64,000 bases of DNA from Planctomycetota bacterium. GTDB lineage: Bacteria > Planctomycetota > UBA1135 > GCA-002686595. The translations under genes and the position numbers were made by a program. The stretch lies in NCBI GenBank assembly GCA_016795245.1, contig JAEUIA010000112.1, positions 1 through 64,000 of the forward strand. The letters run 5' to 3'. The notes beneath the pieces are model-generated. The model was not told where the DNA came from and ran no database searches. It worked only from the letters and a program-made list of their open reading frames with translations. Of the stretch, positions 1 through 64,000 are shown in pieces (the stretch's first letter is position 1; each line of letters begins with the position of its first letter).

Positions 1-47
1 AACCGCTCGCCACCGGCAAACCGCGCGCCGGCGAGTTTGCACCACAT

Positions 48-128
48 GAGCCTGGCTCCGTACGGTCAAACTCAGCCAGCCACCGCAACTACAACACCGA
101 AAACGGCGGAGTGGAGCCTGACTCCGTA
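48..128. repeat. Pair of short direct repeats at the left edge
   Basis: Two 15-mers differing at one base, GAGCCTGGCTCCGTA at 48 and GAGCCTGACTCCGTA at 114, lie 66 bases apart. Each has GGAG/CTCC-like ends that could fold into a tiny hairpin. They sit downstream of the first minus-strand gene, so a role in its 3' end is possible, but nothing more can be said. The rest of bases 1-143 shows no gene. Confidence 0.4.
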
Positions 129-143
129 GTGCGGCGTGACCGA

Positions 144-1424
144 TCACCCGCGGGCCGCCGCGCGCGCCGCCAGTTCGGCGGTGGCGAAGGCGGCCTGGAA
201 ATTCAGTCCGCCGATCGGCCCGGTCAGGTCGAGGATCTCGCCACAGGCGAACAGTCCGTCGTGGCCTTTCACGGCCAGCGTCCCGGAGTCGACGTGCGTC
301 AACGCGAGTCCGCCTGCGGTGACTTCGGCGTGGTCGAAACCGAGCGTGCCGTCGATCTGCACGCTCAGGCCTTTCAAGGTCTCGACCAGCGCATGACGCG
401 CTTGCTTGTCGAGTTGGTTGGGCCGCGGATCGACCTCGCGGCCGAGTCCGGCTTGACGCGTGACGGCGAACAACAGGCGCTTGGGCAGGTCCACGGGCAA
501 GACGCGCGACAAGAGCGGTGCACCCGCGCGTCCGGCGGCGTCGATCAGGAGTTCGCGCAAGGCTTCGCGCGTGAGTTCGGGCACGAGGTCGAGTTCGATC
601 GTGAACTGCGGCGGCGCAGAGCGGCGGCGCAGAGCTTTGGCTTGTCCGCGTGCGACATGTTCGGAGAGATCCATCGCACCCGGACCCGAGAGACCTTTGT
701 GCGTGAACAGCACCGGCCGCCGGCGCCGGCCGAGCAGCGTGCGCTTCTCGTCGAGCAGGCGCGCTTCGACATCCTGCACCGCGATGCCCGACAATTCGCG
801 CACCCATTCGACCGGACTCGAGAGCGGCACGAGCGCCGGAACGGGTTCGACGATCGGTAGATCGAGCCGCTCGAGCCAGGCGTAGCCTTCCCCCGTCGTG
901 CCGGTCTTCGGGTAGCTCATGCCGCCCGGACACACGATCAGCCGCGTGAAGCGCGCGACACGACCGTCGTGCAGCACCACATCCCATCCGGCCTGGCCGC
1001 GTTCGATTCCGAGCACGCCCGCTTCGAATTCGATCCGCGCTCCGCTCGCGCGCACCTCGTGCTCCAGCGCATCGCGCACGTCGCGCGCGCGGCCGCTCGT
1101 CGGGAAGATCTTTTCGAGCGGCGCTTCTTGCGTGGGCACGCCCCATTCCTCGAAGCGCGCGCGCACGTCTTGCGGAGTGACCGCGCGCAACGCGGGCCGG
1201 AGGAAGCGCGCGCCCTCGCGCCCGAACAACTCCGCCGCGTGACGCGCATCCAACGTCGTCGTCAAGTTGCAGCGCGTCCCGCCCGACGCCAACACCTTGG
1301 TCCCCGTGCGCGGCGTCTTCTCGAGCAACACGACGCTGCGCCCGAGTCGCGCCGCCGCCGCCGCCGCCCACATCCCGGCGGCCCCCGCTCCGATGACCCC
1401 GATGTCGCTCGCGATGGCGCTCAT
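144..1424 (-). CDS. BaiN/HI0933-family FAD-dependent oxidoreductase
   Basis: A 426-residue cytosolic flavoprotein. The N-terminus carries the dinucleotide-binding motif GAGAAG (about residues 12-17), followed by the family motif SGGTRCNLT. Near the C-terminus, ACGEILDLTGPIGGLNFQ matches the FAD-contacting end of HI0933/YhiN-type proteins. The physiological substrate of this family is poorly defined. I start at the ATG at 1424 because it directly precedes the Rossmann strand; the longer open frame reaches back into the upstream gene and has no family features. The gene lies 13 bases after the stop of the dihydrouridine synthase gene on the same strand, so the two are probably cotranscribed. 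Length is normal for the family. Confidence 0.9.
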   Translation of the reverse strand: MSAIASDIGVIGAGAAGMWAAAAAARLGRSVVLLEKTPRTGTKVLASGGTRCNLTTTLDARHAAELFGREGARFLRPALRAVTPQDVRARFEEWGVPTQEAPLEKIFPTSGRARDVRDALEHEVRASGARIEFEAGVLGIERGQAGWDVVLHDGRVARFTRLIVCPGGMSYPKTGTTGEGYAWLERLDLPIVEPVPALVPLSSPVEWVRELSGIAVQDVEARLLDEKRTLLGRRRRPVLFTHKGLSGPGAMDLSEHVARGQAKALRRRSAPPQFTIELDLVPELTREALRELLIDAAGRAGAPLLSRVLPVDLPKRLLFAVTRQAGLGREVDPRPNQLDKQARHALVETLKGLSVQIDGTLGFDHAEVTAGGLALTHVDSGTLAVKGHDGLFACGEILDLTGPIGGLNFQAAFATAELAARAAARG

Positions 1425-1437
1425 GAACGGGCCGTAC

Positions 1438-2643
1438 TCATCCGCCCGACAGCGAGCCTTCGAAGGACTCGGCGTCGTCGCCGATCGCGGATTCGTCGGG
1501 CGGCGTGTCGTCGTCCAGGGTGGCGAGATAGCCGTGCGGCAGCGCGACGGAATTCTGGCGGCCGGTCTTGCCGCGCGGGGCACGCAATGCAGCCATCGGG
1601 AAGGGCTCGTCCAGGTCGAGGGTGCGCAGCGCGGCCAACATGTCCTCGATGCTCGCGACGCGCACGAGCGACTCGCGCACCACCGAACTGTTGCGGAAGC
1701 CCTTCGTGTACCAGCTGCACCACTTGCGCATCTGGCGCATGCCGACTTCGGGGCCGAAGAAATCGATCAGGCGCCGCGCGTGGTCTTCCATGATCGCGAC
1801 GACGCGGCGCAGGTTCGGCGGCACGTCGGGCTCGCGGCCCGCGAACACCGCCGCGAGTTCCGCGAACAACCACGGCCGACCCAGGCACCCGCGCCCGACG
1901 ATCACACCGTCGCAACCGGTCGTGCGCATCATGCGCAGGGCGTCGAAGGACTCCCAGATGTCGCCGTTGCCGAGCACCGGAATCGAAACGGAACTCTTCA
2001 ACGCCGCGATGGCGCTCCAATCGGCTTCGCCTGAATACAACTGCGCCGCCGTGCGCGCGTGCAGACCGATCGCGGCAGCCCCTTCTTCTTGCGCGATGCG
2101 ACCGGCGTCGAGGAAGGTCAACAACTCGTCGTCGATCCCCTTGCGCACCTTGATCGTGAACGGCACGGCGCCCGCGCCGGCGACGCCCGCGGCGACGATC
2201 TTCGCCAGCAACTTCTTCTTCAGCGGGATCGCGCTCCCGCCGCCGTGGCGCGTGACTTTCGGCACCGGACAACCGAAGTTCATGTCGAGGTGATCGACGC
2301 CGGAATCGACGAGCGAACGCGCCATCTCCGACACGTCCTTGGGATCGGTGGCGTAGATCTGCACCGAACGCGGCCTTTCACCCGGCTGCGACGAAGCCAA
2401 GAGCCGCGTCAAGCGATGACCGTTCAAGTATCCGCGCGCCGAGATCATCTCCGACACGTACAAACCCGCGCCGAACTCGCGGCACACGCTGCGGAAGGGA
2501 TAGTTCGTGACGCCCGCCATCGGCGCCAGCACCACCGGCGGATCGACCTTCAGCCCCCCCAGTTGCAGAGGCGCGAATTCTCCGGCCGCTGCGAGCGGCA
2601 CCGCGCGATTCTCGGGGCTGACGTGCGCGCGGAACGCGGTCAC
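1438..2643 (-). CDS. dus: tRNA-dihydrouridine synthase (DusB-like)
   Basis: A 401-residue FMN/NADPH-dependent enzyme that reduces uridines in the tRNA D-loop. The TIM-barrel motifs are in order: APMAGVTNYPFR near the N-terminus, MNFGCPVPKV with the catalytic Cys, PFTIKVRKG, the His-containing GLHART, and the phosphate-binding pair PVLGNGDI and GVIVGRGCLGRPWLF. It is longer than typical DusB because of a roughly 70-residue C-terminal tail. The GTG start at 2643 is chosen because it overlaps the TGA of the upstream amidohydrolase gene by four bases (GTGA), a classic coupled arrangement; the N-terminal ~20 residues before the barrel are otherwise unremarkable. Confidence 0.93.
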   Translation of the reverse strand: MTAFRAHVSPENRAVPLAAAGEFAPLQLGGLKVDPPVVLAPMAGVTNYPFRSVCREFGAGLYVSEMISARGYLNGHRLTRLLASSQPGERPRSVQIYATDPKDVSEMARSLVDSGVDHLDMNFGCPVPKVTRHGGGSAIPLKKKLLAKIVAAGVAGAGAVPFTIKVRKGIDDELLTFLDAGRIAQEEGAAAIGLHARTAAQLYSGEADWSAIAALKSSVSIPVLGNGDIWESFDALRMMRTTGCDGVIVGRGCLGRPWLFAELAAVFAGREPDVPPNLRRVVAIMEDHARRLIDFFGPEVGMRQMRKWCSWYTKGFRNSSVVRESLVRVASIEDMLAALRTLDLDEPFPMAALRAPRGKTGRQNSVALPHGYLATLDDDTPPDESAIGDDAESFEGSLSGG

Positions 2644-4637
2644 TTGGGCGCATCCTGTCGCGGCGCATCGACAGCCGGTTTGGGCGCGACCGGCACCGCG
2701 GCGCGCTTCGCGGCCGGCATCGGCAGACCTTTGCCGCCCACCGCTTTCGAATCGAGCTTGACCGTCTGCAGGATCGTGTTGCCGACCTCGCGCTTGGCTT
2801 CGACCAGTCCGCCGACCGCGTCGAACAGGACGCGCATGGCCCCGTTCTGCGTGCGCACGACGTGCAGAGCGTCCTTGTCGAGCGCCATCCTCCACGAACC
2901 GATCGCCGGCTCGTAGTCCTCGAAGTACAGCACCTTGAAGTCGCCCGGAGTGCGGTGGTAGCCCATCGCGATCAAGCCCGTCACCGAACCGCAGTCGACG
3001 AACGCGAAGCGATCGGGCACGGCATCCGTCGACACGAATTGACCGTTCAGGCGCCGCTCGATCGACAGCTTGCCCGCCACCAGCGCGCCGCGCACGTTGA
3101 GCACGCGGGAGTTGTTCTTGATCTCGACTTCGAACTCGGTCAGGTCGCCGTTCTGGATCGTCTGCTGGATCTTGGTCTCGGTCGCAAACGTCGTCGCTTC
3201 GCCCGGGATCAGGACGCGCCCGCAGTAGGTCAAGCTGCCGTCGTAGCGGCGCACGACGGCGTAGCGTTCGGCCGACACGCGCGTTCCGACTCCGCGGGTT
3301 TCCACCGAACCGGTGAGCACGACGTCGCCGGCAGGAATCTCGGGCTGTTCGACCGCGAGCGGACTCGCCAGCGTGGTCTTCACCCGCGCCTGCACGGCCG
3401 CCAGATCCTCGAGCTTCTGATCCAGTTCCTGGCGGTCGAGGACCTTGCCGCGCAACGCAACCATTGCGGGCCTGTACAGATGCCCGATGTCGGTCGTCGG
3501 ATCGCCCTTCGTGATCACCAGATCGCCGCGCGTGCCCGCTCGGATCGTGCCGTGCTTGTCGGCGCCGATCGTGCTCGCTGCACCCTGTGTCGCGAGCCGC
3601 ACGAGTTCGGCGTCGGGGATTCCGGCTCGGCGCCACAGCGACAGTTCGTCGAGCAAGGCCGTGCCCGGGAACAACCACGCATTCGGCGCGCCGCTTCCGG
3701 GCACGAGCCGGCAACCGTGCTTGTGGAGTTCCATCAACAAGCGTCCCTGGGCTTCGATCTTTTTCTGCCCCAGGCGCAAGAATTCTTCCGAGACGAGCTT
3801 CTCGCGCACGTTGAGATCGTGCGCCCAGGTCTCGCAGTAGTACGGCGACAAGTACCTCAACTGGTTGTCGGGATCCTTGGGCGGCACGAGGACCTTCGCA
3901 TACACCGCCAAGGTCGGCGTCACCGCCAGGCGCTTCGCGCCCGCGCGCGATGCGATGTCCTGCATCATCTCCTGCGTGAGCCCGTCCCAGTTCGTGCCGG
4001 TCGGCAGGAACGCTTCGATGTGGTAGATGCCGTCCTGGCCGGCCGCGAGTGCATCGGCGAGCGAGACGGATTTTGCGAGCGGCCCCCACACCTGTCTGTG
4101 CTCGGCGTGCGCGAGTTGCAGCGTGCGCGCCCACGCGTCGCGCGCGAAGCCCTTGTGAAAAGACAGGAAATCGATCCCGTCGAGTTCGAACAGCTTGGGC
4201 AGCTTGGCCTCGGCGTCCGCGGCCGTGTCGAGCAGGATCACGGCGCGCGTGCTCGGCGGCGAACTGTCGATCACGGCGCCCGACGACCAGATCGTCGGAC
4301 CCGGCGAGCGCGCGCGCGAATTCGGGTCGCGCTCGGCCAGGATGCGCGTGAGATCGTTGCCGGTGTCGCGCACCAACGTCACTCCGGCGCTCACGTACAA
4401 CCGATCGTGATCGGGGTCGAGGTTCACGTAGCCGTCGATCAAGCCCGGGATCACGTGCATCCCGGTCGCATCGATCACCTCGGCGCCCGCGGGCAACACG
4501 ACATCCTTGCCGACGGCGCTGACGTAGCCGTTCTCCATCAGGATGGTCTCGACCGCGGGGCTCTCGCCCGGGAGCATGCTGTGCACCGTGGCACCGGTGA
4601 TCGCGATCGTCTGGAACAGGCAGGTGAGGAGGGTCAT
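2640..4637 (-). CDS. Amidohydrolase-superfamily protein with degenerate metal site
   Basis: A 665-residue protein whose first ~410 residues follow the imidazolonepropionase-like amidohydrolase layout: a beta-sandwich start (ILMENGYVSAVGKDV), IDATGMHVIPGLID, and a C-terminal TIGADKHGTIRAGTRGDLVI segment. The residues expected to bind metal are changed. The canonical HxH after PGLID reads GYVNL, and the catalytic Asp position (usually GTDA/GSDA) reads GSGAPN. The last ~250 residues form a beta-rich region I do not recognise, ending in a Lys/Pro/Ala tail. I start at the ATG at 4637; an upstream TTG would add three residues. No clear Shine-Dalgarno is visible. A hydrophobic N-terminus suggests possible export. 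It may be a non-catalytic binding protein. Confidence 0.75.
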   Translation of the reverse strand: MTLLTCLFQTIAITGATVHSMLPGESPAVETILMENGYVSAVGKDVVLPAGAEVIDATGMHVIPGLIDGYVNLDPDHDRLYVSAGVTLVRDTGNDLTRILAERDPNSRARSPGPTIWSSGAVIDSSPPSTRAVILLDTAADAEAKLPKLFELDGIDFLSFHKGFARDAWARTLQLAHAEHRQVWGPLAKSVSLADALAAGQDGIYHIEAFLPTGTNWDGLTQEMMQDIASRAGAKRLAVTPTLAVYAKVLVPPKDPDNQLRYLSPYYCETWAHDLNVREKLVSEEFLRLGQKKIEAQGRLLMELHKHGCRLVPGSGAPNAWLFPGTALLDELSLWRRAGIPDAELVRLATQGAASTIGADKHGTIRAGTRGDLVITKGDPTTDIGHLYRPAMVALRGKVLDRQELDQKLEDLAAVQARVKTTLASPLAVEQPEIPAGDVVLTGSVETRGVGTRVSAERYAVVRRYDGSLTYCGRVLIPGEATTFATETKIQQTIQNGDLTEFEVEIKNNSRVLNVRGALVAGKLSIERRLNGQFVSTDAVPDRFAFVDCGSVTGLIAMGYHRTPGDFKVLYFEDYEPAIGSWRMALDKDALHVVRTQNGAMRVLFDAVGGLVEAKREVGNTILQTVKLDSKAVGGKGLPMPAAKRAAVPVAPKPAVDAPRQDAPK

Positions 4638-5384
4638 GCGGGGCAATTTCCACTTGGGGATGTGAACCTCAAGAGTCTACGCACTCGCGGGCCGGAGGTT
4701 GACGCTGGTCCGGCCTAGCATGAAAGATTGGAGCCTGAGGGGCATACCGGAGGCGGCGCAGAGCACGCGGGGCCGGACATTCAGGCCGCATTGTTCAATT
4801 GCCAGCACACCGATCCGACGCCCGACCAAGACCGGTCCGGGCATCCAGTCGGCATTGGCCCGCATACAGATAGCCATCACCGAATCCGATCATGCGTACC
4901 TGTTTCGGAATGAGATGTTCAGGCTGCTACTGCGCGCAGGCTTGGGTTGGCTGCTGCGTGTCCGATGATCCATCCGATCGCGTGGCGGTTCGCGGCCGTG
5001 GGCGATGAGTTCGCACGAGTTGGACTCGGTTCGCTTGGGGATGTTCACGCCTGCATCGAAGCTCCGGACCGCAACGACCGCCAACTCACCTCGTCGGCGT
5101 TGTTTCCAGCGCAGATCCTCCACGCAAAGGCTCCTCGCGCTGTGCCGCGATCGTGGCGAACTTTTCAGGATTGCGAATGCCTGGACTGCCGCTCGGTGCC
5201 GTGCAGTAGTTCCAAGGCCCCAGCACAGAGCAATGCCAAGCACATGGAGAGCTTGCTAACCCTTCGCGAAGGGACGGCTACGGCGACGTGATGACCCCAG
5301 GTCCCCCCTCGGAGCGCGAACCGGGTGAGGATCACCTTCAGTACTTGCCCACCCGGCGCCGAAATAGTTAGCATCCCCTCCCTA
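4638..5384. other. Gene-poor stretch at the left edge of the metal-resistance block
   Basis: About 750 bases with no open frame I can support on either strand. Short frames exist (for example 4677-4880 minus and 4699-4968 plus) but show no domain, no good start signal and mixed composition. The sequence is visibly less G/C-saturated than the genes to its left. It may hold decayed gene remnants and the promoter of the downstream efflux genes; I see no convincing transposase, inverted repeat or attachment site. Confidence 0.5.
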
Positions 5385-5825
5385 GTGAAATTGTCTTTCC
5401 TCCACCGCCTTACCGATTGGCTCTGCCTCGCGCTAGTACTCTTGACGGGGATTTCCCCGGCACGTGGGCTGGTCGTTTGCATTGAGGACGACGGATGCGT
5501 GAGCATCGAGATCAAGGCATCGGATGCGATTTGCGATGGTTGCGAAGGGCACGGGACGAGCAATACGCCGGCTGAAGCCGACGCCGACCCAATCGCGGGA
5601 ATGCCCTGTCCCTGCATCGACCTCGAGGTGCCGGGTTCAACCGTGCAACCATTCGTGCCGCGCTGTTCGGTCGATGTCAGCGTTGGACCTTGGATCGCTC
5701 CGCCGCCTCCAGTTCGAGCCCAGCAGCTAGTATCGAAGGTCACAGTCGGGCGTGGCCCGCCTGCATGCATCCCTCGTGTCGCGAATTCGCTCGCGCACAT
5801 TCGAAGCGTCGTGCTCCTCGTCTAG
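5385..5825 (+). CDS. Cys-rich exported protein at the head of the metal efflux cluster
   Basis: A 146-residue unknown protein. From the GTG at 5385 it opens with a signal peptide (basic KLSFLHR, then a hydrophobic LCLALVLLTG core). The mature part is rich in cysteine: CIEDDGC, CDGCEG, CPCID and further single Cys near the end. It lies just upstream of the outer-membrane component of an RND metal exporter, so periplasmic metal binding or sensing is a reasonable inference, not a demonstrated role. A longer frame from the GTG at 5325 would bury the signal peptide, so the later start is preferred. Other possibilities include a disulfide-bonded secreted protein unrelated to metals. Confidence 0.6.
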   Translation: MKLSFLHRLTDWLCLALVLLTGISPARGLVVCIEDDGCVSIEIKASDAICDGCEGHGTSNTPAEADADPIAGMPCPCIDLEVPGSTVQPFVPRCSVDVSVGPWIAPPPPVRAQQLVSKVTVGRGPPACIPRVANSLAHIRSVVLLV

Positions 5826-5938
5826 AGGCGCGCACCTTTCTTGGCTGAGCGTGGCATCGCTACGCGAACCGGATGGTGTTGCGCCTCGGCACGTCTGCCG
5901 AGGCCCTTGTCAGGCCCCGAGCGACGTGGAGAGCTTCC

Positions 5939-7414
5939 TTGCGACTTCGTTTCCCTGCTAGCGTTCCGACTCGAATTCTTGATCCGCGCCCGCAGCATTC
6001 GTCTGCGGCGCTGCCGGTCCCGGCCCTCGTCGCCTTGTTGGCGCTTGGAGCCTGTCAGGCCCCGCCGCGCAGTGAGGTCGCTCCCGAGGCGGCGATCGCG
6101 CAGATGGCGCAGCTACCAGCTCCGCTGGAGTTCCGTGTGGTCGGGCCCAACGGCGGCCCACTCGACGAGCCCGATGCCGCCCTGGGCGCACTCTCGATTG
6201 GAGAGGCCGTTCGACGCGCGGTCACCACCGACCCTGGTCTCCAGGCCGCTCTAGCGCGCGTCCGCGTTGCGCTGGCGCAGGCGGACCAAGCGCGGCTGCT
6301 TCCCAACCCCGTCCTGAGCGTGGTTCTCCGCGCAGGTGAAGGCAGCCCTCAAATCGAGGCGTCCTTCATCCAGGAGTTCGTGCAGGCGCTTCAGCGCCCG
6401 GCTCGTGCGAGTGCGGCCGACAACCGGCTCCGCGCTGTGGCAGCCGATGCGGTCGTCGCAGCATTGGACGTGATCAGCGAAGTCCAAGAACGCTACGTAG
6501 AGGCACAGACATCCGCCGCGCTCCTACCGCTGCTTGAGGAGCGACGTGGCCTTGTCGAGCGTCTCGTCAGCACGTCGCAAGCTCGACTTGATGCGGGCGA
6601 AGGGACGCGCAGCGATGTCGTCACGTTGGAGGCGCAGCGAGTAGAGTTGCAGGTCTCCATCGACCGCGCGCTGCTTGCTGGGCAGATGAGTCGGTTGCGG
6701 CTGGCGCGACTGATCGGCGAACCGTCCGCCAGCGCGAGTTGGACACTCGATCCCTGGACCGCGCCGGGACTGCGCCGCCGATCAGAGCGTGAATGGACCG
6801 ACGCGGCGCTGATTGCACGACCGGAAATCCAGGCGCTCGCGTGGAGGCTCAAGGCGCTCGGAGACGAGGCCGCCCTGGCACGACTCCTACCGTGGGAGGG
6901 CGCAAGCGCCGGACTCGACGCGCAAGGCGGCGACGGTTGGCAAGTCGGACCGTCGATCTCCGCCCCGTTGCCCATTTTCGACTCTGGCGACGCACGACGA
7001 GCGGTCAACACTGCTGAGCAACTTGAAGCGCGTCACGAGCTGACCCTCGCAAAGCGTCTCGTGGTCGAGGAAGTTCGGGTCGCCTATCAGGGATTGGCCG
7101 CGAGCACAGCGAACCTCGGGCGGATCGAACGCGAACTGATCCCCCTGCTGCGGCAACGAAGGGAACTCGCTGAGGACGCCTACCACGCCGGTCAGACCGA
7201 CGTGACTCCGCTGTTCCTCGCCGAGCAAGACCTGCGCATCGCGCAAACGCAAGCGATCGAGGTCGAGGCGCAAGCCGCCCGTGCACTCGTCCGCCTGCAA
7301 CGCGCCGTCGGCGGCCCAGGCGTGGCCGAACAACTCGCCGACGCGGGGTCGGCGAACAACTCCTCGATGCAAGTCGCTGCCGATCGCGTCGCGCCCCACT
7401 CGAACAAGCCGTGA
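5939..7414 (+). CDS. czcC: CzcC/TolC-like outer-membrane efflux lipoprotein
   Basis: A 491-residue outer-membrane factor that forms the exit duct of an RND efflux pump. A lipobox ending LALGAC precedes the mature N-terminus. The body shows two long alternating coiled-coil/beta repeats of the OEP family: the first around ALARVRVALAQADQARLLPNPVLSV and the second after RRAVNTAEQLEARHELTL. I prefer the TTG at 5939, preceded by GGAGAG at suitable spacing; an upstream ATG at 5873 would add 22 residues. The stop overlaps the GTG start of the next gene by four bases, indicating coupled translation with the membrane fusion protein. Confidence 0.85.
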   Translation: MRLRFPASVPTRILDPRPQHSSAALPVPALVALLALGACQAPPRSEVAPEAAIAQMAQLPAPLEFRVVGPNGGPLDEPDAALGALSIGEAVRRAVTTDPGLQAALARVRVALAQADQARLLPNPVLSVVLRAGEGSPQIEASFIQEFVQALQRPARASAADNRLRAVAADAVVAALDVISEVQERYVEAQTSAALLPLLEERRGLVERLVSTSQARLDAGEGTRSDVVTLEAQRVELQVSIDRALLAGQMSRLRLARLIGEPSASASWTLDPWTAPGLRRRSEREWTDAALIARPEIQALAWRLKALGDEAALARLLPWEGASAGLDAQGGDGWQVGPSISAPLPIFDSGDARRAVNTAEQLEARHELTLAKRLVVEEVRVAYQGLAASTANLGRIERELIPLLRQRRELAEDAYHAGQTDVTPLFLAEQDLRIAQTQAIEVEAQAARALVRLQRAVGGPGVAEQLADAGSANNSSMQVAADRVAPHSNKP

Positions 7415-8799
7415 GCCAATCCGCCATGAAACACATCACAACCACCTTGTCTCGGAAGATGATCAGTAGGTCCGAACGCAGCGTGCTCCATCGCGCCTTC
7501 CTTGCGGCACCGACCCTCATCCTCGCATTCGCAGTGCTCGGGGCTTGCGATGGCCGAAACAACGACTCCCACGGCGATCCGCCGCCAAGAGACACCGCCG
7601 ACCAGGCCAAGCAACCAACGCCGGATGGTCACGCCCATGGGACTGCCAGCGACACGGGGCACGCCGATGAAGTGACCCTTACGAGCGATGCAGTCGCCCG
7701 CTACGGAATCAAGACAGAGGCTGCCCAACTGTGGGTTCTGCGCCCCACGATCACGGCTCCTGCGCGAGTCGGCTTCAACACCGAAGCCATGGCCCACGTC
7801 GGATCACCGCTGCGAGGACGCATCGCCGAAGTCCACGTGCGAGTCGGCGACCCCGTGAAGGTCGGACAGGAGTTGGCCGTGATCGAAAGCCCGGAACTGG
7901 GTGAGGCTCAGGCGGACTACCTGCAACGCCGAGTTGCCGTTCAGACGGCGGGTCCGGCGGTAGACCTCTCCAAGGTTGCGTGGGAACGCGCATTGGGGTT
8001 GTACGAGAAGTCGCAGGGAATCTCGCTCACCGAGGTGCAGCGTCGGGAGGCCGAGCACAAGGTCTCGATCGCCGCGCTCAAGGCGGCCGAGGCCGCGCGC
8101 ACGGCCGCAGCCAATCGCCTTCATTTGCTCGGAATGAGCCACGAGGCCATCGAAGCCGTCGCGACTACCAATGAAGTTGTTCCGCGCTACTCCGTTCGCG
8201 CGGCGATAAACGGCCTCGTCGTACAGCGCGAGGTGACCTTGGGTGAGTTGGTCGGACCCGATCGCCAGTACCTCATGGTCTTGGCGGACGCCACGAATTT
8301 GTGGGTGCTTGCAGAGGTGCCCGACGCGAAGCTCCTTCGAGTCCACCCGGGAGCCAAGGCTTGGATCAGCGTCGGCTCAATCAGCGAGTCGAGCAGCAAG
8401 CGATTCGAGGGCTCGGTGGCGTTCATCTCGCCGTTCGTTGATCCCACGACACGCACGGCGCAGGTTCGCATCGAGGTCCCGATGGCGGAGCTCGGCTTGC
8501 GTCCGGGAATGTTCGCGCAGGCCGAAATCGTCGAGATGGACCCTGACAACCCGTCTCCCGTTCCGGTGGTCGCCGTGCCGGAAGACTCGATCCAGACCGT
8601 GGAAGGCGGACCGGCGCTGTTCGTTCCGGTCGATGGCGAGCCCAATACCTACGCGAAGCGCGCAGTCACGATCGGACCCGCCGTCGGAGGACTCGTGCCC
8701 GTGTTCTCCGGCCTGGTCGAAGGCGAATTGTTCGTCAGCGAAGGCACATTCATCCTCAAGGCCGATCTGGGCAAAGGCGCTGCGGCGCACGAGCACTGA
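7411..8799 (+). CDS. czcB: CzcB-like periplasmic adaptor (membrane fusion) lipoprotein
   Basis: A 462-residue adaptor linking the inner-membrane pump to the outer-membrane duct. It has a signal sequence with lipobox VLGAC, then a short His-rich stretch (GHAHG...GHADE) just before the conserved DAVARYGIKTEAA start of the barrel domain. The lipoyl halves follow (GSPLRGRIAEVHVRVGDPV and YSVRAAINGLVVQREV), and between them an alpha-hairpin rich in Ala/Glu. The C-terminal beta domains end in ILKADLGKGAAAHEH, again with His. The start is the GTG at 7411 overlapping the preceding TGA; ATGs at 7426 and 7459 are alternatives. The pump gene follows 19 bases later. Confidence 0.88.
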   Translation: MSQSAMKHITTTLSRKMISRSERSVLHRAFLAAPTLILAFAVLGACDGRNNDSHGDPPPRDTADQAKQPTPDGHAHGTASDTGHADEVTLTSDAVARYGIKTEAAQLWVLRPTITAPARVGFNTEAMAHVGSPLRGRIAEVHVRVGDPVKVGQELAVIESPELGEAQADYLQRRVAVQTAGPAVDLSKVAWERALGLYEKSQGISLTEVQRREAEHKVSIAALKAAEAARTAAANRLHLLGMSHEAIEAVATTNEVVPRYSVRAAINGLVVQREVTLGELVGPDRQYLMVLADATNLWVLAEVPDAKLLRVHPGAKAWISVGSISESSSKRFEGSVAFISPFVDPTTRTAQVRIEVPMAELGLRPGMFAQAEIVEMDPDNPSPVPVVAVPEDSIQTVEGGPALFVPVDGEPNTYAKRAVTIGPAVGGLVPVFSGLVEGELFVSEGTFILKADLGKGAAAHEH

Positions 8800-8818
8800 G
8801 AGTTAACGGAGATCACCC

Positions 8819-11800
8819 ATGCTCGAAGCCCTACTTCACTTCTCGGTCAAGAACCGCTGGCTGATCGTCGTGCTGACGGCCGTCGTCGCTGTCATCGGCA
8901 TGTTCCAGCTCCAGCGCCTTCCGATCGACGCAGTCCCGGACATCACCAACAACCAGGTCCAGGTCAACGCGGTTGCTCCCTCGCTCTCGCCCTTCGAGGT
9001 CGAGATGCAGGTCACGTTCCCGATGGAGACCGCGCTCGCTGGCATCCCCGGCCTCGAATACACGCGATCGCTCTCGCGCAACGGCTTCGCACAAGTGACG
9101 GCCGTTTTCGAGGACGGCGTGGATATCTACTTCGCTCGTCAGCAAGTGGGCGAGCGATTGCGCGAAGCGAGCGGCAGCCTGCCGCCCGGCGTCGACACGA
9201 TCATGGGTCCAATTGCGACCGGACTCGGCGAGGTGTACATGTACACCGTCGAGTACGAGCACCCGCGTGGGAAAGGCGCCGTGGTTAGAGACGGTGAACC
9301 GGGGTGGCAGTCCGACGGTGCCTACCTCACGCCGGAAGGCACGCGCCTCACGACGGAAGTGGAGCTGGCCGCCTACTTGCGCGAGGTGCAGGACTGGATC
9401 ATCCGGCCACAGCTCAAGAACGTGAAGGATGTCGCGGGCGTTGACGCGATCGGCGGATACGTGAAGCAGTACCACGTGCAGCCGGACCCGATGAAACTCG
9501 TCTCGTATGGTCTGACCTTCGCGGATGTCGTCGAGGCGTTGGAGAAGAACAACGTCTCGACCGGCGCGGGCTACGTGGAGCACAAGGGCGAGTCGTACCT
9601 CGTGCGCGCCACGGGTCGCATCCAGACGATCCCTGAAATCGAGACCATCGTGATTGGCACTCGTCGGGGCGTGCCCATCTACATTCGCGATGTCGTTGGA
9701 CACGACGGCGTCGGAATCGGCCGCGAGTTGCGAACTGGTTCTGCAAGCGAGAACGGCGAGGACGTGGTTGTCGGTACGGCCGTCATGCTGATCGGTGCGA
9801 ACAGCCGCACCGTCGCTGCCGCGGTGGACGCCAAGATGAGTGAGGTCCAGCGCTCGCTGCCAGCGGGCATCCGAGCGAAGACGGTGCTCAACCGCACCAA
9901 GCTCGTCGATGCCACAATCGCGACGGTTCAGAAAAACCTCGTGGAAGGCGCGATTCTCGTCATCGTCGTTCTGCTCATCATGCTCGGCAATTGGCGTGCG
10001 GCGATGATCTGCGCGCTCGCCATCCCGCTCTCGATGCTCATGACGGCTACGGGGATGGTGCAGGGCCGCGTGAGCGGCAACCTCATGTCGCTCGGCGCGA
10101 TCGACTTCGGCCTGATCGTCGATGGCGCGGTGATCATCGTGGAGAACTGTCTGCGGCGGCTAGCAGAAGAGCAGCACGCCAAAGGACGCCTGCTGACCCT
10201 CCAGGAGCGACTGCACGTCGTCTTCGATGCCTCGAAGGAAGTCCGCAAGGCGACCGCGTTCGGCGAGGCGATCATCATCACCGTCTACTTCCCAATCCTC
10301 GCCCTCTCGGGCGTCGAGGGGAAGATGTTCCACCCGATGGCCTTGACGGTCATCTTCGCGCTGATCGCGGCCTTCATCCTGTCGCTCACGTTCGTGCCCG
10401 CGATGGTCGCGCTCTGCATTCGCGGGCGCGTCACCGAGAAGGACATGTTCCTCGTCCGTTGGGCGAAGGCTCTGTACGCACCCGTGGTCCGCGTGGCGGT
10501 GAAGATGCGCTACGCCGTGGTCGGAGCTGCCATGGCCGCGTTCGCCGGTGCGCTCCTTCTGTTCGGCACGCTCGGCCAGGAATTTGTGCCGACGCTCGAC
10601 GAGAAGGACATTGCGATGCACGCGATGCGCATCCCATCGACGGGCATCACACAGTCGCAGTTGATGCAGTACGACGTGGAGCGCGCGGTTTCCAAGTTCC
10701 CAGAGGTCGCGTTCACCTACTCGAAGACCGGCACGGCAGAGCTGGCCTCCGACCCGATGCCGCCCAACGTCTCCGACACGTTCATCATCCTCAAGCCGCG
10801 CGAGGAATGGCGCAGCGAAGAGGAACTCGACCGCCGCATCGCCGAATTGGAGGCCGCACGCCCCGTCGAGGTGGCACACGAGGCGGACGAGCACGGTCAT
10901 GGGAACGAACCCGAAGGTCCGGTGGCGGCGCAGGGACACAAGGCCAAGCTGATCAAGCTGATCGAGCTGACGGTCCAGTCCGTTCCGGGCAACAACTACG
11001 AGTTCACGCAGCCGATCCAGATGCGGTTCAACGAACTCATCTCCGGGGTGCGTGGAGACGTGGCCGTGAAAGTGTACGGCGACGACTTCGCGTCGATGCA
11101 GGAGTCAGCCAACAACGTGCTCGCCACGCTGCAAGGAATCGCTGGCGTCGCCGATGCCAAGGTCGAGCAGACCGAGGGCCTGCCCGTGATGACCGTGGCC
11201 CCCGATCGTGCGGTGCTCGCGCGCTACGGCCTGAACCTGTCTGACGTGCAGGACGTCGTCGCCGTCGCGATGGGCGGTCGCGAGGCGGGTCTCGTGTTCG
11301 AGGGCGACCGTCGCTTCGATCTCGTGGTGCGCCTCCCCGACGCCCTGCGGGGCAAGGTCGACATCCTCGACCGGCTCCCCATTCCGCTGCCGCGTGGTGA
11401 GCAGGAACCCCAAGCGTCGGGCCTACCGGCACTCTCGGACGATGGCGGAGCGGCGCTGTCTCACGCTCCGATCGAGCGAGGATTCTTGCCGCTGGGAACG
11501 GTCGCCCGCATCGAAGTGGCCGAGGGAGTCAACCAGATCAGCCGCGAGAACGGCAAGCGGCGCATCGTCGTGCAGTGCAACGTTCGCGGGCGCGATCTGG
11601 GCTCGTTCGTGACCGAAGCGCAGGACAAGGTCGGCGCGCTCGCGCTACCGGCTGGACAGTGGCTCGTCTGGGGCGGTCAGTTCGAGAACTTGGTCGCGGC
11701 GAAGCAGCGACTCTCGGTCGTCGTGCCGGTGTGCTTCGCGATGATCCTCTTGCTGCTCTTCGCGACCTTCAAGAGCTTCAAGTACTCGCTGCTCGTGTTC

Positions 11801-12379
11801 GCGGCCGTCCCGCTCGGACTCACAGGCGGAGTCGTCGCGCTGTGGGTACGCGACATGCCGTTCTCGATCTCGGCCGCCGTCGGATTTATCGCGCTGTCTG
11901 GTGTCGCCGTGCTCAACGGCTTGGTGATGATCATCTTCATCAACCAACTGCGCGAGAAGGGCGAGGCGGTCGAAGCCGCGATCATCCACGGCTCGATCAC
12001 GCGCTTGCGGCCCGTCTTGATGACGGCGCTCGTGGCCTCGCTCGGATTCGTGCCGATGGCGATCGCTACCGGCACAGGGGCCGAGGTGCAGCGTCCGCTC
12101 GCGACGGTCGTCATCGGCGGGCTGATCTCCAGCACGCTGCTCACGCTCGTCGTGTTGCCCGCGCTCTACCGCATCTTCACCGGAACGCGCCCCGACGGGC
12201 TTCCAGGTCCGAAGCCAGAGGTCTGGGAGGCTCCCGATGAGTCGGGCGAGGGTGCGACTCCCTCACTTTCCGCGTCGGCGTCCAGCACCTCACCCTCCGA
12301 CAGCCACGGCCTTGCTACGGACTCTGCGCCGAGCAACGGAACACCGCCTCACGGCACCTTACCAAGCGCAGCAAGCTAG
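8819..12379 (+). CDS. czcA: CzcA-type heavy-metal RND efflux pump
   Basis: A 1186-residue inner-membrane proton/metal antiporter with the standard RND layout: TM1 (NRWLIVVLTAVVAVIG), a large periplasmic loop, TM2-6, a second loop and TM7-12. The TM4 motif AIDFGLIVDGAVIIVEN (about residues 426-442) carries the D-D-E residues of the CzcA-type heavy-metal efflux group, and differs from the CusA-type sequence, so divalent cations such as Zn, Co or Cd are likelier substrates than Cu/Ag. A His-rich insertion (HEADEHGHG, near residue 688) sits in the second periplasmic region, and the C-terminal ~60 residues are a Ser/Pro-rich tail. AACGGAG precedes the ATG with good spacing. No regulator gene is visible in the cluster. 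Confidence 0.95.
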   Translation: MLEALLHFSVKNRWLIVVLTAVVAVIGMFQLQRLPIDAVPDITNNQVQVNAVAPSLSPFEVEMQVTFPMETALAGIPGLEYTRSLSRNGFAQVTAVFEDGVDIYFARQQVGERLREASGSLPPGVDTIMGPIATGLGEVYMYTVEYEHPRGKGAVVRDGEPGWQSDGAYLTPEGTRLTTEVELAAYLREVQDWIIRPQLKNVKDVAGVDAIGGYVKQYHVQPDPMKLVSYGLTFADVVEALEKNNVSTGAGYVEHKGESYLVRATGRIQTIPEIETIVIGTRRGVPIYIRDVVGHDGVGIGRELRTGSASENGEDVVVGTAVMLIGANSRTVAAAVDAKMSEVQRSLPAGIRAKTVLNRTKLVDATIATVQKNLVEGAILVIVVLLIMLGNWRAAMICALAIPLSMLMTATGMVQGRVSGNLMSLGAIDFGLIVDGAVIIVENCLRRLAEEQHAKGRLLTLQERLHVVFDASKEVRKATAFGEAIIITVYFPILALSGVEGKMFHPMALTVIFALIAAFILSLTFVPAMVALCIRGRVTEKDMFLVRWAKALYAPVVRVAVKMRYAVVGAAMAAFAGALLLFGTLGQEFVPTLDEKDIAMHAMRIPSTGITQSQLMQYDVERAVSKFPEVAFTYSKTGTAELASDPMPPNVSDTFIILKPREEWRSEEELDRRIAELEAARPVEVAHEADEHGHGNEPEGPVAAQGHKAKLIKLIELTVQSVPGNNYEFTQPIQMRFNELISGVRGDVAVKVYGDDFASMQESANNVLATLQGIAGVADAKVEQTEGLPVMTVAPDRAVLARYGLNLSDVQDVVAVAMGGREAGLVFEGDRRFDLVVRLPDALRGKVDILDRLPIPLPRGEQEPQASGLPALSDDGGAALSHAPIERGFLPLGTVARIEVAEGVNQISRENGKRRIVVQCNVRGRDLGSFVTEAQDKVGALALPAGQWLVWGGQFENLVAAKQRLSVVVPVCFAMILLLLFATFKSFKYSLLVFAAVPLGLTGGVVALWVRDMPFSISAAVGFIALSGVAVLNGLVMIIFINQLREKGEAVEAAIIHGSITRLRPVLMTALVASLGFVPMAIATGTGAEVQRPLATVVIGGLISSTLLTLVVLPALYRIFTGTRPDGLPGPKPEVWEAPDESGEGATPSLSASASSTSPSDSHGLATDSAPSNGTPPHGTLPSAAS

Positions 12380-12486
12380 CGCTGGCATGTCCACGAACTC
12401 ACAAACAGACGTTCGCCTCCGGCGTGTGGCCGGGTTCAAGGCGCAGCGCTGCTCTTCTCGACGAAATCATGAACGGAGATTCATCA

Positions 12487-12744
12487 ATGACCCTTTCTAA
12501 CATCTTCCTCGGCAGCCTGGCCCTTGCATCCACGGCAGCTTTCTTAACGACGCAAGGTGCCTCCGAGCCGGTGAAGTCCACACCAGAGTATTTCGTAACC
12601 GCAGAGGGTGACAACGCGCACCTCTGGGTTCGCGAAGGCAACACCCTGCGCGTCATCGGTCACGGCGCGTGCAAGAACTGCCCGCTGGACCAGGATCACG
12701 CCGAGCACAAGGAAGGCGACGGCCACGATCACGGCAAGAAGTAG
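12487..12744 (+). CDS. Small secreted His-rich protein, paralogue 1
   Basis: An 85-residue unknown protein. ATG 12487 follows AACGGAGAT, the same ribosome-binding pattern as the pump gene. It has a signal peptide (LGSLALASTAAFL), a short domain with the pattern AHLWVREGnTLRVIGHGACKNC, and a His/Asp tail (DHAEHKEGDGHDHGKK). The CxxC and HxH-like tail suggest periplasmic metal binding. A clear paralogue lies at 16690-16962; the two share the TQGASEP/MQGASEP junction, the central segment and the tail. I know no named family, so the assignment as metallochaperone-like is inference from composition and from its position right after the efflux pump. Confidence 0.75.
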   Translation: MTLSNIFLGSLALASTAAFLTTQGASEPVKSTPEYFVTAEGDNAHLWVREGNTLRVIGHGACKNCPLDQDHAEHKEGDGHDHGKK

Positions 12745-12768
12745 TTCCACATCGAAAGCACACCCATC

Positions 12769-13416
12769 ATGTTCATCATCGCACTGGCTCTCGCACTACC
12801 GCTCCCGCCCTTCCAAGACTCGGTCTCTCGTGTTCCGTCGTGACCCTTGTGACCCGGCGAGGGTCGGGCGGTCCGTGCGACCTCCGAAGGTGGAGACGAG
12901 CAGCGCTGGGTACTCGGCGCGCGCTGGATTCCCGGCATTGACGTTGATCGAGCGCGGATGCGTACGACGTTGACCTATCGCGTCCTGCCCACGTTGACGG
13001 CAGGACTCGAGTACAACCCGATCGCGAACGACCTCGGTCCGATCGCAAATTGGCTCGCACTGCCCGAACATGACAGTTGGCCGGCCTTGATCGTGGGCAC
13101 GAGCTCCGATCGCATTGGTACGTCGCACGGCCGCTCCTTCTACGCGACACTCTCGAAGGATCTTGAGGCGTGGACGGGGCTGCCGATCGCGCCGTACGTC
13201 GGCGCATCCTTCGGAACGTTCGACGACGAATTGACCGAGATCGCTGGGCTCTCCATTCGCTGGAGTGAGCGAGTGGGAACGACGAGTTTGTGGGACGGAC
13301 ACAACCTGCACCACATCATCGAAACTTACATCGGTGATCGACACACGCTCGGCCTCGTGATCGCGAATCTGGACGGCGATTACGACCTTGGCGTGTCGTA
13401 CTCCGTCGGTTTATAG
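12769..13416 (+). pseudogene. Interrupted exported beta-barrel-like gene (two in-frame TGA)
   Basis: An ATG at 12769 begins a signal-peptide-like segment (MFIIALALALPLPPF) that stays in one frame with a 152-residue open stretch ending at 13416, but two TGA codons at 12841 and 12850 interrupt it. After the stops the frame reads EGGDEQRWVLGARWIPG and continues into alternating hydrophobic/polar strands (AGLEYNPIA, IAPYVGASFGTF, YDLGVSYSVGL), typical of a small outer-membrane or exported beta protein. The downstream part has its own ATG at 12958 but would then lack a signal peptide. Read as one unit it would be about 215 residues. Either the gene is decayed or the base sequence has errors. Confidence 0.5.
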
Positions 13417-13429
13417 TATGAACCGGACT

Positions 13430-13471
13430 CAGGAGATCATGAAGTCGATCGTCTGCCTTCATGGTCTCCTG
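13430..13471 (+). promoter_or_regulatory. 15-bp inverted repeat between the broken gene and the P-type ATPase
   Basis: CAGGAGATCATGAAG at 13430-13444 is mirrored by CTTCATGGTCTCCTG at 13457-13471 with one mismatch and a 12-base loop. No T-run follows, so it is not a textbook intrinsic terminator. It lies 63 bases before the ATPase start and could be an operator for metal-responsive control, a processing hairpin or a factor-independent pause site. Confidence 0.55.
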
Positions 13472-13533
13472 TCACACTGCAACGTTTCGAAGCGCACATG
13501 CGTCGTAGGGTCGACAGCACTTTGGAGCACCGG

Positions 13534-15504
13534 ATGACTCATCTGCCGACCGACAGCCACGCCATCCACACCGAAGTGCAAGCGAAGAATGGCCTCTGGC
13601 GGGACCGGACATTCAAGGTCCTGCTCACGTTCGTGATCATCGTCGTTGGTCTGGAGATCTCGGCACTGGCCGGGTTCGAACTGCCCCCACCCTGGTCACT
13701 GCTCGTGTCAGCCACGCTCATCCTCATCGTCGGATTCGGGGTGTTGAGGAAAGGTGTGGAAGCGCTGGTCCGTCTGCGCTTCAGCAGCATCAATCTCTTG
13801 ATGCTGATCGCGACGATCGCCGCATTCTACCTCGGGCAGTACACCGAAGCAGCCGTAGTGATAGTGCTCTACGCCCTTGGCGAGCGACTCGAGGACATCG
13901 GAATCAAGACTAGCCGCAGCGCATTGGACGCGTTGGTCAAGAAGACTCCGAGGACAGCGCGCATCAACGGCACCGAGCAGGATTCGCCTATCGAGTCAAT
14001 CGCCGTTGGAACGATGCTCCTCGTGAAGCCCGGCGAGGCGGTTCCGCTCGATGGCGTGATAGAGAAGGGCACCACCTCCGTGGATGAAGCCGCGATCACG
14101 GGCGAACCGCTGCCACGTGACAAACGTCCCGGAGATCCTGTGTTCGCAGGAACCCTAAATAAGGAGGGCGTTATCGAGCTGCGCGCCACCAAGGTCTACC
14201 AAGACACAACCCTTCAGAAGATCGTGCGGCTCACGTTCGAAGCTCAGCAGGGCAAGGCGGAGACTCAGAAATTCATTGAACGCTTTTCGCGTGTGTATAC
14301 GCCCACAGTGCTCGCCCTCGCACTTCTGGTCGTCATCATTCCCGTGCTCGCGTTGGACAAACCCCTTGATCCGTGGCTGCTGCAAGCGATCACTCTGCTC
14401 GTAATCGCTTGTCCGTGCGCTCTGGTGATCAGCACGCCAGTGGCTATCTATGCAGCGATCGGCAACGCATCGTCGCGAGGCGTGCTTGTGAAGGGCGGCC
14501 GGTACATCGAGGCACTGGCCCGGCTCCGAGCAGTCGCGCTCGACAAGACGCGAACGATCACTCGTGGAGAGCCAGCAATCAGCGACGTGCTGCCCCTCGG
14601 AGGCATGTCTCGGCAAGAACTTCTCGCGTGCGCGGCCGGTGCCGAACTCTTTAGCGAGCATCCACTCGCGCAAGCCATAGTTGACTTGGCGCGAGAGGAA
14701 GGCCTCGAGCTTCATGGTGTCGAGCGCGTGCAGAGCCTCATCGGCAAGGGCCTGACGGCCCAATGCCTCGTTTGCGAGCACAAAGACATCTTCATCGGCA
14801 AGGTAGGCTTCATCCGCGAGTTGATGCCGTTTTCGGAGGAGGCCGCAGCCCACGTCGAACGTCTGCAACATGAGGGCAAGACTGCCATCGTGGTCAGCTT
14901 CCGCAATGGCGTTGCAGGCATCTTTGGGGTCGTCGATGCGATCCGGACCGACAGCGCGTCGACGGTCGGCGAGCTTCAGCGCCTTGGAATTGCGACCGTG
15001 ATGCTCACCGGCGACAACGCGAAGAACGCAGCCGTGGTCGCGGCACAGGTCGGCATCACGACTGTTCACGGCGACCTGCTCCCTGAGGATAAGGTCTCGC
15101 GCTTGAAGGATCTGATGGCAGTTCACGACAGTCAAGTCGGGATGGTAGGCGACGGTGTGAACGACGCACCCGCCCTCGCCTTCGCGAGCGTGGGTATTGC
15201 CCTGGGCGCTGCCGGCAGCGATACGGCGCTGGAGACGGCTCCGGTCGCACTCATGAACGACAAGCTGAGTCTCGTCCCCTTTCTGGTCCGTCTGGGGCGA
15301 CGCACTATCGCCACGATTCGTGTGAACACGATTCTGGCCATCGCTGTCAAGGTCGCGTTCGTGACACTTGCCGTCGCGGGCATGGGCAATCTTGCATTAG
15401 CGATCGCAGCGGATGTTGGTGTCACCCTGCTCGTCATCGTCACGAGCCTGCGCCTGCGCCGATTCGATGCTGATCCCGACAACAACGGCAACGAGCCGGG
15501 ATAG
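13534..15504 (+). CDS. Zn/Cd-type heavy-metal P1B-ATPase with DKTRT motif
   Basis: A 656-residue metal-transporting P-type ATPase without an N-terminal HMA domain. Visible elements: membrane helices near residues 20-110, actuator motif TGEPLP, metal-site CPC (about 293-295) within ACPCALVISTP, the phosphorylation loop, SEHPLA, MLTGDN and the hinge GDGVNDAPAL. The final helices read AIAVKVAFVTL and AIAADVGVTLL, matching the Lys and Asp of the ZntA/CadA (P1B-2) class, so Zn, Cd or Pb export is likely. The normally invariant DKTGT reads DKTRT (Asp 337, Arg 340). ATG 13534, preceded by GGAGCACC, is preferred over 13498. Confidence 0.9.
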   Translation: MTHLPTDSHAIHTEVQAKNGLWRDRTFKVLLTFVIIVVGLEISALAGFELPPPWSLLVSATLILIVGFGVLRKGVEALVRLRFSSINLLMLIATIAAFYLGQYTEAAVVIVLYALGERLEDIGIKTSRSALDALVKKTPRTARINGTEQDSPIESIAVGTMLLVKPGEAVPLDGVIEKGTTSVDEAAITGEPLPRDKRPGDPVFAGTLNKEGVIELRATKVYQDTTLQKIVRLTFEAQQGKAETQKFIERFSRVYTPTVLALALLVVIIPVLALDKPLDPWLLQAITLLVIACPCALVISTPVAIYAAIGNASSRGVLVKGGRYIEALARLRAVALDKTRTITRGEPAISDVLPLGGMSRQELLACAAGAELFSEHPLAQAIVDLAREEGLELHGVERVQSLIGKGLTAQCLVCEHKDIFIGKVGFIRELMPFSEEAAAHVERLQHEGKTAIVVSFRNGVAGIFGVVDAIRTDSASTVGELQRLGIATVMLTGDNAKNAAVVAAQVGITTVHGDLLPEDKVSRLKDLMAVHDSQVGMVGDGVNDAPALAFASVGIALGAAGSDTALETAPVALMNDKLSLVPFLVRLGRRTIATIRVNTILAIAVKVAFVTLAVAGMGNLALAIAADVGVTLLVIVTSLRLRRFDADPDNNGNEPG

Positions 15505-15823
15505 TCTACGAGTAATTGTCGCGGGCGAAAATCACCGTACGAATGAGTAATTGGAGACAAATACCTTGGACGTGCCCTTGCCAACCAGAGGCGTGCGCTT
15601 ACGACCTCCGAGGCGCTCCTCCTCTTTCAAGATATGCGTGCCACGCTCGCATGGAGCAAACTCTGACGCACCGCGGCGGCGCTTGGCAGGCCGAAGAGCA
15701 ACGCTGAGATTCCCGGCACGGTGGGAGCGTAGGGCGGCGCAAACGTCTGACTTCTCACCGACTGCGAATACGGGGTCGGGATGCATCTCCCCCCAAGCAC
15801 GAAGACTGGTTACGCTGTCAGAC
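15505..15823. other. Gene-poor stretch after the P-type ATPase
   Basis: About 320 bases without a gene I can support. A minus-strand frame ending near 15532 and plus-strand frames running into the next lipoprotein exist, but show no domain or ribosome-binding site. The promoter of the lipoprotein gene at 15824 probably lies here. Confidence 0.4.
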
Positions 15824-16249
15824 ATGAGGAAACGTCTCTTCCGGCCATTCATTTCAACTGCGGCTGCCGTCTGCGCACTCCTTACTGCGGGCTGCGCGTC
15901 ACATGGAGTAGATCTAATCCCGACTACTGACATCCGATGTGCGGTCGAGCAGTGTGCCGAGGTCTTCATCTCGTGCCGTGTTCTGGATCTCGACGGCAAC
16001 CTACATATCCACGGCACGGTTCATTTCCGCGGCAATGAGCGCCTAGTCTCCGACAAAGTTGATGTGTCCGTAGAGAGCGGGACGGGTACGAAATGCGCTC
16101 GCACCCAAGTGCGCTTCGGTCCTCCGTTGCGCCTCCCACCGACCGGGATCGGAACGTCGTCCTATTTCGACGTGACATTCGATGGCTTTCCTGCGTCCGG
16201 GTCGATTATCCAAATATCGCACCATCACCCATCGGGAGCTTCCCGGTGA
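15824..16249 (+). CDS. Small hypothetical lipoprotein
   Basis: A 141-residue protein starting at ATG 15824 with a strong lipoprotein signal: basic MRKRLFR, hydrophobic core, lipobox LLTAGC. The mature part has several Cys (RCAVEQC, FISCRV, TKCARTQ) and alternating beta-strand-like segments, ending in a His-containing tail (ISHHHPSG). I do not recognise a family. It stands alone between two gene-poor stretches inside the metal-resistance block. The long open frame upstream of the chosen start is rich in Arg and lacks any sign of coding. Confidence 0.6.
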   Translation: MRKRLFRPFISTAAAVCALLTAGCASHGVDLIPTTDIRCAVEQCAEVFISCRVLDLDGNLHIHGTVHFRGNERLVSDKVDVSVESGTGTKCARTQVRFGPPLRLPPTGIGTSSYFDVTFDGFPASGSIIQISHHHPSGASR

Positions 16250-16689
16250 CGACCTGCGCTGGAGCCGCGAGATTCCCCGCTCCCGGGGACATGTTTCGCA
16301 GCCCCCGGAGTGTTGGACACGGAGGATGTCAAGCAGTGGAATCGTCGGATGTTTGTGACGGAGCTAGAAGGCTGAGGCTGTATCGATGGCCGAGTCGGTT
16401 GGAAATCTGGCAGGGGTTTCCCGTGACTCCGAGACTGACTCTGGCCCAGCGACAAGTTGGTTTCGCCGATCCGAGGACAATGCGATTCGAGCGCCGAGGG
16501 TTTCGCTCACCGCCGGGGACCGGGGCTGAGCCTGTACCGCATGTTCACCAGCGCGCGCGTCGACGCCGAATAGCGCCTCGCGCGGGCTGCAGCCGAGTCC
16601 CCCATCCAACACGACAAAGGTGCCGATTCGTAGCCGAACACGCTCTTCGTCGCGCTTGACCTAAGTATCCTCAAAACCAGGAGATCGTC
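16250..16689. other. Gene-poor stretch between the lipoprotein and the second His-rich gene
   Basis: About 440 bases. Only short frames occur, none with recognisable features. The last ~20 bases before 16690 contain CAGGAGATCGTC, the ribosome-binding site of the next gene. I looked for IS ends or transposase remnants here and saw none I could defend. Confidence 0.4.
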
Positions 16690-16962
16690 ATGAATCACAC
16701 TGCTTCCTTCGTCGCCGGCCTCGCACTTCTCACGTCGAGTGCGGCAATCGCAATGCAAGGTGCCTCTGAGCCCGTCAACTCCGCACCGGAGTGCTTCGTC
16801 ACGGGCAAGGGCTCGAGCGCACACCTCTGGGTGCGCGAAGGCGTGACCTTGCGCGCGCTCGCGCACGGCGCCTGCAAGACCTGCGCGGCAGCGGCCGGGC
16901 AGGATCACAAGGCCGGTGACGGGCATGATCACAAGCCGGGTGACGGGCACGATCACAAGTAG
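16690..16962 (+). CDS. Small secreted His-rich protein, paralogue 2
   Basis: A 90-residue paralogue of the protein at 12487-12744. It has a signal peptide (FVAGLALLTSSAAIA), then MQGASEPVNSAPECFVTG, the shared core AHLWVREGVTLRALAHGAC, and a longer metal-ligand tail with GDGHDHK repeated twice. Unlike paralogue 1 it has an extra Cys in the PECFVTG segment. CCAGGAGATCGTC precedes the ATG. The gene is the last unit of the metal-resistance block; the next gene is an apparently chromosomal methyltransferase. Periplasmic metal buffering is inferred from the tail composition and the neighbourhood. Confidence 0.75.
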   Translation: MNHTASFVAGLALLTSSAAIAMQGASEPVNSAPECFVTGKGSSAHLWVREGVTLRALAHGACKTCAAAAGQDHKAGDGHDHKPGDGHDHK

Positions 16963-17085
16963 AGCGACGTAGGCGCGGCGGGGCTCGGTGTCGGTTGATT
17001 GCGCTGGAAGCTCCTCCAGCAGCAAGGACCGGCCTCTCTGCGCACGAAAGTGCCCCCGCGCGCGACGGCCGGACTGCACGGACGT

Positions 17086-18276
17086 ATGATCTTCGCCCCC
17101 ATGTCCCTCGTACTCGCTCGTGTCATGCTCGACACGGATCTGCTCTCCGCCGGTCCGTGGATCTTCGGGCGTCAAGTTCTCGACGACCGCGAGCGCCCGG
17201 TTGACGGCTCGATCGTCGAGGTCTACGACGGATCCGACCGCTTCATCGGCCACGGTCTCTACAACCGCCGCTCCGACATCCGCGTGCGTCTCTTGACGCG
17301 CGGCAAGAAGAGCGACCTGCGCAACCCGCGCGATTTCCTGCTGAAGACCCTCTCTGCCGCCGACCGCTTGCGGCGCAAGACGCTCAAGCTCGAGTCGCAC
17401 ACCGACGCGTATCGAATCGCTCACGCCGAGGGCGACGACTTGCCGGGTTTGATCGTCGATCGCCTCGGGCACGTGCTCGTGTGCGAGCACCATGCACTGG
17501 GTTTCTGGAATTTGCGCGCCGACGTCGAGTGGGCTCTCAACCAGCTCTACCCCGGCTTCGAAGTCGTGCACCGCGTGCCGACCAGCGCCGCCAAGAGCGA
17601 AGGCTTCGAGCCCGACGAGCCCCCGCGCGACGTCGGCGAGGTGCGCATCACCGAGAACGAAGTCACGATCCCCGTCAAGCCCGGCGTCGGACACAAGACC
17701 GGATACTTCTGCGATCAACGCGACAACCGCCTGAAGGTCGCGCGCCTCGCGGAAGGCGCCGACGTGCTCGACATGTGCACGAACACCGGCGGCTTCGCGC
17801 TGCAGTGCAAGCGCCTTGGTGCGCGCAGCGTGCGCGCCGTCGATCTGGACGAAGTCGTGCTCGAGCGCGCGCGCAAGGCGGCCGAGATCAACCGGCTCGA
17901 GATCGAGTTCCTGCACGCGGACGGGTTCAACGTCTTCCGCAACGTGCGCACCCAACGCGAACGGCCGAATCTGATCATCCTGGACCCGCACAAGCTGATC
18001 CGCGGCCGCGCCGACGACGAAGAGGGCCTGCGGCGGTACCACGACTGGAACACGCTGGCGCTCGAAGCCGTCCGCCCGGGCGGAATCGTGGCCACGTTCT
18101 CCTGCTCCGGGGCCCTCGAACTGCCCGCGTTCCTGGGCATCCTGTTCCAGTCGGCGCGCCGGGCCGGACGCACCATCCGGCTCCTCGAAACGCTCGGTGC
18201 GGGGCCGGATCACCCGCAGCGGCCGGATTTCAGTCGTTCGCGCTACCTGAAGGGCGCGATTCTGGCCGTCGACTAG
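17086..18276 (+). CDS. Class I SAM-dependent rRNA methyltransferase (RlmI-like)
   Basis: A 396-residue enzyme of the RlmI/RlmK-type 23S rRNA cytosine methyltransferases. An N-terminal PUA-like region (WIFGRQVLDDRERPVDGSIV) is followed by the linker domain (GDDLPGLIVDRLG) and the Rossmann domain: VGHKTGYFCDQRDNR, motif I DMCTNTGGFALQC, and VDLDEVVLERARKAAE. The catalytic motif IV, usually DPPKF, reads DPHKL here, while FSCSGALE is close to the expected Ser-Cys-Ser. ATG 17086 is used; ATG 17101 and an upstream TTG at 16999 are alternatives. It is followed by the greA fusion on the same strand after about 200 bases. Confidence 0.85.
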   Translation: MIFAPMSLVLARVMLDTDLLSAGPWIFGRQVLDDRERPVDGSIVEVYDGSDRFIGHGLYNRRSDIRVRLLTRGKKSDLRNPRDFLLKTLSAADRLRRKTLKLESHTDAYRIAHAEGDDLPGLIVDRLGHVLVCEHHALGFWNLRADVEWALNQLYPGFEVVHRVPTSAAKSEGFEPDEPPRDVGEVRITENEVTIPVKPGVGHKTGYFCDQRDNRLKVARLAEGADVLDMCTNTGGFALQCKRLGARSVRAVDLDEVVLERARKAAEINRLEIEFLHADGFNVFRNVRTQRERPNLIILDPHKLIRGRADDEEGLRRYHDWNTLALEAVRPGGIVATFSCSGALELPAFLGILFQSARRAGRTIRLLETLGAGPDHPQRPDFSRSRYLKGAILAVD

Positions 18277-18476
18277 GCCTTCGCACGCCGTCGATTCAAC
18301 GACGGGTCGTAGTTCTGGAACGCGGGGCGCGGATTGTGCATCCTGTGTAGGACCCGACGTCGCCCTCGCGACGAGCCGCACGGCTCCGCGAGGGCGCGTC
18401 CGTACGAGCACACCCTCGTCCGGAGCGGGGATCCAGAGCCCAGACCCGAGTAGCCGCCTTGAAAACGACCCAAGCC

Positions 18477-20657
18477 ATGAGCCTCATCCAACTCGTCGCG
18501 CAAGAAGACTGGCAAGAGTTCGACGACACGTGGAGCGAAATCATGCTCTCGGAAGGACCGATCGAAGACGTCCTCGCGGCGTTGCGCGTGGTCGCCGAGA
18601 AGAAGCGCATGCCGCGTTGCATCGCGCAAGTGAAACAACACGCCGAGATCCTGGCCAAGGCCGATCGGCACGAGGAGGCCGCGCGCCTCCTGGGCCAGGC
18701 CGTCTCGACCGGCAGCGGCGCCGGGGAATTGGCGGGTGCGCTGTATGAGGCCGCGCAGAAGGCCTGGGGCGAGAAGGCCTACTGGGAGAAGTACTCCGAG
18801 ATCTCCGGCCTGCGCGCCGACAACTCCGACGCGCGCCGTTCGTGGATCGCGTTCGAGCGCTTGCTCGGCTTCGACGTCGACAAGCTCGTGTTCCACCCGG
18901 GCGGTTGGGGTGCCGGCAAGATCACGTCGCTCGACATGAACGTGCCCGAGATGGGCGTCGTGTTCCAATCCGGGCGCAAGGATCGCTTCCCGATGCAGGC
19001 CGCGGTCGAGATCTTCGAGCCGCTCCCCGAGGAAGACTTGCGCGCTGTGCACTTCCGCGATCCGGAGAACTTGAAGCGCATGCTCAAGGAAGAACCGCTC
19101 GTCGCCCTGCGCGCGATCCTCTCGCGCCACAACGGCCGCGTCTCGACCGTCGGCATCAAGAACGCGCTGATGCAAGTCGGCATCGAAGGCGGATCCTGGT
19201 CGGCCTGGTGGCGCAAGACGCGCAAGCTGGCCGAGAACAGCGAGTGGTTCCGCGTCACAGGCACGCCGTCGAAGGGCGACGTGATGCTCTTGCGTTCGGC
19301 GACGGATCCGGTCGAAGACCTGCGCCGACAGTTGATGAACTACACCACGCTCACGGAGCTCTTCGCGCGCATCAAGAACCAGCTCGCGAGCAAGCCCGAG
19401 GAACCGCTGCGCGAGATGATGCTCGACGTGCTCGAGCAGAAAACTCCCGAGGCTTCGGATCCGGGTCCCGTGCGCCTCGCATCGTGGATGCTCTTGCGCG
19501 AAGCGCGCGGTGTCACGCCCGAGCCGCTCGTGATCGCGCTGCGCAACGCCAACGCCGAGGAATCCGGCACCGACCTCTCCACTCCGCCGGCGATGTGGGC
19601 TTTGTTCCAGTCCCTGACGGGCACGCGCGAGCAAGAGCGCTGCGTGAGCCTGCTGCAGGAAGTCATGGGCGAAGGCTGGGTCGACGAAGCCCTCAAGCAC
19701 CTGCACCACGCCCCCGCCGGCATGGCGCGCCCGCTGGTCGACGCGCTGCTCGCGGCCGGGAAGAAGGCCGAGTTGGGCGCCGCCTACCTCGAACTCCTGA
19801 GCCGCCCGCTGCGCGCTCCGGACGTCCTCATCGCGCTCGCGAAGCACGGCGAGGCCAAGAAATACAAGGTCGCGTTGCCGAGCGACCTGGCGCGCGCGCA
19901 GTCGTACTTGTCGCTGGCGACGAACCTGCACGTGAATCGCAAGGGTGACGCAGCCAGTGCACGCTCCGCGACGAAGATCTCGGAGCTCCTGTTGAAGGGC
20001 AAGGAGCCGCTCATCCGGCGCCTGCTCGCCGACGCGGACGCCGAAGCGCTCTTGTCCGTGCAGCGCTCGATTCAGCGCGGCGTGGACGAGGAACTCGACG
20101 CGGTGGTGACCGACATCGTCGTGCGCCAGGCGCCGGGCGGCGTGCGCGGCAAGGAAGCCCAGTTCTGGGAGAACGACCGCATCTGGACCACGAAGCACGG
20201 CCTCGAAAAGCGCAGCGCGGAATTCAAGGAACTGCGCGAGGTCAAGATTCCCGCCAACCAGGACGCGATCGGCCGCGCGGCGTCGATGGGCGACCTGTCC
20301 GAGAACGCCGAGTGGGAAGCCGCGATCGAGGAGCAGCGCACGCTGACTTCGCGCGCGATGGAGATGCAGACCGAGTTGAGCAAGGTCGAGTTGATCGAGA
20401 ACGCGATCCTGCCCGAGGACATGGCCTGCCCCGGCACGGTCGTGCGCTACAAGGACAAGGTCAAGAATCGCGAGAGCGAGATCGTGATCCTCGGTCCGTG
20501 GGACACCGATCTCGCCGACAACGTGGTCAGCTACCGCGCGCCGCTCGCGGCCGGACTGTTGGGCAAGCACCCCGGCGAGATGGCCAAGATCACGCTGCCG
20601 AGCGGCACGCTCGAACTCGAAGTGCTGTCGACGAAGCTCTTCGAACTCGACCACTGA
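18477..20657 (+). CDS. greA: Giant GreA-type transcript cleavage factor fusion
   Basis: A 726-residue protein. The last ~165 residues are GreA: an N-terminal coiled coil whose tip carries GDLSENAEW (acidic residues near 605-609 that reach the RNA polymerase active site), then the C-terminal FKBP-fold domain (CPGTVVRYKDK, KITLPSGTLELEVLS). It rescues backtracked RNA polymerase by stimulating RNA cleavage. The ~560-residue N-terminal extension has helical-repeat character (MSLIQLVAQEDWQEFDDTW, VEDLRRQLMNYTTL) with a small beta segment FHPGGWGAGKITSLD. Similar long GreA proteins are known in Chlamydiae and Planctomycetes; ordinary GreA is about 158 residues. I start at ATG 18477; a TTG 18 bases upstream is possible. 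Confidence 0.9.
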   Translation: MSLIQLVAQEDWQEFDDTWSEIMLSEGPIEDVLAALRVVAEKKRMPRCIAQVKQHAEILAKADRHEEAARLLGQAVSTGSGAGELAGALYEAAQKAWGEKAYWEKYSEISGLRADNSDARRSWIAFERLLGFDVDKLVFHPGGWGAGKITSLDMNVPEMGVVFQSGRKDRFPMQAAVEIFEPLPEEDLRAVHFRDPENLKRMLKEEPLVALRAILSRHNGRVSTVGIKNALMQVGIEGGSWSAWWRKTRKLAENSEWFRVTGTPSKGDVMLLRSATDPVEDLRRQLMNYTTLTELFARIKNQLASKPEEPLREMMLDVLEQKTPEASDPGPVRLASWMLLREARGVTPEPLVIALRNANAEESGTDLSTPPAMWALFQSLTGTREQERCVSLLQEVMGEGWVDEALKHLHHAPAGMARPLVDALLAAGKKAELGAAYLELLSRPLRAPDVLIALAKHGEAKKYKVALPSDLARAQSYLSLATNLHVNRKGDAASARSATKISELLLKGKEPLIRRLLADADAEALLSVQRSIQRGVDEELDAVVTDIVVRQAPGGVRGKEAQFWENDRIWTTKHGLEKRSAEFKELREVKIPANQDAIGRAASMGDLSENAEWEAAIEEQRTLTSRAMEMQTELSKVELIENAILPEDMACPGTVVRYKDKVKNRESEIVILGPWDTDLADNVVSYRAPLAAGLLGKHPGEMAKITLPSGTLELEVLSTKLFELDH

Positions 20658-20663
20658 GGACCG

Positions 20664-20702
20664 CCGAAAACACCCCCTGGCGAACCTGGGGGGCCTTTTC
20701 GG
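20664..20702 (+). terminator. Terminator-like hairpin after greA
   Basis: CCGAAAA at 20664 pairs with TTTTCGG ending at 20702, and inside it CCCCC pairs with GGGGG around a loop. The structure begins six bases after the greA stop and its 3' arm contains a T4 run. It separates greA from the regulator gene that follows. Confidence 0.7.
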
Positions 20703-20718
20703 AGGCCATCGGGCTTGA

Positions 20719-20756
20719 ATATCACGTGATCATGATGTAATGTTGATCGCGTGATC
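20719..20756 (+). promoter_or_regulatory. Palindrome-rich promoter/operator of the SahR-like gene
   Basis: ATCACGTGAT at 20721-20730 is a perfect palindrome, followed by the overlapping ATCATGAT (20729-20736) and GATCGCGTGATC (20745-20756), the last covering the GTG start at 20751. A -10-like TGTAAT lies at 20736-20741, only nine bases before that start, so the message may be leaderless. The arrangement suits autoregulation by the encoded ArsR-type protein; the exact operator is not determined from sequence alone. Confidence 0.5.
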
Positions 20757-21764
20757 GCGAAGTCCCCCAGTCTGACCGACGTCCTGAAGACCCTGAGCGA
20801 CCCGACGCGCCTGCGCATCCTCGGGCTCGTCGCGGCCGAGGAACTCTCCGTCGGTGAATTGGCGCGCGTCCTGGAGATGGCGCAGAGCCGCGTCAGCAAT
20901 CACTTGCGTGTGCTGCGCGAGGCACACCTGCTCGACGAACGTCACGTCGGCCGCACGACCCACTTGCGTCTCACCGCGCTGGCCGAGAATCCCGGCGCAG
21001 GCGAGAGCGACATCACCGCGCGCATCTGGCACGCGCTGCAAGCCGAGATCACGACTCTGCCCGAGTACGGCCCGGATCGTGCGCGACTCGAAGTCGTGAT
21101 CTCCGAACGCGCGCGCGGCTCGACCGAGTTCTTCGATCGCGTCGCCGGCGAGTGGGACAAGATCGGTGTCGATTTCAAGAACGGTCAAGCGCGCCAACGC
21201 GCGGCCGCGGCGCTGCTCCCCCACGGTCTCGTGCTCGGCGACCTCGGTTCGGGCACGGGCTACATGGCGCAAGCGCTGGTCGGTCTGTGCACGCGCCTCG
21301 TGTGCGTCGACGCATCGCAGGGCATGCTGGCGCAAGCCAAGAAGAAGCTCGGCGTCGTCCCCAAACACTGCACCGTCGAATTCCGGCGCGGCGAACTCGA
21401 CGAGTTGCCCATCGAAGACGGCGAACTCGACGGCTGCGTCGCGGCGATGGTGCTGCACCACCTGCCCTCCGTGCACGCCGCGCTCGCCGAGATGCAGCGC
21501 GTGCTCAAAGTCGGCGGTCACGCCGTCGTGCTCGAACTCGCTCCGCACAAGGAAGAATGGATGCACGCGAAGCTCGGCGACCGTCACCTGGGACTCGCGT
21601 CGCGCGACGTGATGCGCGCCTTCGAGAAAGCCGGCTTCGTAGACGTCCAACTCGAAGCCAGCGAGGATCGCTACGAGCCCAGGCCCGAGTCCGGCGCTGC
21701 ATCCGCGCCCAGCGTCTCGCTGCCCCTGTACATCGTCCGTGCACGCAAACCGGCACGGGCGTGA
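20751..21764 (+). CDS. sahR: SahR-like ArsR regulator fused to a methyltransferase-fold domain
   Basis: A 337-residue two-domain protein. Residues 1-80 form an ArsR-type winged helix (LKTLSDPTRLRILGLVA, then recognition helix MAQSRVSNHLRVLREA). Residues ~125-337 form a class I SAM/SAH-binding fold with motif I DLGSGTGYMAQAL, VCVDASQGML and AAMVLHHLPS. The same domain pair next to ahcY describes SahR of Desulfovibrio-type bacteria, where it senses S-adenosylhomocysteine and represses SAM-cycle genes. Here ahcY starts 53 bases downstream on the same strand. No Cys metal-site motif typical of metal-sensing ArsR proteins is seen in the recognition helix, supporting the metabolite-sensor reading. 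Confidence 0.85.
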   Translation: MIAKSPSLTDVLKTLSDPTRLRILGLVAAEELSVGELARVLEMAQSRVSNHLRVLREAHLLDERHVGRTTHLRLTALAENPGAGESDITARIWHALQAEITTLPEYGPDRARLEVVISERARGSTEFFDRVAGEWDKIGVDFKNGQARQRAAAALLPHGLVLGDLGSGTGYMAQALVGLCTRLVCVDASQGMLAQAKKKLGVVPKHCTVEFRRGELDELPIEDGELDGCVAAMVLHHLPSVHAALAEMQRVLKVGGHAVVLELAPHKEEWMHAKLGDRHLGLASRDVMRAFEKAGFVDVQLEASEDRYEPRPESGAASAPSVSLPLYIVRARKPARA

Positions 21765-21817
21765 TCTGACCAACACGAACCACTTCAGTAACTCACACTC
21801 GAGAATTGCAGGAACCC

Positions 21818-23287
<1,470 letters not shown>

Positions 23288-23552
23288 TCCTGCTCGGCGG
23301 GGCCAGACCTTGATCCCGTTCGGTGGGACTGGAACCGGCATCGCCGCGCATCGAATCGAAACGACGGGAAGGCCCGGCGCTCGCCACGGCACACACTGCG
23401 TGTGTGCGTGATCCGCGTCGGGCCTTCCTCACGAACGGAAGTAGCGTGCCCCCTGCGGCAAGGCCCGAGGTAGATTCAGAGGCGAGGTCGGCCGGCCGCC
23501 CATTCTTGCGCGGCACCGCGGTCGACCCGGCTCGCTTACCGCGGTTCTTCTC

Positions 23553-25724
23553 ATGGCCTATGACTCGACGATCTGGTCCGCAGGTCCGCAGCGTACGCGT
23601 GGAGCCTGTCTCTCGGGTGCGATCGCGGGCGCGCTGCTTTTGGCCGGGCGCGCTGAAGCACAATTGCTCCACAGCCACGGACGTCTGGTCGCGCTGACCG
23701 GACAGGCGACGCCGGGTGCACCGGGTGCAGCTTTCGCCGGCGCCGGTGCATTCGATCTCCCGCAGATCGATCGTTCGGGAGCCGTGTTGTTCCGAGCCCG
23801 CTTCGTCGGCGGTGGCGCGACGAGTTCCAACGACCGTGCGCTCTTCTACGGCGCGCCGGGGGCGATCCGCATGACGGTCCGTGACGGTGCGAGTGCACCG
23901 GGGCTGCCGCCGGGCGTGACACTCAACACGAGTGCAGGTGCTGGAGGTCTGACCTCCACGTACCTCTTGAGCGCGTCGGGGAATTGCGCGTGGACGACCT
24001 CGCTGTGGAACGGGGGCACCTCGTCGCTGAATGACACGGCGATCTACGGAGGAATGCCGCTGCAACCCGTACTCGTCGCGCGCGAGGGAGACCCTGCACC
24101 CGGCACGATTGGCCCGGCATCCTTGGTGTCCAGCTACGCTACGATGACGCACTACGAACTGCAGGTCAGCGAGCGAGGAGATGTCTGCTTCCGCACGGCC
24201 ATGTACGGCGGCGACGTGTCTGGTTCGCTGAACAACGGGGCCATCTATGCCTTTCATGTGTCGCCCGGGACGATGCACCTGCTGGCGCGGATGTACGATC
24301 CGATTCTCGGTGGCTATCGAGTGGGACCGATGGCGGGCCCGCCGCCGTACGCACCTGTTCAGCTCATGAACGACGCCGGTCAGCTGTTGTGGGAGTGCGG
24401 ATTGAACCTGGGGCTCGGGACTCCCCTCCCAACGGCCCAAGATGACCAGGTCCTCGTTCTCTCGTCGGCTGGGGGAACCCATGCGGTCATTGCGCGCGAG
24501 GGTGATCTGGCGCCCGGAGCGGGAGGTGCGCGGTACGGCGCGGCGTCGGGTACAAGCAGGTGGCGATGCGATCTTGATGGCCTCTCTCCCGCGGGGGATG
24601 TCGTCTTCATGTCCGACTTGAAGGGACCTGGTGTGGAATCGGGCATTGGCAACATGGGCCTCTTCTACAGGGCACACACGGGATCAACCGAGTTGCTCAT
24701 CCGGCGCGGAGATGCGGCTCCGGGCACGTCTGGGGAGCGCATCAATCTGGTCGTCTACTCGCCACCCAGCCTCAACACCAATGGGCAGTTTGCGTTTCGA
24801 GCGTTGATCTTCAACGCAGAGCCGACGGAGAACATCGGGGTCTGGTCCGGCAACGTGAATGTTCCGGGATCGCTCGAACTCATCGCCCGCCGCGGAGATC
24901 CTGCCCCCGGCACCTTGGGCGCCCGTCTGTCAGGTCCGTTGGATACGATGCAGAACAACCAGGATGCGGTGGTCATCGACTTCTTCCTCACTGGCGGCGA
25001 CGTCTCGGGGGCCAAGAACAATCGAGCGTTGTACTGCTGGACGAAAGCCCGGGGCTTGCAACTCATCGTGCGCAAGGGCGATTCGTGGGCCCAGATCCCA
25101 GGCCGAACGATCTCCACGTTCGTGATCGACCCGTTCCCCTCCACATCCGGATTGAACGTGTGTTTCAACGCCGCTGGGCAACTCGCCGTCCTGCTCACGC
25201 TCGACGACGGGAGCGAGGCCATCGCGACGATCGACGTCACGGGAACTCCGTCGACGACCTTCTGCGCGGGCGACGGAACTTCGACGCCCTGCCCGTGCGG
25301 CAACAGCGGATCGTTCGGCCGAGGCTGCGCAAGTTCGGCATTCGCGATCGGCGCGGGGCTGACGACTCTGGGCACGGCGGGAACATCTCTCGCCACGGAT
25401 TCGCTGATCCTGACGGCGACGAATGTCGTGGGCCCTTGCATGTTTTTTCAGGGCACAGGGACTCTAGCCGGCGGTACCGGCATCCCCTTCGGTGACGGAC
25501 TCTTCTGCACCGGCGGAACGGTCGTGCGCTTGGGAGTCGTGATTCCCGCGGGAACCGGCGCGTCGTTCCCCGAAGACTCGATCCACAATCCGATTCACGT
25601 CGTCGGCGCGACCACTGCCGGAGACCTGCGCTACTACCAGTGCTGGTATCGAGACGCCGTCGCGTTCTGCACGCCCGCTTCGTACAACCTCACGCCGGGC
25701 GCGAGTCTGGTGTGGGGACCCTGA
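23553..25724 (+). CDS. Large secreted protein with REGDPAPG-type repeats and Cys-rich C-terminal module
   Basis: A 723-residue exported protein with a signal sequence (SGAIAGALLLAGRAEAQ). The body consists of ~75-residue beta repeats each containing a variant of [RA]-x-G-D-x-A-P-G: VRDGASAPG, AREGDPAPG, AREGDLAPG, IRRGDAAPG, ARRGDPAPG. This matches the DUF7453/choice-type repeat proteins of Planctomycetes and Myxococcota, whose function is unknown. The C-terminal ~160 residues begin FCAGDGTSTPCPCGNSG and GCASSAF, a Cys-rich beta module that I associate with secreted proteins of the Saltatorellus-like planctomycetes, possibly a surface-sorting domain. The gene stands alone; its convergent neighbour is the aminotransferase. 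Confidence 0.75.
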   Translation: MAYDSTIWSAGPQRTRGACLSGAIAGALLLAGRAEAQLLHSHGRLVALTGQATPGAPGAAFAGAGAFDLPQIDRSGAVLFRARFVGGGATSSNDRALFYGAPGAIRMTVRDGASAPGLPPGVTLNTSAGAGGLTSTYLLSASGNCAWTTSLWNGGTSSLNDTAIYGGMPLQPVLVAREGDPAPGTIGPASLVSSYATMTHYELQVSERGDVCFRTAMYGGDVSGSLNNGAIYAFHVSPGTMHLLARMYDPILGGYRVGPMAGPPPYAPVQLMNDAGQLLWECGLNLGLGTPLPTAQDDQVLVLSSAGGTHAVIAREGDLAPGAGGARYGAASGTSRWRCDLDGLSPAGDVVFMSDLKGPGVESGIGNMGLFYRAHTGSTELLIRRGDAAPGTSGERINLVVYSPPSLNTNGQFAFRALIFNAEPTENIGVWSGNVNVPGSLELIARRGDPAPGTLGARLSGPLDTMQNNQDAVVIDFFLTGGDVSGAKNNRALYCWTKARGLQLIVRKGDSWAQIPGRTISTFVIDPFPSTSGLNVCFNAAGQLAVLLTLDDGSEAIATIDVTGTPSTTFCAGDGTSTPCPCGNSGSFGRGCASSAFAIGAGLTTLGTAGTSLATDSLILTATNVVGPCMFFQGTGTLAGGTGIPFGDGLFCTGGTVVRLGVVIPAGTGASFPEDSIHNPIHVVGATTAGDLRYYQCWYRDAVAFCTPASYNLTPGASLVWGP

Positions 25725-25776
25725 CGAGGTCTTGATTCAGGCACAGTATCGGGGGCAGCGCTGCGAACGCGCACGC

Positions 25777-26931
25777 TCAACTCGCAAGCGTCGCAAGCCG
25801 CGTGCACGCATCGCGCAACACGTCGTCTTCCTTGGCGTAGCACACGCGCACGAAGCGCTCGCCGGCACTCCCCTGGTAGAACGAAGTGCCCGGCACGGTC
25901 GCGACGCCCGTGCGCTCGAGGATCGCCAGCGCGGCTGCGCGCGCATTCGCCAGACCCAGACGCGTGATGTCGGCCAGCACATAATAGGCGCCCTCGGGCA
26001 CGATCGGTTCGAGTCCTGCCGCAGACAACGCCGCGCAAGTCCACTCGCGCTTGCGCGCGAACTGACCCTGCAACTCGTCGAAGTAGCTCTTCGGCGCGCG
26101 AAAGCCGGCCGCCACTCCGTGCTGCAGCGGCGTCGGCGCGCAGATGAAGAACAGGTCGTGCACCAGCGCGATCGCGCGCGCGACGTCCTCGCGTGCCACT
26201 GCGTAACCCAGGCGCCACCCCGTGATCGAAAAGGTCTTCGAGAGCCCCATGATCGTGACCGTGCGTTCCGCGAGGCCCGCGATCGTCGCCGGTGAGACGT
26301 GTTCGCGCCCGTCGTAGCGGATGTACTCGTAGATCTCGTCCGTGATGACCCACAGATCGAACTCGCGCGCCACGCGCTCCAGGGCGCGCAGTTCATCGAT
26401 CTCGAACATGCGGCCGCACGGGTTCGAGGGTGAACACACCACCACCGCGCGCGTGTTGGGCTTGATCGCGGCGCGCAACTTCTGCTCGTCCAGCCGGAAC
26501 TTCGGCGCATCCAGCGTCAAGAACTGCGGTTCCAGCCCGGCGACGAGCGCCGTGTTGAGGTGGTACCCGTAGTAGGGCTCGAAGAGCAGAATCCCGTCGC
26601 CTGCATCCAGCAGAGCGAACAACGCCGACGCGTAGGCGCCACTGGACCCGGCCGTGACGACGATCTCGCTCGCGGGGTCGGCGCGGATCCCGTTGTCGCG
26701 GATCAACTTCTCCGCGATCGCCTTGCGCAACGGCGCGATGCCCTCCGCGAACGAGTACGTGCTGTGCCCGGCCTTGATCGCCGCGATCGCGCCGTCGCGG
26801 ACGAGCGGCGGCGTCGCGAGATCGCAGATCCCCTGGCCCAGGTTGATGCCGCCGACGCGCTCGCACTCGCGCGTCATGCGGCGGATGTCGGACTGCACCA
26901 GTCCTTGCAGTCTTCGTGCGGGAGTGCGCAT
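25777..26931 (-). CDS. Class I/II PLP-dependent aminotransferase
   Basis: A 384-residue fold-type I enzyme of the aspartate-aminotransferase group. Features: GGINLGQGICDLATPP near the N-terminus, cofactor contact GSSGAYASALFALL, SPSNPCGRMF, ITDEIYEYIRYDG with the Asp and Tyr of the cofactor site, and MGLSKTFSITGWRLGY with the Schiff-base Lys. FVRVCYAKEDD near the end contributes the carboxylate-binding Arg. The substrate cannot be fixed from sequence; kynurenine/glutamine-transaminase-like and branched enzymes look similar. ATG 26931 is chosen because family similarity starts right after it; the open frame runs further upstream over the divergent acetyltransferase gene without family features. 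Confidence 0.92.
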   Translation of the reverse strand: MRTPARRLQGLVQSDIRRMTRECERVGGINLGQGICDLATPPLVRDGAIAAIKAGHSTYSFAEGIAPLRKAIAEKLIRDNGIRADPASEIVVTAGSSGAYASALFALLDAGDGILLFEPYYGYHLNTALVAGLEPQFLTLDAPKFRLDEQKLRAAIKPNTRAVVVCSPSNPCGRMFEIDELRALERVAREFDLWVITDEIYEYIRYDGREHVSPATIAGLAERTVTIMGLSKTFSITGWRLGYAVAREDVARAIALVHDLFFICAPTPLQHGVAAGFRAPKSYFDELQGQFARKREWTCAALSAAGLEPIVPEGAYYVLADITRLGLANARAAALAILERTGVATVPGTSFYQGSAGERFVRVCYAKEDDVLRDACTRLATLAS

Positions 26932-27006
26932 GCGGGCGGGCCTTTCGTCGTGGAAACGTCGCGCAGCTTGCTTTGCGCGCGCCTTCCTTGTATCCGCGTA
27001 TTCTCC

Positions 27007-28194
27007 ATGGCGCGAGAACTCCCCTACCGAACCGCAGCGAGCGTCGAGGACATGGCCTCGTTCGAGCGCGTGCTCTCCACGTGTTTCGCCTTCGCGCCGG
27101 AACACGCCGGCCCGTGGATCGAGCGTTTGGGCCTCGCCAACGTGCGACTCCTGGGCGACGCGGATCGACCCGCACCGGCGGCCCTGGGCATCTTCGAGAT
27201 GGGCCAGTGGTTCGGCGGAAAGCGCGTGAGTTGCGCCGGCATCGCGGCGGTCGGGGTGCTGCCCGAGCACCGCGGCGCAGGACACGCGCGCACCTTGATG
27301 TCCAACCTCGTGCACGAACTGCACACGCGGCAGATCGCGCTGTCGTGCCTGTACCCCTCGACCCTCTCCCTGTACCGCTCCGTCGGCTACGCCGTCGCAG
27401 GGGCCCGCTTCGAGATGCGCGCGGGAACGGCGAGCCTGATCGACGCGCGCGATACGCTGCGCGTCGTGAGGCTTGCGAGCGTCGACGACGACGCCCTGCG
27501 CGCCTGCCAATCCGAGGCGGCCGCGCGCGGCAACGGGCAGCTAGCTCGACCGCCGGCGCTGTGGCGGCGCGTGGCCGATCACCGCGGCGAAGCGCGCGAC
27601 GGTTATGCCGTGCTCGACGAGCACGGCCACATGCGCGGCTACACGTGGTTCGCGCGGCGCGCCACGAACGAGAGCTTGTGGCACGACCTCGCGGCGAGCG
27701 ATCTGGTCGTGCTCGATCTCGCGGCGGCGCGCACGCTGGGCACGTTCTTCCATCGCCACCGCACGACGGCGCGCGCTGTCGTCTGGTACGGCGGTGCGGA
27801 CGATCCGTTCTTCGCGGCGATCCCCGACGTAGGTGCGGCGCAGAAACTCGCGAGCCCGTGGATGCTCCGCATCGTCGACGTCGTGCGCGCGCTGGAAGCA
27901 CGCGGTTACGCCCAGGGGTTGCAGGCCAGTGTGCACCTCGAGATCGAAGACGCCTTGATCGCGGAGAATCGCGGACGTTTCGCGCTCTCCGTCGCGGACG
28001 GCGCAGCGCGCGTCACGTCCGGCGGCACGGGAGCCGTGCGTCTGGACATCACGGATCTGGCGGCGATCTACAGCGCGCATTCGACGGCCGAGACGCGCGC
28101 GCGCTTCGGTCGACTGCGCGGACCTGCGGGCGACGTGGCCGTTCTGTCGAGCCTGTTCGCCGGAGCGGCCCCGTCGATGTCCGACATGTTCTGA
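27007..28194 (+). CDS. Eis-like GNAT acetyltransferase, first of a tandem pair
   Basis: A 395-residue protein of the Eis type: two GNAT-like lobes followed by a sterol-carrier-like C-terminal domain. The first lobe has the acetyl-CoA loop in VGVLPEHRGAGHARTL and LYPSTLSLYRSVGYAV. The second lobe is degenerate as usual (RGYTWFARRATNES). The C-terminal region reads QASVHLEIEDALIAENRGRF. Proteins of this family acetylate amines such as aminoglycosides or peptide Lys; the substrate here is unknown. ATG 27007 lies 75 bases from the start of the divergent aminotransferase. The next gene is a paralogue starting seven bases after the stop. Confidence 0.85.
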   Translation: MARELPYRTAASVEDMASFERVLSTCFAFAPEHAGPWIERLGLANVRLLGDADRPAPAALGIFEMGQWFGGKRVSCAGIAAVGVLPEHRGAGHARTLMSNLVHELHTRQIALSCLYPSTLSLYRSVGYAVAGARFEMRAGTASLIDARDTLRVVRLASVDDDALRACQSEAAARGNGQLARPPALWRRVADHRGEARDGYAVLDEHGHMRGYTWFARRATNESLWHDLAASDLVVLDLAAARTLGTFFHRHRTTARAVVWYGGADDPFFAAIPDVGAAQKLASPWMLRIVDVVRALEARGYAQGLQASVHLEIEDALIAENRGRFALSVADGAARVTSGGTGAVRLDITDLAAIYSAHSTAETRARFGRLRGPAGDVAVLSSLFAGAAPSMSDMF

Positions 28195-28201
28195 GGCGCA
28201 C

Positions 28202-29365
28202 ATGGGAGCGCGCAGTCCACTCACCGAGCTCGACGCGGCGGACCGGGCGGCGTGCACGCGCATCCTCGCTCACAGTTTCGGCCGGCCCGAAGCGACGTAC
28301 GGCGCGCGCTTCTGGCGCGCAGTGGGGAGAGACTTGACCGTCCTGCGCGCCGAGCGCGAAGTGGCGGCGCTCGCCGTCGTGCGCGAGCGCGCGGCGGCGT
28401 TCGCGGGTCGCTTCGTCCAGGCGGCATGCGTGGGCAGCGTGTGCGTCGACCCGCGACTGCGCGCGCGCGGCCACGGCTCGGCGCTCCTGGTCGAGATCTT
28501 GCGCTCAGCCTGTGCGCGCGGGATCGGCGTCGCGCTCCTGACCACGGAGAACGAGCGCCTCTACCAGAACCACGGCTTCGTGCGCGGCGGAGCACGCTTC
28601 GAATGCGAGCTCGAACTCCCCCGCAACGTGTTTCCGTCCGGCAGTCCGGCGGTGCGCGTGATGCAGCGCGCCGACGAGAGCGACGTGGCGCGCCTCGCCC
28701 GGGACTGCGCGCAGCGTGGCCACGGCTTCGTCCTCCACTCGCGCGCCGACCGCCGCCGTCGTAGCGCCGCACCGCGCCGAGCGTACGTGTTGGAACAGGA
28801 CGGCGCGGTCACGGGCTTTCTGGTCTGCTCGCAGCGCGTCGCCCGCGGACGGATGACGCTCTTCGTACACGAATTCCTCGCTCGCGAGGCACACGCTGCG
28901 CGCGACCTGTGGGCTTTCGTCGCCCGACACGGAGCTCAAGTACGCAGCGTGCGCCTGCGCGCCGACCCCGCGGATCCGCAGCTCGAATGGGCGCTGGAGC
29001 ACGATGCGCGCTTCGTCGCGCGTGGCCCTTGGCTCGCGCGCCTGGCGGCGGTGCGCACGGCACTCGAGCAGCGCGGCTACGCGCGCGCCTTCCGCGGGAC
29101 CCTCGCTTTCGCACTCTCCGATCCGCTCTTGCCCGACAACGAGCGGCCCTTCACGCTCTCGATCGCGCAGGGCCGTGGCCGGACGAAGGCCGTCGACGCG
29201 GGGAGCGTGCGCTGCGACGTCGCGTCCCTCACGCGCCTTTTCGTCGGGGCCGCCGGCGCGCGCCGACTGTACGCGGAAGGCAAGATCGCGGGGCCCGAGG
29301 CGGACCTCGCAACTTTGGATGCAGCCTTTGCCACCGGCGCGTGCTCGCTTCCGTATCTTCCATGA
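28202..29365 (+). CDS. Eis-like GNAT acetyltransferase, second of a tandem pair
   Basis: A 387-residue paralogue of the preceding protein with the same three-part plan. The acetyl-CoA loop lies in GSVCVDPRLRARGHGSALLVE, followed by LTTENERLYQNHGFVRGG. The C-terminal part (LAFALSDPLLPDNERPFTLS) aligns with the sterol-carrier-like region of the first copy. The sequence is Arg/Ala-rich and more divergent, which suggests relaxed or changed specificity after duplication. Start ATG 28202 lies seven bases after the first gene's stop, so the pair is surely cotranscribed; the large exported protein gene follows 18 bases later. Confidence 0.8.
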   Translation: MGARSPLTELDAADRAACTRILAHSFGRPEATYGARFWRAVGRDLTVLRAEREVAALAVVRERAAAFAGRFVQAACVGSVCVDPRLRARGHGSALLVEILRSACARGIGVALLTTENERLYQNHGFVRGGARFECELELPRNVFPSGSPAVRVMQRADESDVARLARDCAQRGHGFVLHSRADRRRRSAAPRRAYVLEQDGAVTGFLVCSQRVARGRMTLFVHEFLAREAHAARDLWAFVARHGAQVRSVRLRADPADPQLEWALEHDARFVARGPWLARLAAVRTALEQRGYARAFRGTLAFALSDPLLPDNERPFTLSIAQGRGRTKAVDAGSVRCDVASLTRLFVGAAGARRLYAEGKIAGPEADLATLDAAFATGACSLPYLP

Positions 29366-29383
29366 GCGAACATCGCGCCACCC

Positions 29384-31951
29384 ATGATCCACGCCCTGCT
29401 GCTCCTCTTCCTCACGCCGCTCGCCGAAGTGCGCCAGGTCGCGCGCTTGGAACTGGCCGCGCCGCGCGCGACACCGTTCGTGCTGCGCGCCTGCGTGCCG
29501 CTGGAAAAGGGCGTCTTTCCGCGCGCCGACGGGCGCTCGCCTTTCCTCGTGCGCTTGCCCGGCAAGCAGACCGGGATGGTGCGCGCACAGGCCGAGATCG
29601 TGTCACGCTACCCGAACGGCAACGCCGACGTGGTCGAGATCATCGTGCCGGCCTCGATCGACGCCGAGATCCGCCCCGGAGCGCGCCTCACGTGCGGACT
29701 GTTTCTGGACGACGGCGGTGACGACGAGCAGCGCGCTGCACCGGCTGTTTCGGAAGCGGTCGCGGCGCTGCTCGATTCCAAGGCGCGCGGTCAGGTCGCG
29801 CTGCGCACGCGCGACGTGTACGGCAACCAGTACATCGCGGAACTCGTCGGCAATCCCGACGGCTACGGCGTCGGTTCGTTGCGCGCCGGGAAGAGCGGCG
29901 CCTGGCTCGCCGAAGACCGCGCCTACGCCACGCTGCAGCCCGCCCCGAACCAAGAGATGTCCGGCCCGCCGCTCCCGCACTTGATGGGCGTGCACGCGTA
30001 CTGGACGAAGACCTCCGTCGACGACGTCGTGTTGCTCTCGCTGCGCGTCCACAACGGCGCGATCGCCGGCAACCGCGAGGCGACCGCGCTCGAAGCGCCG
30101 CTAGGGATCGTGTACTGGACCGATCTGGAGCTGATCGTGCCCAAGGGTTGGATCGTGGTGCCCGAAGTCCCCGATCCGTTCCTCGGCGAGGCGGTGATCG
30201 ACGGCGAGAAGCGCATCGTCCAGATCGTGAAGCCGAACGCCGACGGCTCGTTGCACATGATGGGGCCGCAGGCGCAGTTCGAGCGGCGCTTCGCGCTCGT
30301 GCCCGAGGGCTCGGTCGCCAAGGCCAAGAGCCGGCTCGCGTTCGACGGCTGGGCCTTTCCCGTGCGCGGTGAGAACCTGTGGTCGTGGTCGAACGCGAAG
30401 ACCGCGCGCTATTTCCCGCAGCGCACCGTGCTGGCATCGATCGATTTCCTGAAGCGGCGCGACAAGAGCGGCAAGGCCGCGGCGCGCGCGAACGACGCGG
30501 TGCAACTCGCGGAGCAGCGCAACACGCTCGCGACGGGGACGGCGACGGGCTACTACGTGCTCTCACCGGTGATGGGCTGGGCGCATCCGTGGTTCACGCA
30601 AGAACAGGGCGGCGTCGGCGGCGAAGGCATCGCCATGATCGAAGGCCATTACACCGCGCAAGGTGCTTCGCAAGACGGGCTGGCTTCGTACTCGCTCGCG
30701 CACAGGATGAACGTGTGCCGCCAGCCGGAGGCGACGTATGACGCGCAAGGCGAGATCGTCGGGTACCACCGCTGGCTGTCGAAGGACGGCGTGATCCCCT
30801 TCGATTACCGCACGAACGGCGGTGTGGTGATCCCCGAGTTCGCGCTGCCGATGCGTTGGGGCAGACCTGGTTCGCAACAGGTACGCGATGTGGTCGCGCG
30901 CGGTTTGCGCCCGAGCTACGACAAGGGCAATCCCTTCGACAAGGAAGGTTCGATCCCCCACGACGGCGCGTTGCTTGCGTGGTGGCCGCACGACGATCAA
31001 CACCTGGTGCGCTACACGCGCAACACCAAGGCCTTGGTGTGGCTCGCGAACGACGCGCTGGCGAAGGACGATTTGATGCTGTCGGCGGAGCTGTTCCGAC
31101 TGGTGTTCCACGAGAGTCCGCACATCCCGGCCAGCTGGTCGGCGGGCGTGACCTTGAACATCTACGCGCAGCTCGCCGCGCAATCCCCGCACGGCGGTTT
31201 GCCGGTGGGACGCGAGCACGCCTGGGGCATCGACGCGATGTGCGCCGCGTATTCCGTCGCGAGTCCGGAGTGGCGCGCGCGACAGAGACCGTGGTTCGAC
31301 GCGGTGACGAAGCTCTTCGACGACGCGGCGATGCCGTCGGGACTGGTGCAGCGCTTCATCAACGAGCGACTGCTCGGAGACAATCGCTACTGCGTGACGC
31401 AGTGCTTCGAGAGCTTGTTCTTGATCCATGCGATGCGCTGCATGAGCGAATCGGTGTACCGCGACGTCGACGAGGCGCGGCGCGCGCAACTCGGGGAACT
31501 CGCGCGGCGCGGAACGGACTACCTGTTCTTCGGGCCGCCGTGGCAGCGCATCCAGGCCGATTGGCAGCCCGATCCGGCGCACCCGACGCGCTTTTTCCAA
31601 GGGCCGCGCCAGGGCATCGCCGTGTCGCTCAACGACGACCGCGCGACGCCGGTGTTCTCGGTTGCGGAGAAGTGGGGCGCGAACTATCTGCCGCCGGACG
31701 GACTGGGCGGTGGTGTCGAAATCTGGACCATCTGGCCCACGTTGCAGTACGTGGCCGAGTGGACGGACCCGAGTGCGGGGAAGGGTCTCGAGAACAAGTA
31801 CCTCAAGCGCACGCTCGACTGCTGGACCACGCACGCGAACTACCGCGAGCTGGTCGAGAGCTTCCACGAGCAAGCGGCGGATGCATCGAGCGACAACGCG
31901 CAGAACTGGATCGGGCTCGCGGGGGTGTTGCAGAATCTGGGTGTGCGCTAG
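29384..31951 (+). CDS. Large exported protein of unknown function
   Basis: An 855-residue protein beginning with a signal peptide (MIHALLLLFLTPLAE). The first ~350 residues look beta-rich (VRQVARLELAAPRATPFVL, GIVYWTDLELIVPKGWIVVP). The remainder is mostly helical with Trp-rich segments (MGWAHPWFTQEQGGVGGEG, LLAWWPHDDQHLVRYTRNT, DYLFFGPPWQRIQADWQPD) that recall alpha/alpha-barrel glycan-active proteins, but I cannot name a family or catalytic residues. It follows the Eis-like pair by 18 bases and may share their transcript. A polysaccharide or glycoconjugate role is only a guess from the fold impression. Confidence 0.7.
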   Translation: MIHALLLLFLTPLAEVRQVARLELAAPRATPFVLRACVPLEKGVFPRADGRSPFLVRLPGKQTGMVRAQAEIVSRYPNGNADVVEIIVPASIDAEIRPGARLTCGLFLDDGGDDEQRAAPAVSEAVAALLDSKARGQVALRTRDVYGNQYIAELVGNPDGYGVGSLRAGKSGAWLAEDRAYATLQPAPNQEMSGPPLPHLMGVHAYWTKTSVDDVVLLSLRVHNGAIAGNREATALEAPLGIVYWTDLELIVPKGWIVVPEVPDPFLGEAVIDGEKRIVQIVKPNADGSLHMMGPQAQFERRFALVPEGSVAKAKSRLAFDGWAFPVRGENLWSWSNAKTARYFPQRTVLASIDFLKRRDKSGKAAARANDAVQLAEQRNTLATGTATGYYVLSPVMGWAHPWFTQEQGGVGGEGIAMIEGHYTAQGASQDGLASYSLAHRMNVCRQPEATYDAQGEIVGYHRWLSKDGVIPFDYRTNGGVVIPEFALPMRWGRPGSQQVRDVVARGLRPSYDKGNPFDKEGSIPHDGALLAWWPHDDQHLVRYTRNTKALVWLANDALAKDDLMLSAELFRLVFHESPHIPASWSAGVTLNIYAQLAAQSPHGGLPVGREHAWGIDAMCAAYSVASPEWRARQRPWFDAVTKLFDDAAMPSGLVQRFINERLLGDNRYCVTQCFESLFLIHAMRCMSESVYRDVDEARRAQLGELARRGTDYLFFGPPWQRIQADWQPDPAHPTRFFQGPRQGIAVSLNDDRATPVFSVAEKWGANYLPPDGLGGGVEIWTIWPTLQYVAEWTDPSAGKGLENKYLKRTLDCWTTHANYRELVESFHEQAADASSDNAQNWIGLAGVLQNLGVR

Positions 31952-31980
31952 GGGCGCGGGGCACGGCGCAGAACGCAGAG

Positions 31981-32022
31981 AATCCGGCTCGATCATGCGG
32001 TGAAGCGTGATCGGGCCGGATT
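31981..32022 (+). terminator. 18-bp stem hairpin between convergent genes
   Basis: AATCCGGCTCGATCATGC at 31981-31998 pairs with GCGTGATCGGGCCGGATT at 32005-32022. The two non-identical positions remain G:U pairs in RNA, and the loop is six bases. It lies 29 bases after the stop of the plus-strand exported protein gene and facing the HU-like gene. There is no long T-run. It probably ends transcription from the left. Confidence 0.7.
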
Positions 32023-32108
32023 CACATGGACAGTCAGATCAGACGGGAGAGAAGCGACCGTGGACGCAGGTACCGCTCCCCTCCGTAGTCTGTCGCGCTT
32101 CGCGCGAC

Positions 32109-32146
32109 GGTGTGATTCTCGCGCGAGTACGCGCGAGCCTCACACC
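32109..32146 (-). terminator. Strong hairpin overlapping the HU-like gene stop
   Basis: GGTGTGA-TT-CTCGCGCG (32109-32125) pairs with CGCGCGAG-CC-TCACACC (32130-32146) around the loop AGTA. The stop codon of the minus-strand HU-like gene lies inside the stem. A second small hairpin, GTCGCGC/GCGCGAC, follows at 32092-32108. Together with the hairpin at 31981 they fill the convergent gap. Confidence 0.65.
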
Positions 32147-32514
32147 ATCGACTTGAGCGTCTTGAGCGGGCGGACCTTGATCACGTTGCGGGCGGGCTTC
32201 GCCTTGAACATGACTTCTTGCTTGGTGAAGGGGTTGATGCCCTTGCGCGCCTTGGTGGCGGGCTTGCGCACGACGGTGACCTTCATCAGGCCGGCGACGT
32301 TGCAGATGCCCGGGCCGCTCTTGCCCAGGTCGACCGAGAGGATCTTGCCCATCGTCTCGAAGACGGACGCGACTTGCTTGCGCGAGAGTTGCGTCTGCTC
32401 GGCGATGGTGGTGTAGAACTCGCCCCGACTGCGCGGCTTGGAAGCTGCGGTGATCTTGGCGACTTTGACGGTTTTCGCCGACTTCGCGGCGCTCTTGCTG
32501 GTTTTCTTGGCCAT
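32140..32514 (-). CDS. HU/IHF-family DNA-binding protein with Lys-rich N-terminal arm
   Basis: A 124-residue nucleoid protein. The HU core runs from about residue 30 (SRGEFYTTIAEQTQLSRKQV) to the end and includes INPFTKQEVMFKAKPARNVI, corresponding to the DNA-gripping beta arm and final helix. The first ~28 residues are an added Lys/Ala/Ser-rich arm (MAKKTSKSAAKSAKTVKVAK), like the histone-H1-like tails of some planctomycete and actinobacterial HU proteins. AAGGAATCC precedes the ATG. The leader contains a small CCGGG/CCCGG hairpin near 32554-32566. The final residues lie within the terminator stem. Confidence 0.9.
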   Translation of the reverse strand: MAKKTSKSAAKSAKTVKVAKITAASKPRSRGEFYTTIAEQTQLSRKQVASVFETMGKILSVDLGKSGPGICNVAGLMKVTVVRKPATKARKGINPFTKQEVMFKAKPARNVIKVRPLKTLKSMV

Positions 32515-32754
32515 GGATTCCTTGGGGTTTCTCCCGTGTTTTGCGGGCATTGTCCGGGGTTTTCCCGGTGTTCTTCCATGGCGTATCAAAGGTTTGAGCG
32601 CCACAGAAAGGTAATTTGCACGAATTCGCCGGAAAAACAGCACTTTTCGAGCGCCCGCTCCGGCTGCCCTCCTCCCTCCCCGGCCGAAACCGCCCGGTTT
32701 TCGAGGGGGATTCCGGGCTTCCGCGCGTCCGACCCGGGGTGTAGGAAAGAGCCT

Positions 32755-35541
32755 GTGAACCCCGCCCCCCGCGCCTCCGCCCTCGCTGCAACCCTCGTTT
32801 TGAGCCTGTTTTGCAGCGTTTCCGTGGCTACAGCCGCACCCGGCGACGAACTGCGCCTGCCGGTCGCGCGCGACACCTGGGTTTCGTCGGCCAAGGGTGA
32901 AGAGGAAGGGAACAACGGCGGCGAGCGGCGGCTGAAGGCCAAGAGCTACCAGGAGATGACGCTCCTCGACCTCGACATCGCACCTTTGCGTGGCCGGGTG
33001 ATCGAGCGCGCCACCCTGCATTTCCGCAGCGTTTCGGGACCGCCGCTCCGGCGCGCGACCGTGTCCAGCGTCGCGTCGCCTTGGACCGAAGGCACGTCCA
33101 GGAACTACGCGCGCGAAGTCGGCGCCGCGTCATTTCGCTTCGCCGAGACCGGAAGGCGCGCCTGGACGGACCGCGGCGGAGACTTGTCCGACGTGGTGTT
33201 GAGCGCGGGGAACACGCTCTGGGCCTTCGCGGATGCGACGCCGCCGGACGAGAACGGGTGGCAGAGCCTAAGCGTGGATCCGCGCGTGCTCGCCACGCGT
33301 GTCGCGGGAGTGGGCTTTGGGTTTTTGTTGTTCGACGACGTCGGCTCCGAGTACACGCGCGACGGCGACAAGTTCGCCTACCATCCCTTTCCCAATCGCT
33401 TCATCGCCAGCCGCGAAGCGGGTGCGGAGTCGGCGCCGTACCTCACCGTCGAACGAGGCGGAGTCGACTCGACGCCACCGCCCGCGATCGAAGACTTCGG
33501 CGCGGAGCGCGAACTGCACGCAGAGGAAGGCTTCACGTTGTGGTGGAGCGCTCCCGTGGATCGCGCGGCGCAGGATGAAGTCGCGTCGGGGACACTCGGT
33601 TACTTCATGCGCTACTCGACCGAGCCCGATTTCGAGTGGGAGATCGGACGCGAAGTGCCGCAGTACTACCTGCCGCAGAACGACCCGTCCCAGACTCTCG
33701 TGCAACGGGGATCCGTCCGCGCTCTGCTCCCTGAGTTGCCCGTCGATCCCAAGGTGCACGTGTACTTCGCGGTGCGCGCGGTCGATGCAGCCGGCAACGT
33801 CTCAAGCGCAGCGCGCGCGACGGCCTGGTTCACTGGCGCGTTGCCGCCTCCACCGGAACTCGTACGCCCGCCGCGCGCCGAGACGCCGCCGACACCTTTG
33901 AAGCTGGGCGCTGTGCAAGTCGCCGTGCTGGATGAGCTCGACAAGCTGGACCTGAACGCCGAGGTCCTGCCGCCGTCCATGGCGGCCCCGGGTACGTCCG
34001 CGCGCTTCTCACTGTACGGCTCGGCGGGCGAATGGCTGGGGTTCCAGATCGCTCTGCTCGGCCCGACGCGCGGACTGCGCGCACAATTGACCTTGGAACC
34101 GTCGGTGCTGCGAACGCAGCTCTTCGTGGCGCGCGGGGTGACGACTCCCGCGGGACGATTTCCAGATCCGCTCGAAGCCTGGGACGGGCAGAGTGAGATC
34201 GCTCCGGGACCGGACCGGGTCACGGTGCTTTTCGTCGAGGTGTTCGTGCCGCGGCACATCGGCCTTGCCGTGGTGACAGGCCGGGTCAGGCTCGAACTGG
34301 CAACCGATCACCTCGAGCTGCCGCTGCGCATCTGCATCCGAGACGGCAGCCTCCCCGACGGGCTGTCCTTCGTGCCCGAGATGAACGCGTACGACTTGCC
34401 GCCGCCGCCATTCGAGATCGAGTGGTATCGCCTGGCACACGAGCACCGCACGAACTTGAACGTATTGCGCTACGACTGGAAGGGTCGTGTGCACGAGGGT
34501 TGTGGCCCCAAGATCGTCGACGGCGAATTCCAGTGGCAGGAATTCGATGAACGCTTCGGTCCGCTCTTCGACGGCAGTGCTTTCGCCGACGGCTCGCGCG
34601 GGCCGATCCCGGTCGAGATGTTCTATCTCCCGCTCAACGAGAACTGGCCCGTGCCCATCGCACCGCATTTCCAAGGCGGCTACTGGGCCGACACGGCGCT
34701 CGACGCCGTGTACTGGAGCGAATTCGAGCGCAACGTGCGGCGCTTGGGCGAGCACGTGGGAAAGCTGAGTCGACTGCCGCGGACGACCTTCGAGTTCTAC
34801 TTGAACAACAAGCTCTACCACAAAGGCACCGACTGGAACGGATCGAGCGCACCGTGGATCTTCGACGAGCCGACGCACACGCAGGACTTCTTCGCATTGC
34901 GCTGTTTCGCACGCGCCTTCAAGCAGGGACTCGGAGGAGTGAGACGCGCCGAAAACGTCGTCTTCCGCTTGGATGATTCGCGGCCGCAGTGGCGACGCGA
35001 TCTGCTCGATGGTCTGGTCGGCGTGCACGTGGTCGGGTCGGCGTTTGATCGCTACCGCGAGCGCGTGCTCGAGAAGAAGCGCGCGTTTCACGAGCGCCTG
35101 ATGCTCTACGCCACCGCTAACGCAGTCGAGGCGTCGAACGTGATGCCCGCCGCCTGGTGCATCGACGCCTGGTTGAAGGGCGCCGACGGCGTGATCCCGT
35201 GGCAGACGATCGGCCGCGCGGAATCGTGGGAAAAGGGCGACCCGCTGGCGCTCTTGTACCCTCCGCGCGACGGGAAGCCCGGTCCGCCGGTGCCGAGCTT
35301 GCGCCTCAAGGCCTTTCGGCGCGGACAGCAGGACGTCGAATACCTCGAGCAGTACCGAGCCCTCTCGAACGGAACCCGCGCCGAAGTCGCGCAGCGGGTG
35401 GGTAGGCTCGTCGACCTGCGCTCGAACGCGCGCGCGCGTTTCGAAGACGACGCCGGGGAGCTGGAGTACCCGAACGTCACGCCGCGCGCCCTGGCGGAAC
35501 TGCGCCGGGCGCTGTTCGATGCGCTGCTCGCGCCGCGCTGA
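32755..35541 (+). CDS. Secreted DUF4091-type (GH123-like) protein with N-terminal binding module
   Basis: A 928-residue exported protein. GTG 32755 follows AGGAAAG and gives a signal peptide (ALAATLVLSLFCSVSVATA). Residues ~30-210 form a DNRLRE/CBM-like beta module (LPVARDTWVSSAKG, YQEMTLLDLDIAPL, IERATLHFRSVSG). A fibronectin-like segment follows (VHVYFAVRAVDAAGNVSSAA). The C-terminal half contains the DUF4091 region seen next to glycoside hydrolase family 123: DGVIPWQTIGRAESWEKGDP and FRRGQQDVEYLEQYRAL. A glycan-directed activity outside the cell is likely; the catalytic pair cannot be confirmed by eye. Its stop lies one base from the stop of the convergent peptidase gene. Confidence 0.8.
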   Translation: MNPAPRASALAATLVLSLFCSVSVATAAPGDELRLPVARDTWVSSAKGEEEGNNGGERRLKAKSYQEMTLLDLDIAPLRGRVIERATLHFRSVSGPPLRRATVSSVASPWTEGTSRNYAREVGAASFRFAETGRRAWTDRGGDLSDVVLSAGNTLWAFADATPPDENGWQSLSVDPRVLATRVAGVGFGFLLFDDVGSEYTRDGDKFAYHPFPNRFIASREAGAESAPYLTVERGGVDSTPPPAIEDFGAERELHAEEGFTLWWSAPVDRAAQDEVASGTLGYFMRYSTEPDFEWEIGREVPQYYLPQNDPSQTLVQRGSVRALLPELPVDPKVHVYFAVRAVDAAGNVSSAARATAWFTGALPPPPELVRPPRAETPPTPLKLGAVQVAVLDELDKLDLNAEVLPPSMAAPGTSARFSLYGSAGEWLGFQIALLGPTRGLRAQLTLEPSVLRTQLFVARGVTTPAGRFPDPLEAWDGQSEIAPGPDRVTVLFVEVFVPRHIGLAVVTGRVRLELATDHLELPLRICIRDGSLPDGLSFVPEMNAYDLPPPPFEIEWYRLAHEHRTNLNVLRYDWKGRVHEGCGPKIVDGEFQWQEFDERFGPLFDGSAFADGSRGPIPVEMFYLPLNENWPVPIAPHFQGGYWADTALDAVYWSEFERNVRRLGEHVGKLSRLPRTTFEFYLNNKLYHKGTDWNGSSAPWIFDEPTHTQDFFALRCFARAFKQGLGGVRRAENVVFRLDDSRPQWRRDLLDGLVGVHVVGSAFDRYRERVLEKKRAFHERLMLYATANAVEASNVMPAAWCIDAWLKGADGVIPWQTIGRAESWEKGDPLALLYPPRDGKPGPPVPSLRLKAFRRGQQDVEYLEQYRALSNGTRAEVAQRVGRLVDLRSNARARFEDDAGELEYPNVTPRALAELRRALFDALLAPR

Positions 35542-35542
35542 G

Positions 35543-36259
35543 TCACTGCGTCAAGAGGAAGCTCAAGTCCGCGCCGGGCGTGTACTCGACCGGGTCCTGC
35601 TGGCGCCGGAAGAGACGCGCGCCGGTCGTGCCTTCGAGTACGCACGCGTCCCCCTTCACGTTCAGCCACGCCCCTTCGCGCAAGCCCAACACGGGGCGCG
35701 TGTTCATCTCGTGGAATTCCTTGATGCGCGTCTCGCGCGTCTCGCCCATGTGCTTCGAATTCTTGTCCGGGTCGAGGTAGTGCGGGTTGATGTTGAACGG
35801 CACGAGCGCCAGCGCATCGAACGAAGGCGGGTACACGATCGGCATGTCGTTCGTCGTCTGGATCGAAGCGCACGCGACGTTCGTGCCGGCGCTCGAACCG
35901 ATGTAGGGCAGCCCCGAGAGAGCGCGCCGCCGGATCGGTTCGATCAATTCCATCGCGTACAGAGTCGTCAGCAGCCGAAACGTGTTTCCGCCGCCGACGA
36001 AGACCGCTTCCGCGCGCTCCACCGCGGCGCGCATCGCCCCCTTGTCGCCTGCCTCGTGCACCGAATCGAGCGCCAAACCCATGCTCTCGATGCGCGTGCG
36101 CACCTTGGTGGCGTAGCCCGCGCGATCGTGCAGCGCAAACGGCACGAACAAGATGCGCCGCGCGCGCCCTGCGAGATGCGCGCGGATGGCTTCCTCGGCG
36201 TGATCCAGATAGCCGCGGCCGTGGAGCGTCGAATTGCTGAGCAAAAGCAGGTGTCGCAT
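35543..36259 (-). CDS. pepE: Peptidase E (alpha-aspartyl dipeptidase, S51)
   Basis: A 238-residue cytosolic Ser hydrolase that cleaves N-terminal Asp-Xaa dipeptides. MRHLLLLSNSTLHGRGYL matches the family start. The catalytic Ser lies in YIGSSAGTN (family GxSAG), the metal-free triad partners are expected in ASIQTTNDMPIV and FNINPHYLD, and VFVGGGNTFRLL is the conserved nucleophile-adjacent strand. ATG 36259 is used because the family similarity starts there; the longer frame overlaps the neighbouring promoter region. The divergent FKBP gene starts 80 bases away. Confidence 0.92.
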   Translation of the reverse strand: MRHLLLLSNSTLHGRGYLDHAEEAIRAHLAGRARRILFVPFALHDRAGYATKVRTRIESMGLALDSVHEAGDKGAMRAAVERAEAVFVGGGNTFRLLTTLYAMELIEPIRRRALSGLPYIGSSAGTNVACASIQTTNDMPIVYPPSFDALALVPFNINPHYLDPDKNSKHMGETRETRIKEFHEMNTRPVLGLREGAWLNVKGDACVLEGTTGARLFRRQQDPVEYTPGADLSFLLTQ

Positions 36260-36339
36260 GGGGAGTGTCCTCGACGCCGCTTCGGAGGACGCCGACGAGA
36301 TGGTAGAACTGCGCGCGCTCCGCGCAACCGGCAGCACGC

Positions 36340-36777
36340 ATGAAGATCGCCGACAACACGATCGTGACCTTCGAGTACGAATTGAAGGACAAGGCGGGCC
36401 GCGTGCTCGATTCCTCCAACGACTCGGGCCCGTTGACCTACATCCACGGCGAAGGCCGCATCGTGCCCGGCCTGGAGGCGGCGCTGGTCGGTTACTCGGC
36501 CGGCGATCACCTGAAGATCACGGTCGATCCCGAAGGCGCGTACGGGTACCACGATCCCGAGCGCATCGAATGGCTGCCGAAGACCGCGCTCACGCCCGAC
36601 GGCGTCGTCGAAGTCGGCATGCAATTCCAGTCCGAGACCGACACGGGCTTCGTCGTCGCCACCGTGACGGAAGTCGACGGCGCGAACGCGCGCGTGGACG
36701 CCAACCACCCGCTCGCCGGCGTCGAGTTGCACTTCGAAGTCCGCATCCTGTCGGTGCGCGCGGCTGAGAAACCTTGA
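36340..36777 (+). CDS. SlyD-like FKBP peptidyl-prolyl isomerase
   Basis: A 145-residue cytosolic PPIase/chaperone with the SlyD architecture: FKBP strands (IVTFEYELKDKAGRVLDSS, PLTYIHGEGRIVPGLEAAL) interrupted by the IF chaperone insert (about residues 70-120) and closed by DANHPLAGVELHFEVRIL. It lacks the His/Cys-rich nickel-binding tail of E. coli SlyD. The TGA stop shares its last base with the ATG of the following MlaA-fusion gene, so the two are translationally coupled; that neighbour makes a role in preparing an envelope protein possible. Confidence 0.9.
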   Translation: MKIADNTIVTFEYELKDKAGRVLDSSNDSGPLTYIHGEGRIVPGLEAALVGYSAGDHLKITVDPEGAYGYHDPERIEWLPKTALTPDGVVEVGMQFQSETDTGFVVATVTEVDGANARVDANHPLAGVELHFEVRILSVRAAEKP

Positions 36778-38726
36778 TGCTCCGCCGGCTGCAGCAAGCC
36801 CGCCTCGCGCCCGGCAGGCCTGCGCTCGCGCTGTTCCTTCTGATCGCACCGACCGCGGCCTGCGTCTCCACCGCGCACCAGAGCCGCGACTGGTCGACGT
36901 ACACAGGACCGGGTGCTGAGTACTTCCAGGCCGAGGAAATCGTCTTCCCCTACACCGACGATCCGCTCGAACCCACGAACCGCGTCACCTCCGGCGTGAA
37001 CTACGCCTTGATGCGCTGGGTCGCGGCGCCGGTGATGCAGCTCTATCGCTTCTGGGTTCCCGAACCCGTGCGCAATCATCTGGCAAAGGCCGGCGAAAAC
37101 CTGCTGTTTCCAGGCCGCTTCGTGAACAACTTGCTGCAAGGCAAGCTGAAGGAGAGCGGCATCGAAGCCTCGCGCTTCGCCGTCAACACCACGGTCGGCG
37201 TGCTCGGCCTGTACGACCCGGCCAGCGGGATGGGGTTGCATCCCTACCCGGAGGATTTCGGGCAGACCTTCGCGTGCTGGGGTTGGACGCCGAGCACGTA
37301 CATCGTCTGGCCGATCCTCGGACCGAGCACGCTGCGCGACGGCGTGGGCGAGATTCCCGACTTCGTCGTCGATCCGGCGACGTACGTGTTTCCGGCCGCG
37401 TATGCGCGCGAGTTCAACGCGTTCTCGAACACCATCACCTCGAACTTGCGCGCGATCGAATCCGCGTACGACGCGTACGAGCCGGCGCGCACGCTCTACA
37501 TGCTGCAGCGCGAGGTCGACGTCGAGGACTTCACCTGGCACCAGGACGAGAGCGGTCCGACGCAGACCTTGCGCGTGATCTTCCTGAAACCCGAGAACGA
37601 GCGCTTCGCGGACGACGCCCTGACGCGCAAAGTGCGCATCGCGGGACACCAGCAGGAATTGCGCTACAGCTTGTGGAGGCAACCGCATCCGGCACCTTTG
37701 ATGTACGTCCTGCCGGGATTCGGCGGCCACCGCTTGTCGCCCTCGGCCTTGGCCCTGGCTGAGATCGGTTTCGAACAAGGGCACACGGTCGTCGCGGTGT
37801 CGAGCCCGACGAACTGGGAGTTCATGCGCGCCGGCGCCAGCGTGACGGTGCCCGGGTACGGTCCGGTGGACGCGCACGACATGCACGTCGCCTTGACCGC
37901 GATCGACCGCGACCTGGAGGCGAGTTTCCCCGGGCAGTTCGAGGAGCGACGCCTGACCGGGATCTCGATCGGCGCCTATCAAGCGCTCCTGATCGCAGCC
38001 GATCGCGACCGCGGCGCCGACGGCGAACAGCAGAACGGCCTGATCGCGTTCGACCAGTACGTGGCCCTCAACCCACCCGTCGATCTCGAGTACGGCTTGC
38101 GGAAGTTGGACGACTTCTACAACGGCCCGCTCGTGTATCCGCCCGCGGAGCGCGCGCAGAAGGTCGAGGAGATCTTCGCCAAGGTCTTGTACCTCAGTCA
38201 CGGCGACCTCGCGCCAGGCATCGAGTTGCCGTTCACGGAACTCGAGTCGCGCTTCTTGATCGGCCTCGCGTTCCGCCTCGACTTGCAGTTCATGCTGCTG
38301 CAGTCGCAGGACCTGTTCGATTCGGGTGTCTTGCAGACGCCGCGCTCGCTCCTGCACATGGCGCCGGCCTTTCGCGAGGCGGCCGAGTACTCGTACATGG
38401 AGTACGTGTACGCTTTCCTCTTGCCCTACTACGCCGCGCGCGACCCCGACGTCACGTTCGACGAAGCCGGGGTGCGCACGCTGTTCGAGCGCAGCGATCT
38501 GCACACGGTCGCGGTGGCCCTGCAGAAAAACGACGCGGTGCGCGTGCTCACCAACGAGAACGACTTCCTGTTGCGGCCCGAGGACCTCACCTGGTTGCGC
38601 GCCACCCTCGGCGACCGGCTGCGGCTGTTCGAGGACGGCGGTCACCTCGGAAACCTCTACCGCGAGTACATCCGGTCGGTGATCGGCGAGACGCTGACCG
38701 AGGACGCACCGCCGTCCGCGCAGTAG
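36777..38726 (+). CDS. mlaA: MlaA (VacJ) lipoprotein fused to an alpha/beta-hydrolase-like domain
   Basis: A 649-residue lipoprotein (lipobox PTAAC, Cys near residue 29). Residues ~55-240 are MlaA: DDPLEPTNRVTSGVNYAL, NLLFPGRFVNNLLQGKLK, DFGQTFACWGW and GPSTLRDGVGEIPDFVVDP. MlaA removes mislocalised phospholipids from the outer leaflet of the outer membrane. The C-terminal ~330 residues look like an alpha/beta hydrolase: strand MYVLPGFGGHRLSP, a nucleophile elbow GISIGAY (Ser near 396) and a late His in EDGGHLGNLY (near 622). ATG 36777 overlaps the FKBP stop (TGATG). Ordinary MlaA is about 250 residues. A lipase that acts on the lipids MlaA handles is an attractive inference. Confidence 0.85.
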   Translation: MLRRLQQARLAPGRPALALFLLIAPTAACVSTAHQSRDWSTYTGPGAEYFQAEEIVFPYTDDPLEPTNRVTSGVNYALMRWVAAPVMQLYRFWVPEPVRNHLAKAGENLLFPGRFVNNLLQGKLKESGIEASRFAVNTTVGVLGLYDPASGMGLHPYPEDFGQTFACWGWTPSTYIVWPILGPSTLRDGVGEIPDFVVDPATYVFPAAYAREFNAFSNTITSNLRAIESAYDAYEPARTLYMLQREVDVEDFTWHQDESGPTQTLRVIFLKPENERFADDALTRKVRIAGHQQELRYSLWRQPHPAPLMYVLPGFGGHRLSPSALALAEIGFEQGHTVVAVSSPTNWEFMRAGASVTVPGYGPVDAHDMHVALTAIDRDLEASFPGQFEERRLTGISIGAYQALLIAADRDRGADGEQQNGLIAFDQYVALNPPVDLEYGLRKLDDFYNGPLVYPPAERAQKVEEIFAKVLYLSHGDLAPGIELPFTELESRFLIGLAFRLDLQFMLLQSQDLFDSGVLQTPRSLLHMAPAFREAAEYSYMEYVYAFLLPYYAARDPDVTFDEAGVRTLFERSDLHTVAVALQKNDAVRVLTNENDFLLRPEDLTWLRATLGDRLRLFEDGGHLGNLYREYIRSVIGETLTEDAPPSAQ

Positions 38727-38739
38727 CGCCTGCGCCCGA

Positions 38740-40236
38740 TCAAGCGCGCGCGGGCGAGCCCGCGCCGTGCGGATCGGCCTTGGAATCCTCGACGCGCGCA
38801 GCGTCCGAGCGCAGGGCGGACTCGGCCAGGTTCTTCAGCGTGCGGTTGTGGCGCGACTCGGACGTGACTTCGTCGAACCCGGCGAGGATGCGATCGATGT
38901 GCGCATCGACGGCATTCGCGGCCGGCGATTCGATCGGTCCGGCGGTGCCCTTGAGCGCGTCGATCACGGACTTGACGGTGATCGATTCGAGGTCTTTCGC
39001 CGGCAGGAAGCCCGGTTCCTCGCTCGAGTTCGTCTCCGCCAGGAGCCCGCGGTCGACGAACGCGTACAGGACTTCCTCCAAGACCCGCTGCGGCGCCGCC
39101 AGCTCGACGGCGAGCAGGGACGCGGTCAGCGCCGGCCGGCCGGCGAGAAATTCCTGACCGATGCGCGTCAGGGCGCGCAAGCCCAGGCGCTCCTTGAAGG
39201 CGTGGTCCTTGAGCTCGGATTGCTCGATGTGCGCGTACGAAGGCTCGCTCTGGTGCGCGAAGCTGATCTCGGCGCCGAGCAGGACGATCACCCACGACAT
39301 GTTGATCCACACCAAGAAGATGGGAATGGCCGCGAAGCTCGAATACACGGCGTTGTAGCGCGCGATCCCGATCTGGAATTTCAAGTGCAAGAGCAAGGCG
39401 ATCTGCCACAGCGCCGCCGCGACGATCGCGCCGATCAAGGCCGACAAGAAACGCGTCTTCGTGTTCGGCATCGCCATGTAGATGAAGGCGAAACCGGCGA
39501 GCAGCGCCAACACCGGCATGAGCGGCAGCACGACGTCGAGCGCGTGACCGAGGCCGTAGCGCGCGCCGAACTCGTCCACCTTGACGCTGTTCTGCGCTGC
39601 GGTCGTGAGCCCGGCGGCGACGAACAGGAAGATCGGCGTGACGACGACCATCGCCAGGTAGTCCGAGATCTTGCGCAGGATGCTGCGCGAGCGCTGCACG
39701 CCCCAGATGTCGTTGAACGAGCGCTCGATCGTCGACAGCAGCTTCAGCACCGTGAAGAGCAGCAGCGCCAGACCGAAGAAGCCAAGCGCCGACACGTTCG
39801 TCTCCTTGACGAAGTCGAAGACCTTATCGATCGCTGCACGCATCTCAGGCGCGCCCGGTTCTTGCAGCACCATGTTGGGCACCGCGGTGGCGGAGCCGAA
39901 TGTACGGTCGAGGAAGGGCGTGATCGAACCTTGAAGCAGGTCGTCGTAGAAACCGAAGCCCTTGGCCACCGAGAACGCGAACGCCAGGAGCGGCACGAGC
40001 GACAAGACCGTGATGTACGTCAACGCCGACGCACGCGACAGGCAGTTGTCGGTGAAGAACCCGCGCGTCGCGAGATACAGGATGCGCGCCGTGCGGAAGA
40101 ACGGATTGCCGCTCTGCACGCGGTCGCGGCGCCAGGCGCCCTTCTCGAAGAACGTGCGCACGTGCCCCAGAGGCCCGCGCGACGAGAGACGCCGCGCGAT
40201 GGTCTGGCGTTCGACGTGTTTTTTGGTGATGGCCAA
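38740..40236 (-). CDS. yihY: YihY/BrkB-family inner-membrane protein
   Basis: A 498-residue membrane protein. The family core covers residues ~50-330 with six helices; visible landmarks are DNCLSRASALTYITVLSLVP, LKLLSTIERSFNDIWGV, VVVTPIFLFVAAGL, FIYMAMPNTKTRFLSALIG, and YSSFAAIPIFLVWINMSW followed by LLGAEISFAHQ. The ~160-residue C-terminal cytosolic tail contains a winged-helix-like segment (ALTASLLAVELAAPQRVLEE), a common addition in larger family members. The function is not established despite the old RNase BN label. The start is a TTG at 40236. The zinc-ribbon gene lies 75 bases upstream on the same strand. Confidence 0.9.
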   Translation of the reverse strand: MAITKKHVERQTIARRLSSRGPLGHVRTFFEKGAWRRDRVQSGNPFFRTARILYLATRGFFTDNCLSRASALTYITVLSLVPLLAFAFSVAKGFGFYDDLLQGSITPFLDRTFGSATAVPNMVLQEPGAPEMRAAIDKVFDFVKETNVSALGFFGLALLLFTVLKLLSTIERSFNDIWGVQRSRSILRKISDYLAMVVVTPIFLFVAAGLTTAAQNSVKVDEFGARYGLGHALDVVLPLMPVLALLAGFAFIYMAMPNTKTRFLSALIGAIVAAALWQIALLLHLKFQIGIARYNAVYSSFAAIPIFLVWINMSWVIVLLGAEISFAHQSEPSYAHIEQSELKDHAFKERLGLRALTRIGQEFLAGRPALTASLLAVELAAPQRVLEEVLYAFVDRGLLAETNSSEEPGFLPAKDLESITVKSVIDALKGTAGPIESPAANAVDAHIDRILAGFDEVTSESRHNRTLKNLAESALRSDAARVEDSKADPHGAGSPARA

Positions 40237-40311
40237 GTGCGAGGTTCCGGTCCGGAGTGCTGAATCTACCTCACTGCACAGCGGGATTCAGCGACTGCCC
40301 CTTTCCAGGCT

Positions 40312-41169
40312 TCAGCGCCGTCCCGACAGCAAGCGGCTCGCGAGGCCCGCGAGCAGGGACACGAGATCACCCTCGAACAGCGAGATCTCGAACGGGCCGC
40401 GCTCGCGTGAGAACGGCGGCAGCGGAGGCGACGGGGCCGGACTGTCGGCACGGCGCGCGCGTTCTTCGGCCAGGCGTCGCTCCTCGCGCTCGCGCGCGCG
40501 CTCCAACCCGCCGTCGCGCGCGTAGTCCATGACGCGCACGAGTTCGGTGTGGTCGAACCACACGCCGTGGTCCTTGCACACGTCGATGATCACACCCGAT
40601 CCGCCGCCGAAGTTGCGCCGGTGCATGGGTTCCGAGCACGCGACGCACTTCAAGTACGCGACGCGCTGTTCAGCGACCGGTTGCGTGGGCGGCAGCGTCG
40701 CGAGCAACGCGCGCCGCACGGATCCCCCTTCCTCGGCGCGCTCGCACAACGCGGCGAAGTCGTCGGGCACGAGCCACATGCCGCCGCAACTCGAACACTC
40801 GGTGATCTCGCGCGTGTCGACCGCGCGCAGGCGCAAGGTCGCGCGGCAGCGCGGACAGGCCGCGTTCGCCGGCAAGCGCCGCAGCGCTTGAGCGCGCACC
40901 GCGAAACCGCAGCCGCCGCAGAAACTCGCCGCCTTGTCGAGGCGTTTCGAACAGCGCTCGCACACGGCCGACAGGTGTCGGTCCTCGAGCGCGATCCCCG
41001 CCTGACACCACGGACAGGTCTCGCTGCCCGCCGCGAAGGGCCCGCCGCAGCGGCTGCAGATCAAGGCGCGCGCGAGCGCTGGATTTTCCGGGTCGGGGGC
41101 TGACACTCCCTCTGAATCGGCCGTACGGGCCCCGCGGCCCAAGCCCTGCCGGCCTGGCCTGGGATTCAC
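40312..41169 (-). CDS. Multi-zinc-ribbon protein (zf-TFIIB type)
   Basis: A protein of up to 285 residues containing five Cys4-type zinc modules: CSRCGG...CPWC, CERCSK...CGGC, CPRCRA...CSSCGG with GMWLVPDDF, and CVACSEPM...CKDHGVWFDHTEL, the last two of the zf-TFIIB pattern. A charged Arg/Glu segment and a Pro-rich piece follow, then an amphipathic C-terminus (LVSLLAGLASRLLSG). No enzymatic motif is seen; protein-protein or nucleic-acid binding is likely. The frame opens with GTG 41169; a GTG at 41106 (VSAPDPENP) is an alternative that removes a poorly conserved leader. The yihY gene follows. Confidence 0.75.
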   Translation of the reverse strand: MNPRPGRQGLGRGARTADSEGVSAPDPENPALARALICSRCGGPFAAGSETCPWCQAGIALEDRHLSAVCERCSKRLDKAASFCGGCGFAVRAQALRRLPANAACPRCRATLRLRAVDTREITECSSCGGMWLVPDDFAALCERAEEGGSVRRALLATLPPTQPVAEQRVAYLKCVACSEPMHRRNFGGGSGVIIDVCKDHGVWFDHTELVRVMDYARDGGLERAREREERRLAEERARRADSPAPSPPLPPFSRERGPFEISLFEGDLVSLLAGLASRLLSGRR

Positions 41170-41263
41170 CCGGCCCGGACACTAGGCTCAATGGCCCACC
41201 CCGACGCCCAGCGCGGCCGAGGTGCGCGATTTCGACCCCGACCCACCCAGAAAAAGGATCCCC

Positions 41264-41950
41264 ATGTTCCGGCTCTCGCTCGTCACCACGAGCATCGCGG
41301 CGCTCGCCTTGACGGCCGTCGTCGCCCCCGCACCCTTCGGCAAGGACTACACCTCGATCCCGGCCGCCTCGGCCGACATCGAAGCTCAGATCAAGACCGC
41401 CAAGTTCACGCTGGCCCAGGCCGTCGAGGCCGCCGCCAAGGCCGCGGGCGGCAGCGCCAACTCCGCCACGTTGAGCTTCGAGAAGGGCGAGCCCCAGTTC
41501 GAAGTCATGGTCTACGGCGCGACCAAGGCCCAGAAGGTCGTGGTCAGCGGCGAAGGCGTCGTGGGCGCGATGACTGAGATCCCGCGCTTCCCCGGCGACG
41601 CCGTGTCGGGTGCCTGGACCGAGACCGCGAGCGGCCTCAAGTACTTCGACATCAAGGTCGGCACCGGCGCCGCACCCAGCGGTCCGACCGCGGTCGTGAG
41701 CGTGCACTACTCGGGCTGGCTCACCGACGGCACGCAGTTCGACAGCTCGGTCGCGCGCGGCACGCCGGCGGAGTTCCCCCTGAACGGTGTCATCAAGGGC
41801 TGGACCGAAGGTCTGCAGTCGATGCACATCGGCGGCAAGCGCAAGCTCATCATCCCCTACAACCTCGCCTACGGCGAAGGCGGACGTCCGCCGACGATCC
41901 CGGCGCGCGCGACGTTGATCTTCGACGTCGAGCTTCTCGGCTCCAAGTAA
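41264..41950 (+). CDS. Exported FKBP-type PPIase with PepSY-like N-terminal domain
   Basis: A 228-residue exported isomerase. ATG 41264 follows AAAAAGGATCCCC and starts a signal peptide ([19 protein letters not shown]). Residues ~45-105 resemble a PepSY domain ([35 protein letters not shown]). Residues ~110-228 are a complete FKBP domain: [47 protein letters not shown] and [14 protein letters not shown], with the aromatic pocket residues of active enzymes. Location is the periplasm. PepSY domains are usually linked to peptidase inhibition, so the combination is unusual. A terminator hairpin follows. Confidence 0.88.
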
Positions 41951-42014
41951 GCCTGCGCGAGTTCGCGCCCGGCTCCGCCACGAGCGTGGCGCGAAGCCGC
42001 CTGCGCACCCACAC

Positions 42015-42066
42015 GCCGCGCGCGTGCCGCCCCGTCCGGGCTGCCCGCGCGCGGCTCCTTGTTTTC
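42015..42066 (+). terminator. GC-rich terminator after the exported FKBP gene
   Basis: GCCGCGCGCG (42015-42024) pairs with CGCGCGCGGC (42046-42055) and is followed by TCCTTGTTTTC, a T-rich tail. It lies between convergent genes and probably stops transcription of the FKBP gene. Confidence 0.75.
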
Positions 42067-42080
42067 GTACGACGAGCGTT

Positions 42081-42716
42081 TCAGTGCGCGAGCGCCGCCG
42101 CGACCTTGTCGACGGCAGCTTGATTCCAGAGCTTGAACAGGAATTCATCGCTCGCGTTCGAGACGTCGATCTGCACCAGGTCCTCGCCGACGAGCAACTG
42201 CATCTCGTAGCTCGAGCCCTTGGTGCGCGTGCGCAACACCGCGTTGTGCGCGCCGTACTTCACGAGTTCGGCGTCCTTGTCCAGCATGGCGGGGTTCGCG
42301 ATCCACATCGAGAACATGCGCGCCAGCGGCGAATCGGCGAGGATCGAGACGTTGATGCGACCGTTGCCTCCCACGGCTACGTACTTGCCTTCGATGCCGG
42401 CTCCGCCCATGAACGCGAGGCCCGCGAGTTGGGCGACGGCTTCGTCGTTGGGCTCCTCGGCTTCGAGTTTCCAGCCCTCGGGCGCGGCCGGGAAGGCCGC
42501 CAGCACGGCCTTGCGCCGCTCCTTCGTCACGATGGCGGTCGCGTCGCGCAGACGCCCGAGCGCGGTGCCGTAGTGCGCGGCGTCGAACGCAGTCTTGGCT
42601 TCGGTGAGGATGGCCCCGAAGTCCTTGGCCTTGGGTTTCGACACGCGCTCTTGCAGCGCGAACACGGCGCCGGCGCACAGAAGTAGAGCCGCAGTGGGGA
42701 TCAGAAGGCGTTGCAT
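42081..42716 (-). CDS. Hypothetical exported protein
   Basis: A 211-residue protein with a signal peptide (MQRLLIPTAALLLCAGAVFA). The mature part begins with a helical tetratricopeptide-like stretch (ILTEAKTAFDAAHYGTALGRLRD) and continues as a mixed alpha/beta domain (KYVAVGGNGRINVSILADS, MQLLVGEDLVQIDVSN). I do not recognise the family. The gene stands alone between the convergent FKBP gene and an acetyltransferase gene 180 bases upstream. Confidence 0.75.
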   Translation of the reverse strand: MQRLLIPTAALLLCAGAVFALQERVSKPKAKDFGAILTEAKTAFDAAHYGTALGRLRDATAIVTKERRKAVLAAFPAAPEGWKLEAEEPNDEAVAQLAGLAFMGGAGIEGKYVAVGGNGRINVSILADSPLARMFSMWIANPAMLDKDAELVKYGAHNAVLRTRTKGSSYEMQLLVGEDLVQIDVSNASDEFLFKLWNQAAVDKVAAALAH

Positions 42717-42898
42717 GGGAAGCTCCTCGGTGAGGTTGTGGCGGATGCGACCGTGACCGCGCAGCGGACGCGCGGTCGGCCAGCCGATCTTCGCGCCTTG
42801 GACGGATCATCGCAACGCATGGGCCGACGAGCGGCGATGAGGCCCGCCTGAGACCGATTTTCGCAGCACCCCTCCGGCCCCCTACCGACGCGCCGGGT

Positions 42899-43351
42899 CT
42901 ACGCGAGTTCTTTGCGAAAGTGAAATCCGCTGACGACGTAACCCTCGCGGAAATAGAACTTGTGCGCGCCGCTGCGTTGCGTGCCGGAGTCGAGCGTCAT
43001 CCGCGTGCATCCCTGCGCGCGCGCGCGCCGCTCCAGATCGGCGAGCAGTGCGCGACCGACGCCAGAGGAGCGCGCGCTCGCGGCCGTGACGAGATCGTCG
43101 ACGTACAGGTGTCTGCCGTCGCAGGTGTTTTCGTACACGCGGTGCACCGCGACGCCGACGACCCGGTCGTCGCGGATCGCGATCGTCATACGCGCGCCGT
43201 CGCGGACGACGCGCTGCATCTGCCGCGGATAATCGGGCTCGAGTTGCGTCCGCAGTTCGCGGTGGACGCCTTCCGCTCGCGCCAGCCACTCGGGTTCGAC
43301 GAGCACGCCGTCGTCGGAGTGGAGCGCGAGCAATCTGAGGGGGTCAGGCAA
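42899..43351 (-). CDS. GNAT-family N-acetyltransferase
   Basis: A ~150-residue single-domain GNAT enzyme. The acetyl-CoA loop lies in SARSSGVGRALLADLERRA, preceded by HLYVDDLVT and followed by MTLDSGTQRSGAHKFYFREG, the usual final strands. The substrate is unknown. The most plausible start is the TTG at 43351, which begins the domain after the stop of the RNA-binding protein gene; the open frame further upstream is only a shadow of that gene's Gly codons. No strong ribosome-binding site is seen, so the exact N-terminus is uncertain. Confidence 0.75.
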   Translation of the reverse strand: MPDPLRLLALHSDDGVLVEPEWLARAEGVHRELRTQLEPDYPRQMQRVVRDGARMTIAIRDDRVVGVAVHRVYENTCDGRHLYVDDLVTAASARSSGVGRALLADLERRARAQGCTRMTLDSGTQRSGAHKFYFREGYVVSGFHFRKELA

Positions 43352-43412
43352 GTTGGAGGGTCCGGCTGCGCGCGCGCCGCTGCGACTCGCAGCCGCGCGC
43401 GTCCGGCAGGTC

Positions 43413-43955
43413 TCAGTCGTCGTCGCCGTCGCCGCCGCGCCGACCCCGGCCGCCGCCGTCGCGATCCCAGCCGCGGCCTTCGCGACCACCGTCACGCCCG
43501 CCGTCCCGGCCGCCGCGACCGCCACCGCCGCCACCGCCGCCGCGTCCGCCACCGTAGCCTCCGCCTCCGCCTCCGCCGCCGTAGCCACCACCGCCACCGC
43601 CACCGCCGTAGCCCCCACCGCCGCCGTAGCCACCGCGTGCGCCGCCGCCGCCACCACCACCGCTGAAGCTGCGTCCGCCGCCGCCGCCGCCTCCGGGTCC
43701 GCGGGGCGTGCGCTCGCGCGCTTCATTGACCGTCAGATTGCGACCGTCGAGGTCCTTCTCGTGGAGTCCGCTGATCGCGTCCGCCGCTGCCTGCGGAGAG
43801 TCCATCTCGACGAAACCGAAGCCGCGCGATCGCCCGGTCTCACGATCCATGATGACTTCGCTGGAGCGCACGGTGCCGTACGCGGCAAAGAGCTTTTCGA
43901 GATCCGCGGGCGTGAACGAGTAGGGCAAATTCCCCACATACAACTTATTGGCCAT
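43413..43955 (-). CDS. RRM-type RNA-binding protein with Gly-rich tail
   Basis: A 180-residue RNA-binding protein. Residues 1-80 form one RRM with RNP2 LYVGNL (5-10) and RNP1 RGFGFVEM (44-51). The rest is an RGG/YGG-type low-complexity tail: G runs broken by Tyr, Arg and finally Asp (RRGGDGDDD). The layout is that of the cyanobacterial Rbp/glycine-rich proteins, often linked to cold response and RNA chaperoning. The Gly tail is encoded by GGC/GGT repeats, which produce long Ala/Thr-rich frames on the opposite strand. The FKBP gene lies 17 bases upstream on the same strand. Confidence 0.92.
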   Translation of the reverse strand: MANKLYVGNLPYSFTPADLEKLFAAYGTVRSSEVIMDRETGRSRGFGFVEMDSPQAAADAISGLHEKDLDGRNLTVNEARERTPRGPGGGGGGGRSFSGGGGGGGARGGYGGGGGYGGGGGGGGYGGGGGGGGYGGGRGGGGGGGGRGGRDGGRDGGREGRGWDRDGGGRGRRGGDGDDD

Positions 43956-43972
43956 CTTTCACTGGTCCTTGA

Positions 43973-44395
43973 CTACGATTGGATGGAAACGAGTTCGATT
44001 TCGAAGATCAGAGTGTGTCCCGCCAGCGGATGATTGGCGTCGAGCACGGCGACGTCGCCCTGGAGTTCGCGCACGTACACCATGATCTCGCGACCATCGG
44101 CGGACGCGTCGAACCGATCGCCCACGCGCACGCCCTGCGGCAGATCGACTGCCGGAACGCGGCGTTCGAGCTGCTTGTCGTGCTCGCCGAACCCGTCTTC
44201 GGGGCGAACGGTGAAGACCTTGGTCTCACCCGATTCCATCCCGATGACGGAACGACTCATGCCCGGGATGACCTCGGTGCCACCGGCGGTGAACTCCAGA
44301 GGCGCTCCGTCGCGCGAGGTGGCGAATTCGGAACCGTCAGCGAAACGCGCCGTGAAGTGAACGGCTACACGACTGCCAACTGCGACTCGACCCAT
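43973..44395 (-). CDS. SlyD-like FKBP peptidyl-prolyl isomerase (second copy)
   Basis: A 140-residue PPIase/chaperone with SlyD order: VAVGSRVAVHFTARFADGS, LEFTAGGTEVIPGMSRSVIG, an IF insert (KQLERRVPAVDLPQGVRV), and DANHPLAGHTLIFEIELV. It shares the closing signature with the copy at 36340. Start ATG 44395 is used; a GTG nine bases upstream is possible. No metal-binding tail. It precedes the RRM gene by 17 bases, so the two may be cotranscribed. Confidence 0.88.
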   Translation of the reverse strand: MGRVAVGSRVAVHFTARFADGSEFATSRDGAPLEFTAGGTEVIPGMSRSVIGMESGETKVFTVRPEDGFGEHDKQLERRVPAVDLPQGVRVGDRFDASADGREIMVYVRELQGDVAVLDANHPLAGHTLIFEIELVSIQS

Positions 44396-44685
44396 CAGAT
44401 TCACTGGCCCCTCACCCCTCGCATTCGAAACCGACGGCCCGTGCCGAACCGGACGTACGCCGCGCGAATGCGAAGGCGCGCGCACCGGAGGAGGAGTGCT
44501 GGAGGGACTTGAAGACCAGGGACACGGACACGGGACTCACTGAGACTGCGCTCGTGCCTGCGTGTCGTCGACAGGGTGCGACGCCTGGCAGCGCGAGTGA
44601 ACGGCAATGTACGCCTCCCCGCGCGCGCCTGTCAAAGCCCTCTCCGCACGGGAATTCGAACTTCACGGCAGCCCCGGGCCGACCC

Positions 44686-45819
44686 TCAAGCCGCCGCCGC
44701 GAACAGGACCAGGACCCCTGCGCAGAAAAGGATCAAGACGACGAACAGGAAGATCTTCCAGAACGAGTACGGGGCGCGCCCGACGACCCGGCCGCTCTGG
44801 CCGTGGATGAGGACGTTGTAGGGCTTGCCGTTGAAGCGGTAGGTCAAGGTCCAGATCGGCAGGAGAATCAGTTTCCAGCGCACGTCCGACACGACGTTGT
44901 GCACGCGCAGATTGCGGTTCGTGTCGCCCGGGATGTCCGCCGCGCAGCGCACTTCCTGGGACTCCACGATGCGGGCCAGGGCGTCCTTCCACCCGTTCTC
45001 GAGATCGATCGCGTACTCCTCGGCGCGCCAGCCGGCGAGGTACTCGGGTCGGTAGGGCACGAGCGCCTTCAGGTCGAAACGGCCGAGCTTGTCCGCGAGA
45101 CCCGAGCGGACGCCGCGCGAGGCGTGCACGAGCACGTCGTCGTAGATGTCGTGGCGCCGGCCCCAGGCCGGTTCCCAGCGCACTCTCTGCACCGGCACCA
45201 TGCGCATCTGCATCTTGCCGTTGACCATCACCGGTCGCAGTTCCATCGTCGTGTAGTAGAAGCCCGCGTCGGCCGACCACTGCGAGTCGACGACGGCGTC
45301 GAAGGTCCAGCAGGGCATGTACACGCCCAGCGCGTCGAACCTCTGGGTGCCTTTGAGCAGGTTGGGTCGGAACCACAACCCGCCGAGCCACTTCTTGAAC
45401 TCGGCTTCGACCTTGGTCGCACCGACGCCGAGCGGGATCAAGGACTCCGGCCGCAGCGCGTTCCTGTAGCTCGACTCTTCGAGCACGCAAGCCGCGCCGC
45501 AGAAGGCGCATTCGAGTGCCGTGTCGCGCCCTTCGTAGCTGACTTTCGCGCCGCAACTCGGGCAGCGCGCGGTGCGCGACTCCACGCCGAATCCGCGTGC
45601 GGCATGGCCGACGTCCGAGAGCGGACGCTCGACGATCGCCGCTTCGGCGCGCGGCACCGGCTGGCGCGCATCGCAGTGCGCGCACACGAGTTCGTCCGCG
45701 GTGGGGTCCCAGGTCAGCTCCGCGCCGCAGTTGCTACACGGAAATTGCCGCGCAGTTCCCGCGCGCGAGGGCGCAGGCGGCGGAAGATCGGCGGTGGAGT
45801 CGGGGGGCGTTTCGGTCAC
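44686..45819 (-). CDS. Zinc-ribbon membrane-anchored protein (YdjG-like)
   Basis: A 377-residue protein. Two N-terminal zinc ribbons are visible: CSNCGAELTW...CAHCDA and CPSCGAKVSY...CAFCGA. A long soluble middle region (LLKGTQRFDALGVYMPCWTF, GFYYTTMELRPVMVNGKMQ) follows, then a C-terminal hydrophobic helix (FWKIFLFVVLILFCAGVLV). Such proteins are often misannotated as PriA-like helicases because of the ribbons; no helicase motif is present. The start is GTG 45819. The divergent gene encodes an SPFH/zinc-ribbon protein, so the pair resembles YdjG and YdjI of Bacillus, which tether a PspA-type stress protein to the membrane. No pspA gene is seen here. Confidence 0.8.
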   Translation of the reverse strand: MTETPPDSTADLPPPAPSRAGTARQFPCSNCGAELTWDPTADELVCAHCDARQPVPRAEAAIVERPLSDVGHAARGFGVESRTARCPSCGAKVSYEGRDTALECAFCGAACVLEESSYRNALRPESLIPLGVGATKVEAEFKKWLGGLWFRPNLLKGTQRFDALGVYMPCWTFDAVVDSQWSADAGFYYTTMELRPVMVNGKMQMRMVPVQRVRWEPAWGRRHDIYDDVLVHASRGVRSGLADKLGRFDLKALVPYRPEYLAGWRAEEYAIDLENGWKDALARIVESQEVRCAADIPGDTNRNLRVHNVVSDVRWKLILLPIWTLTYRFNGKPYNVLIHGQSGRVVGRAPYSFWKIFLFVVLILFCAGVLVLFAAAA

Positions 45820-45980
45820 GGTGCTCGCGGCTCTGGAGACTTCTACACGGCACGGGGCCCGAACTTCACGCGAGCTGCCCGGATTCCTGGCCGATAGGTG
45901 AATGAACCCGTATCTTGGCCGTACGGACCACGTTCCTCTGGGAACTGTTCCATCCTTTCCACTGCGGAGAACGATTCAAC

Positions 45981-47087
45981 ATGGGCATCGGAGACTGGAT
46001 CAAGCGCAATGTGGGCGAGCTCGTCATCGCCCGCCCCGACGACGCCAAGAACTTCATCGTCTGGAAGCACCCGGATCCGACGATCCCCAAGTTCTCGCAG
46101 CTGACGGTCAACAGCGACGAGCAAGCGGTGTTCTTCCGCGACGGTAAGGTCGTCGGCACGCTCGGGCCCGGTCGCCACACGCTCGACAGCACGAACATCC
46201 CGTTTCTTTCGAACTTGCTGGACAGCGTCACGGGCGGACGCTTGTTCATCACCGAAGTGTTCTTCGTCACGATGCGCGAGAACACGGGCGTCAAGTACGG
46301 CGGCCCGATCGGCAACGTCGAAGATCCGAAGTCAGGGATCCCCGTGCAGACGATGGTGCACGGCGAGTTTTCGTTCAAAGTCACGAACCCCGAGCAATTG
46401 ATCATCGGCCTCGTCGGCACCGGACGCGTCCAGAACTACGACGTGCGCGCGTGGCTCAAGGAGCAGGTGCTCAAGGTCATCCGCGACCGCATCGCGGAGT
46501 TGTTGGTCAAGAACAAGTGGCCGCTGCTCGACGTGACTTCGGGCGCGTACACGGAAGAGATCGAGACGACGGTGCTCTCCGGTCTGGGTACGCATGTCGC
46601 GAGCTACGGCCTCGTGATCGTGCGCCTCGGCAACTTCGAGATCGCGATCAACGAAGACGACGCCAAGAACCTCAAGAAGCTCTACACCGACGCGGCCTAC
46701 ATCCGCACCGTCGGCGGCGTCGGCGCGTACCAGCAGTTCGCGGCCGGCAAGGCGATGATGGGCGCCGGTGAAGGCATGGCGAAGGGCGGCGGCGGAGGCG
46801 GCGGTGACGCCGCCGGCGCAGGCCTGCTCGGCGGCGCGGGCCTCGGTGTAGGACTCGGCATGGCGCAGATGATGATGAATCAACAAAACCAGGCGCGCGG
46901 CGGTGGCGGCGGCGGCGGCGGCGGAACCGTGGGCGGTGAACAGCCCGCGCCGACGACACCGAACGCACCTGCGGGTGAGGGCGCTGCCGGCGGCACGGCC
47001 GCGAGAGCGAAGTTCTGCGTGAACTGCGGCAGCGGACTGCCCGAAGCGGGCAACTTCTGCCCGAATTGCGGAACGAAGCGCGGTTGA
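45981..47087 (+). CDS. SPFH-domain protein with C-terminal zinc ribbon (YdjI-like)
   Basis: A 368-residue protein. Residues ~20-260 form an SPFH/band-7 region of the YdjI/virion-core-like type: VWKHPDPTIPKFSQLTVN, AVFFRDGKVVGTLGPGRHTL, FITEVFFVTMRENTG and YGLVIVRLGNFEIAI. A Gly-rich linker with a Met-rich stretch follows (MAQMMMNQQNQ), then a zinc ribbon CVNCGSG...CPNCGTK at the very C-terminus. ATG 45981 is chosen because the family start MGIGDWIKRN follows it. It diverges from the zinc-ribbon membrane protein with 160 bases between. The palindromic element copy A lies just downstream. Confidence 0.88.
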   Translation: MGIGDWIKRNVGELVIARPDDAKNFIVWKHPDPTIPKFSQLTVNSDEQAVFFRDGKVVGTLGPGRHTLDSTNIPFLSNLLDSVTGGRLFITEVFFVTMRENTGVKYGGPIGNVEDPKSGIPVQTMVHGEFSFKVTNPEQLIIGLVGTGRVQNYDVRAWLKEQVLKVIRDRIAELLVKNKWPLLDVTSGAYTEEIETTVLSGLGTHVASYGLVIVRLGNFEIAINEDDAKNLKKLYTDAAYIRTVGGVGAYQQFAAGKAMMGAGEGMAKGGGGGGGDAAGAGLLGGAGLGVGLGMAQMMMNQQNQARGGGGGGGGGTVGGEQPAPTTPNAPAGEGAAGGTAARAKFCVNCGSGLPEAGNFCPNCGTKRG

Positions 47088-47182
47088 GGGAACGGCGCAT
47101 CGAACGCCTGCCGGCACGGACCGGACCACGGCGACGCCGAGTTCGAATCGGTACGCACAGCTGAGCTCACCGTCCCACCCAG

Positions 47183-47288
47183 CGACGATTCCAGTCGGAC
47201 AGCCACCTACCCCGCATCGTTTCCAGACCGACACCCTCCCACCGCGCAACGCTTCCAGACCGACACTTCCCTACCCTTCCGCCTTTTG
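47183..47288 (+). repeat. Left minisatellite flank of palindromic element A
   Basis: Three degenerate units of the window's 34-bp repeat family start near 47183, 47215 and 47247, spaced 32 bases. The clearest carries CAACGCTTCCAGACCGACAC at 47247. All point toward the palindromic core that starts at 47289. Confidence 0.7.
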
Positions 47289-47615
47289 TTGACCTCGTGG
47301 CTCGCGCCGCGCGGTACTCCGCGCAAGCGAGTCGCGAGGCGGCGCTGCGGAGCACGCCTGCGAATGCCGTTGCTCTTCAGGTTGGGTCGCGCTCTTCATC
47401 TGCCGCGCGGGCGGATCGGTCACGCGGAGGTCTGGTGAATCGGATTCTCACCTGTCCACTTGGAGCGTGGGGAGAGGCTTGGTTTCTCAAGTTGCGCGCG
47501 GCAGACGGAGAGCGCGAAGCAAGTTGAAGAGCAACGGCATTCGCAGGCGTGCTCCGCAGCGCCGCCTCGCGACTCGCTTGCGCGGAGTACCGCGCGGCGC
47601 GAGCCGCGAGGTCAA
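47289..47615 (-). repeat. 327-nt palindromic repeat element, copy A
   Basis: The left arm 47289-47379 and right arm 47525-47615 are reverse complements over 91 bases with one mismatch; they frame a 145-base centre (47380-47524). The outer parts of the centre are again imperfectly complementary, leaving an asymmetric middle of about 90 bases with the small hairpin GTGAATCGGATTCTCAC. By the orientation of that middle, copy A is on the strand opposite to copy B at 53867-54193. I see no terminal transposase gene, no evident target duplication and no conserved protein. The element sits between two convergent genes. Confidence 0.9.
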
Positions 47616-47775
47616 AATAAGGGGCGGCGGGGTAGGAGGATGTCGGTGTGGAAACGTTGCGGAGTGGGACGCGGGGTATGGGCGGGAGCGGAGATTCGAC
47701 GGCTTCTTCGTTGGCGTCGTGCGGATTGTGAGCGCGGCGGGGCGGGAGGATGTCGGTATGGAAACGTTGCGGGGT
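47616..47775 (-). repeat. Right minisatellite flank of palindromic element A
   Basis: Two inverted units of the same repeat family: TGTCGGTGTGGAAACGTTGC at 47641 and TGTCGGTATGGAAACGTTGC at 47751, exactly 110 bases apart, each followed by GGnGTGGGACGCGGGG. They mirror the units on the left of the element. Confidence 0.7.
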
Positions 47776-47828
47776 GGGACGCGGGGAGGAGGCGACGGCG
47801 GTGGACGTGCCTGGGGCGGAGTGTCGGA

Positions 47829-49169
47829 TCAGGGCGCGGGCGCCTTGGGCGTAGCCGCCTCGGCCGCTCTGCGTCCGGCGTCGACATCGACCGCCAGGAG
47901 CAGTGCGGCTCCTGCCACGAAAAACCCGACGATCACCAGGATCGCGCTGCCTGTCGTGGGTGCGATCACGAAGACGGCCGGGCCGGCGATCCCGGCGAAC
48001 TTCTCCAGCGCGGCGAAGAGTCCGAAGAATTCGCCCGCCTTGTGGTGAGGCACGAGGGAGGCGAACAGGGAGCGCGACAACGCTTGCGCCCCCCCCTGCA
48101 CGAGACCGACCAGGAGTGCGAGCACCAGGAACTCGCCTGGGGTCGCGAGGCGATAGGCAAGCAAGGCGATGCCAACGTAGATGATCACGGCCGAGAGGAT
48201 CGCGCGCTTCACTCCGATCCAACTGGCGAGCCGCCCGTACAGGAGCGAGCACGGCACGCCTACGAATTGCACGAGCAGGATGCATTGGATGAGCACACTC
48301 TGGTCGATCCCGCGCTCGTCGCCGAGCAGGGTCGCCATGCGGATCACGGTGCCGATGCCTTCGTTGTAGGCGAAGAAAGCCAAGAGGAAGACGAAAGCGT
48401 GTTTGAAGGTGCGCAGTTCGCGGAAGGTCTCCGCGAGGCGCGTGAAGGCGAAGCGCACGGGGCGCGTTTTTCCGCGCTCGTCCGGCTCGCGCACGAGCGC
48501 GGGTTCGCGCACGTGCTTGAAGAAGGGCAGGGAGAATGTCCCCCACCAGGCCGCCACGACCAGGAATCCGATGCGCGCCGGCAGGCTCTTTTCGTAGACG
48601 CCGGCGTCGGGCGCGATGTCCAGGCCGAACCACTGCGGCGCCTGGATCAAGGCGAGGCAGAAAGCGAGGCACAAGCCCCCGCCCAGGTATCCGATCGCGT
48701 ACGCACTGGTCGACAGGCGATCCATCTCGTCGCTCTTCGCGACCGACACCAGCAAGGCGTCGTAGAACACGAACGATCCCGCCGCGCCGATGTTGACCAG
48801 CGCGAACAGGACGCACGCGAGGCGCCAATCGCCGGGCCCGATCCAGAACATCGCTGCGTTGGCGGCGACGCCCAGCACGAGGAAGACGGCGAACAGGCGC
48901 TTCTTGATCCGCGCCGTGTCGCTGATCGCGCCCAGGATCGGTCCGAGGAGTGCGACGATGAGCAGGCTGATGGTGGTCGCCGCCGAGAACACGCGGCGTT
49001 TCGAGTCGTCGTCTAGGCCCTCACCCGCCACCTGCCGGAAGAAGATCGGGAAGACCGCCGTGATGATCACGGTGAACATGGCCGAGTTGGCCCAGTCGTA
49101 GAGCGCCCAGGCGCGCGACTCGGCGCGGTGCAGCACCAGGCGCTCGAGCAATCGCGGGCGAGCGGTCAT
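47829..49169 (-). CDS. UMF1-type MFS transporter
   Basis: A 446-residue inner-membrane transporter with about 12 helices. The N-terminus reads ESRAWALYDWANSAMFTVII, the hallmark of the UMF1/Atg22-like group, followed by LGPILGAISDTARIKKR (MFS motif A region). Later helices include FKHAFVFLLAFFAYNEGIGT, also typical of the group. Substrate unknown; eukaryotic relatives export amino acids from the vacuole. The last ~15 residues are an Ala/Pro tail. The gene lies inside the segment bounded by the two palindromic elements and diverges from the next secreted protein gene with 66 bases between. Confidence 0.9.
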   Translation of the reverse strand: MTARPRLLERLVLHRAESRAWALYDWANSAMFTVIITAVFPIFFRQVAGEGLDDDSKRRVFSAATTISLLIVALLGPILGAISDTARIKKRLFAVFLVLGVAANAAMFWIGPGDWRLACVLFALVNIGAAGSFVFYDALLVSVAKSDEMDRLSTSAYAIGYLGGGLCLAFCLALIQAPQWFGLDIAPDAGVYEKSLPARIGFLVVAAWWGTFSLPFFKHVREPALVREPDERGKTRPVRFAFTRLAETFRELRTFKHAFVFLLAFFAYNEGIGTVIRMATLLGDERGIDQSVLIQCILLVQFVGVPCSLLYGRLASWIGVKRAILSAVIIYVGIALLAYRLATPGEFLVLALLVGLVQGGAQALSRSLFASLVPHHKAGEFFGLFAALEKFAGIAGPAVFVIAPTTGSAILVIVGFFVAGAALLLAVDVDAGRRAAEAATPKAPAP

Positions 49170-49235
49170 GTGCGGGTGAAGCTAGGCTCTGCGACAGTCC
49201 CAGACCAGCCTGCACAGCGCTACACTTCTCGGCGC

Positions 49236-51389
49236 ATGATTCGAGTCCTCGCACTTCTCGCGTCGATCCCCGCGGCTTTCGCGGCACAGGCCCAGACTCC
49301 GCGGACGCTGGAGATCGATCCCTTCGCGCCGCGGTTCGAGGCGCATCCGGTCGCGACCGCGATCGCGGTGCGCGTGCTCGACGAGCAGCACGACCCTGTC
49401 CCCGGTGCCGAAGTCACCGCCGTCGCCACGCCGTGCACCGGTTACCTGGGTCTCTTCGACGGGGATCCGAGCGCGACCGCGCTCACGAGCGTGACCGATG
49501 CCGATGGCCGCGCCCGCGTGGATCCGCCCAACCGGCGCGCGCGCGAGTTGCGCGTGCGCGCGCCCGACGGTCGCATCGCCTACGTGCCGGCGATCCAGGT
49601 CGGCGAGAGCGTGACGCTGGTCGTCGCACCGCCGGCCGAGATCACGCTCGAACTCGTCGAGGCTCTTGGCGCGAAGCCGCTCGCGGGCGTCGAAGTCGCG
49701 GCGGTCTGGACCGAAAAGGCGCAGTTGCGGCAGTTCGCAAGCCGTGTGCACCGCATCGCCGGCGGGCGGAGCGATGCGGACGGCCGCGCGCGCATCGTGA
49801 ACCTGCCGCCCGGTTACGTCGATCTCGCGTTGGACCCGTACAACTCCGTGGCCTCCGTCGCGCGCGACTGGCGCGTGCTCGCGGGTGAGACGTCGACCTT
49901 GAAGTGGTCCGTCACGGAGAAGCTCTACACCTTTCGCGGACGCGTGACGGATCGCGCCGGCAATCCGGTCCCCGAGGCGCGCGTCTCGAGCGGCTTCACT
50001 TTCGAGCGCTCCGTCGCGACGGCGTCCGACGGCAGCTTCGAATGGACGGCCTTCCTCGACGACGAGGGTCCCTGGCACGGAACTCGAGCGAGCCTCTGCG
50101 CCCGGGCCGACGGCTTCGCGCTCGGCATCGAGCCCAGACCCGATGCTGCGAGCGGCACCGAGAACTGGCTGATCGCACTTCCGCCCGGTCGCAGCGTGCA
50201 CGGGCGCCTCGTCGACTCCGCCGGTGACGGTCTCGGCGGCGTGCCGCTCGCGGTCGTCAACGATCCGCTCACAGGCGGAATGGACCTCGTGCGCGGCAGC
50301 AGCGCGAGCGACGGGAGTTTCGTCGTGCACGGACTCTTGCCGGACGTGAGGCATGTGCTGGTGGCTTTCCATCCCGAGCACGCGCTGCTCGCGCGATCCC
50401 TGGGCGAGGCCGAACTCGGCACGCCGGATCTCGATCTCGGAACGCTCGTCATGGTCCCAGGCGCCACGGTCGCCGGGGTGTTCGTCGATGCCGACGGCGT
50501 TCCGATCCCGCGCGCCGAAGTGTCGTGCGCGGTCGCACCGCAGTGGGTGCAGACCGCGAACGGGCTCGCGAACCCCTCACCCACCGAGATACCGCTGGGC
50601 GCGGTGCAGACCGATGTGCTCGGCCGCTTTCGCTTCGAGCACCTGCCTGCGGGCGGCTTGACGTTGACGGCGGTGGCGGCGGACACGATGAAGCGCGAGA
50701 CCGTTGCGATCGCCGCCGGTGCTTCGCGCTCAGACGTCGTCATTCGCTCGATGCTCCAGCGCAAGCGGCCTGACGCGGCGCTGGATGAGGTCGGCGGCAC
50801 GCTGCGCGCGCGCGTCGTCGATCACACGGGCGCTCCTGCCGCGCGTGTGAGCGTGGAGTTGTTGCCCGGGCAGGACGAACTGGCGCTGCCCTTGCGCCGC
50901 ACGTTCTGCGACGAGAACGGCGTGTTCGAATTCACCGGCGTGCACGGTGCGGCCTACCGCATCCGTTGCGAAGCACGCGGCGGTTTCGACCGCTCGTCGC
51001 CGATCACCGGACGCCGCACGCTGGAGTCGCGGGAACTCGCGGCGCTCATGCGACAGCCGGCCGAATGGGAGGCGCGCACGATTCGGTTGACGCTCGTGCG
51101 CAGCGTGCGCGGCCGAGTGGTCGACGCGCGCGCACCGGACGGTCTGCCGTGGCTCCTGCGCGCCGTGCCGGACGGCCCGGCGGGTACACCGATCTCGATT
51201 GCGACGGATCGCCGGGGCGCCTTCGCCTTCCCGATGGAGGACGGCGCGCGACTCACGCTGTGGGTCTCGCCGCTCACCGTCGATCCAGGCGTGCCGCGCT
51301 CGGCCTTGAACGAACGCAGCGTGCCGCCTTTCGCCGTCGTCGACGTGCAGGCCGGCGCGGAATTCCTGACCATCGAAGTCCCTAACTGA
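49236..51389 (+). CDS. Secreted protein with carboxypeptidase-regulatory-like repeats
   Basis: A 717-residue exported protein with a signal peptide (MIRVLALLASIPAAFAAQAQ). It consists of a string of beta-sandwich repeats of the CarboxypepD_reg type, recognisable by G-x-V-x-D-x-x-G-x-P-V-P-x-A motifs: VRVLDEQHDPVPGAEVTAV, GRVTDRAGNPVPEARVSSG, GRLVDSAGDGLGGVPLAVV, GVFVDADGVPIPRAEVSC, ARVVDHTGAPAARVSVELL and GRVVDARAPDGLPWLL. No catalytic domain is visible; adhesion or a structural surface role is likely. The prolyl oligopeptidase gene starts 22 bases after the stop. Confidence 0.82.
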   Translation: MIRVLALLASIPAAFAAQAQTPRTLEIDPFAPRFEAHPVATAIAVRVLDEQHDPVPGAEVTAVATPCTGYLGLFDGDPSATALTSVTDADGRARVDPPNRRARELRVRAPDGRIAYVPAIQVGESVTLVVAPPAEITLELVEALGAKPLAGVEVAAVWTEKAQLRQFASRVHRIAGGRSDADGRARIVNLPPGYVDLALDPYNSVASVARDWRVLAGETSTLKWSVTEKLYTFRGRVTDRAGNPVPEARVSSGFTFERSVATASDGSFEWTAFLDDEGPWHGTRASLCARADGFALGIEPRPDAASGTENWLIALPPGRSVHGRLVDSAGDGLGGVPLAVVNDPLTGGMDLVRGSSASDGSFVVHGLLPDVRHVLVAFHPEHALLARSLGEAELGTPDLDLGTLVMVPGATVAGVFVDADGVPIPRAEVSCAVAPQWVQTANGLANPSPTEIPLGAVQTDVLGRFRFEHLPAGGLTLTAVAADTMKRETVAIAAGASRSDVVIRSMLQRKRPDAALDEVGGTLRARVVDHTGAPAARVSVELLPGQDELALPLRRTFCDENGVFEFTGVHGAAYRIRCEARGGFDRSSPITGRRTLESRELAALMRQPAEWEARTIRLTLVRSVRGRVVDARAPDGLPWLLRAVPDGPAGTPISIATDRRGAFAFPMEDGARLTLWVSPLTVDPGVPRSALNERSVPPFAVVDVQAGAEFLTIEVPN

Positions 51390-51411
51390 AACGCGCGCGT
51401 GCATCGCTCTC

Positions 51412-53562
51412 ATGAAAACCATCGCTTGCCTGCTGCCGGTCCTCGCACCGGCCTGCGCCTTTCGTGCGCACTCGGATGCGCCGCGTTCCCTTGAACCCCG
51501 AACGCACGCCGTCGCGATGAGCTACCCCGAGGCCGCACGCGGTGACGTCGTCGACGACTACCACGGCACCCGCATCGCGGATCCCTACCGCGCGCTCGAA
51601 GACCCCGATGCGCCCGAGACGCGGAGTTGGATCGAAGCACAGAACGCACTGACGCGCGCCTACATCGACGCCGTGCCTGAGCGCGCCGGGCTGGAGGCGC
51701 GGTTGAGCGCGGTGTGGAACTACGAACGCTGCAGCGTGCCGCGCAAGCGTGCGGGGCGATACGTGTTCACGAAGAACGACGGACTGCAGAACCAGGGCGT
51801 CATCTACACAACCGGCTCGCTGGACGCTCCGGCGCGCGTGCTGCTCGATCCGAACATGCTGCGCGCGGACGGAACGATCGCCGTCAACGATCTGCGCGTC
51901 AGCCCCGACGGGAAGCTCGCCGCCTATCAACGTTCCGAGAGCGGATCGGACTGGACGACGATCCGCGTGCGCGACATCCAGACGGCGCGCGACATCGGCG
52001 ACGAGGTGGCGTGGGTCAAGTTCTCTTCGATCTCTTGGGCGAGCGACTCGCGCGGCTTCTACTACTCGACCTACCCCGACCACGACACGACCGGCACAGT
52101 CGCGCTGAAGAATCATCGCCTGATGTTCCACGCGCTGGGTTCGGCGGCGGCGGAAGACACGGTTGTGTACGCACGCCCGGACCAACCGGAGTGGGGATTC
52201 GGCGGCCGCGTCAGCGACGACGGCGAGGTGCTGTTGGTGTCGCAGTCACAGGGCACGGAAGAGAAGAGCCGCCTCTTCGTCGCCGATCTGCGCGCGCAGT
52301 CGCTCGAGTTCAGGCCCTTGTTCGATCGTTTCGACGCCGAGTACGAGTACCTAGGGAAGCGCGGCGCCTACCTGTACCTGCGCACCGACCTCGACGCGCC
52401 GCGGAGCCGCATCGTGCGCGTCGATTGGACGCAAGCGACGCCCAACACTTGCGCAACGGTCGTGCCGGAGTCATCCGAAGCGATCGCCTCGGCTCACCTC
52501 GCCGGCGGAAAGATCGTGATCGTGTACGTGAAGGACGCCGTGCACGTCGTGCGCGTCCACGCACTCGAAGGTGCCTTGGAGTCCGAAGTACCGCTTCCCG
52601 GTCTGGGCTCCGTCGGCGAGTTCCACGGCGAACTCGACGACGACGAAGCGTTCTTCAGCTTCAGTTCGTTCACCACACCGTCGCAGGTGTGGCGCTACGA
52701 CGTGGCGACGCGCGCGTGCAAGGTCTGGCGCGCGCCGCGCACGGCCTTCGACTCCAACGAGTTCACCACCGAGCAGTTGTTCTTCGACAGCCGCGACGGC
52801 ACGCGCGTGCCGCTGTTCGTGTCGCGCAAGAAGAGCACGGCCCTCTCGGCCGCGACGCCGACACTCTTGTACGGGTACGGCGGCTTCAACATCTCGATCC
52901 TGCCGTCGTTCTCGCCGGCCATGCTGGTGTGGATGGAACTCGGCGGCGCGTACGTCTCGGTCAACCTGCGCGGCGGAGGCGAGTACGGACGCGAGTGGCA
53001 CGAAGCCGGCACGCAGGCGCGCAAGCAAAACGTGTTCGACGACTTCATCGGCGCGGCCGAATTCCTGATCCGCAAAGGCTGGACCAGCCCGGCGAAGCTC
53101 GCGATCCACGGCCGCAGCAACGGAGGATTGCTGGTCGGCGCGTGCCTGACGCAAAGGCCGGATCTGTTCGGTGCCTGCGTGCCCGGCGTCGGTGTGCTCG
53201 ACATGTTGCGCTACCACCGCTTCACGATCGGCTGGGCCTGGAAGAGCGACTACGGCTGCGCGGACGAGGCGGCGGAGTTCCCCTACTTGATCGCCTACTC
53301 GCCGCTGCACAACGTGAAGCCGGGCGTGCGCTACCCCGCGACCTTGATCACCACCGGCGCCCACGACGACCGCGTCGTACCTGCGCACAGCTTCAAGTTC
53401 GCGGCCGAATTGCAGCACGCGCAAGCGACGGTGCCCGACGCACCGCCGATCTTGATCCGCATCGAAACGCGCGGCGGACACGGCGCGGGCAAGCCGACGG
53501 CGCTGCAGATCGAGGAATTCGCGGATGTACTCGCATTTCTGAGGCGGGCCTTGGGGGCGTAG
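51412..53562 (+). CDS. Prolyl oligopeptidase (S9A), probably exported
   Basis: A 716-residue Ser peptidase cleaving after Pro in peptides. The N-terminus has a hydrophobic, Cys-containing signal-like segment (IACLLPVLAPACA). The propeller domain starts DDYHGTRIADPYRALEDPDAPETR; the catalytic domain has YGYGGFNISILPSFSP, the nucleophile IHGRSNGGLLVGAC, Asp in GAHDDRVVP and His in ETRGGHGAGKPT. All three triad residues are present. It follows the repeat protein gene by 22 bases. The second minisatellite array begins about 80 bases after its stop. Confidence 0.95.
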   Translation: MKTIACLLPVLAPACAFRAHSDAPRSLEPRTHAVAMSYPEAARGDVVDDYHGTRIADPYRALEDPDAPETRSWIEAQNALTRAYIDAVPERAGLEARLSAVWNYERCSVPRKRAGRYVFTKNDGLQNQGVIYTTGSLDAPARVLLDPNMLRADGTIAVNDLRVSPDGKLAAYQRSESGSDWTTIRVRDIQTARDIGDEVAWVKFSSISWASDSRGFYYSTYPDHDTTGTVALKNHRLMFHALGSAAAEDTVVYARPDQPEWGFGGRVSDDGEVLLVSQSQGTEEKSRLFVADLRAQSLEFRPLFDRFDAEYEYLGKRGAYLYLRTDLDAPRSRIVRVDWTQATPNTCATVVPESSEAIASAHLAGGKIVIVYVKDAVHVVRVHALEGALESEVPLPGLGSVGEFHGELDDDEAFFSFSSFTTPSQVWRYDVATRACKVWRAPRTAFDSNEFTTEQLFFDSRDGTRVPLFVSRKKSTALSAATPTLLYGYGGFNISILPSFSPAMLVWMELGGAYVSVNLRGGGEYGREWHEAGTQARKQNVFDDFIGAAEFLIRKGWTSPAKLAIHGRSNGGLLVGACLTQRPDLFGACVPGVGVLDMLRYHRFTIGWAWKSDYGCADEAAEFPYLIAYSPLHNVKPGVRYPATLITTGAHDDRVVPAHSFKFAAELQHAQATVPDAPPILIRIETRGGHGAGKPTALQIEEFADVLAFLRRALGA

Positions 53563-53639
53563 GCAGTGCGGCGAGGGAGCGCGGTCGACGCTGCGTTCGC
53601 TCCAGCCATGCTCTCAGGCCGGCACGGAAACCGGCCGCT

Positions 53640-53843
53640 CAGCGCTTCAAGACCGACAGCGATCGCAACCCCGCAACGTTTCAAGACCGACACCGAACCC
53701 CGCCCCTCAACGCTTCAAGACCGACACCGCACCCAACCCCTCAACGTTTCAAGACCGACACCGAACTCAACCCCGCAACGTTTCCAGTCCGACACCGAAC
53801 CCAACCCAGCAACGCTTCCAGTCCGACACCGAACCCCACCCAT
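53640..53843 (+). repeat. 34-bp tandem repeat array, six units, left of element B
   Basis: Units start at 53640, 53674, 53708, 53742, 53776 and 53810, with an exact 34-base period. The shared core is CAACGYTTCMAGWCCGACAC (first unit CAGCG) and the rest is C/A-rich (CGAACCCMACCCCG). There are no unique spacers. The last unit is the exact reverse complement of the first unit on the other side of the element (54217-54250). Confidence 0.92.
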
Positions 53844-53866
53844 CCGCCCCACCCCGCCTCCTTTTG

Positions 53867-54193
53867 TTGACCTCGCGGCTCGCGCCGCGCGGTACTCCGC
53901 GCATGCGAGTCGCGAGGCGGCGCTGCGGAGCACGCCTGCGAATGCCGTTGCTCTTCAAATTGCTTCGCGCCCTCCGTCTGCCGCGCGCAACGTGAGAAAC
54001 CAAGGATCTCTCCACGCTCCAAGTCGACAGGTGAGAATCCGATTCAGCAGACATCCACGCGACCGATCCGCCCGCGCAGCAGATGAAGAGCGCGAGGCAA
54101 GCCGAAGAGCAACGGCATTCGCAGGCGTGCTCCGCAGCGCCGCCTCGCGACTCGCTTGCGCGGAGTACCGCGCGGCGCGAGCCGCGAGGTCAA
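53867..54193 (+). repeat. 327-nt palindromic repeat element, copy B
   Basis: The arms 53867-53957 and 54103-54193 are reverse complements over 91 bases with two mismatches; the centre 53958-54102 is again 145 bases. By hand alignment the centre matches the reverse complement of copy A's centre at about 130 of 145 bases without gaps. Including the 23-base linkers and the innermost 34-bp units, the arms extend to 148 bases each (53810-53957 and 54103-54250) with about five mismatches. Like copy A it lies between convergent genes. Confidence 0.92.
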
Positions 54194-54216
54194 CAAAAGG
54201 CGGCGGGGTGGGACGA

Positions 54217-54318
54217 ATGGGTGGGGTTCGGTGTCGGACTGGAAGCGTTGCGTGGCGGGGTGCGGTGTCGGACTGGGAGCGCTGTGGGGCGGGCCTGGTC
54301 TCGGCCTGGAAGTCTTTT
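54217..54318 (-). repeat. Inverted 34-bp units right of element B
   Basis: Units at 54217-54250, 54251-54284 and a degenerate one at 54285-54318 keep the 34-base period. The first is the exact reverse complement of the unit at 53810; the second carries GGTGTCGGACTGGGAGCGCT. The rest of the gap to 54414 holds no gene. Confidence 0.8.
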
Positions 54319-54414
54319 GTCCCTCGCTTCCTTGACCGTGCGGAAGCGTGCAGGAACGGTTGCAAGCGTGGGATCTGCGCGTGACGCCGGCGGGGTTCGC
54401 CCACCCGCCCGGAC

Positions 54415-55401
54415 CTACTGCGCCAACCGCTTCTCGATCGCGCGCAGCTCAACGATCTGCCGCGGCGACAGGACCGCATCGGGCTTTCCGCCCGGCGCGG
54501 CCAGCAACGCGTTCACGCGCAATTGCTGCGCGCGCGTCAGCTTCACCTGGTCGATCGCACGCGCCGCGTGCAGGCGGCGCAGGTCATCCGTGTCGGCCGC
54601 GGTGCGCACCATGCCGGCCAGGTAATGGGCGCGATCACCGATCACGGCGCGCGCTTCGTCCACTCGTTCGCGGCTCGGGAGCCAGACCTGGCTCGCGCAG
54701 GAGAGCGCCTCGGCACGGCGCAGCAAGGCCGGCAAAGAGATGACCGTGGGCACGAAGCGCACGTCGACGACTTCGGCGCCGTCGATGAATCCTGGACGCG
54801 CATCCACGACGCCGTCGATCCCGCCCAGCGCGACCTGACCTTCCCAGAAGCAGTGCATGGAGAACACGGCGCGTTCGTGTGTGCTCGTGTCCAACTCCTG
54901 CCCCGCGAGACGCAGCCACGTCGGCACCGCGGCACGCGCCTTCTCCAGTGCCGCGATCATGCGCGCCGCGACCGCGCCGCTGCTCCACACGCCCTCCTCG
55001 CGCGCGATCAAGTCGTGACCGTCGGCATCGAGGTAGCGCACGACCGGATTGTTCCAGGACGGCTCCTTGAAGCGTTCCAGTTGCACCTTGTCGGCGCCGC
55101 CTTTGTTGTTGTGCACGACGACGGGCACGAAGAGGGTCTCGATCGCTTCGACGAGCAGCGGATTCGACAGCGGGCCCGCGCCGAAGGCCTGGCAGGTGCC
55201 GCACCCGGGGATCTCCTGGAACAGCAGGAAGACCGGCTTCTTCTGTTCGCGCGCGAGGGTCAGCGCACGGTCGACGTCGCGGCCGAATTGCACGCGCCCC
55301 AACTCAGCGGCTTGTGCGTCGTCGCGCGCGGAGGACTGAGCGGACGCGACGATCAGAGTTGGAGCGAGCAGACAGAGTGCGAAGGGTAGGATGGCGTTCA
55401 T
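54415..55401 (-). CDS. Exported thioredoxin-like protein (VPGUxxT type, Cys form) with MsrA-like segment
   Basis: A 328-residue exported protein with a signal peptide (LPFALCLLAPTLIVASAQ). The thioredoxin-like part follows: REQKKPVFLLFQEIPGCGTC with Cys 67 and 70. This matches the VPGUxxT seleno-/thioredoxin-like family, in which the first Cys position is often selenocysteine; here it is Cys. After ~100 residues comes FSMHCFWEGQVALGGIDGVV (Cys 184), strongly reminiscent of the catalytic GCFWG region of methionine sulfoxide reductase A, then a helical tail. A periplasmic thiol or methionine-repair role is inferred. ATG 55401 is chosen for the signal peptide. Confidence 0.78.
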   Translation of the reverse strand: MNAILPFALCLLAPTLIVASAQSSARDDAQAAELGRVQFGRDVDRALTLAREQKKPVFLLFQEIPGCGTCQAFGAGPLSNPLLVEAIETLFVPVVVHNNKGGADKVQLERFKEPSWNNPVVRYLDADGHDLIAREEGVWSSGAVAARMIAALEKARAAVPTWLRLAGQELDTSTHERAVFSMHCFWEGQVALGGIDGVVDARPGFIDGAEVVDVRFVPTVISLPALLRRAEALSCASQVWLPSRERVDEARAVIGDRAHYLAGMVRTAADTDDLRRLHAARAIDQVKLTRAQQLRVNALLAAPGGKPDAVLSPRQIVELRAIEKRLAQ

Positions 55402-55467
55402 GAGCGGATCTCCGATGCCGTAGGTCGCAGGCCGTACGTGCACACCAGCGCAGTGTGACGCAGCGGC

Positions 55468-57138
55468 TCACTTCCAGCCCACGACGTCGAATACAGTACG
55501 CCCGCTGCCGTCCCGCGCGATGTACCGCAGCACGATTTCCGTGCGCTTGTCGCCGTCCACATCGCCGGGTGCGAGGCTGTCGAGTTGCCACGCGGCCGGA
55601 TCGCGCAGGCTATAGCGCGCATCGGGCGCGCGTCCGCCGGTGATCAGGCTGACGCGTTGCTCGCCGAAAGAGGAGAGCCAACCGATCAATCGGTCCAGAT
55701 CCCAGGACTTGTTGTCGTCCTCGAACAGCACGCGCCGCAGCGTGTCGTCCGTGGATTCTTCGAGGCGTGCGGTGGTGCCCCGCGTGCCGCGCCAGACGTC
55801 GATGGTCTTCGAGTCCTCCGCAACGAGCGCCACGTCCGTCGATCCGTCGCCGTCGAAATCACCTTCGGCCGGTGAACGGAATTTCCGTCCGACGTCTTCG
55901 AAGCGCGTGAGCAGTTTGTCGGGGTCCTTCACCATCGAGAGGATCGACGGCGCCGTGAATTTGATCGCGCTCTTCCACTTGGGCGTGGTGTCGAACTTGC
56001 GATCCCCCGTGTTGCGGTACCCGACGGCGTTCATCTCGATCTCCCAGCTCGAAACGAGTCCGCGCAGGATCGTTCCCAGGCTGGGCACCTGCACCTTGAC
56101 GAGCAGGAGATCGGGCCGATCGTCCGCATCGAGCTTCAGCACCATCACGGCGGTCACGTCGTCCGCGGCCTTCAGCACGTTCGAGGGCTCGGTGAATTGC
56201 GGGCCCTGCCTGGTGCCGTGAAACACCCAGACCTTGCGTCCTTGCGCGATCACCGCATCGGGAATGCCGTCGCCGTCCAGATCGCGGCTCTCGTACACAG
56301 CCTTGTTCGAGCCGGCCAGCGTGCGCCCAAGTTGGATCTCGCCCCGTGCGGTGGTGTCCTTGAAAATCGAGAGATCGACCGACACGTCCGGAGCTTCCGG
56401 GATCGCGCCGTCAGCGCGCACCAGGTGAAACGCGCGCTTCTCCCCGTCCTCGACCAGCAGATCGTCACGTCCGTCGCCATTCACGTCGGCGAGACGCAAG
56501 CTCGGGATCATGAGCGAACTCTCGAGATCATCGGACAGATTGTCGGCGTCCGTGGACTCGCTCGACGAGACGCGCACCTGGACGGTCGCGACCTTGGAGA
56601 AGCTGATCTGTCCGCTCGCGCCGGTGGCCACGGTCTGGATCCAGACCTCGAGCGTGTTGCCGTTCGGCACGACGACGTCCGTGCGCCCGTCGCCGTTCAC
56701 GTCGAGCGCGAGCGGCGCGAGAGTCGGACGCCCCGTGCGCACGCGCATCCTGGCGCGCGAGGCCAACATCGAGGGCGCACCGGACAAGGTGCCCGTTTCG
56801 TCCGGCTCGATGCGTTCGACACCGCGCGGCGAAGCCACGAACAAGCCTGTGCGACCGCCTTGCGCCAGCGGTCCGAGCGCGAGCGCGCAGCGTCCGGGGT
56901 CCGCGAGGCGGCCGGCTTGCGCGCGGATCATCGCGCCCGACTTGCCGGCGAACGAGAAGGTCTCCAATTCGCCCTGCACGCCGACCGTGAACAGATCGAC
57001 CCCGGGGCGTGCGTCGAGTTCGACCAGGCGCCAGTCGCTGAGTCGCACGAGTTCGGGCGTGGACCCGCGCAACGCCAGACTCGGCTCGCCGGCCTGGGCG
57101 CCGAGGACGAGTGCTGCGATCAGCGGAAGCTGGCACAT
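55468..57138 (-). CDS. Secreted FG-GAP/VCBS-repeat protein 2
   Basis: A 556-residue exported protein with a short signal (MCQLPLIAALVLGAQAG). Calcium-loop repeats of the FG-GAP type are visible: DVNGDGRTDVVVP, DVNGDGRDDLLVE, DLDGDGIPDAVIA, DFDGDGSTDVALV and DVDGDKRTEIVL, consistent with an incomplete or irregular beta propeller. The start ATG 57138 overlaps the end of the preceding homologous gene by 19 bases. It is the last member of the overlapping chain that starts with the isomerase-like gene. Function unknown; surface binding is likely. Confidence 0.85.
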   Translation of the reverse strand: MCQLPLIAALVLGAQAGEPSLALRGSTPELVRLSDWRLVELDARPGVDLFTVGVQGELETFSFAGKSGAMIRAQAGRLADPGRCALALGPLAQGGRTGLFVASPRGVERIEPDETGTLSGAPSMLASRARMRVRTGRPTLAPLALDVNGDGRTDVVVPNGNTLEVWIQTVATGASGQISFSKVATVQVRVSSSESTDADNLSDDLESSLMIPSLRLADVNGDGRDDLLVEDGEKRAFHLVRADGAIPEAPDVSVDLSIFKDTTARGEIQLGRTLAGSNKAVYESRDLDGDGIPDAVIAQGRKVWVFHGTRQGPQFTEPSNVLKAADDVTAVMVLKLDADDRPDLLLVKVQVPSLGTILRGLVSSWEIEMNAVGYRNTGDRKFDTTPKWKSAIKFTAPSILSMVKDPDKLLTRFEDVGRKFRSPAEGDFDGDGSTDVALVAEDSKTIDVWRGTRGTTARLEESTDDTLRRVLFEDDNKSWDLDRLIGWLSSFGEQRVSLITGGRAPDARYSLRDPAAWQLDSLAPGDVDGDKRTEIVLRYIARDGSGRTVFDVVGWK

Positions 57139-58694
57139 CGCACGGCCTCCTTTTCCAGCGCGAAGATGTCCCAGGAGCCCGGCCCCAAGTGTTTCGGCAG
57201 CATGAGTCGCGCGTCGTTGTCGAGCGGCATCTCGTAGATCGGTTTGTCGATGACGCTGAGACCGTCCTTGGTCCGGCGCACGAGATGCACGCGCAGCGCG
57301 TTGCGGTCCGCGCGCTGGAACAACTCCGCCACTCCGTCGCCGGTCACGTCGCCCAAGAAGCGCGCCGTCAGATCCAGATCGCCGGCCTGGATCGAGATCT
57401 TGTGCACCAGGTCAGGCCGCTTCGAAAAACCCGTCCCTGTGTTCTTGAACACGTACAGCTCGGCGTCGATGCGTTCGGACGCCGCCGCGCGCAGGCCGTC
57501 GATCAGATCCGGACGAACCGCACCCATCACGAGGTCGGTGCGCCCGTCGCCGTCGACGTCGTCCAGACCCAGCGGCCGCGCGAAACCGTCCAACACGAGC
57601 AATTGGGTCGGGATGCCGTCGCGGCCGAAGAGCGGACTCTCGCCCGCCTTGACCTTGCCCGCGAGAAACACGAGCACTTGAGTGCGCACGTCCTTCGAGC
57701 GCTTGTCGCCGGCCGACATCACGACGTCCACCCGACGATCATCGTCCAGATCGAGCGCGTCTGCGAGGTACGAGACGTCGAGTTCGCGCGCGCGGTCCAT
57801 CGTGACCGGACTCTTCAAGCGCAGCGCACTCGCCGCGAAGGTACCGGCGGGCTTTTGGACGAACACTTCCAGGGCGTCATTCGTGAGAAAGAGCGCGTCG
57901 CGCAGTCCGTCGCCGTCGAAGTCCACGAATTGCGCGCACGGCACGCTGTCTTGAATCCACAGGTACGGACCGGTTGTGCCTTCTCCGGCGTCGACCTGAA
58001 AGCCGCCGCCCGTGACCGAGAAATTCGTGCGCCGGGGCGCGCCGGATTGCCGGACTTCTGCCGTGCGCTCCAGGTCCAGAGCGCGCGCGTTCGACTGGGC
58101 GTCGCCGGGTGCAAGTTCTTGGATCGCGACGAAGGCTCGCGCACCGCCCTCTCCTCGACGCTGGAACGCCAACCGGTAGCGCTGCGGCTCAGGCACGGCG
58201 AGATCATCGAGCCCGTCACCGTCGAGATCGGACACGGCGGCCTGCCAGGCGAAAGCGCGCTTGCGATCGGGCCATTGCCAGACCAGGTCGCAGTTGAAGA
58301 GCTTCTGGATGCGCTCGCCTTCGTCGGCGGCCCGCCAGCGCCAGGCGAACGCTCCACCGGAATTGAAGAGCACGATCTCGCGGCCTAGATCGCCGTGTAC
58401 ATCCGCGGCCGCGAAACAGACGACGTCCGGCGTCAATTCGAGTGACGCTTCGGGCAGCGACGCGAATGCGGCTCCTTGCGCACGACGCAAGTGCACCGAC
58501 AGCGTGCGGCCCCCGCCGTGGCTCGTCGCAACCACGAGATCGCTGACGCCGTCGCCGTCGATGTCGATCGTGAGTGCATCCTCGACACGCCTTCCGGGCG
58601 GGAACACGACCGACGACACGGCCGCCAGGCTGGTCGCTTGCTGCGCGAGCGTCGGCGTCGTCGTCGCCGCGAGCAGTACGCAGAGTTCGATCAC
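57120..58694 (-). CDS. Secreted FG-GAP/VCBS-repeat protein 1
   Basis: A 524-residue exported paralogue with signal VIELCVLLAATTTPTLAQ. Repeats include DIDGDGVSDLVVA, DLDGDGLDDLAVP, DFDGDGLRDALFL, DVDGDGRTDLVMG and DVTGDGVAELFQ. The GTG at 58694 overlaps the TGA of the PDZ lipoprotein gene by four bases (GTGA). The preceding residues of the open frame belong to that gene's shadow and lack a signal peptide. Like protein 2 it has no catalytic domain. Confidence 0.85.
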   Translation of the reverse strand: MIELCVLLAATTTPTLAQQATSLAAVSSVVFPPGRRVEDALTIDIDGDGVSDLVVATSHGGGRTLSVHLRRAQGAAFASLPEASLELTPDVVCFAAADVHGDLGREIVLFNSGGAFAWRWRAADEGERIQKLFNCDLVWQWPDRKRAFAWQAAVSDLDGDGLDDLAVPEPQRYRLAFQRRGEGGARAFVAIQELAPGDAQSNARALDLERTAEVRQSGAPRRTNFSVTGGGFQVDAGEGTTGPYLWIQDSVPCAQFVDFDGDGLRDALFLTNDALEVFVQKPAGTFAASALRLKSPVTMDRARELDVSYLADALDLDDDRRVDVVMSAGDKRSKDVRTQVLVFLAGKVKAGESPLFGRDGIPTQLLVLDGFARPLGLDDVDGDGRTDLVMGAVRPDLIDGLRAAASERIDAELYVFKNTGTGFSKRPDLVHKISIQAGDLDLTARFLGDVTGDGVAELFQRADRNALRVHLVRRTKDGLSVIDKPIYEMPLDNDARLMLPKHLGPGSWDIFALEKEAVRCASFR

Positions 58695-59668
58695 GAACCT
58701 TCCTCCGCCAGGCGATCGGCTTCCCCGCCGCCGAACTCGATGAACCAGAAGAGTCGCGTGGTCCACGCTGCCGGCGTCGTTTCGCGTTTGAACATCCCGA
58801 ACAGGATCGAGGTCTCGGAGCGGCCGCGGTCGTAGGTGTAGCTGTAGAGGAACGGGATCGAGACTTCACGCATCTCGCCGCGCCGCTTGCTCACCGCGGC
58901 GCAGACGCGCAGCGACTTGCCCCCGCGCACGACGTCGAGTTCGAGCAGCTCGCCCGCCTCCTTGGCGCGGATGGCGTCGATCAAGACCTGCGGATGCGCG
59001 ACTTCGACGCCGTCGACGCGCGCCACGAGGTCCTGGTAGCGCAAGGAGGCTGCTCGCCAAGGGCTGCTGCCTGCGAGCCCGACGATCACCGCTCCGCCGC
59101 CCGGGCCGATACCCGCGGCGCGGGCTTCGACCTCGGTCGCGGTGCGCAAGACGACGCCGACCTTGAGTTCTTCGCGGAAGCGCTCGGCGGCGGCGCGTTC
59201 GGGTGCGCGTGCGCGCTGCACGGTCACGAGTTCCAGTGTGCGCTCGACCCCGGCACGATCGACGACGAGCGTCAATGCCGCTCCGACCGGCGCCGCGAGT
59301 TCGATGGCGCGCCACTCGCTGGGCCAGCGCGGAGCGGTGGTCGCACCGGCAGTGCGCACCTCGAGGATGATGTCGTCTTCGACGACGCCCGCGAGATCGG
59401 CCGGCGAATTCTCGACGACGCGCGCGACGAGCACGCCGTCGTTGTCTTGCGTCAGCGCATCGAGCGAAGTGGCGCGATTCTTCACGTAGATCCCGGTGAA
59501 CGAACCGATCGGCAACGCGGCGCGCTGCGCTTCATCGTCGGGCTCCTCGCGCAACTCGAGCGGTTCCTCCATGTCGACGAGCGGCGGCGGCGCCATCGGC
59601 AGAGACGGCTTCAAGATCGAGCAGCCGCTCACGACGAACAGGAGCGGCACACACAACAAGCATTTCAT
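58691..59668 (-). CDS. PDZ-domain lipoprotein
   Basis: A 325-residue lipoprotein (MKCLLCVPLLFVVSGC, Cys 16). Two PDZ-like modules are seen: GVLVARVVENSPADLAGVVE with DDIILEVRTAG, and GGAVIVGLAGSSPWRAASLR with YQDLVARVDGVEV. No protease domain is attached. ATG 59668 overlaps the TGA of the ABC transporter gene by four bases (ATGA), so the gene is clearly in the operon. The C-terminal ~60 residues are Trp/Phe-rich (TTRLFWFIEFGGGE). A scaffold between the transporter and the secreted repeat proteins is possible. Confidence 0.85.
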   Translation of the reverse strand: MKCLLCVPLLFVVSGCSILKPSLPMAPPPLVDMEEPLELREEPDDEAQRAALPIGSFTGIYVKNRATSLDALTQDNDGVLVARVVENSPADLAGVVEDDIILEVRTAGATTAPRWPSEWRAIELAAPVGAALTLVVDRAGVERTLELVTVQRARAPERAAAERFREELKVGVVLRTATEVEARAAGIGPGGGAVIVGLAGSSPWRAASLRYQDLVARVDGVEVAHPQVLIDAIRAKEAGELLELDVVRGGKSLRVCAAVSKRRGEMREVSIPFLYSYTYDRGRSETSILFGMFKRETTPAAWTTRLFWFIEFGGGEADRLAEEGS

Positions 59669-61527
59669 GGGATCGCCCTCCGCTGCAGGATGCCGGCGGC
59701 CAGACAGAAACACACGACCGACCACAAGATCGGTACGTAGATCGCGGCTCCTTGGTATTCGAACGCTGCGTTGCTGACGCCTTGCGCGGTATCGACGAAG
59801 AAGCGCATGAACGAAGTGTCCGAGAGCGGCGAGGACAGATGATCGGAGGGTAACAGTCCCCCGCGGCCGAATTCGCGCATCAATGCGCGCGCGAGATCCA
59901 ACAGCACGCCGGCCCCGAGCGCGAGCCCCAAGGCTCCCGATCCGGTGCGCGCGATCGCTCCGGCGAGGAATCCGAGCGCGCTGTAGGCGAGCAACGGCAG
60001 TACAGGTGAGAACAGCGCCTGCCAGGTGACGGGCCACAGTTCAGCGGCGGGCACGAGTGTGAAGCGCTGGCCGTTCGGCAGCACCTCGGCCACATCGCCG
60101 AACTCGAACAGGGCCCCGGACAAGGCGAACGCGGAGACCGCCAGCAGCAGGTAGGCCGCGAGCGTCGTCACGGCGAGTGCGAACCACTTGCCCGCCGCGC
60201 ACTGCAGGCGCAGCAAGGGCCGCAGCAGCACGTTGCGCAGCGTGCCGCGCGCGTACTCGGCCGACAGACTCTGGCTGGAGAGCCCCAACACGAGGAACAG
60301 CAAGGCCGGCAACCCGGCCTGGAGCGCGAGCCCCAGCGCTTCGAAGGCATTGGCCCCGGTCGCACTGAAGAGCTCCGCCCCTTCGATCGAACTCTGCTCC
60401 GAGCGGCTCTGCATCCCGCGCCGCAATACGGCGATCGCCGCCAGCAGCACGGGCAAGGCGAACAAGACGATCAATCCGAACGAGCGCGCGAAGCGCCGCA
60501 GATCGAACGTGGTCATGCGCGCGATCGGACCCTTGGGCGCGATGCGGTCCACCGGTGCGGCCGAAACGGTGGACGACACGGTGCGGTGATCGCGCGTGCC
60601 GCGCGTGTCCTGCGCCGTGCGCGAGTACTTGAGGTAGATCTCTTCCAGGCTGACGGCACGCGCGGCGAACGAAACGACGTCGACGCCGGCCTCGACGAAG
60701 GCGCGCGTGACCGCTGAACTCGCGTGAGTCCCCAGATCCAGCCACAGCTCGCGCTCGCTCGCCGTCGTGCCGGTCACCTCGGTGAGCTGCAATCGGCGCG
60801 CGACCGTGCGCGCCTTCTCCAGCGCCTCGGTCTCGAGCCTCCAGCGCGATCCGTTCGTATCCAGCAATCGCACCGTCTCGTCCTGCACCAGCAAGCGGCC
60901 GGCGCGCAAGATGCCGACCCGATTGCAGATCGAGCCCAGTTCGTGCAATTGGTGGCTCGAGATCAGGAAGGTGAGCCCTTCTTCGCGCCGCAAGCGCTGG
61001 ATCAACTCGCGCATCTCGGCGATGCCCTCGGGATCGAGTCCGTTCGTCGGCTCGTCGAGCAACACGTAGCGCGGAGTACCGAGCAGAGCGGCAGCGATGC
61101 CCAGGCGCTGGCGCATGCCGTGGCTGTAGTTCTGCACGGCTTTCTGCCCGGCGTGTGCCAGCCCCACGCGCTCGATCCAGCGCGTGGCTTCGCGCAACGC
61201 CTGTGAGCGATCCAGGCCTTGCAGGCGCCCGAGTTCGGTCAGGTTGCGATGGCCGTTCCACCCGCCCTGGAATCCGGGCGTTTCGATCAACGCCCCGAGG
61301 CGCGCGCGCGCTTCGCGCGGGAAATGCGTGGCGTCGAATCCGTCGATGATGACGACGCCTTGATCGGCGCGTTGCAGCCCGAGGGCGACGCGCATCGCCG
61401 TGGTCTTGCCCGATCCGTTGTGACCGATGAAGCCGTAGCAGTCGCCGTTCTCGACGCGCAACGAGAGGTCGTCGAGCGCCGTCTGCGATCCGAAGCGCTT
61501 GGTGATGCCGACGAGTTCGAGGGCCAT
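59665..61527 (-). CDS. ABC transporter: ATPase and ABC-2 permease in one chain
   Basis: A 620-residue fusion. Residues 1-310 are an ABC-2-type ATPase: Walker A GHNGSGKTT (~35-43), signature YSHGMRQRLG, Walker B YVLLDEPTNGLDP and H-loop ISSHQLHELGS. From ~340 a permease follows with about six helices (FGLIVLFALPVLLAAIAVL, LPALLFLVLGLSSQSLSAEYARGTLRN, WSVVCFCLAAGIL); the EYARGTLRN segment is the ABC-2 hallmark. The two parts are usually separate genes. The substrate is unknown; neighbours suggest export or envelope-related function. It starts six bases after the isomerase-like gene stop. Confidence 0.92.
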   Translation of the reverse strand: MALELVGITKRFGSQTALDDLSLRVENGDCYGFIGHNGSGKTTAMRVALGLQRADQGVVIIDGFDATHFPREARARLGALIETPGFQGGWNGHRNLTELGRLQGLDRSQALREATRWIERVGLAHAGQKAVQNYSHGMRQRLGIAAALLGTPRYVLLDEPTNGLDPEGIAEMRELIQRLRREEGLTFLISSHQLHELGSICNRVGILRAGRLLVQDETVRLLDTNGSRWRLETEALEKARTVARRLQLTEVTGTTASERELWLDLGTHASSAVTRAFVEAGVDVVSFAARAVSLEEIYLKYSRTAQDTRGTRDHRTVSSTVSAAPVDRIAPKGPIARMTTFDLRRFARSFGLIVLFALPVLLAAIAVLRRGMQSRSEQSSIEGAELFSATGANAFEALGLALQAGLPALLFLVLGLSSQSLSAEYARGTLRNVLLRPLLRLQCAAGKWFALAVTTLAAYLLLAVSAFALSGALFEFGDVAEVLPNGQRFTLVPAAELWPVTWQALFSPVLPLLAYSALGFLAGAIARTGSGALGLALGAGVLLDLARALMREFGRGGLLPSDHLSSPLSDTSFMRFFVDTAQGVSNAAFEYQGAAIYVPILWSVVCFCLAAGILQRRAIP

Positions 61528-61533
61528 GCGCGC

Positions 61534-62433
61534 TCAGTCGCCGAGAACGCGATTCATGCGCAGCTTGACGTCCGCGAGGTGTGCGCGGTCGCCCGGCGCG
61601 ACTTCAGCCGTCGCCCAACCGTCGTAACCGATCTCGGCGAGCGCCTTCAGTACCTCGGGCCAGTCCTCGTCGCCCTCGCCGATCGGGACCCAGCCTTTCT
61701 CCTTGCTGAAGCCCTTGAAATCGAACTTCAAGAGCCGCGGACCCAAGGCGCGGATCCAATCCGCGCTGCTGACGCCGTACTTGAGCATGTTCGAGCAATC
61801 GAAATAGGCGCCGATATTGGGGTGCTTGAACTCGTCGATGTACTTCACGAGTTGCTCGGGCGTCGTGATGAAGTCGTTCCACACGACTTCGATCGCGATC
61901 TTGACGCCCTTCTCCTTGGCGTACGGCAGGACACGTGCGATCTCGTCCTGACTGCGGCTCCAGGCCTGCTCGAAGTTCTCGCGCTCGGGATCGCGCACGG
62001 CGCCAGGGACGAGGAGCACCGTCGTTGCGCCGTAGGCATGCGCGTCGTCGATCGCGCCGCGCAGGATGCGACCGGCTTCTTCGCGCACGGCCGTGTTCGG
62101 ATCGGAGAAGCGCTTGACCCAGTGCACGGAATTGACCACGCCGTGGATCGTGAGGCCGGTCTGTTTGGCGGCGGCGAGCACCTCCGCGCGCGCGAGCGTG
62201 CTCGGGCTGTTGATCTCGACGCCCGCGAACCCGAGCTTCTTCGCCAGCGCGAACTTCTCGAGGACGGTCTCGCCGTCACCGATCATGTCGTACTTCAGCG
62301 CGTGGCGCAGCACGGCGCGCTTGGGGGTAGCGACGGGTGCTTCGGGCTTGTCCTCGTGCGAGGATGTGGGAACGGTGAACGCCAGGGCCAGAACGGCCAG
62401 AGCGAGAGGCAATGCGTAGAGGGGCTGGAACAT
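61534..62433 (-). CDS. Exported sugar phosphate isomerase/epimerase-like TIM-barrel protein
   Basis: A 299-residue xylose-isomerase-like (AP endonuclease 2 family) protein with a signal peptide (LYALPLALAVLALAFTVPT). Barrel features: KKLGFAGVEINSP, HGVVNSVHWVKRFSD, GATTVLLVPGAV, VKIAIEVVWNDFITTPEQL, IGAYFDCSNMLKYG and KFDFKGFS. The Glu, Asp and His that bind divalent metal in the family appear at plausible positions. Exported members are common in Planctomycetes and are thought to act on sugars in the periplasm. It is the first gene of the overlapping operon. Confidence 0.85.
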   Translation of the reverse strand: MFQPLYALPLALAVLALAFTVPTSSHEDKPEAPVATPKRAVLRHALKYDMIGDGETVLEKFALAKKLGFAGVEINSPSTLARAEVLAAAKQTGLTIHGVVNSVHWVKRFSDPNTAVREEAGRILRGAIDDAHAYGATTVLLVPGAVRDPERENFEQAWSRSQDEIARVLPYAKEKGVKIAIEVVWNDFITTPEQLVKYIDEFKHPNIGAYFDCSNMLKYGVSSADWIRALGPRLLKFDFKGFSKEKGWVPIGEGDEDWPEVLKALAEIGYDGWATAEVAPGDRAHLADVKLRMNRVLGD

Positions 62434-62522
62434 GGTCCCCCTCTATACCAAGTCGCGGGCCCAAGTTCAGACGGCGACGCGGATCGCGTGCCCGCCCGTG
62501 GCGCATCTTTACCGGACTATCG

Positions 62523-62906
62523 CTATTTGGTCTTGGCGTGCGTGACCGCCAGGTCCGTCACGTTGGCGACCAGATCTTCGATCGGCATCGGCTGCAACAG
62601 GTAGCGCTGGGCACCCGCCGCATTGGCTTCGTCGCGGTAGATGCGCGAGCGGTAGATGTGCGAGCACAGGATGATCGGGACCTCGGCCGGGCCGACGCGC
62701 TCGCGGATCGCGCGACAGACCTCGAACCCGTTTTTCCCGTCGAGCAGGACGTCCATCAGGATCAGGGCCGGCTTCTTCGCGGCCAGACCCTTGAGGCACT
62801 CCTCGCCGCTCTTCATCAGCGAGACCTCGAACCCGGCCATCTCCAGGTAGTTCTTGCGCGTGGCCGGCGAGTCTTGCTGATCGTGCACCAAAAAGATGTG
62901 TTGCAT
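62523..62906 (-). CDS. Stand-alone receiver-domain protein with divergent active site
   Basis: A 127-residue CheY-like receiver domain. The phospho-acceptor Asp is present (ALILMDVLLDG, Asp 52) and so is the Thr/Ser switch position (CSHIY, Ser 82). The usual acidic pair after strand 1 reads HDQQ (Asp 9, Gln 10), and the invariant Lys before the cis-Pro is Gln (LLQPMP, Gln 105). It lies 11 bases downstream of a GspE/PilB-type ATPase gene, so a role in type IV pilus or secretion control is suggested. It may work without standard phosphorylation. Confidence 0.85.
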   Translation of the reverse strand: MQHIFLVHDQQDSPATRKNYLEMAGFEVSLMKSGEECLKGLAAKKPALILMDVLLDGKNGFEVCRAIRERVGPAEVPIILCSHIYRSRIYRDEANAAGAQRYLLQPMPIEDLVANVTDLAVTHAKTK

Positions 62907-62917
62907 GTTCGGTGACC

Positions 62918-64000
62918 TCAGGAGTCGCGGACCGTGGCGGCGTAGACTTCGTCGAGCGTGGTTTGACCGGCCAGCGCCTTGCGCAAGCCGTCCGTGCGCA
63001 GCGTGGCGGCACCGCTCTCGATGGCGGCGTTGCGCAGTGCTTCGACGCCGCCGTCGCGGCGCACGATCGAAGCCAGCGTCGGATCGATCCGCATGACCTC
63101 GTAGATCGCGAGACGTCCCTTGTAGCCGGTGTTGTTGCAGTTGTCGCAGCCCTTGCCGGCAGAGAACTGTCCTTCATTCCCCTTCAGGCCCAGGCGCTCG
63201 ATCATCCCCTGCTTGGGTTCGATGAAGTACTTGCAGTTGGGGCAGATCCGGCGCACGAGGCGCTGCGCCACGAGGCCGCGCAAGGTGTCGGCCAGGAGGT
63301 AGGGTTCGACGTTCATGTCGCGCAGACGCGTGATCGACTCGGCCGCGCCGTTCGTGTGCAGCGTCGAGAGCACGATGTGACCGGTCATGGCGGCCTGGAC
63401 CGCGATCTGGGCCGTCTCCTCGTCGCGGATTTCGCCGACGAGCACGACGTCCGGGTCCTGACGCAGGATCGAGCGCAGACCGCGCGCGAAGTTCAGGCCG
63501 ATCTTCGGGTTCATGTTGATCTGCGTCGCGCCCTCGAGCTGGTTCTCGACCGGGTCTTCGACGGTGATGATCTTGGATTCGGGCGAGTTCAGGTGCTGGA
63601 GCACCGCGTACAGGGTCGTCGTCTTGCCCGAGCCGGTCGGTCCGGTCGCGAGCACGATGCCTTCGCCGCCCTCCACCATGCGCTTCAAGTCTTCGAGTTG
63701 GCGCGGATCGAGCGCGAGACTCGCGAGGTCGAGCAGCTTGCGGCCGCCGTCGAGGATACGGATGACCGCGCCTTCGCCGTGCAGACAGGGCGTCGTCGCG
63801 ACGCGCAAGTCGACGCGGTAGCCGCGGATCTCGGCCTGCGCGCGACCGTCCTGCGGCAGACGGCGTTCGGCGATGTCGAGGTTGGCGAGGATCTTGAGGC
63901 GCGCCAACACCGGCCGTGCCCAACCCTTCGGGAGCTTGATGCGGTCCTGCAGGATGCCGTCGACGCGAAAGCGCACGACGAAGCAGCTCGAGCGCGGTTC
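62918..64000 (-). CDS. GspE/PilB-type secretion/pilus assembly ATPase (5' end cut by window)
   Basis: Only the C-terminal ~360 residues are in the window; the frame runs open to base 64000. Present: the end of the N2 domain (VRFRVDGILQD), the Asp-box region AERRLPQDGRAQA, Walker A GPTGSGKTTTLYAVL, the Asp box ITVEDPVENQLEG, Walker B DPDVVLVGEIRDEETA, the His box VLSTLHTNGAAESITRL, and a four-Cys zinc element (CPNC...CDNC). This powers assembly of a type IV pilus or type II secretion pseudopilus. The length of the missing N-terminal domain would help decide between PilB and GspE. Confidence 0.93.
   Translation of the reverse strand, partial: EPRSSCFVVRFRVDGILQDRIKLPKGWARPVLARLKILANLDIAERRLPQDGRAQAEIRGYRVDLRVATTPCLHGEGAVIRILDGGRKLLDLASLALDPRQLEDLKRMVEGGEGIVLATGPTGSGKTTTLYAVLQHLNSPESKIITVEDPVENQLEGATQINMNPKIGLNFARGLRSILRQDPDVVLVGEIRDEETAQIAVQAAMTGHIVLSTLHTNGAAESITRLRDMNVEPYLLADTLRGLVAQRLVRRICPNCKYFIEPKQGMIERLGLKGNEGQFSAGKGCDNCNNTGYKGRLAIYEVMRIDPTLASIVRRDGGVEALRNAAIESGAATLRTDGLRKALAGQTTLDEVYAATVRDS

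Follow-up and report, generated by a model that had tools for sequence, protein, structure and literature searches.

Architecture of the fused lipoprotein gene

The window, by which we mean the whole stretch of 64,000 nucleotides that was analysed, contains an intact open reading frame at 36777..38726 on the forward strand, running from an ATG at 36777 to a stop codon at 38724–38726. It encodes a fused MlaZ–MlaY-type lipoprotein of 649 amino acids. An assembly artefact is ruled out, because about 20 other planctomycete genomes carry the same fused frame, with 26–64% identity. All of the window features described below lie on the same strand. The protein begins with a lipoprotein signal peptide (residues 1–28; 36777..36860), a hydrophobic stretch that ends in PTAA and is followed by the lipobox cysteine. 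This residue, C29 (36861..36863), is the predicted lipidation site and is invariant in 21 of the 21 aligned fusions, and the protein is probably located in the outer membrane. A linker, RDWSTYTGPG (residues 37–46; 36885..36914), connects the lipid anchor to the MlaA domain; in the fusion alignment Y42 is invariant, while D38, W39, G44, P45 and G46 are conserved in at least 90% of the sequences. The corresponding motif, RDWSxYxGPG, is nearly invariant across the fusions and matches no known function.

The MlaA/MlaZ lipid-channel domain (residues 61–246; 36957..37514) is complete and matches PF04333 with an E-value of 8.5e-55 and a score of 185.9 bits, as compared to the curated cut-off of 25. 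The MlaA profile of the fusion aligns to the solved MlaA chains 5nuo and 8i8r (E-value 8e-31) through the channel and the C-terminal helices.

The remaining ~388 residues (262–649; 37560..38723), which are predicted to include a helical cap, have no Pfam or NCBIfam match of their own in the window protein. Their relatives match Abhydrolase_1, Abhydrolase_6 and PGAP1 in Pfam (best E-value 5e-10), and a profile of the fused and free-standing relatives, searched against the PDB, retrieved almost exclusively α/β hydrolases, varied esterases among them (best E-value 1.9e-5). The characterised protein to which the domain can be compared is the periplasmic lipase MlaY; it and the MlaA homologue MlaZ make up a pathway of two proteins in which mislocalised phospholipids are extracted and broken down (Guest et al. 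2023, as cited in PMC11131202, PMC11977310 and PMC12569750). In a direct BLASTP comparison, Pseudomonas aeruginosa MlaY and the fused hydrolase share 28% identity over 355 residues (E-value 5e-37). As judged by homology, the C-terminal domain is thus an α/β hydrolase of the MlaY family. AlphaFold2 models built from a three-sequence alignment reached a pLDDT of 32 for the whole protein and 37 for the hydrolase domain.

The catalytic triad of MlaY is given as S187, H415 and D388 in PMC11977310, a paper that discusses the pathway. These positions are occupied by S, H and D in the hydrolase of the Pseudomonas gene pair described below, and they align to S397, H623 and D596 of the window protein, in the order nucleophile–acid–histidine. 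The putative nucleophile S397 (GISIG; 37965..37967), equivalent to MlaY S187, lies within GISIGAY and is conserved in 21 of 21 relatives. One row of this alignment of 21 fusions ends before the acid and the histidine; the predicted catalytic H623 (GGHLGN; 38643..38645), equivalent to H415, lies within EDGGHLGN and is conserved in all 20 sequences that reach it, and the candidate acid D596 (NENDFLL; 38562..38564), equivalent to D388, is an aspartate in 19 of 20 and a glutamate in one. The three columns are conserved in the fused, free-standing and split forms of the hydrolase alike, and the fused domain is likely to act as a phospholipase. The initial annotation had recognised an MlaA lipoprotein fused to an α/β hydrolase, with a GISIGAY nucleophile elbow and a late histidine in EDGGHLGN, and on these points it was right; the acid that it left unnamed is D596. 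On the other hand, it had the hydrolase region begin at residue 320 and span ~330 residues, whereas the region starts at about residue 262 and comprises 388.

Immediately upstream lies a SlyD-like FKBP gene (36340..36777), which matches NF008008 with an E-value of 1.9e-30, below the cut-off of that model, and FKBP_C with an E-value of 2.4e-11. Its stop codon and the ATG of the fusion share a single base, the A of TGATG (36775–36779). This overlap had been read as a coupling of the two genes. The overlap is real, but tblastn detected no FKBP beside the fusion at the other loci searched, nor did any gene return consistently in the fusion neighbourhoods examined. We therefore rejected the FKBP gene and the fusion as a conserved unit, and treat their adjacency as incidental and outside the conserved system. 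Some 2.5 kb further downstream than the fusion, and likewise on the forward strand, an open reading frame of 242 residues (window positions 41222–41950) encodes a second protein that looks, by eye, to be of the FKBP type.

The MlaC-contact region and the distribution of MlaC

In E. coli, the C-terminal helices of MlaA (Q195–N226) and a tail helix near its end are MlaC binding sites (PMC10719372). By alignment, the fusion retains a helix equivalent to the MlaC-contact helix (37452..37526), in which the canonical AYxQ residues are replaced. In a small sample, A216 and Q219, in E. coli numbering, are conserved in the MlaC-associated MlaAs and replaced in the fusions, and mostly in MlaZ as well; the pattern is suggestive only. 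The hydrolase starts about 15 residues past the C-terminal helices, and in the alignment the MlaC-recruiting tail is absent from the fusion, with the hydrolase domain in its place. The stand-alone MlaAs of planctomycetes end near this same point, either soon after the C-terminal helices or with a tail that is often acidic. Four of them bear long Asp/Glu-rich tails, recalling the acidic tail by which E. coli MlaA recruits MlaC. As the hydrolase takes the place of the MlaC-recruiting tail of canonical MlaA, it probably stands in for MlaC itself, and the removal of lipids would be degradative rather than recycling.

The occurrence of MlaC was followed in one draw of 384 Planctomycetota genomes. 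MlaC was present in 37 of the 38 genomes having only a stand-alone MlaA, the exception being a genome that is 70% complete, and in none of the 16 genomes having only the fusion. Both genomes carrying the two forms had MlaC, which is kept beside the stand-alone MlaA. Beyond the scan, three further fusion-only genomes lack MlaC, and one further genome with both forms of MlaA has it; the genome of the window likewise gave no match to MlaC (PF05494). Fisher's exact test of MlaC against MlaA type gave a p-value of 8e-13, treating the genomes as independent despite their kinship. The same contrast is seen inside families f1 and f47, and because related genomes are not independent, these switches within families constitute a better argument than the p-value.

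PldA behaves differently. The phospholipase (PLA1, PF02253) has no match in the window genome and is absent from most fusion genomes, so that the initial proposal of a fusion shared by planctomycetes lacking a separate PldA fits loosely. However, PldA is also rare without the fusion (2 of 25 non-fusion planctomycetes positive), and we rejected its absence as an explanation of the fusion. The partner that discriminates fusion genomes from stand-alone genomes is MlaC, not PldA.

MlaE was found in 27 of the 28 genomes tested, and another contig of the window genome (L071, 4246–7005) bears an operon of MlaE, an MlaF-like ABC ATPase and a long MlaD (406 residues), without MlaC. Given the near-universal MlaE, and the MlaF-like ATPase and MlaD of the window genome, some MlaC-independent transport may exist in these genomes.

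Origin of the fusion and its split relatives

The fused frame is found in, and persists across, at least seven Planctomycetota families (f1, f5, f27, f35, f47, f60 and f70). In a maximum-likelihood tree of the MlaA domain, all of the fusions fall on one side of a single branch, with support of 74/83 when the long-branched sequence L032 is included and 100/99 when it is left out. As all of the fusions share this branch, a single origin is the simplest reading, and the fusion probably arose once. Two genomes of family f27 each carry two fusion paralogues.

In the same tree, MlaZ forms a clade of its own (99/98) and the fusions are weakly nearer to the stand-alone MlaAs of planctomycetes (93/88), while a clade of fusions plus MlaZ is not rejected by the AU test (p = 0.09). 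In the hydrolase tree, the fused, free-standing and split forms constitute three separate clades. Because the MlaA domain of the fusion groups, if weakly, with stand-alone planctomycete MlaA rather than with MlaZ, a partnership of the MlaZ–MlaY type may have arisen on two occasions.

Within the scan of 384 Planctomycetota genomes, profile A7 detected no split MlaY gene; its strong matches were confined to fusion genomes and to the MlaA-less genomes of family f52. The latter, at the seven f52 loci recorded, have 3–6 free-standing secreted MlaY-like hydrolases each (profile A7) and no MlaA. No relatives of the fusion were found on viral contigs.

Outside the Planctomycetota, the distribution was sampled through plasmid records only. 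A whole-protein search of these retrieved adjoining genes for an ‘alpha/beta fold hydrolase’ and a ‘VacJ family lipoprotein’ in P. aeruginosa and Skermanella, and an unannotated hydrolase–VacJ pair in Fusobacterium vincentii. Guest et al. 2023 gave PA3238–PA3239 the names MlaY and MlaZ, as stated in PMC11131202 and PMC12569750. The Pseudomonas pair from the plasmid search matches PA3238–PA3239, as judged from its sequence, since its gene content fits and the reported triad residues fall exactly on its S, H and D. In F. vincentii (L101, 5797–7837), the two open reading frames of the MlaY–MlaZ-type pair overlap by 29 bases and are unannotated in the record. In Skermanella (L099, 1081–12114), a TamB-domain gene directly follows the pair and an RND efflux pair precedes it, a hint that the locus is a lipid-traffic operon.

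Proposed route of the lipid and comparison with known systems

We favour, with a probability of roughly 80%, the reading that the fusion is a covalent MlaZ–MlaY, in which lipids from the channel would pass to a tethered hydrolase and not to MlaC. MlaZ has been proposed to take mislocalised outer-leaflet phospholipids to the lipase MlaY, according to papers that discuss the pathway (PMC11131202, PMC11977310, PMC12569750). In the fusion, the MlaA channel would deliver such lipids to the hydrolase domain tethered at its periplasmic exit, instead of to a soluble carrier; the hydrolase, which may occupy the docking position of MlaC and take the lipid directly, would then cleave it by means of S397, D596 and H623. 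Stray outer-leaflet phospholipids would thereby be destroyed in place, and the outer membrane would stay asymmetric without MlaC. We infer both the lipid handoff and this physiological role from sequence comparisons. Extraction and hydrolysis in one step, as suggested in the initial annotation, is well supported in that the hydrolase is a homologue of MlaY with residues that align to its triad. We lean, by a narrow measure, towards the wider proposal that a branch of the Planctomycetota dropped MlaC altogether, and that its only MlaA is a self-contained and purely degradative lipid shredder in which the hydrolase is a covalent replacement of MlaC at the channel exit.

It is unlikely, yet the strongest of the alternatives, that the hydrolase is an esterase with a different substrate in the envelope, such as a lipoprotein, a wax, a polymer or an environmental ester, and that the main role of the MlaA domain is to anchor it in the outer membrane. 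The multiplication of free-standing secreted relatives in the MlaA-less family f52 indicates that the hydrolase family is not restricted to MlaA partners, and the varied esterases among the PDB profile matches point the same way. However, the MlaA channel domain is strongly conserved, a constraint that anchoring alone would not call for; the closest characterised relative, MlaY, degrades phospholipids; and the pairing of MlaA with this hydrolase family recurs in three phyla.

There is also little to recommend the view that the MlaA half is non-functional and that the absence of MlaC reflects a lineage history unconnected with the fusion. It is true that the fusions form one clade and that the co-occurrence p-value ignores phylogeny, but the switch is visible inside f1 and f47, MlaC is kept beside stand-alone MlaA in the genomes with both forms, and the MlaA domain of the fusion retains its invariant residues. 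Acyltransferases are known among the α/β hydrolases that carry a Ser-Asp-His triad, and the fused domain might accordingly transfer an acyl chain from an extracted phospholipid to another acceptor; this transacylation, also raised at the outset, is very improbable, as no sequence feature points to it and its nearest characterised relative has been described as a lipase.

For Pseudomonas, the passage of lipids from MlaZ to MlaY has been described as a proposal, and a natural fusion kept across a phylum provides independent ‘Rosetta stone’ evidence that MlaZ and MlaY function as a single unit. It also offers a single protein with which extraction and hydrolysis could be reconstituted, and its structure would reveal the point at which lipids exit the MlaA channel. 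The mutual exclusion of the fusion and MlaC suggests a choice made by diderm bacteria, which would either recycle mislocalised lipids or destroy them. It bears, finally, on outer-membrane maintenance in planctomycetes, whose envelope is poorly understood and which, where they rely on the fusion, lack MlaC, the usual shuttle returning lipids.

Among known systems, the β-barrel enzyme PldA (OMPLA, PF02253) would likewise degrade outer-leaflet phospholipids, but it is unrelated to the fusion, which matches only PF04333. The minimal MlaEFD system of Veillonella (PMC10665443) resembles the window genome in having MlaE, an MlaF-like ATPase and a long MlaD but no MlaC; it has no MlaA at all and no lipase fusion in its model, whereas the window genome has the fusion. 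Canonical MlaA (VacJ) shares with the fusion the MlaA domain, the lipobox and, by alignment to 5nuo and 8i8r, the channel fold, but in the fusion the hydrolase replaces the MlaC-recruiting tail, and fusion-only genomes are without MlaC. We found no description of the planctomycete fusion in the papers on MlaY and MlaZ that were consulted, in which Guest et al. (PNAS 2023) is represented here by the papers that cite it. Thus, the initial impression that the protein is not known from the Mla pathway stands for the fusion itself but not for the activity, which these papers (PMC11131202, PMC11977310, PMC12569750) describe for the two-gene MlaYZ of P. aeruginosa. That system is the closest counterpart: it too combines an MlaA-family protein with an α/β-hydrolase lipase having the same Ser-Asp-His positions, and for it too the degradation of mislocalised outer-membrane phospholipids has been proposed. 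In P. aeruginosa, however, there are two genes, the hydrolase followed by mlaA, alongside a full Mla pathway, whereas the fusion is one polypeptide with MlaA first, usually in genomes without MlaC. The fusion is a new fused, MlaC-free form of the already described MlaYZ system.
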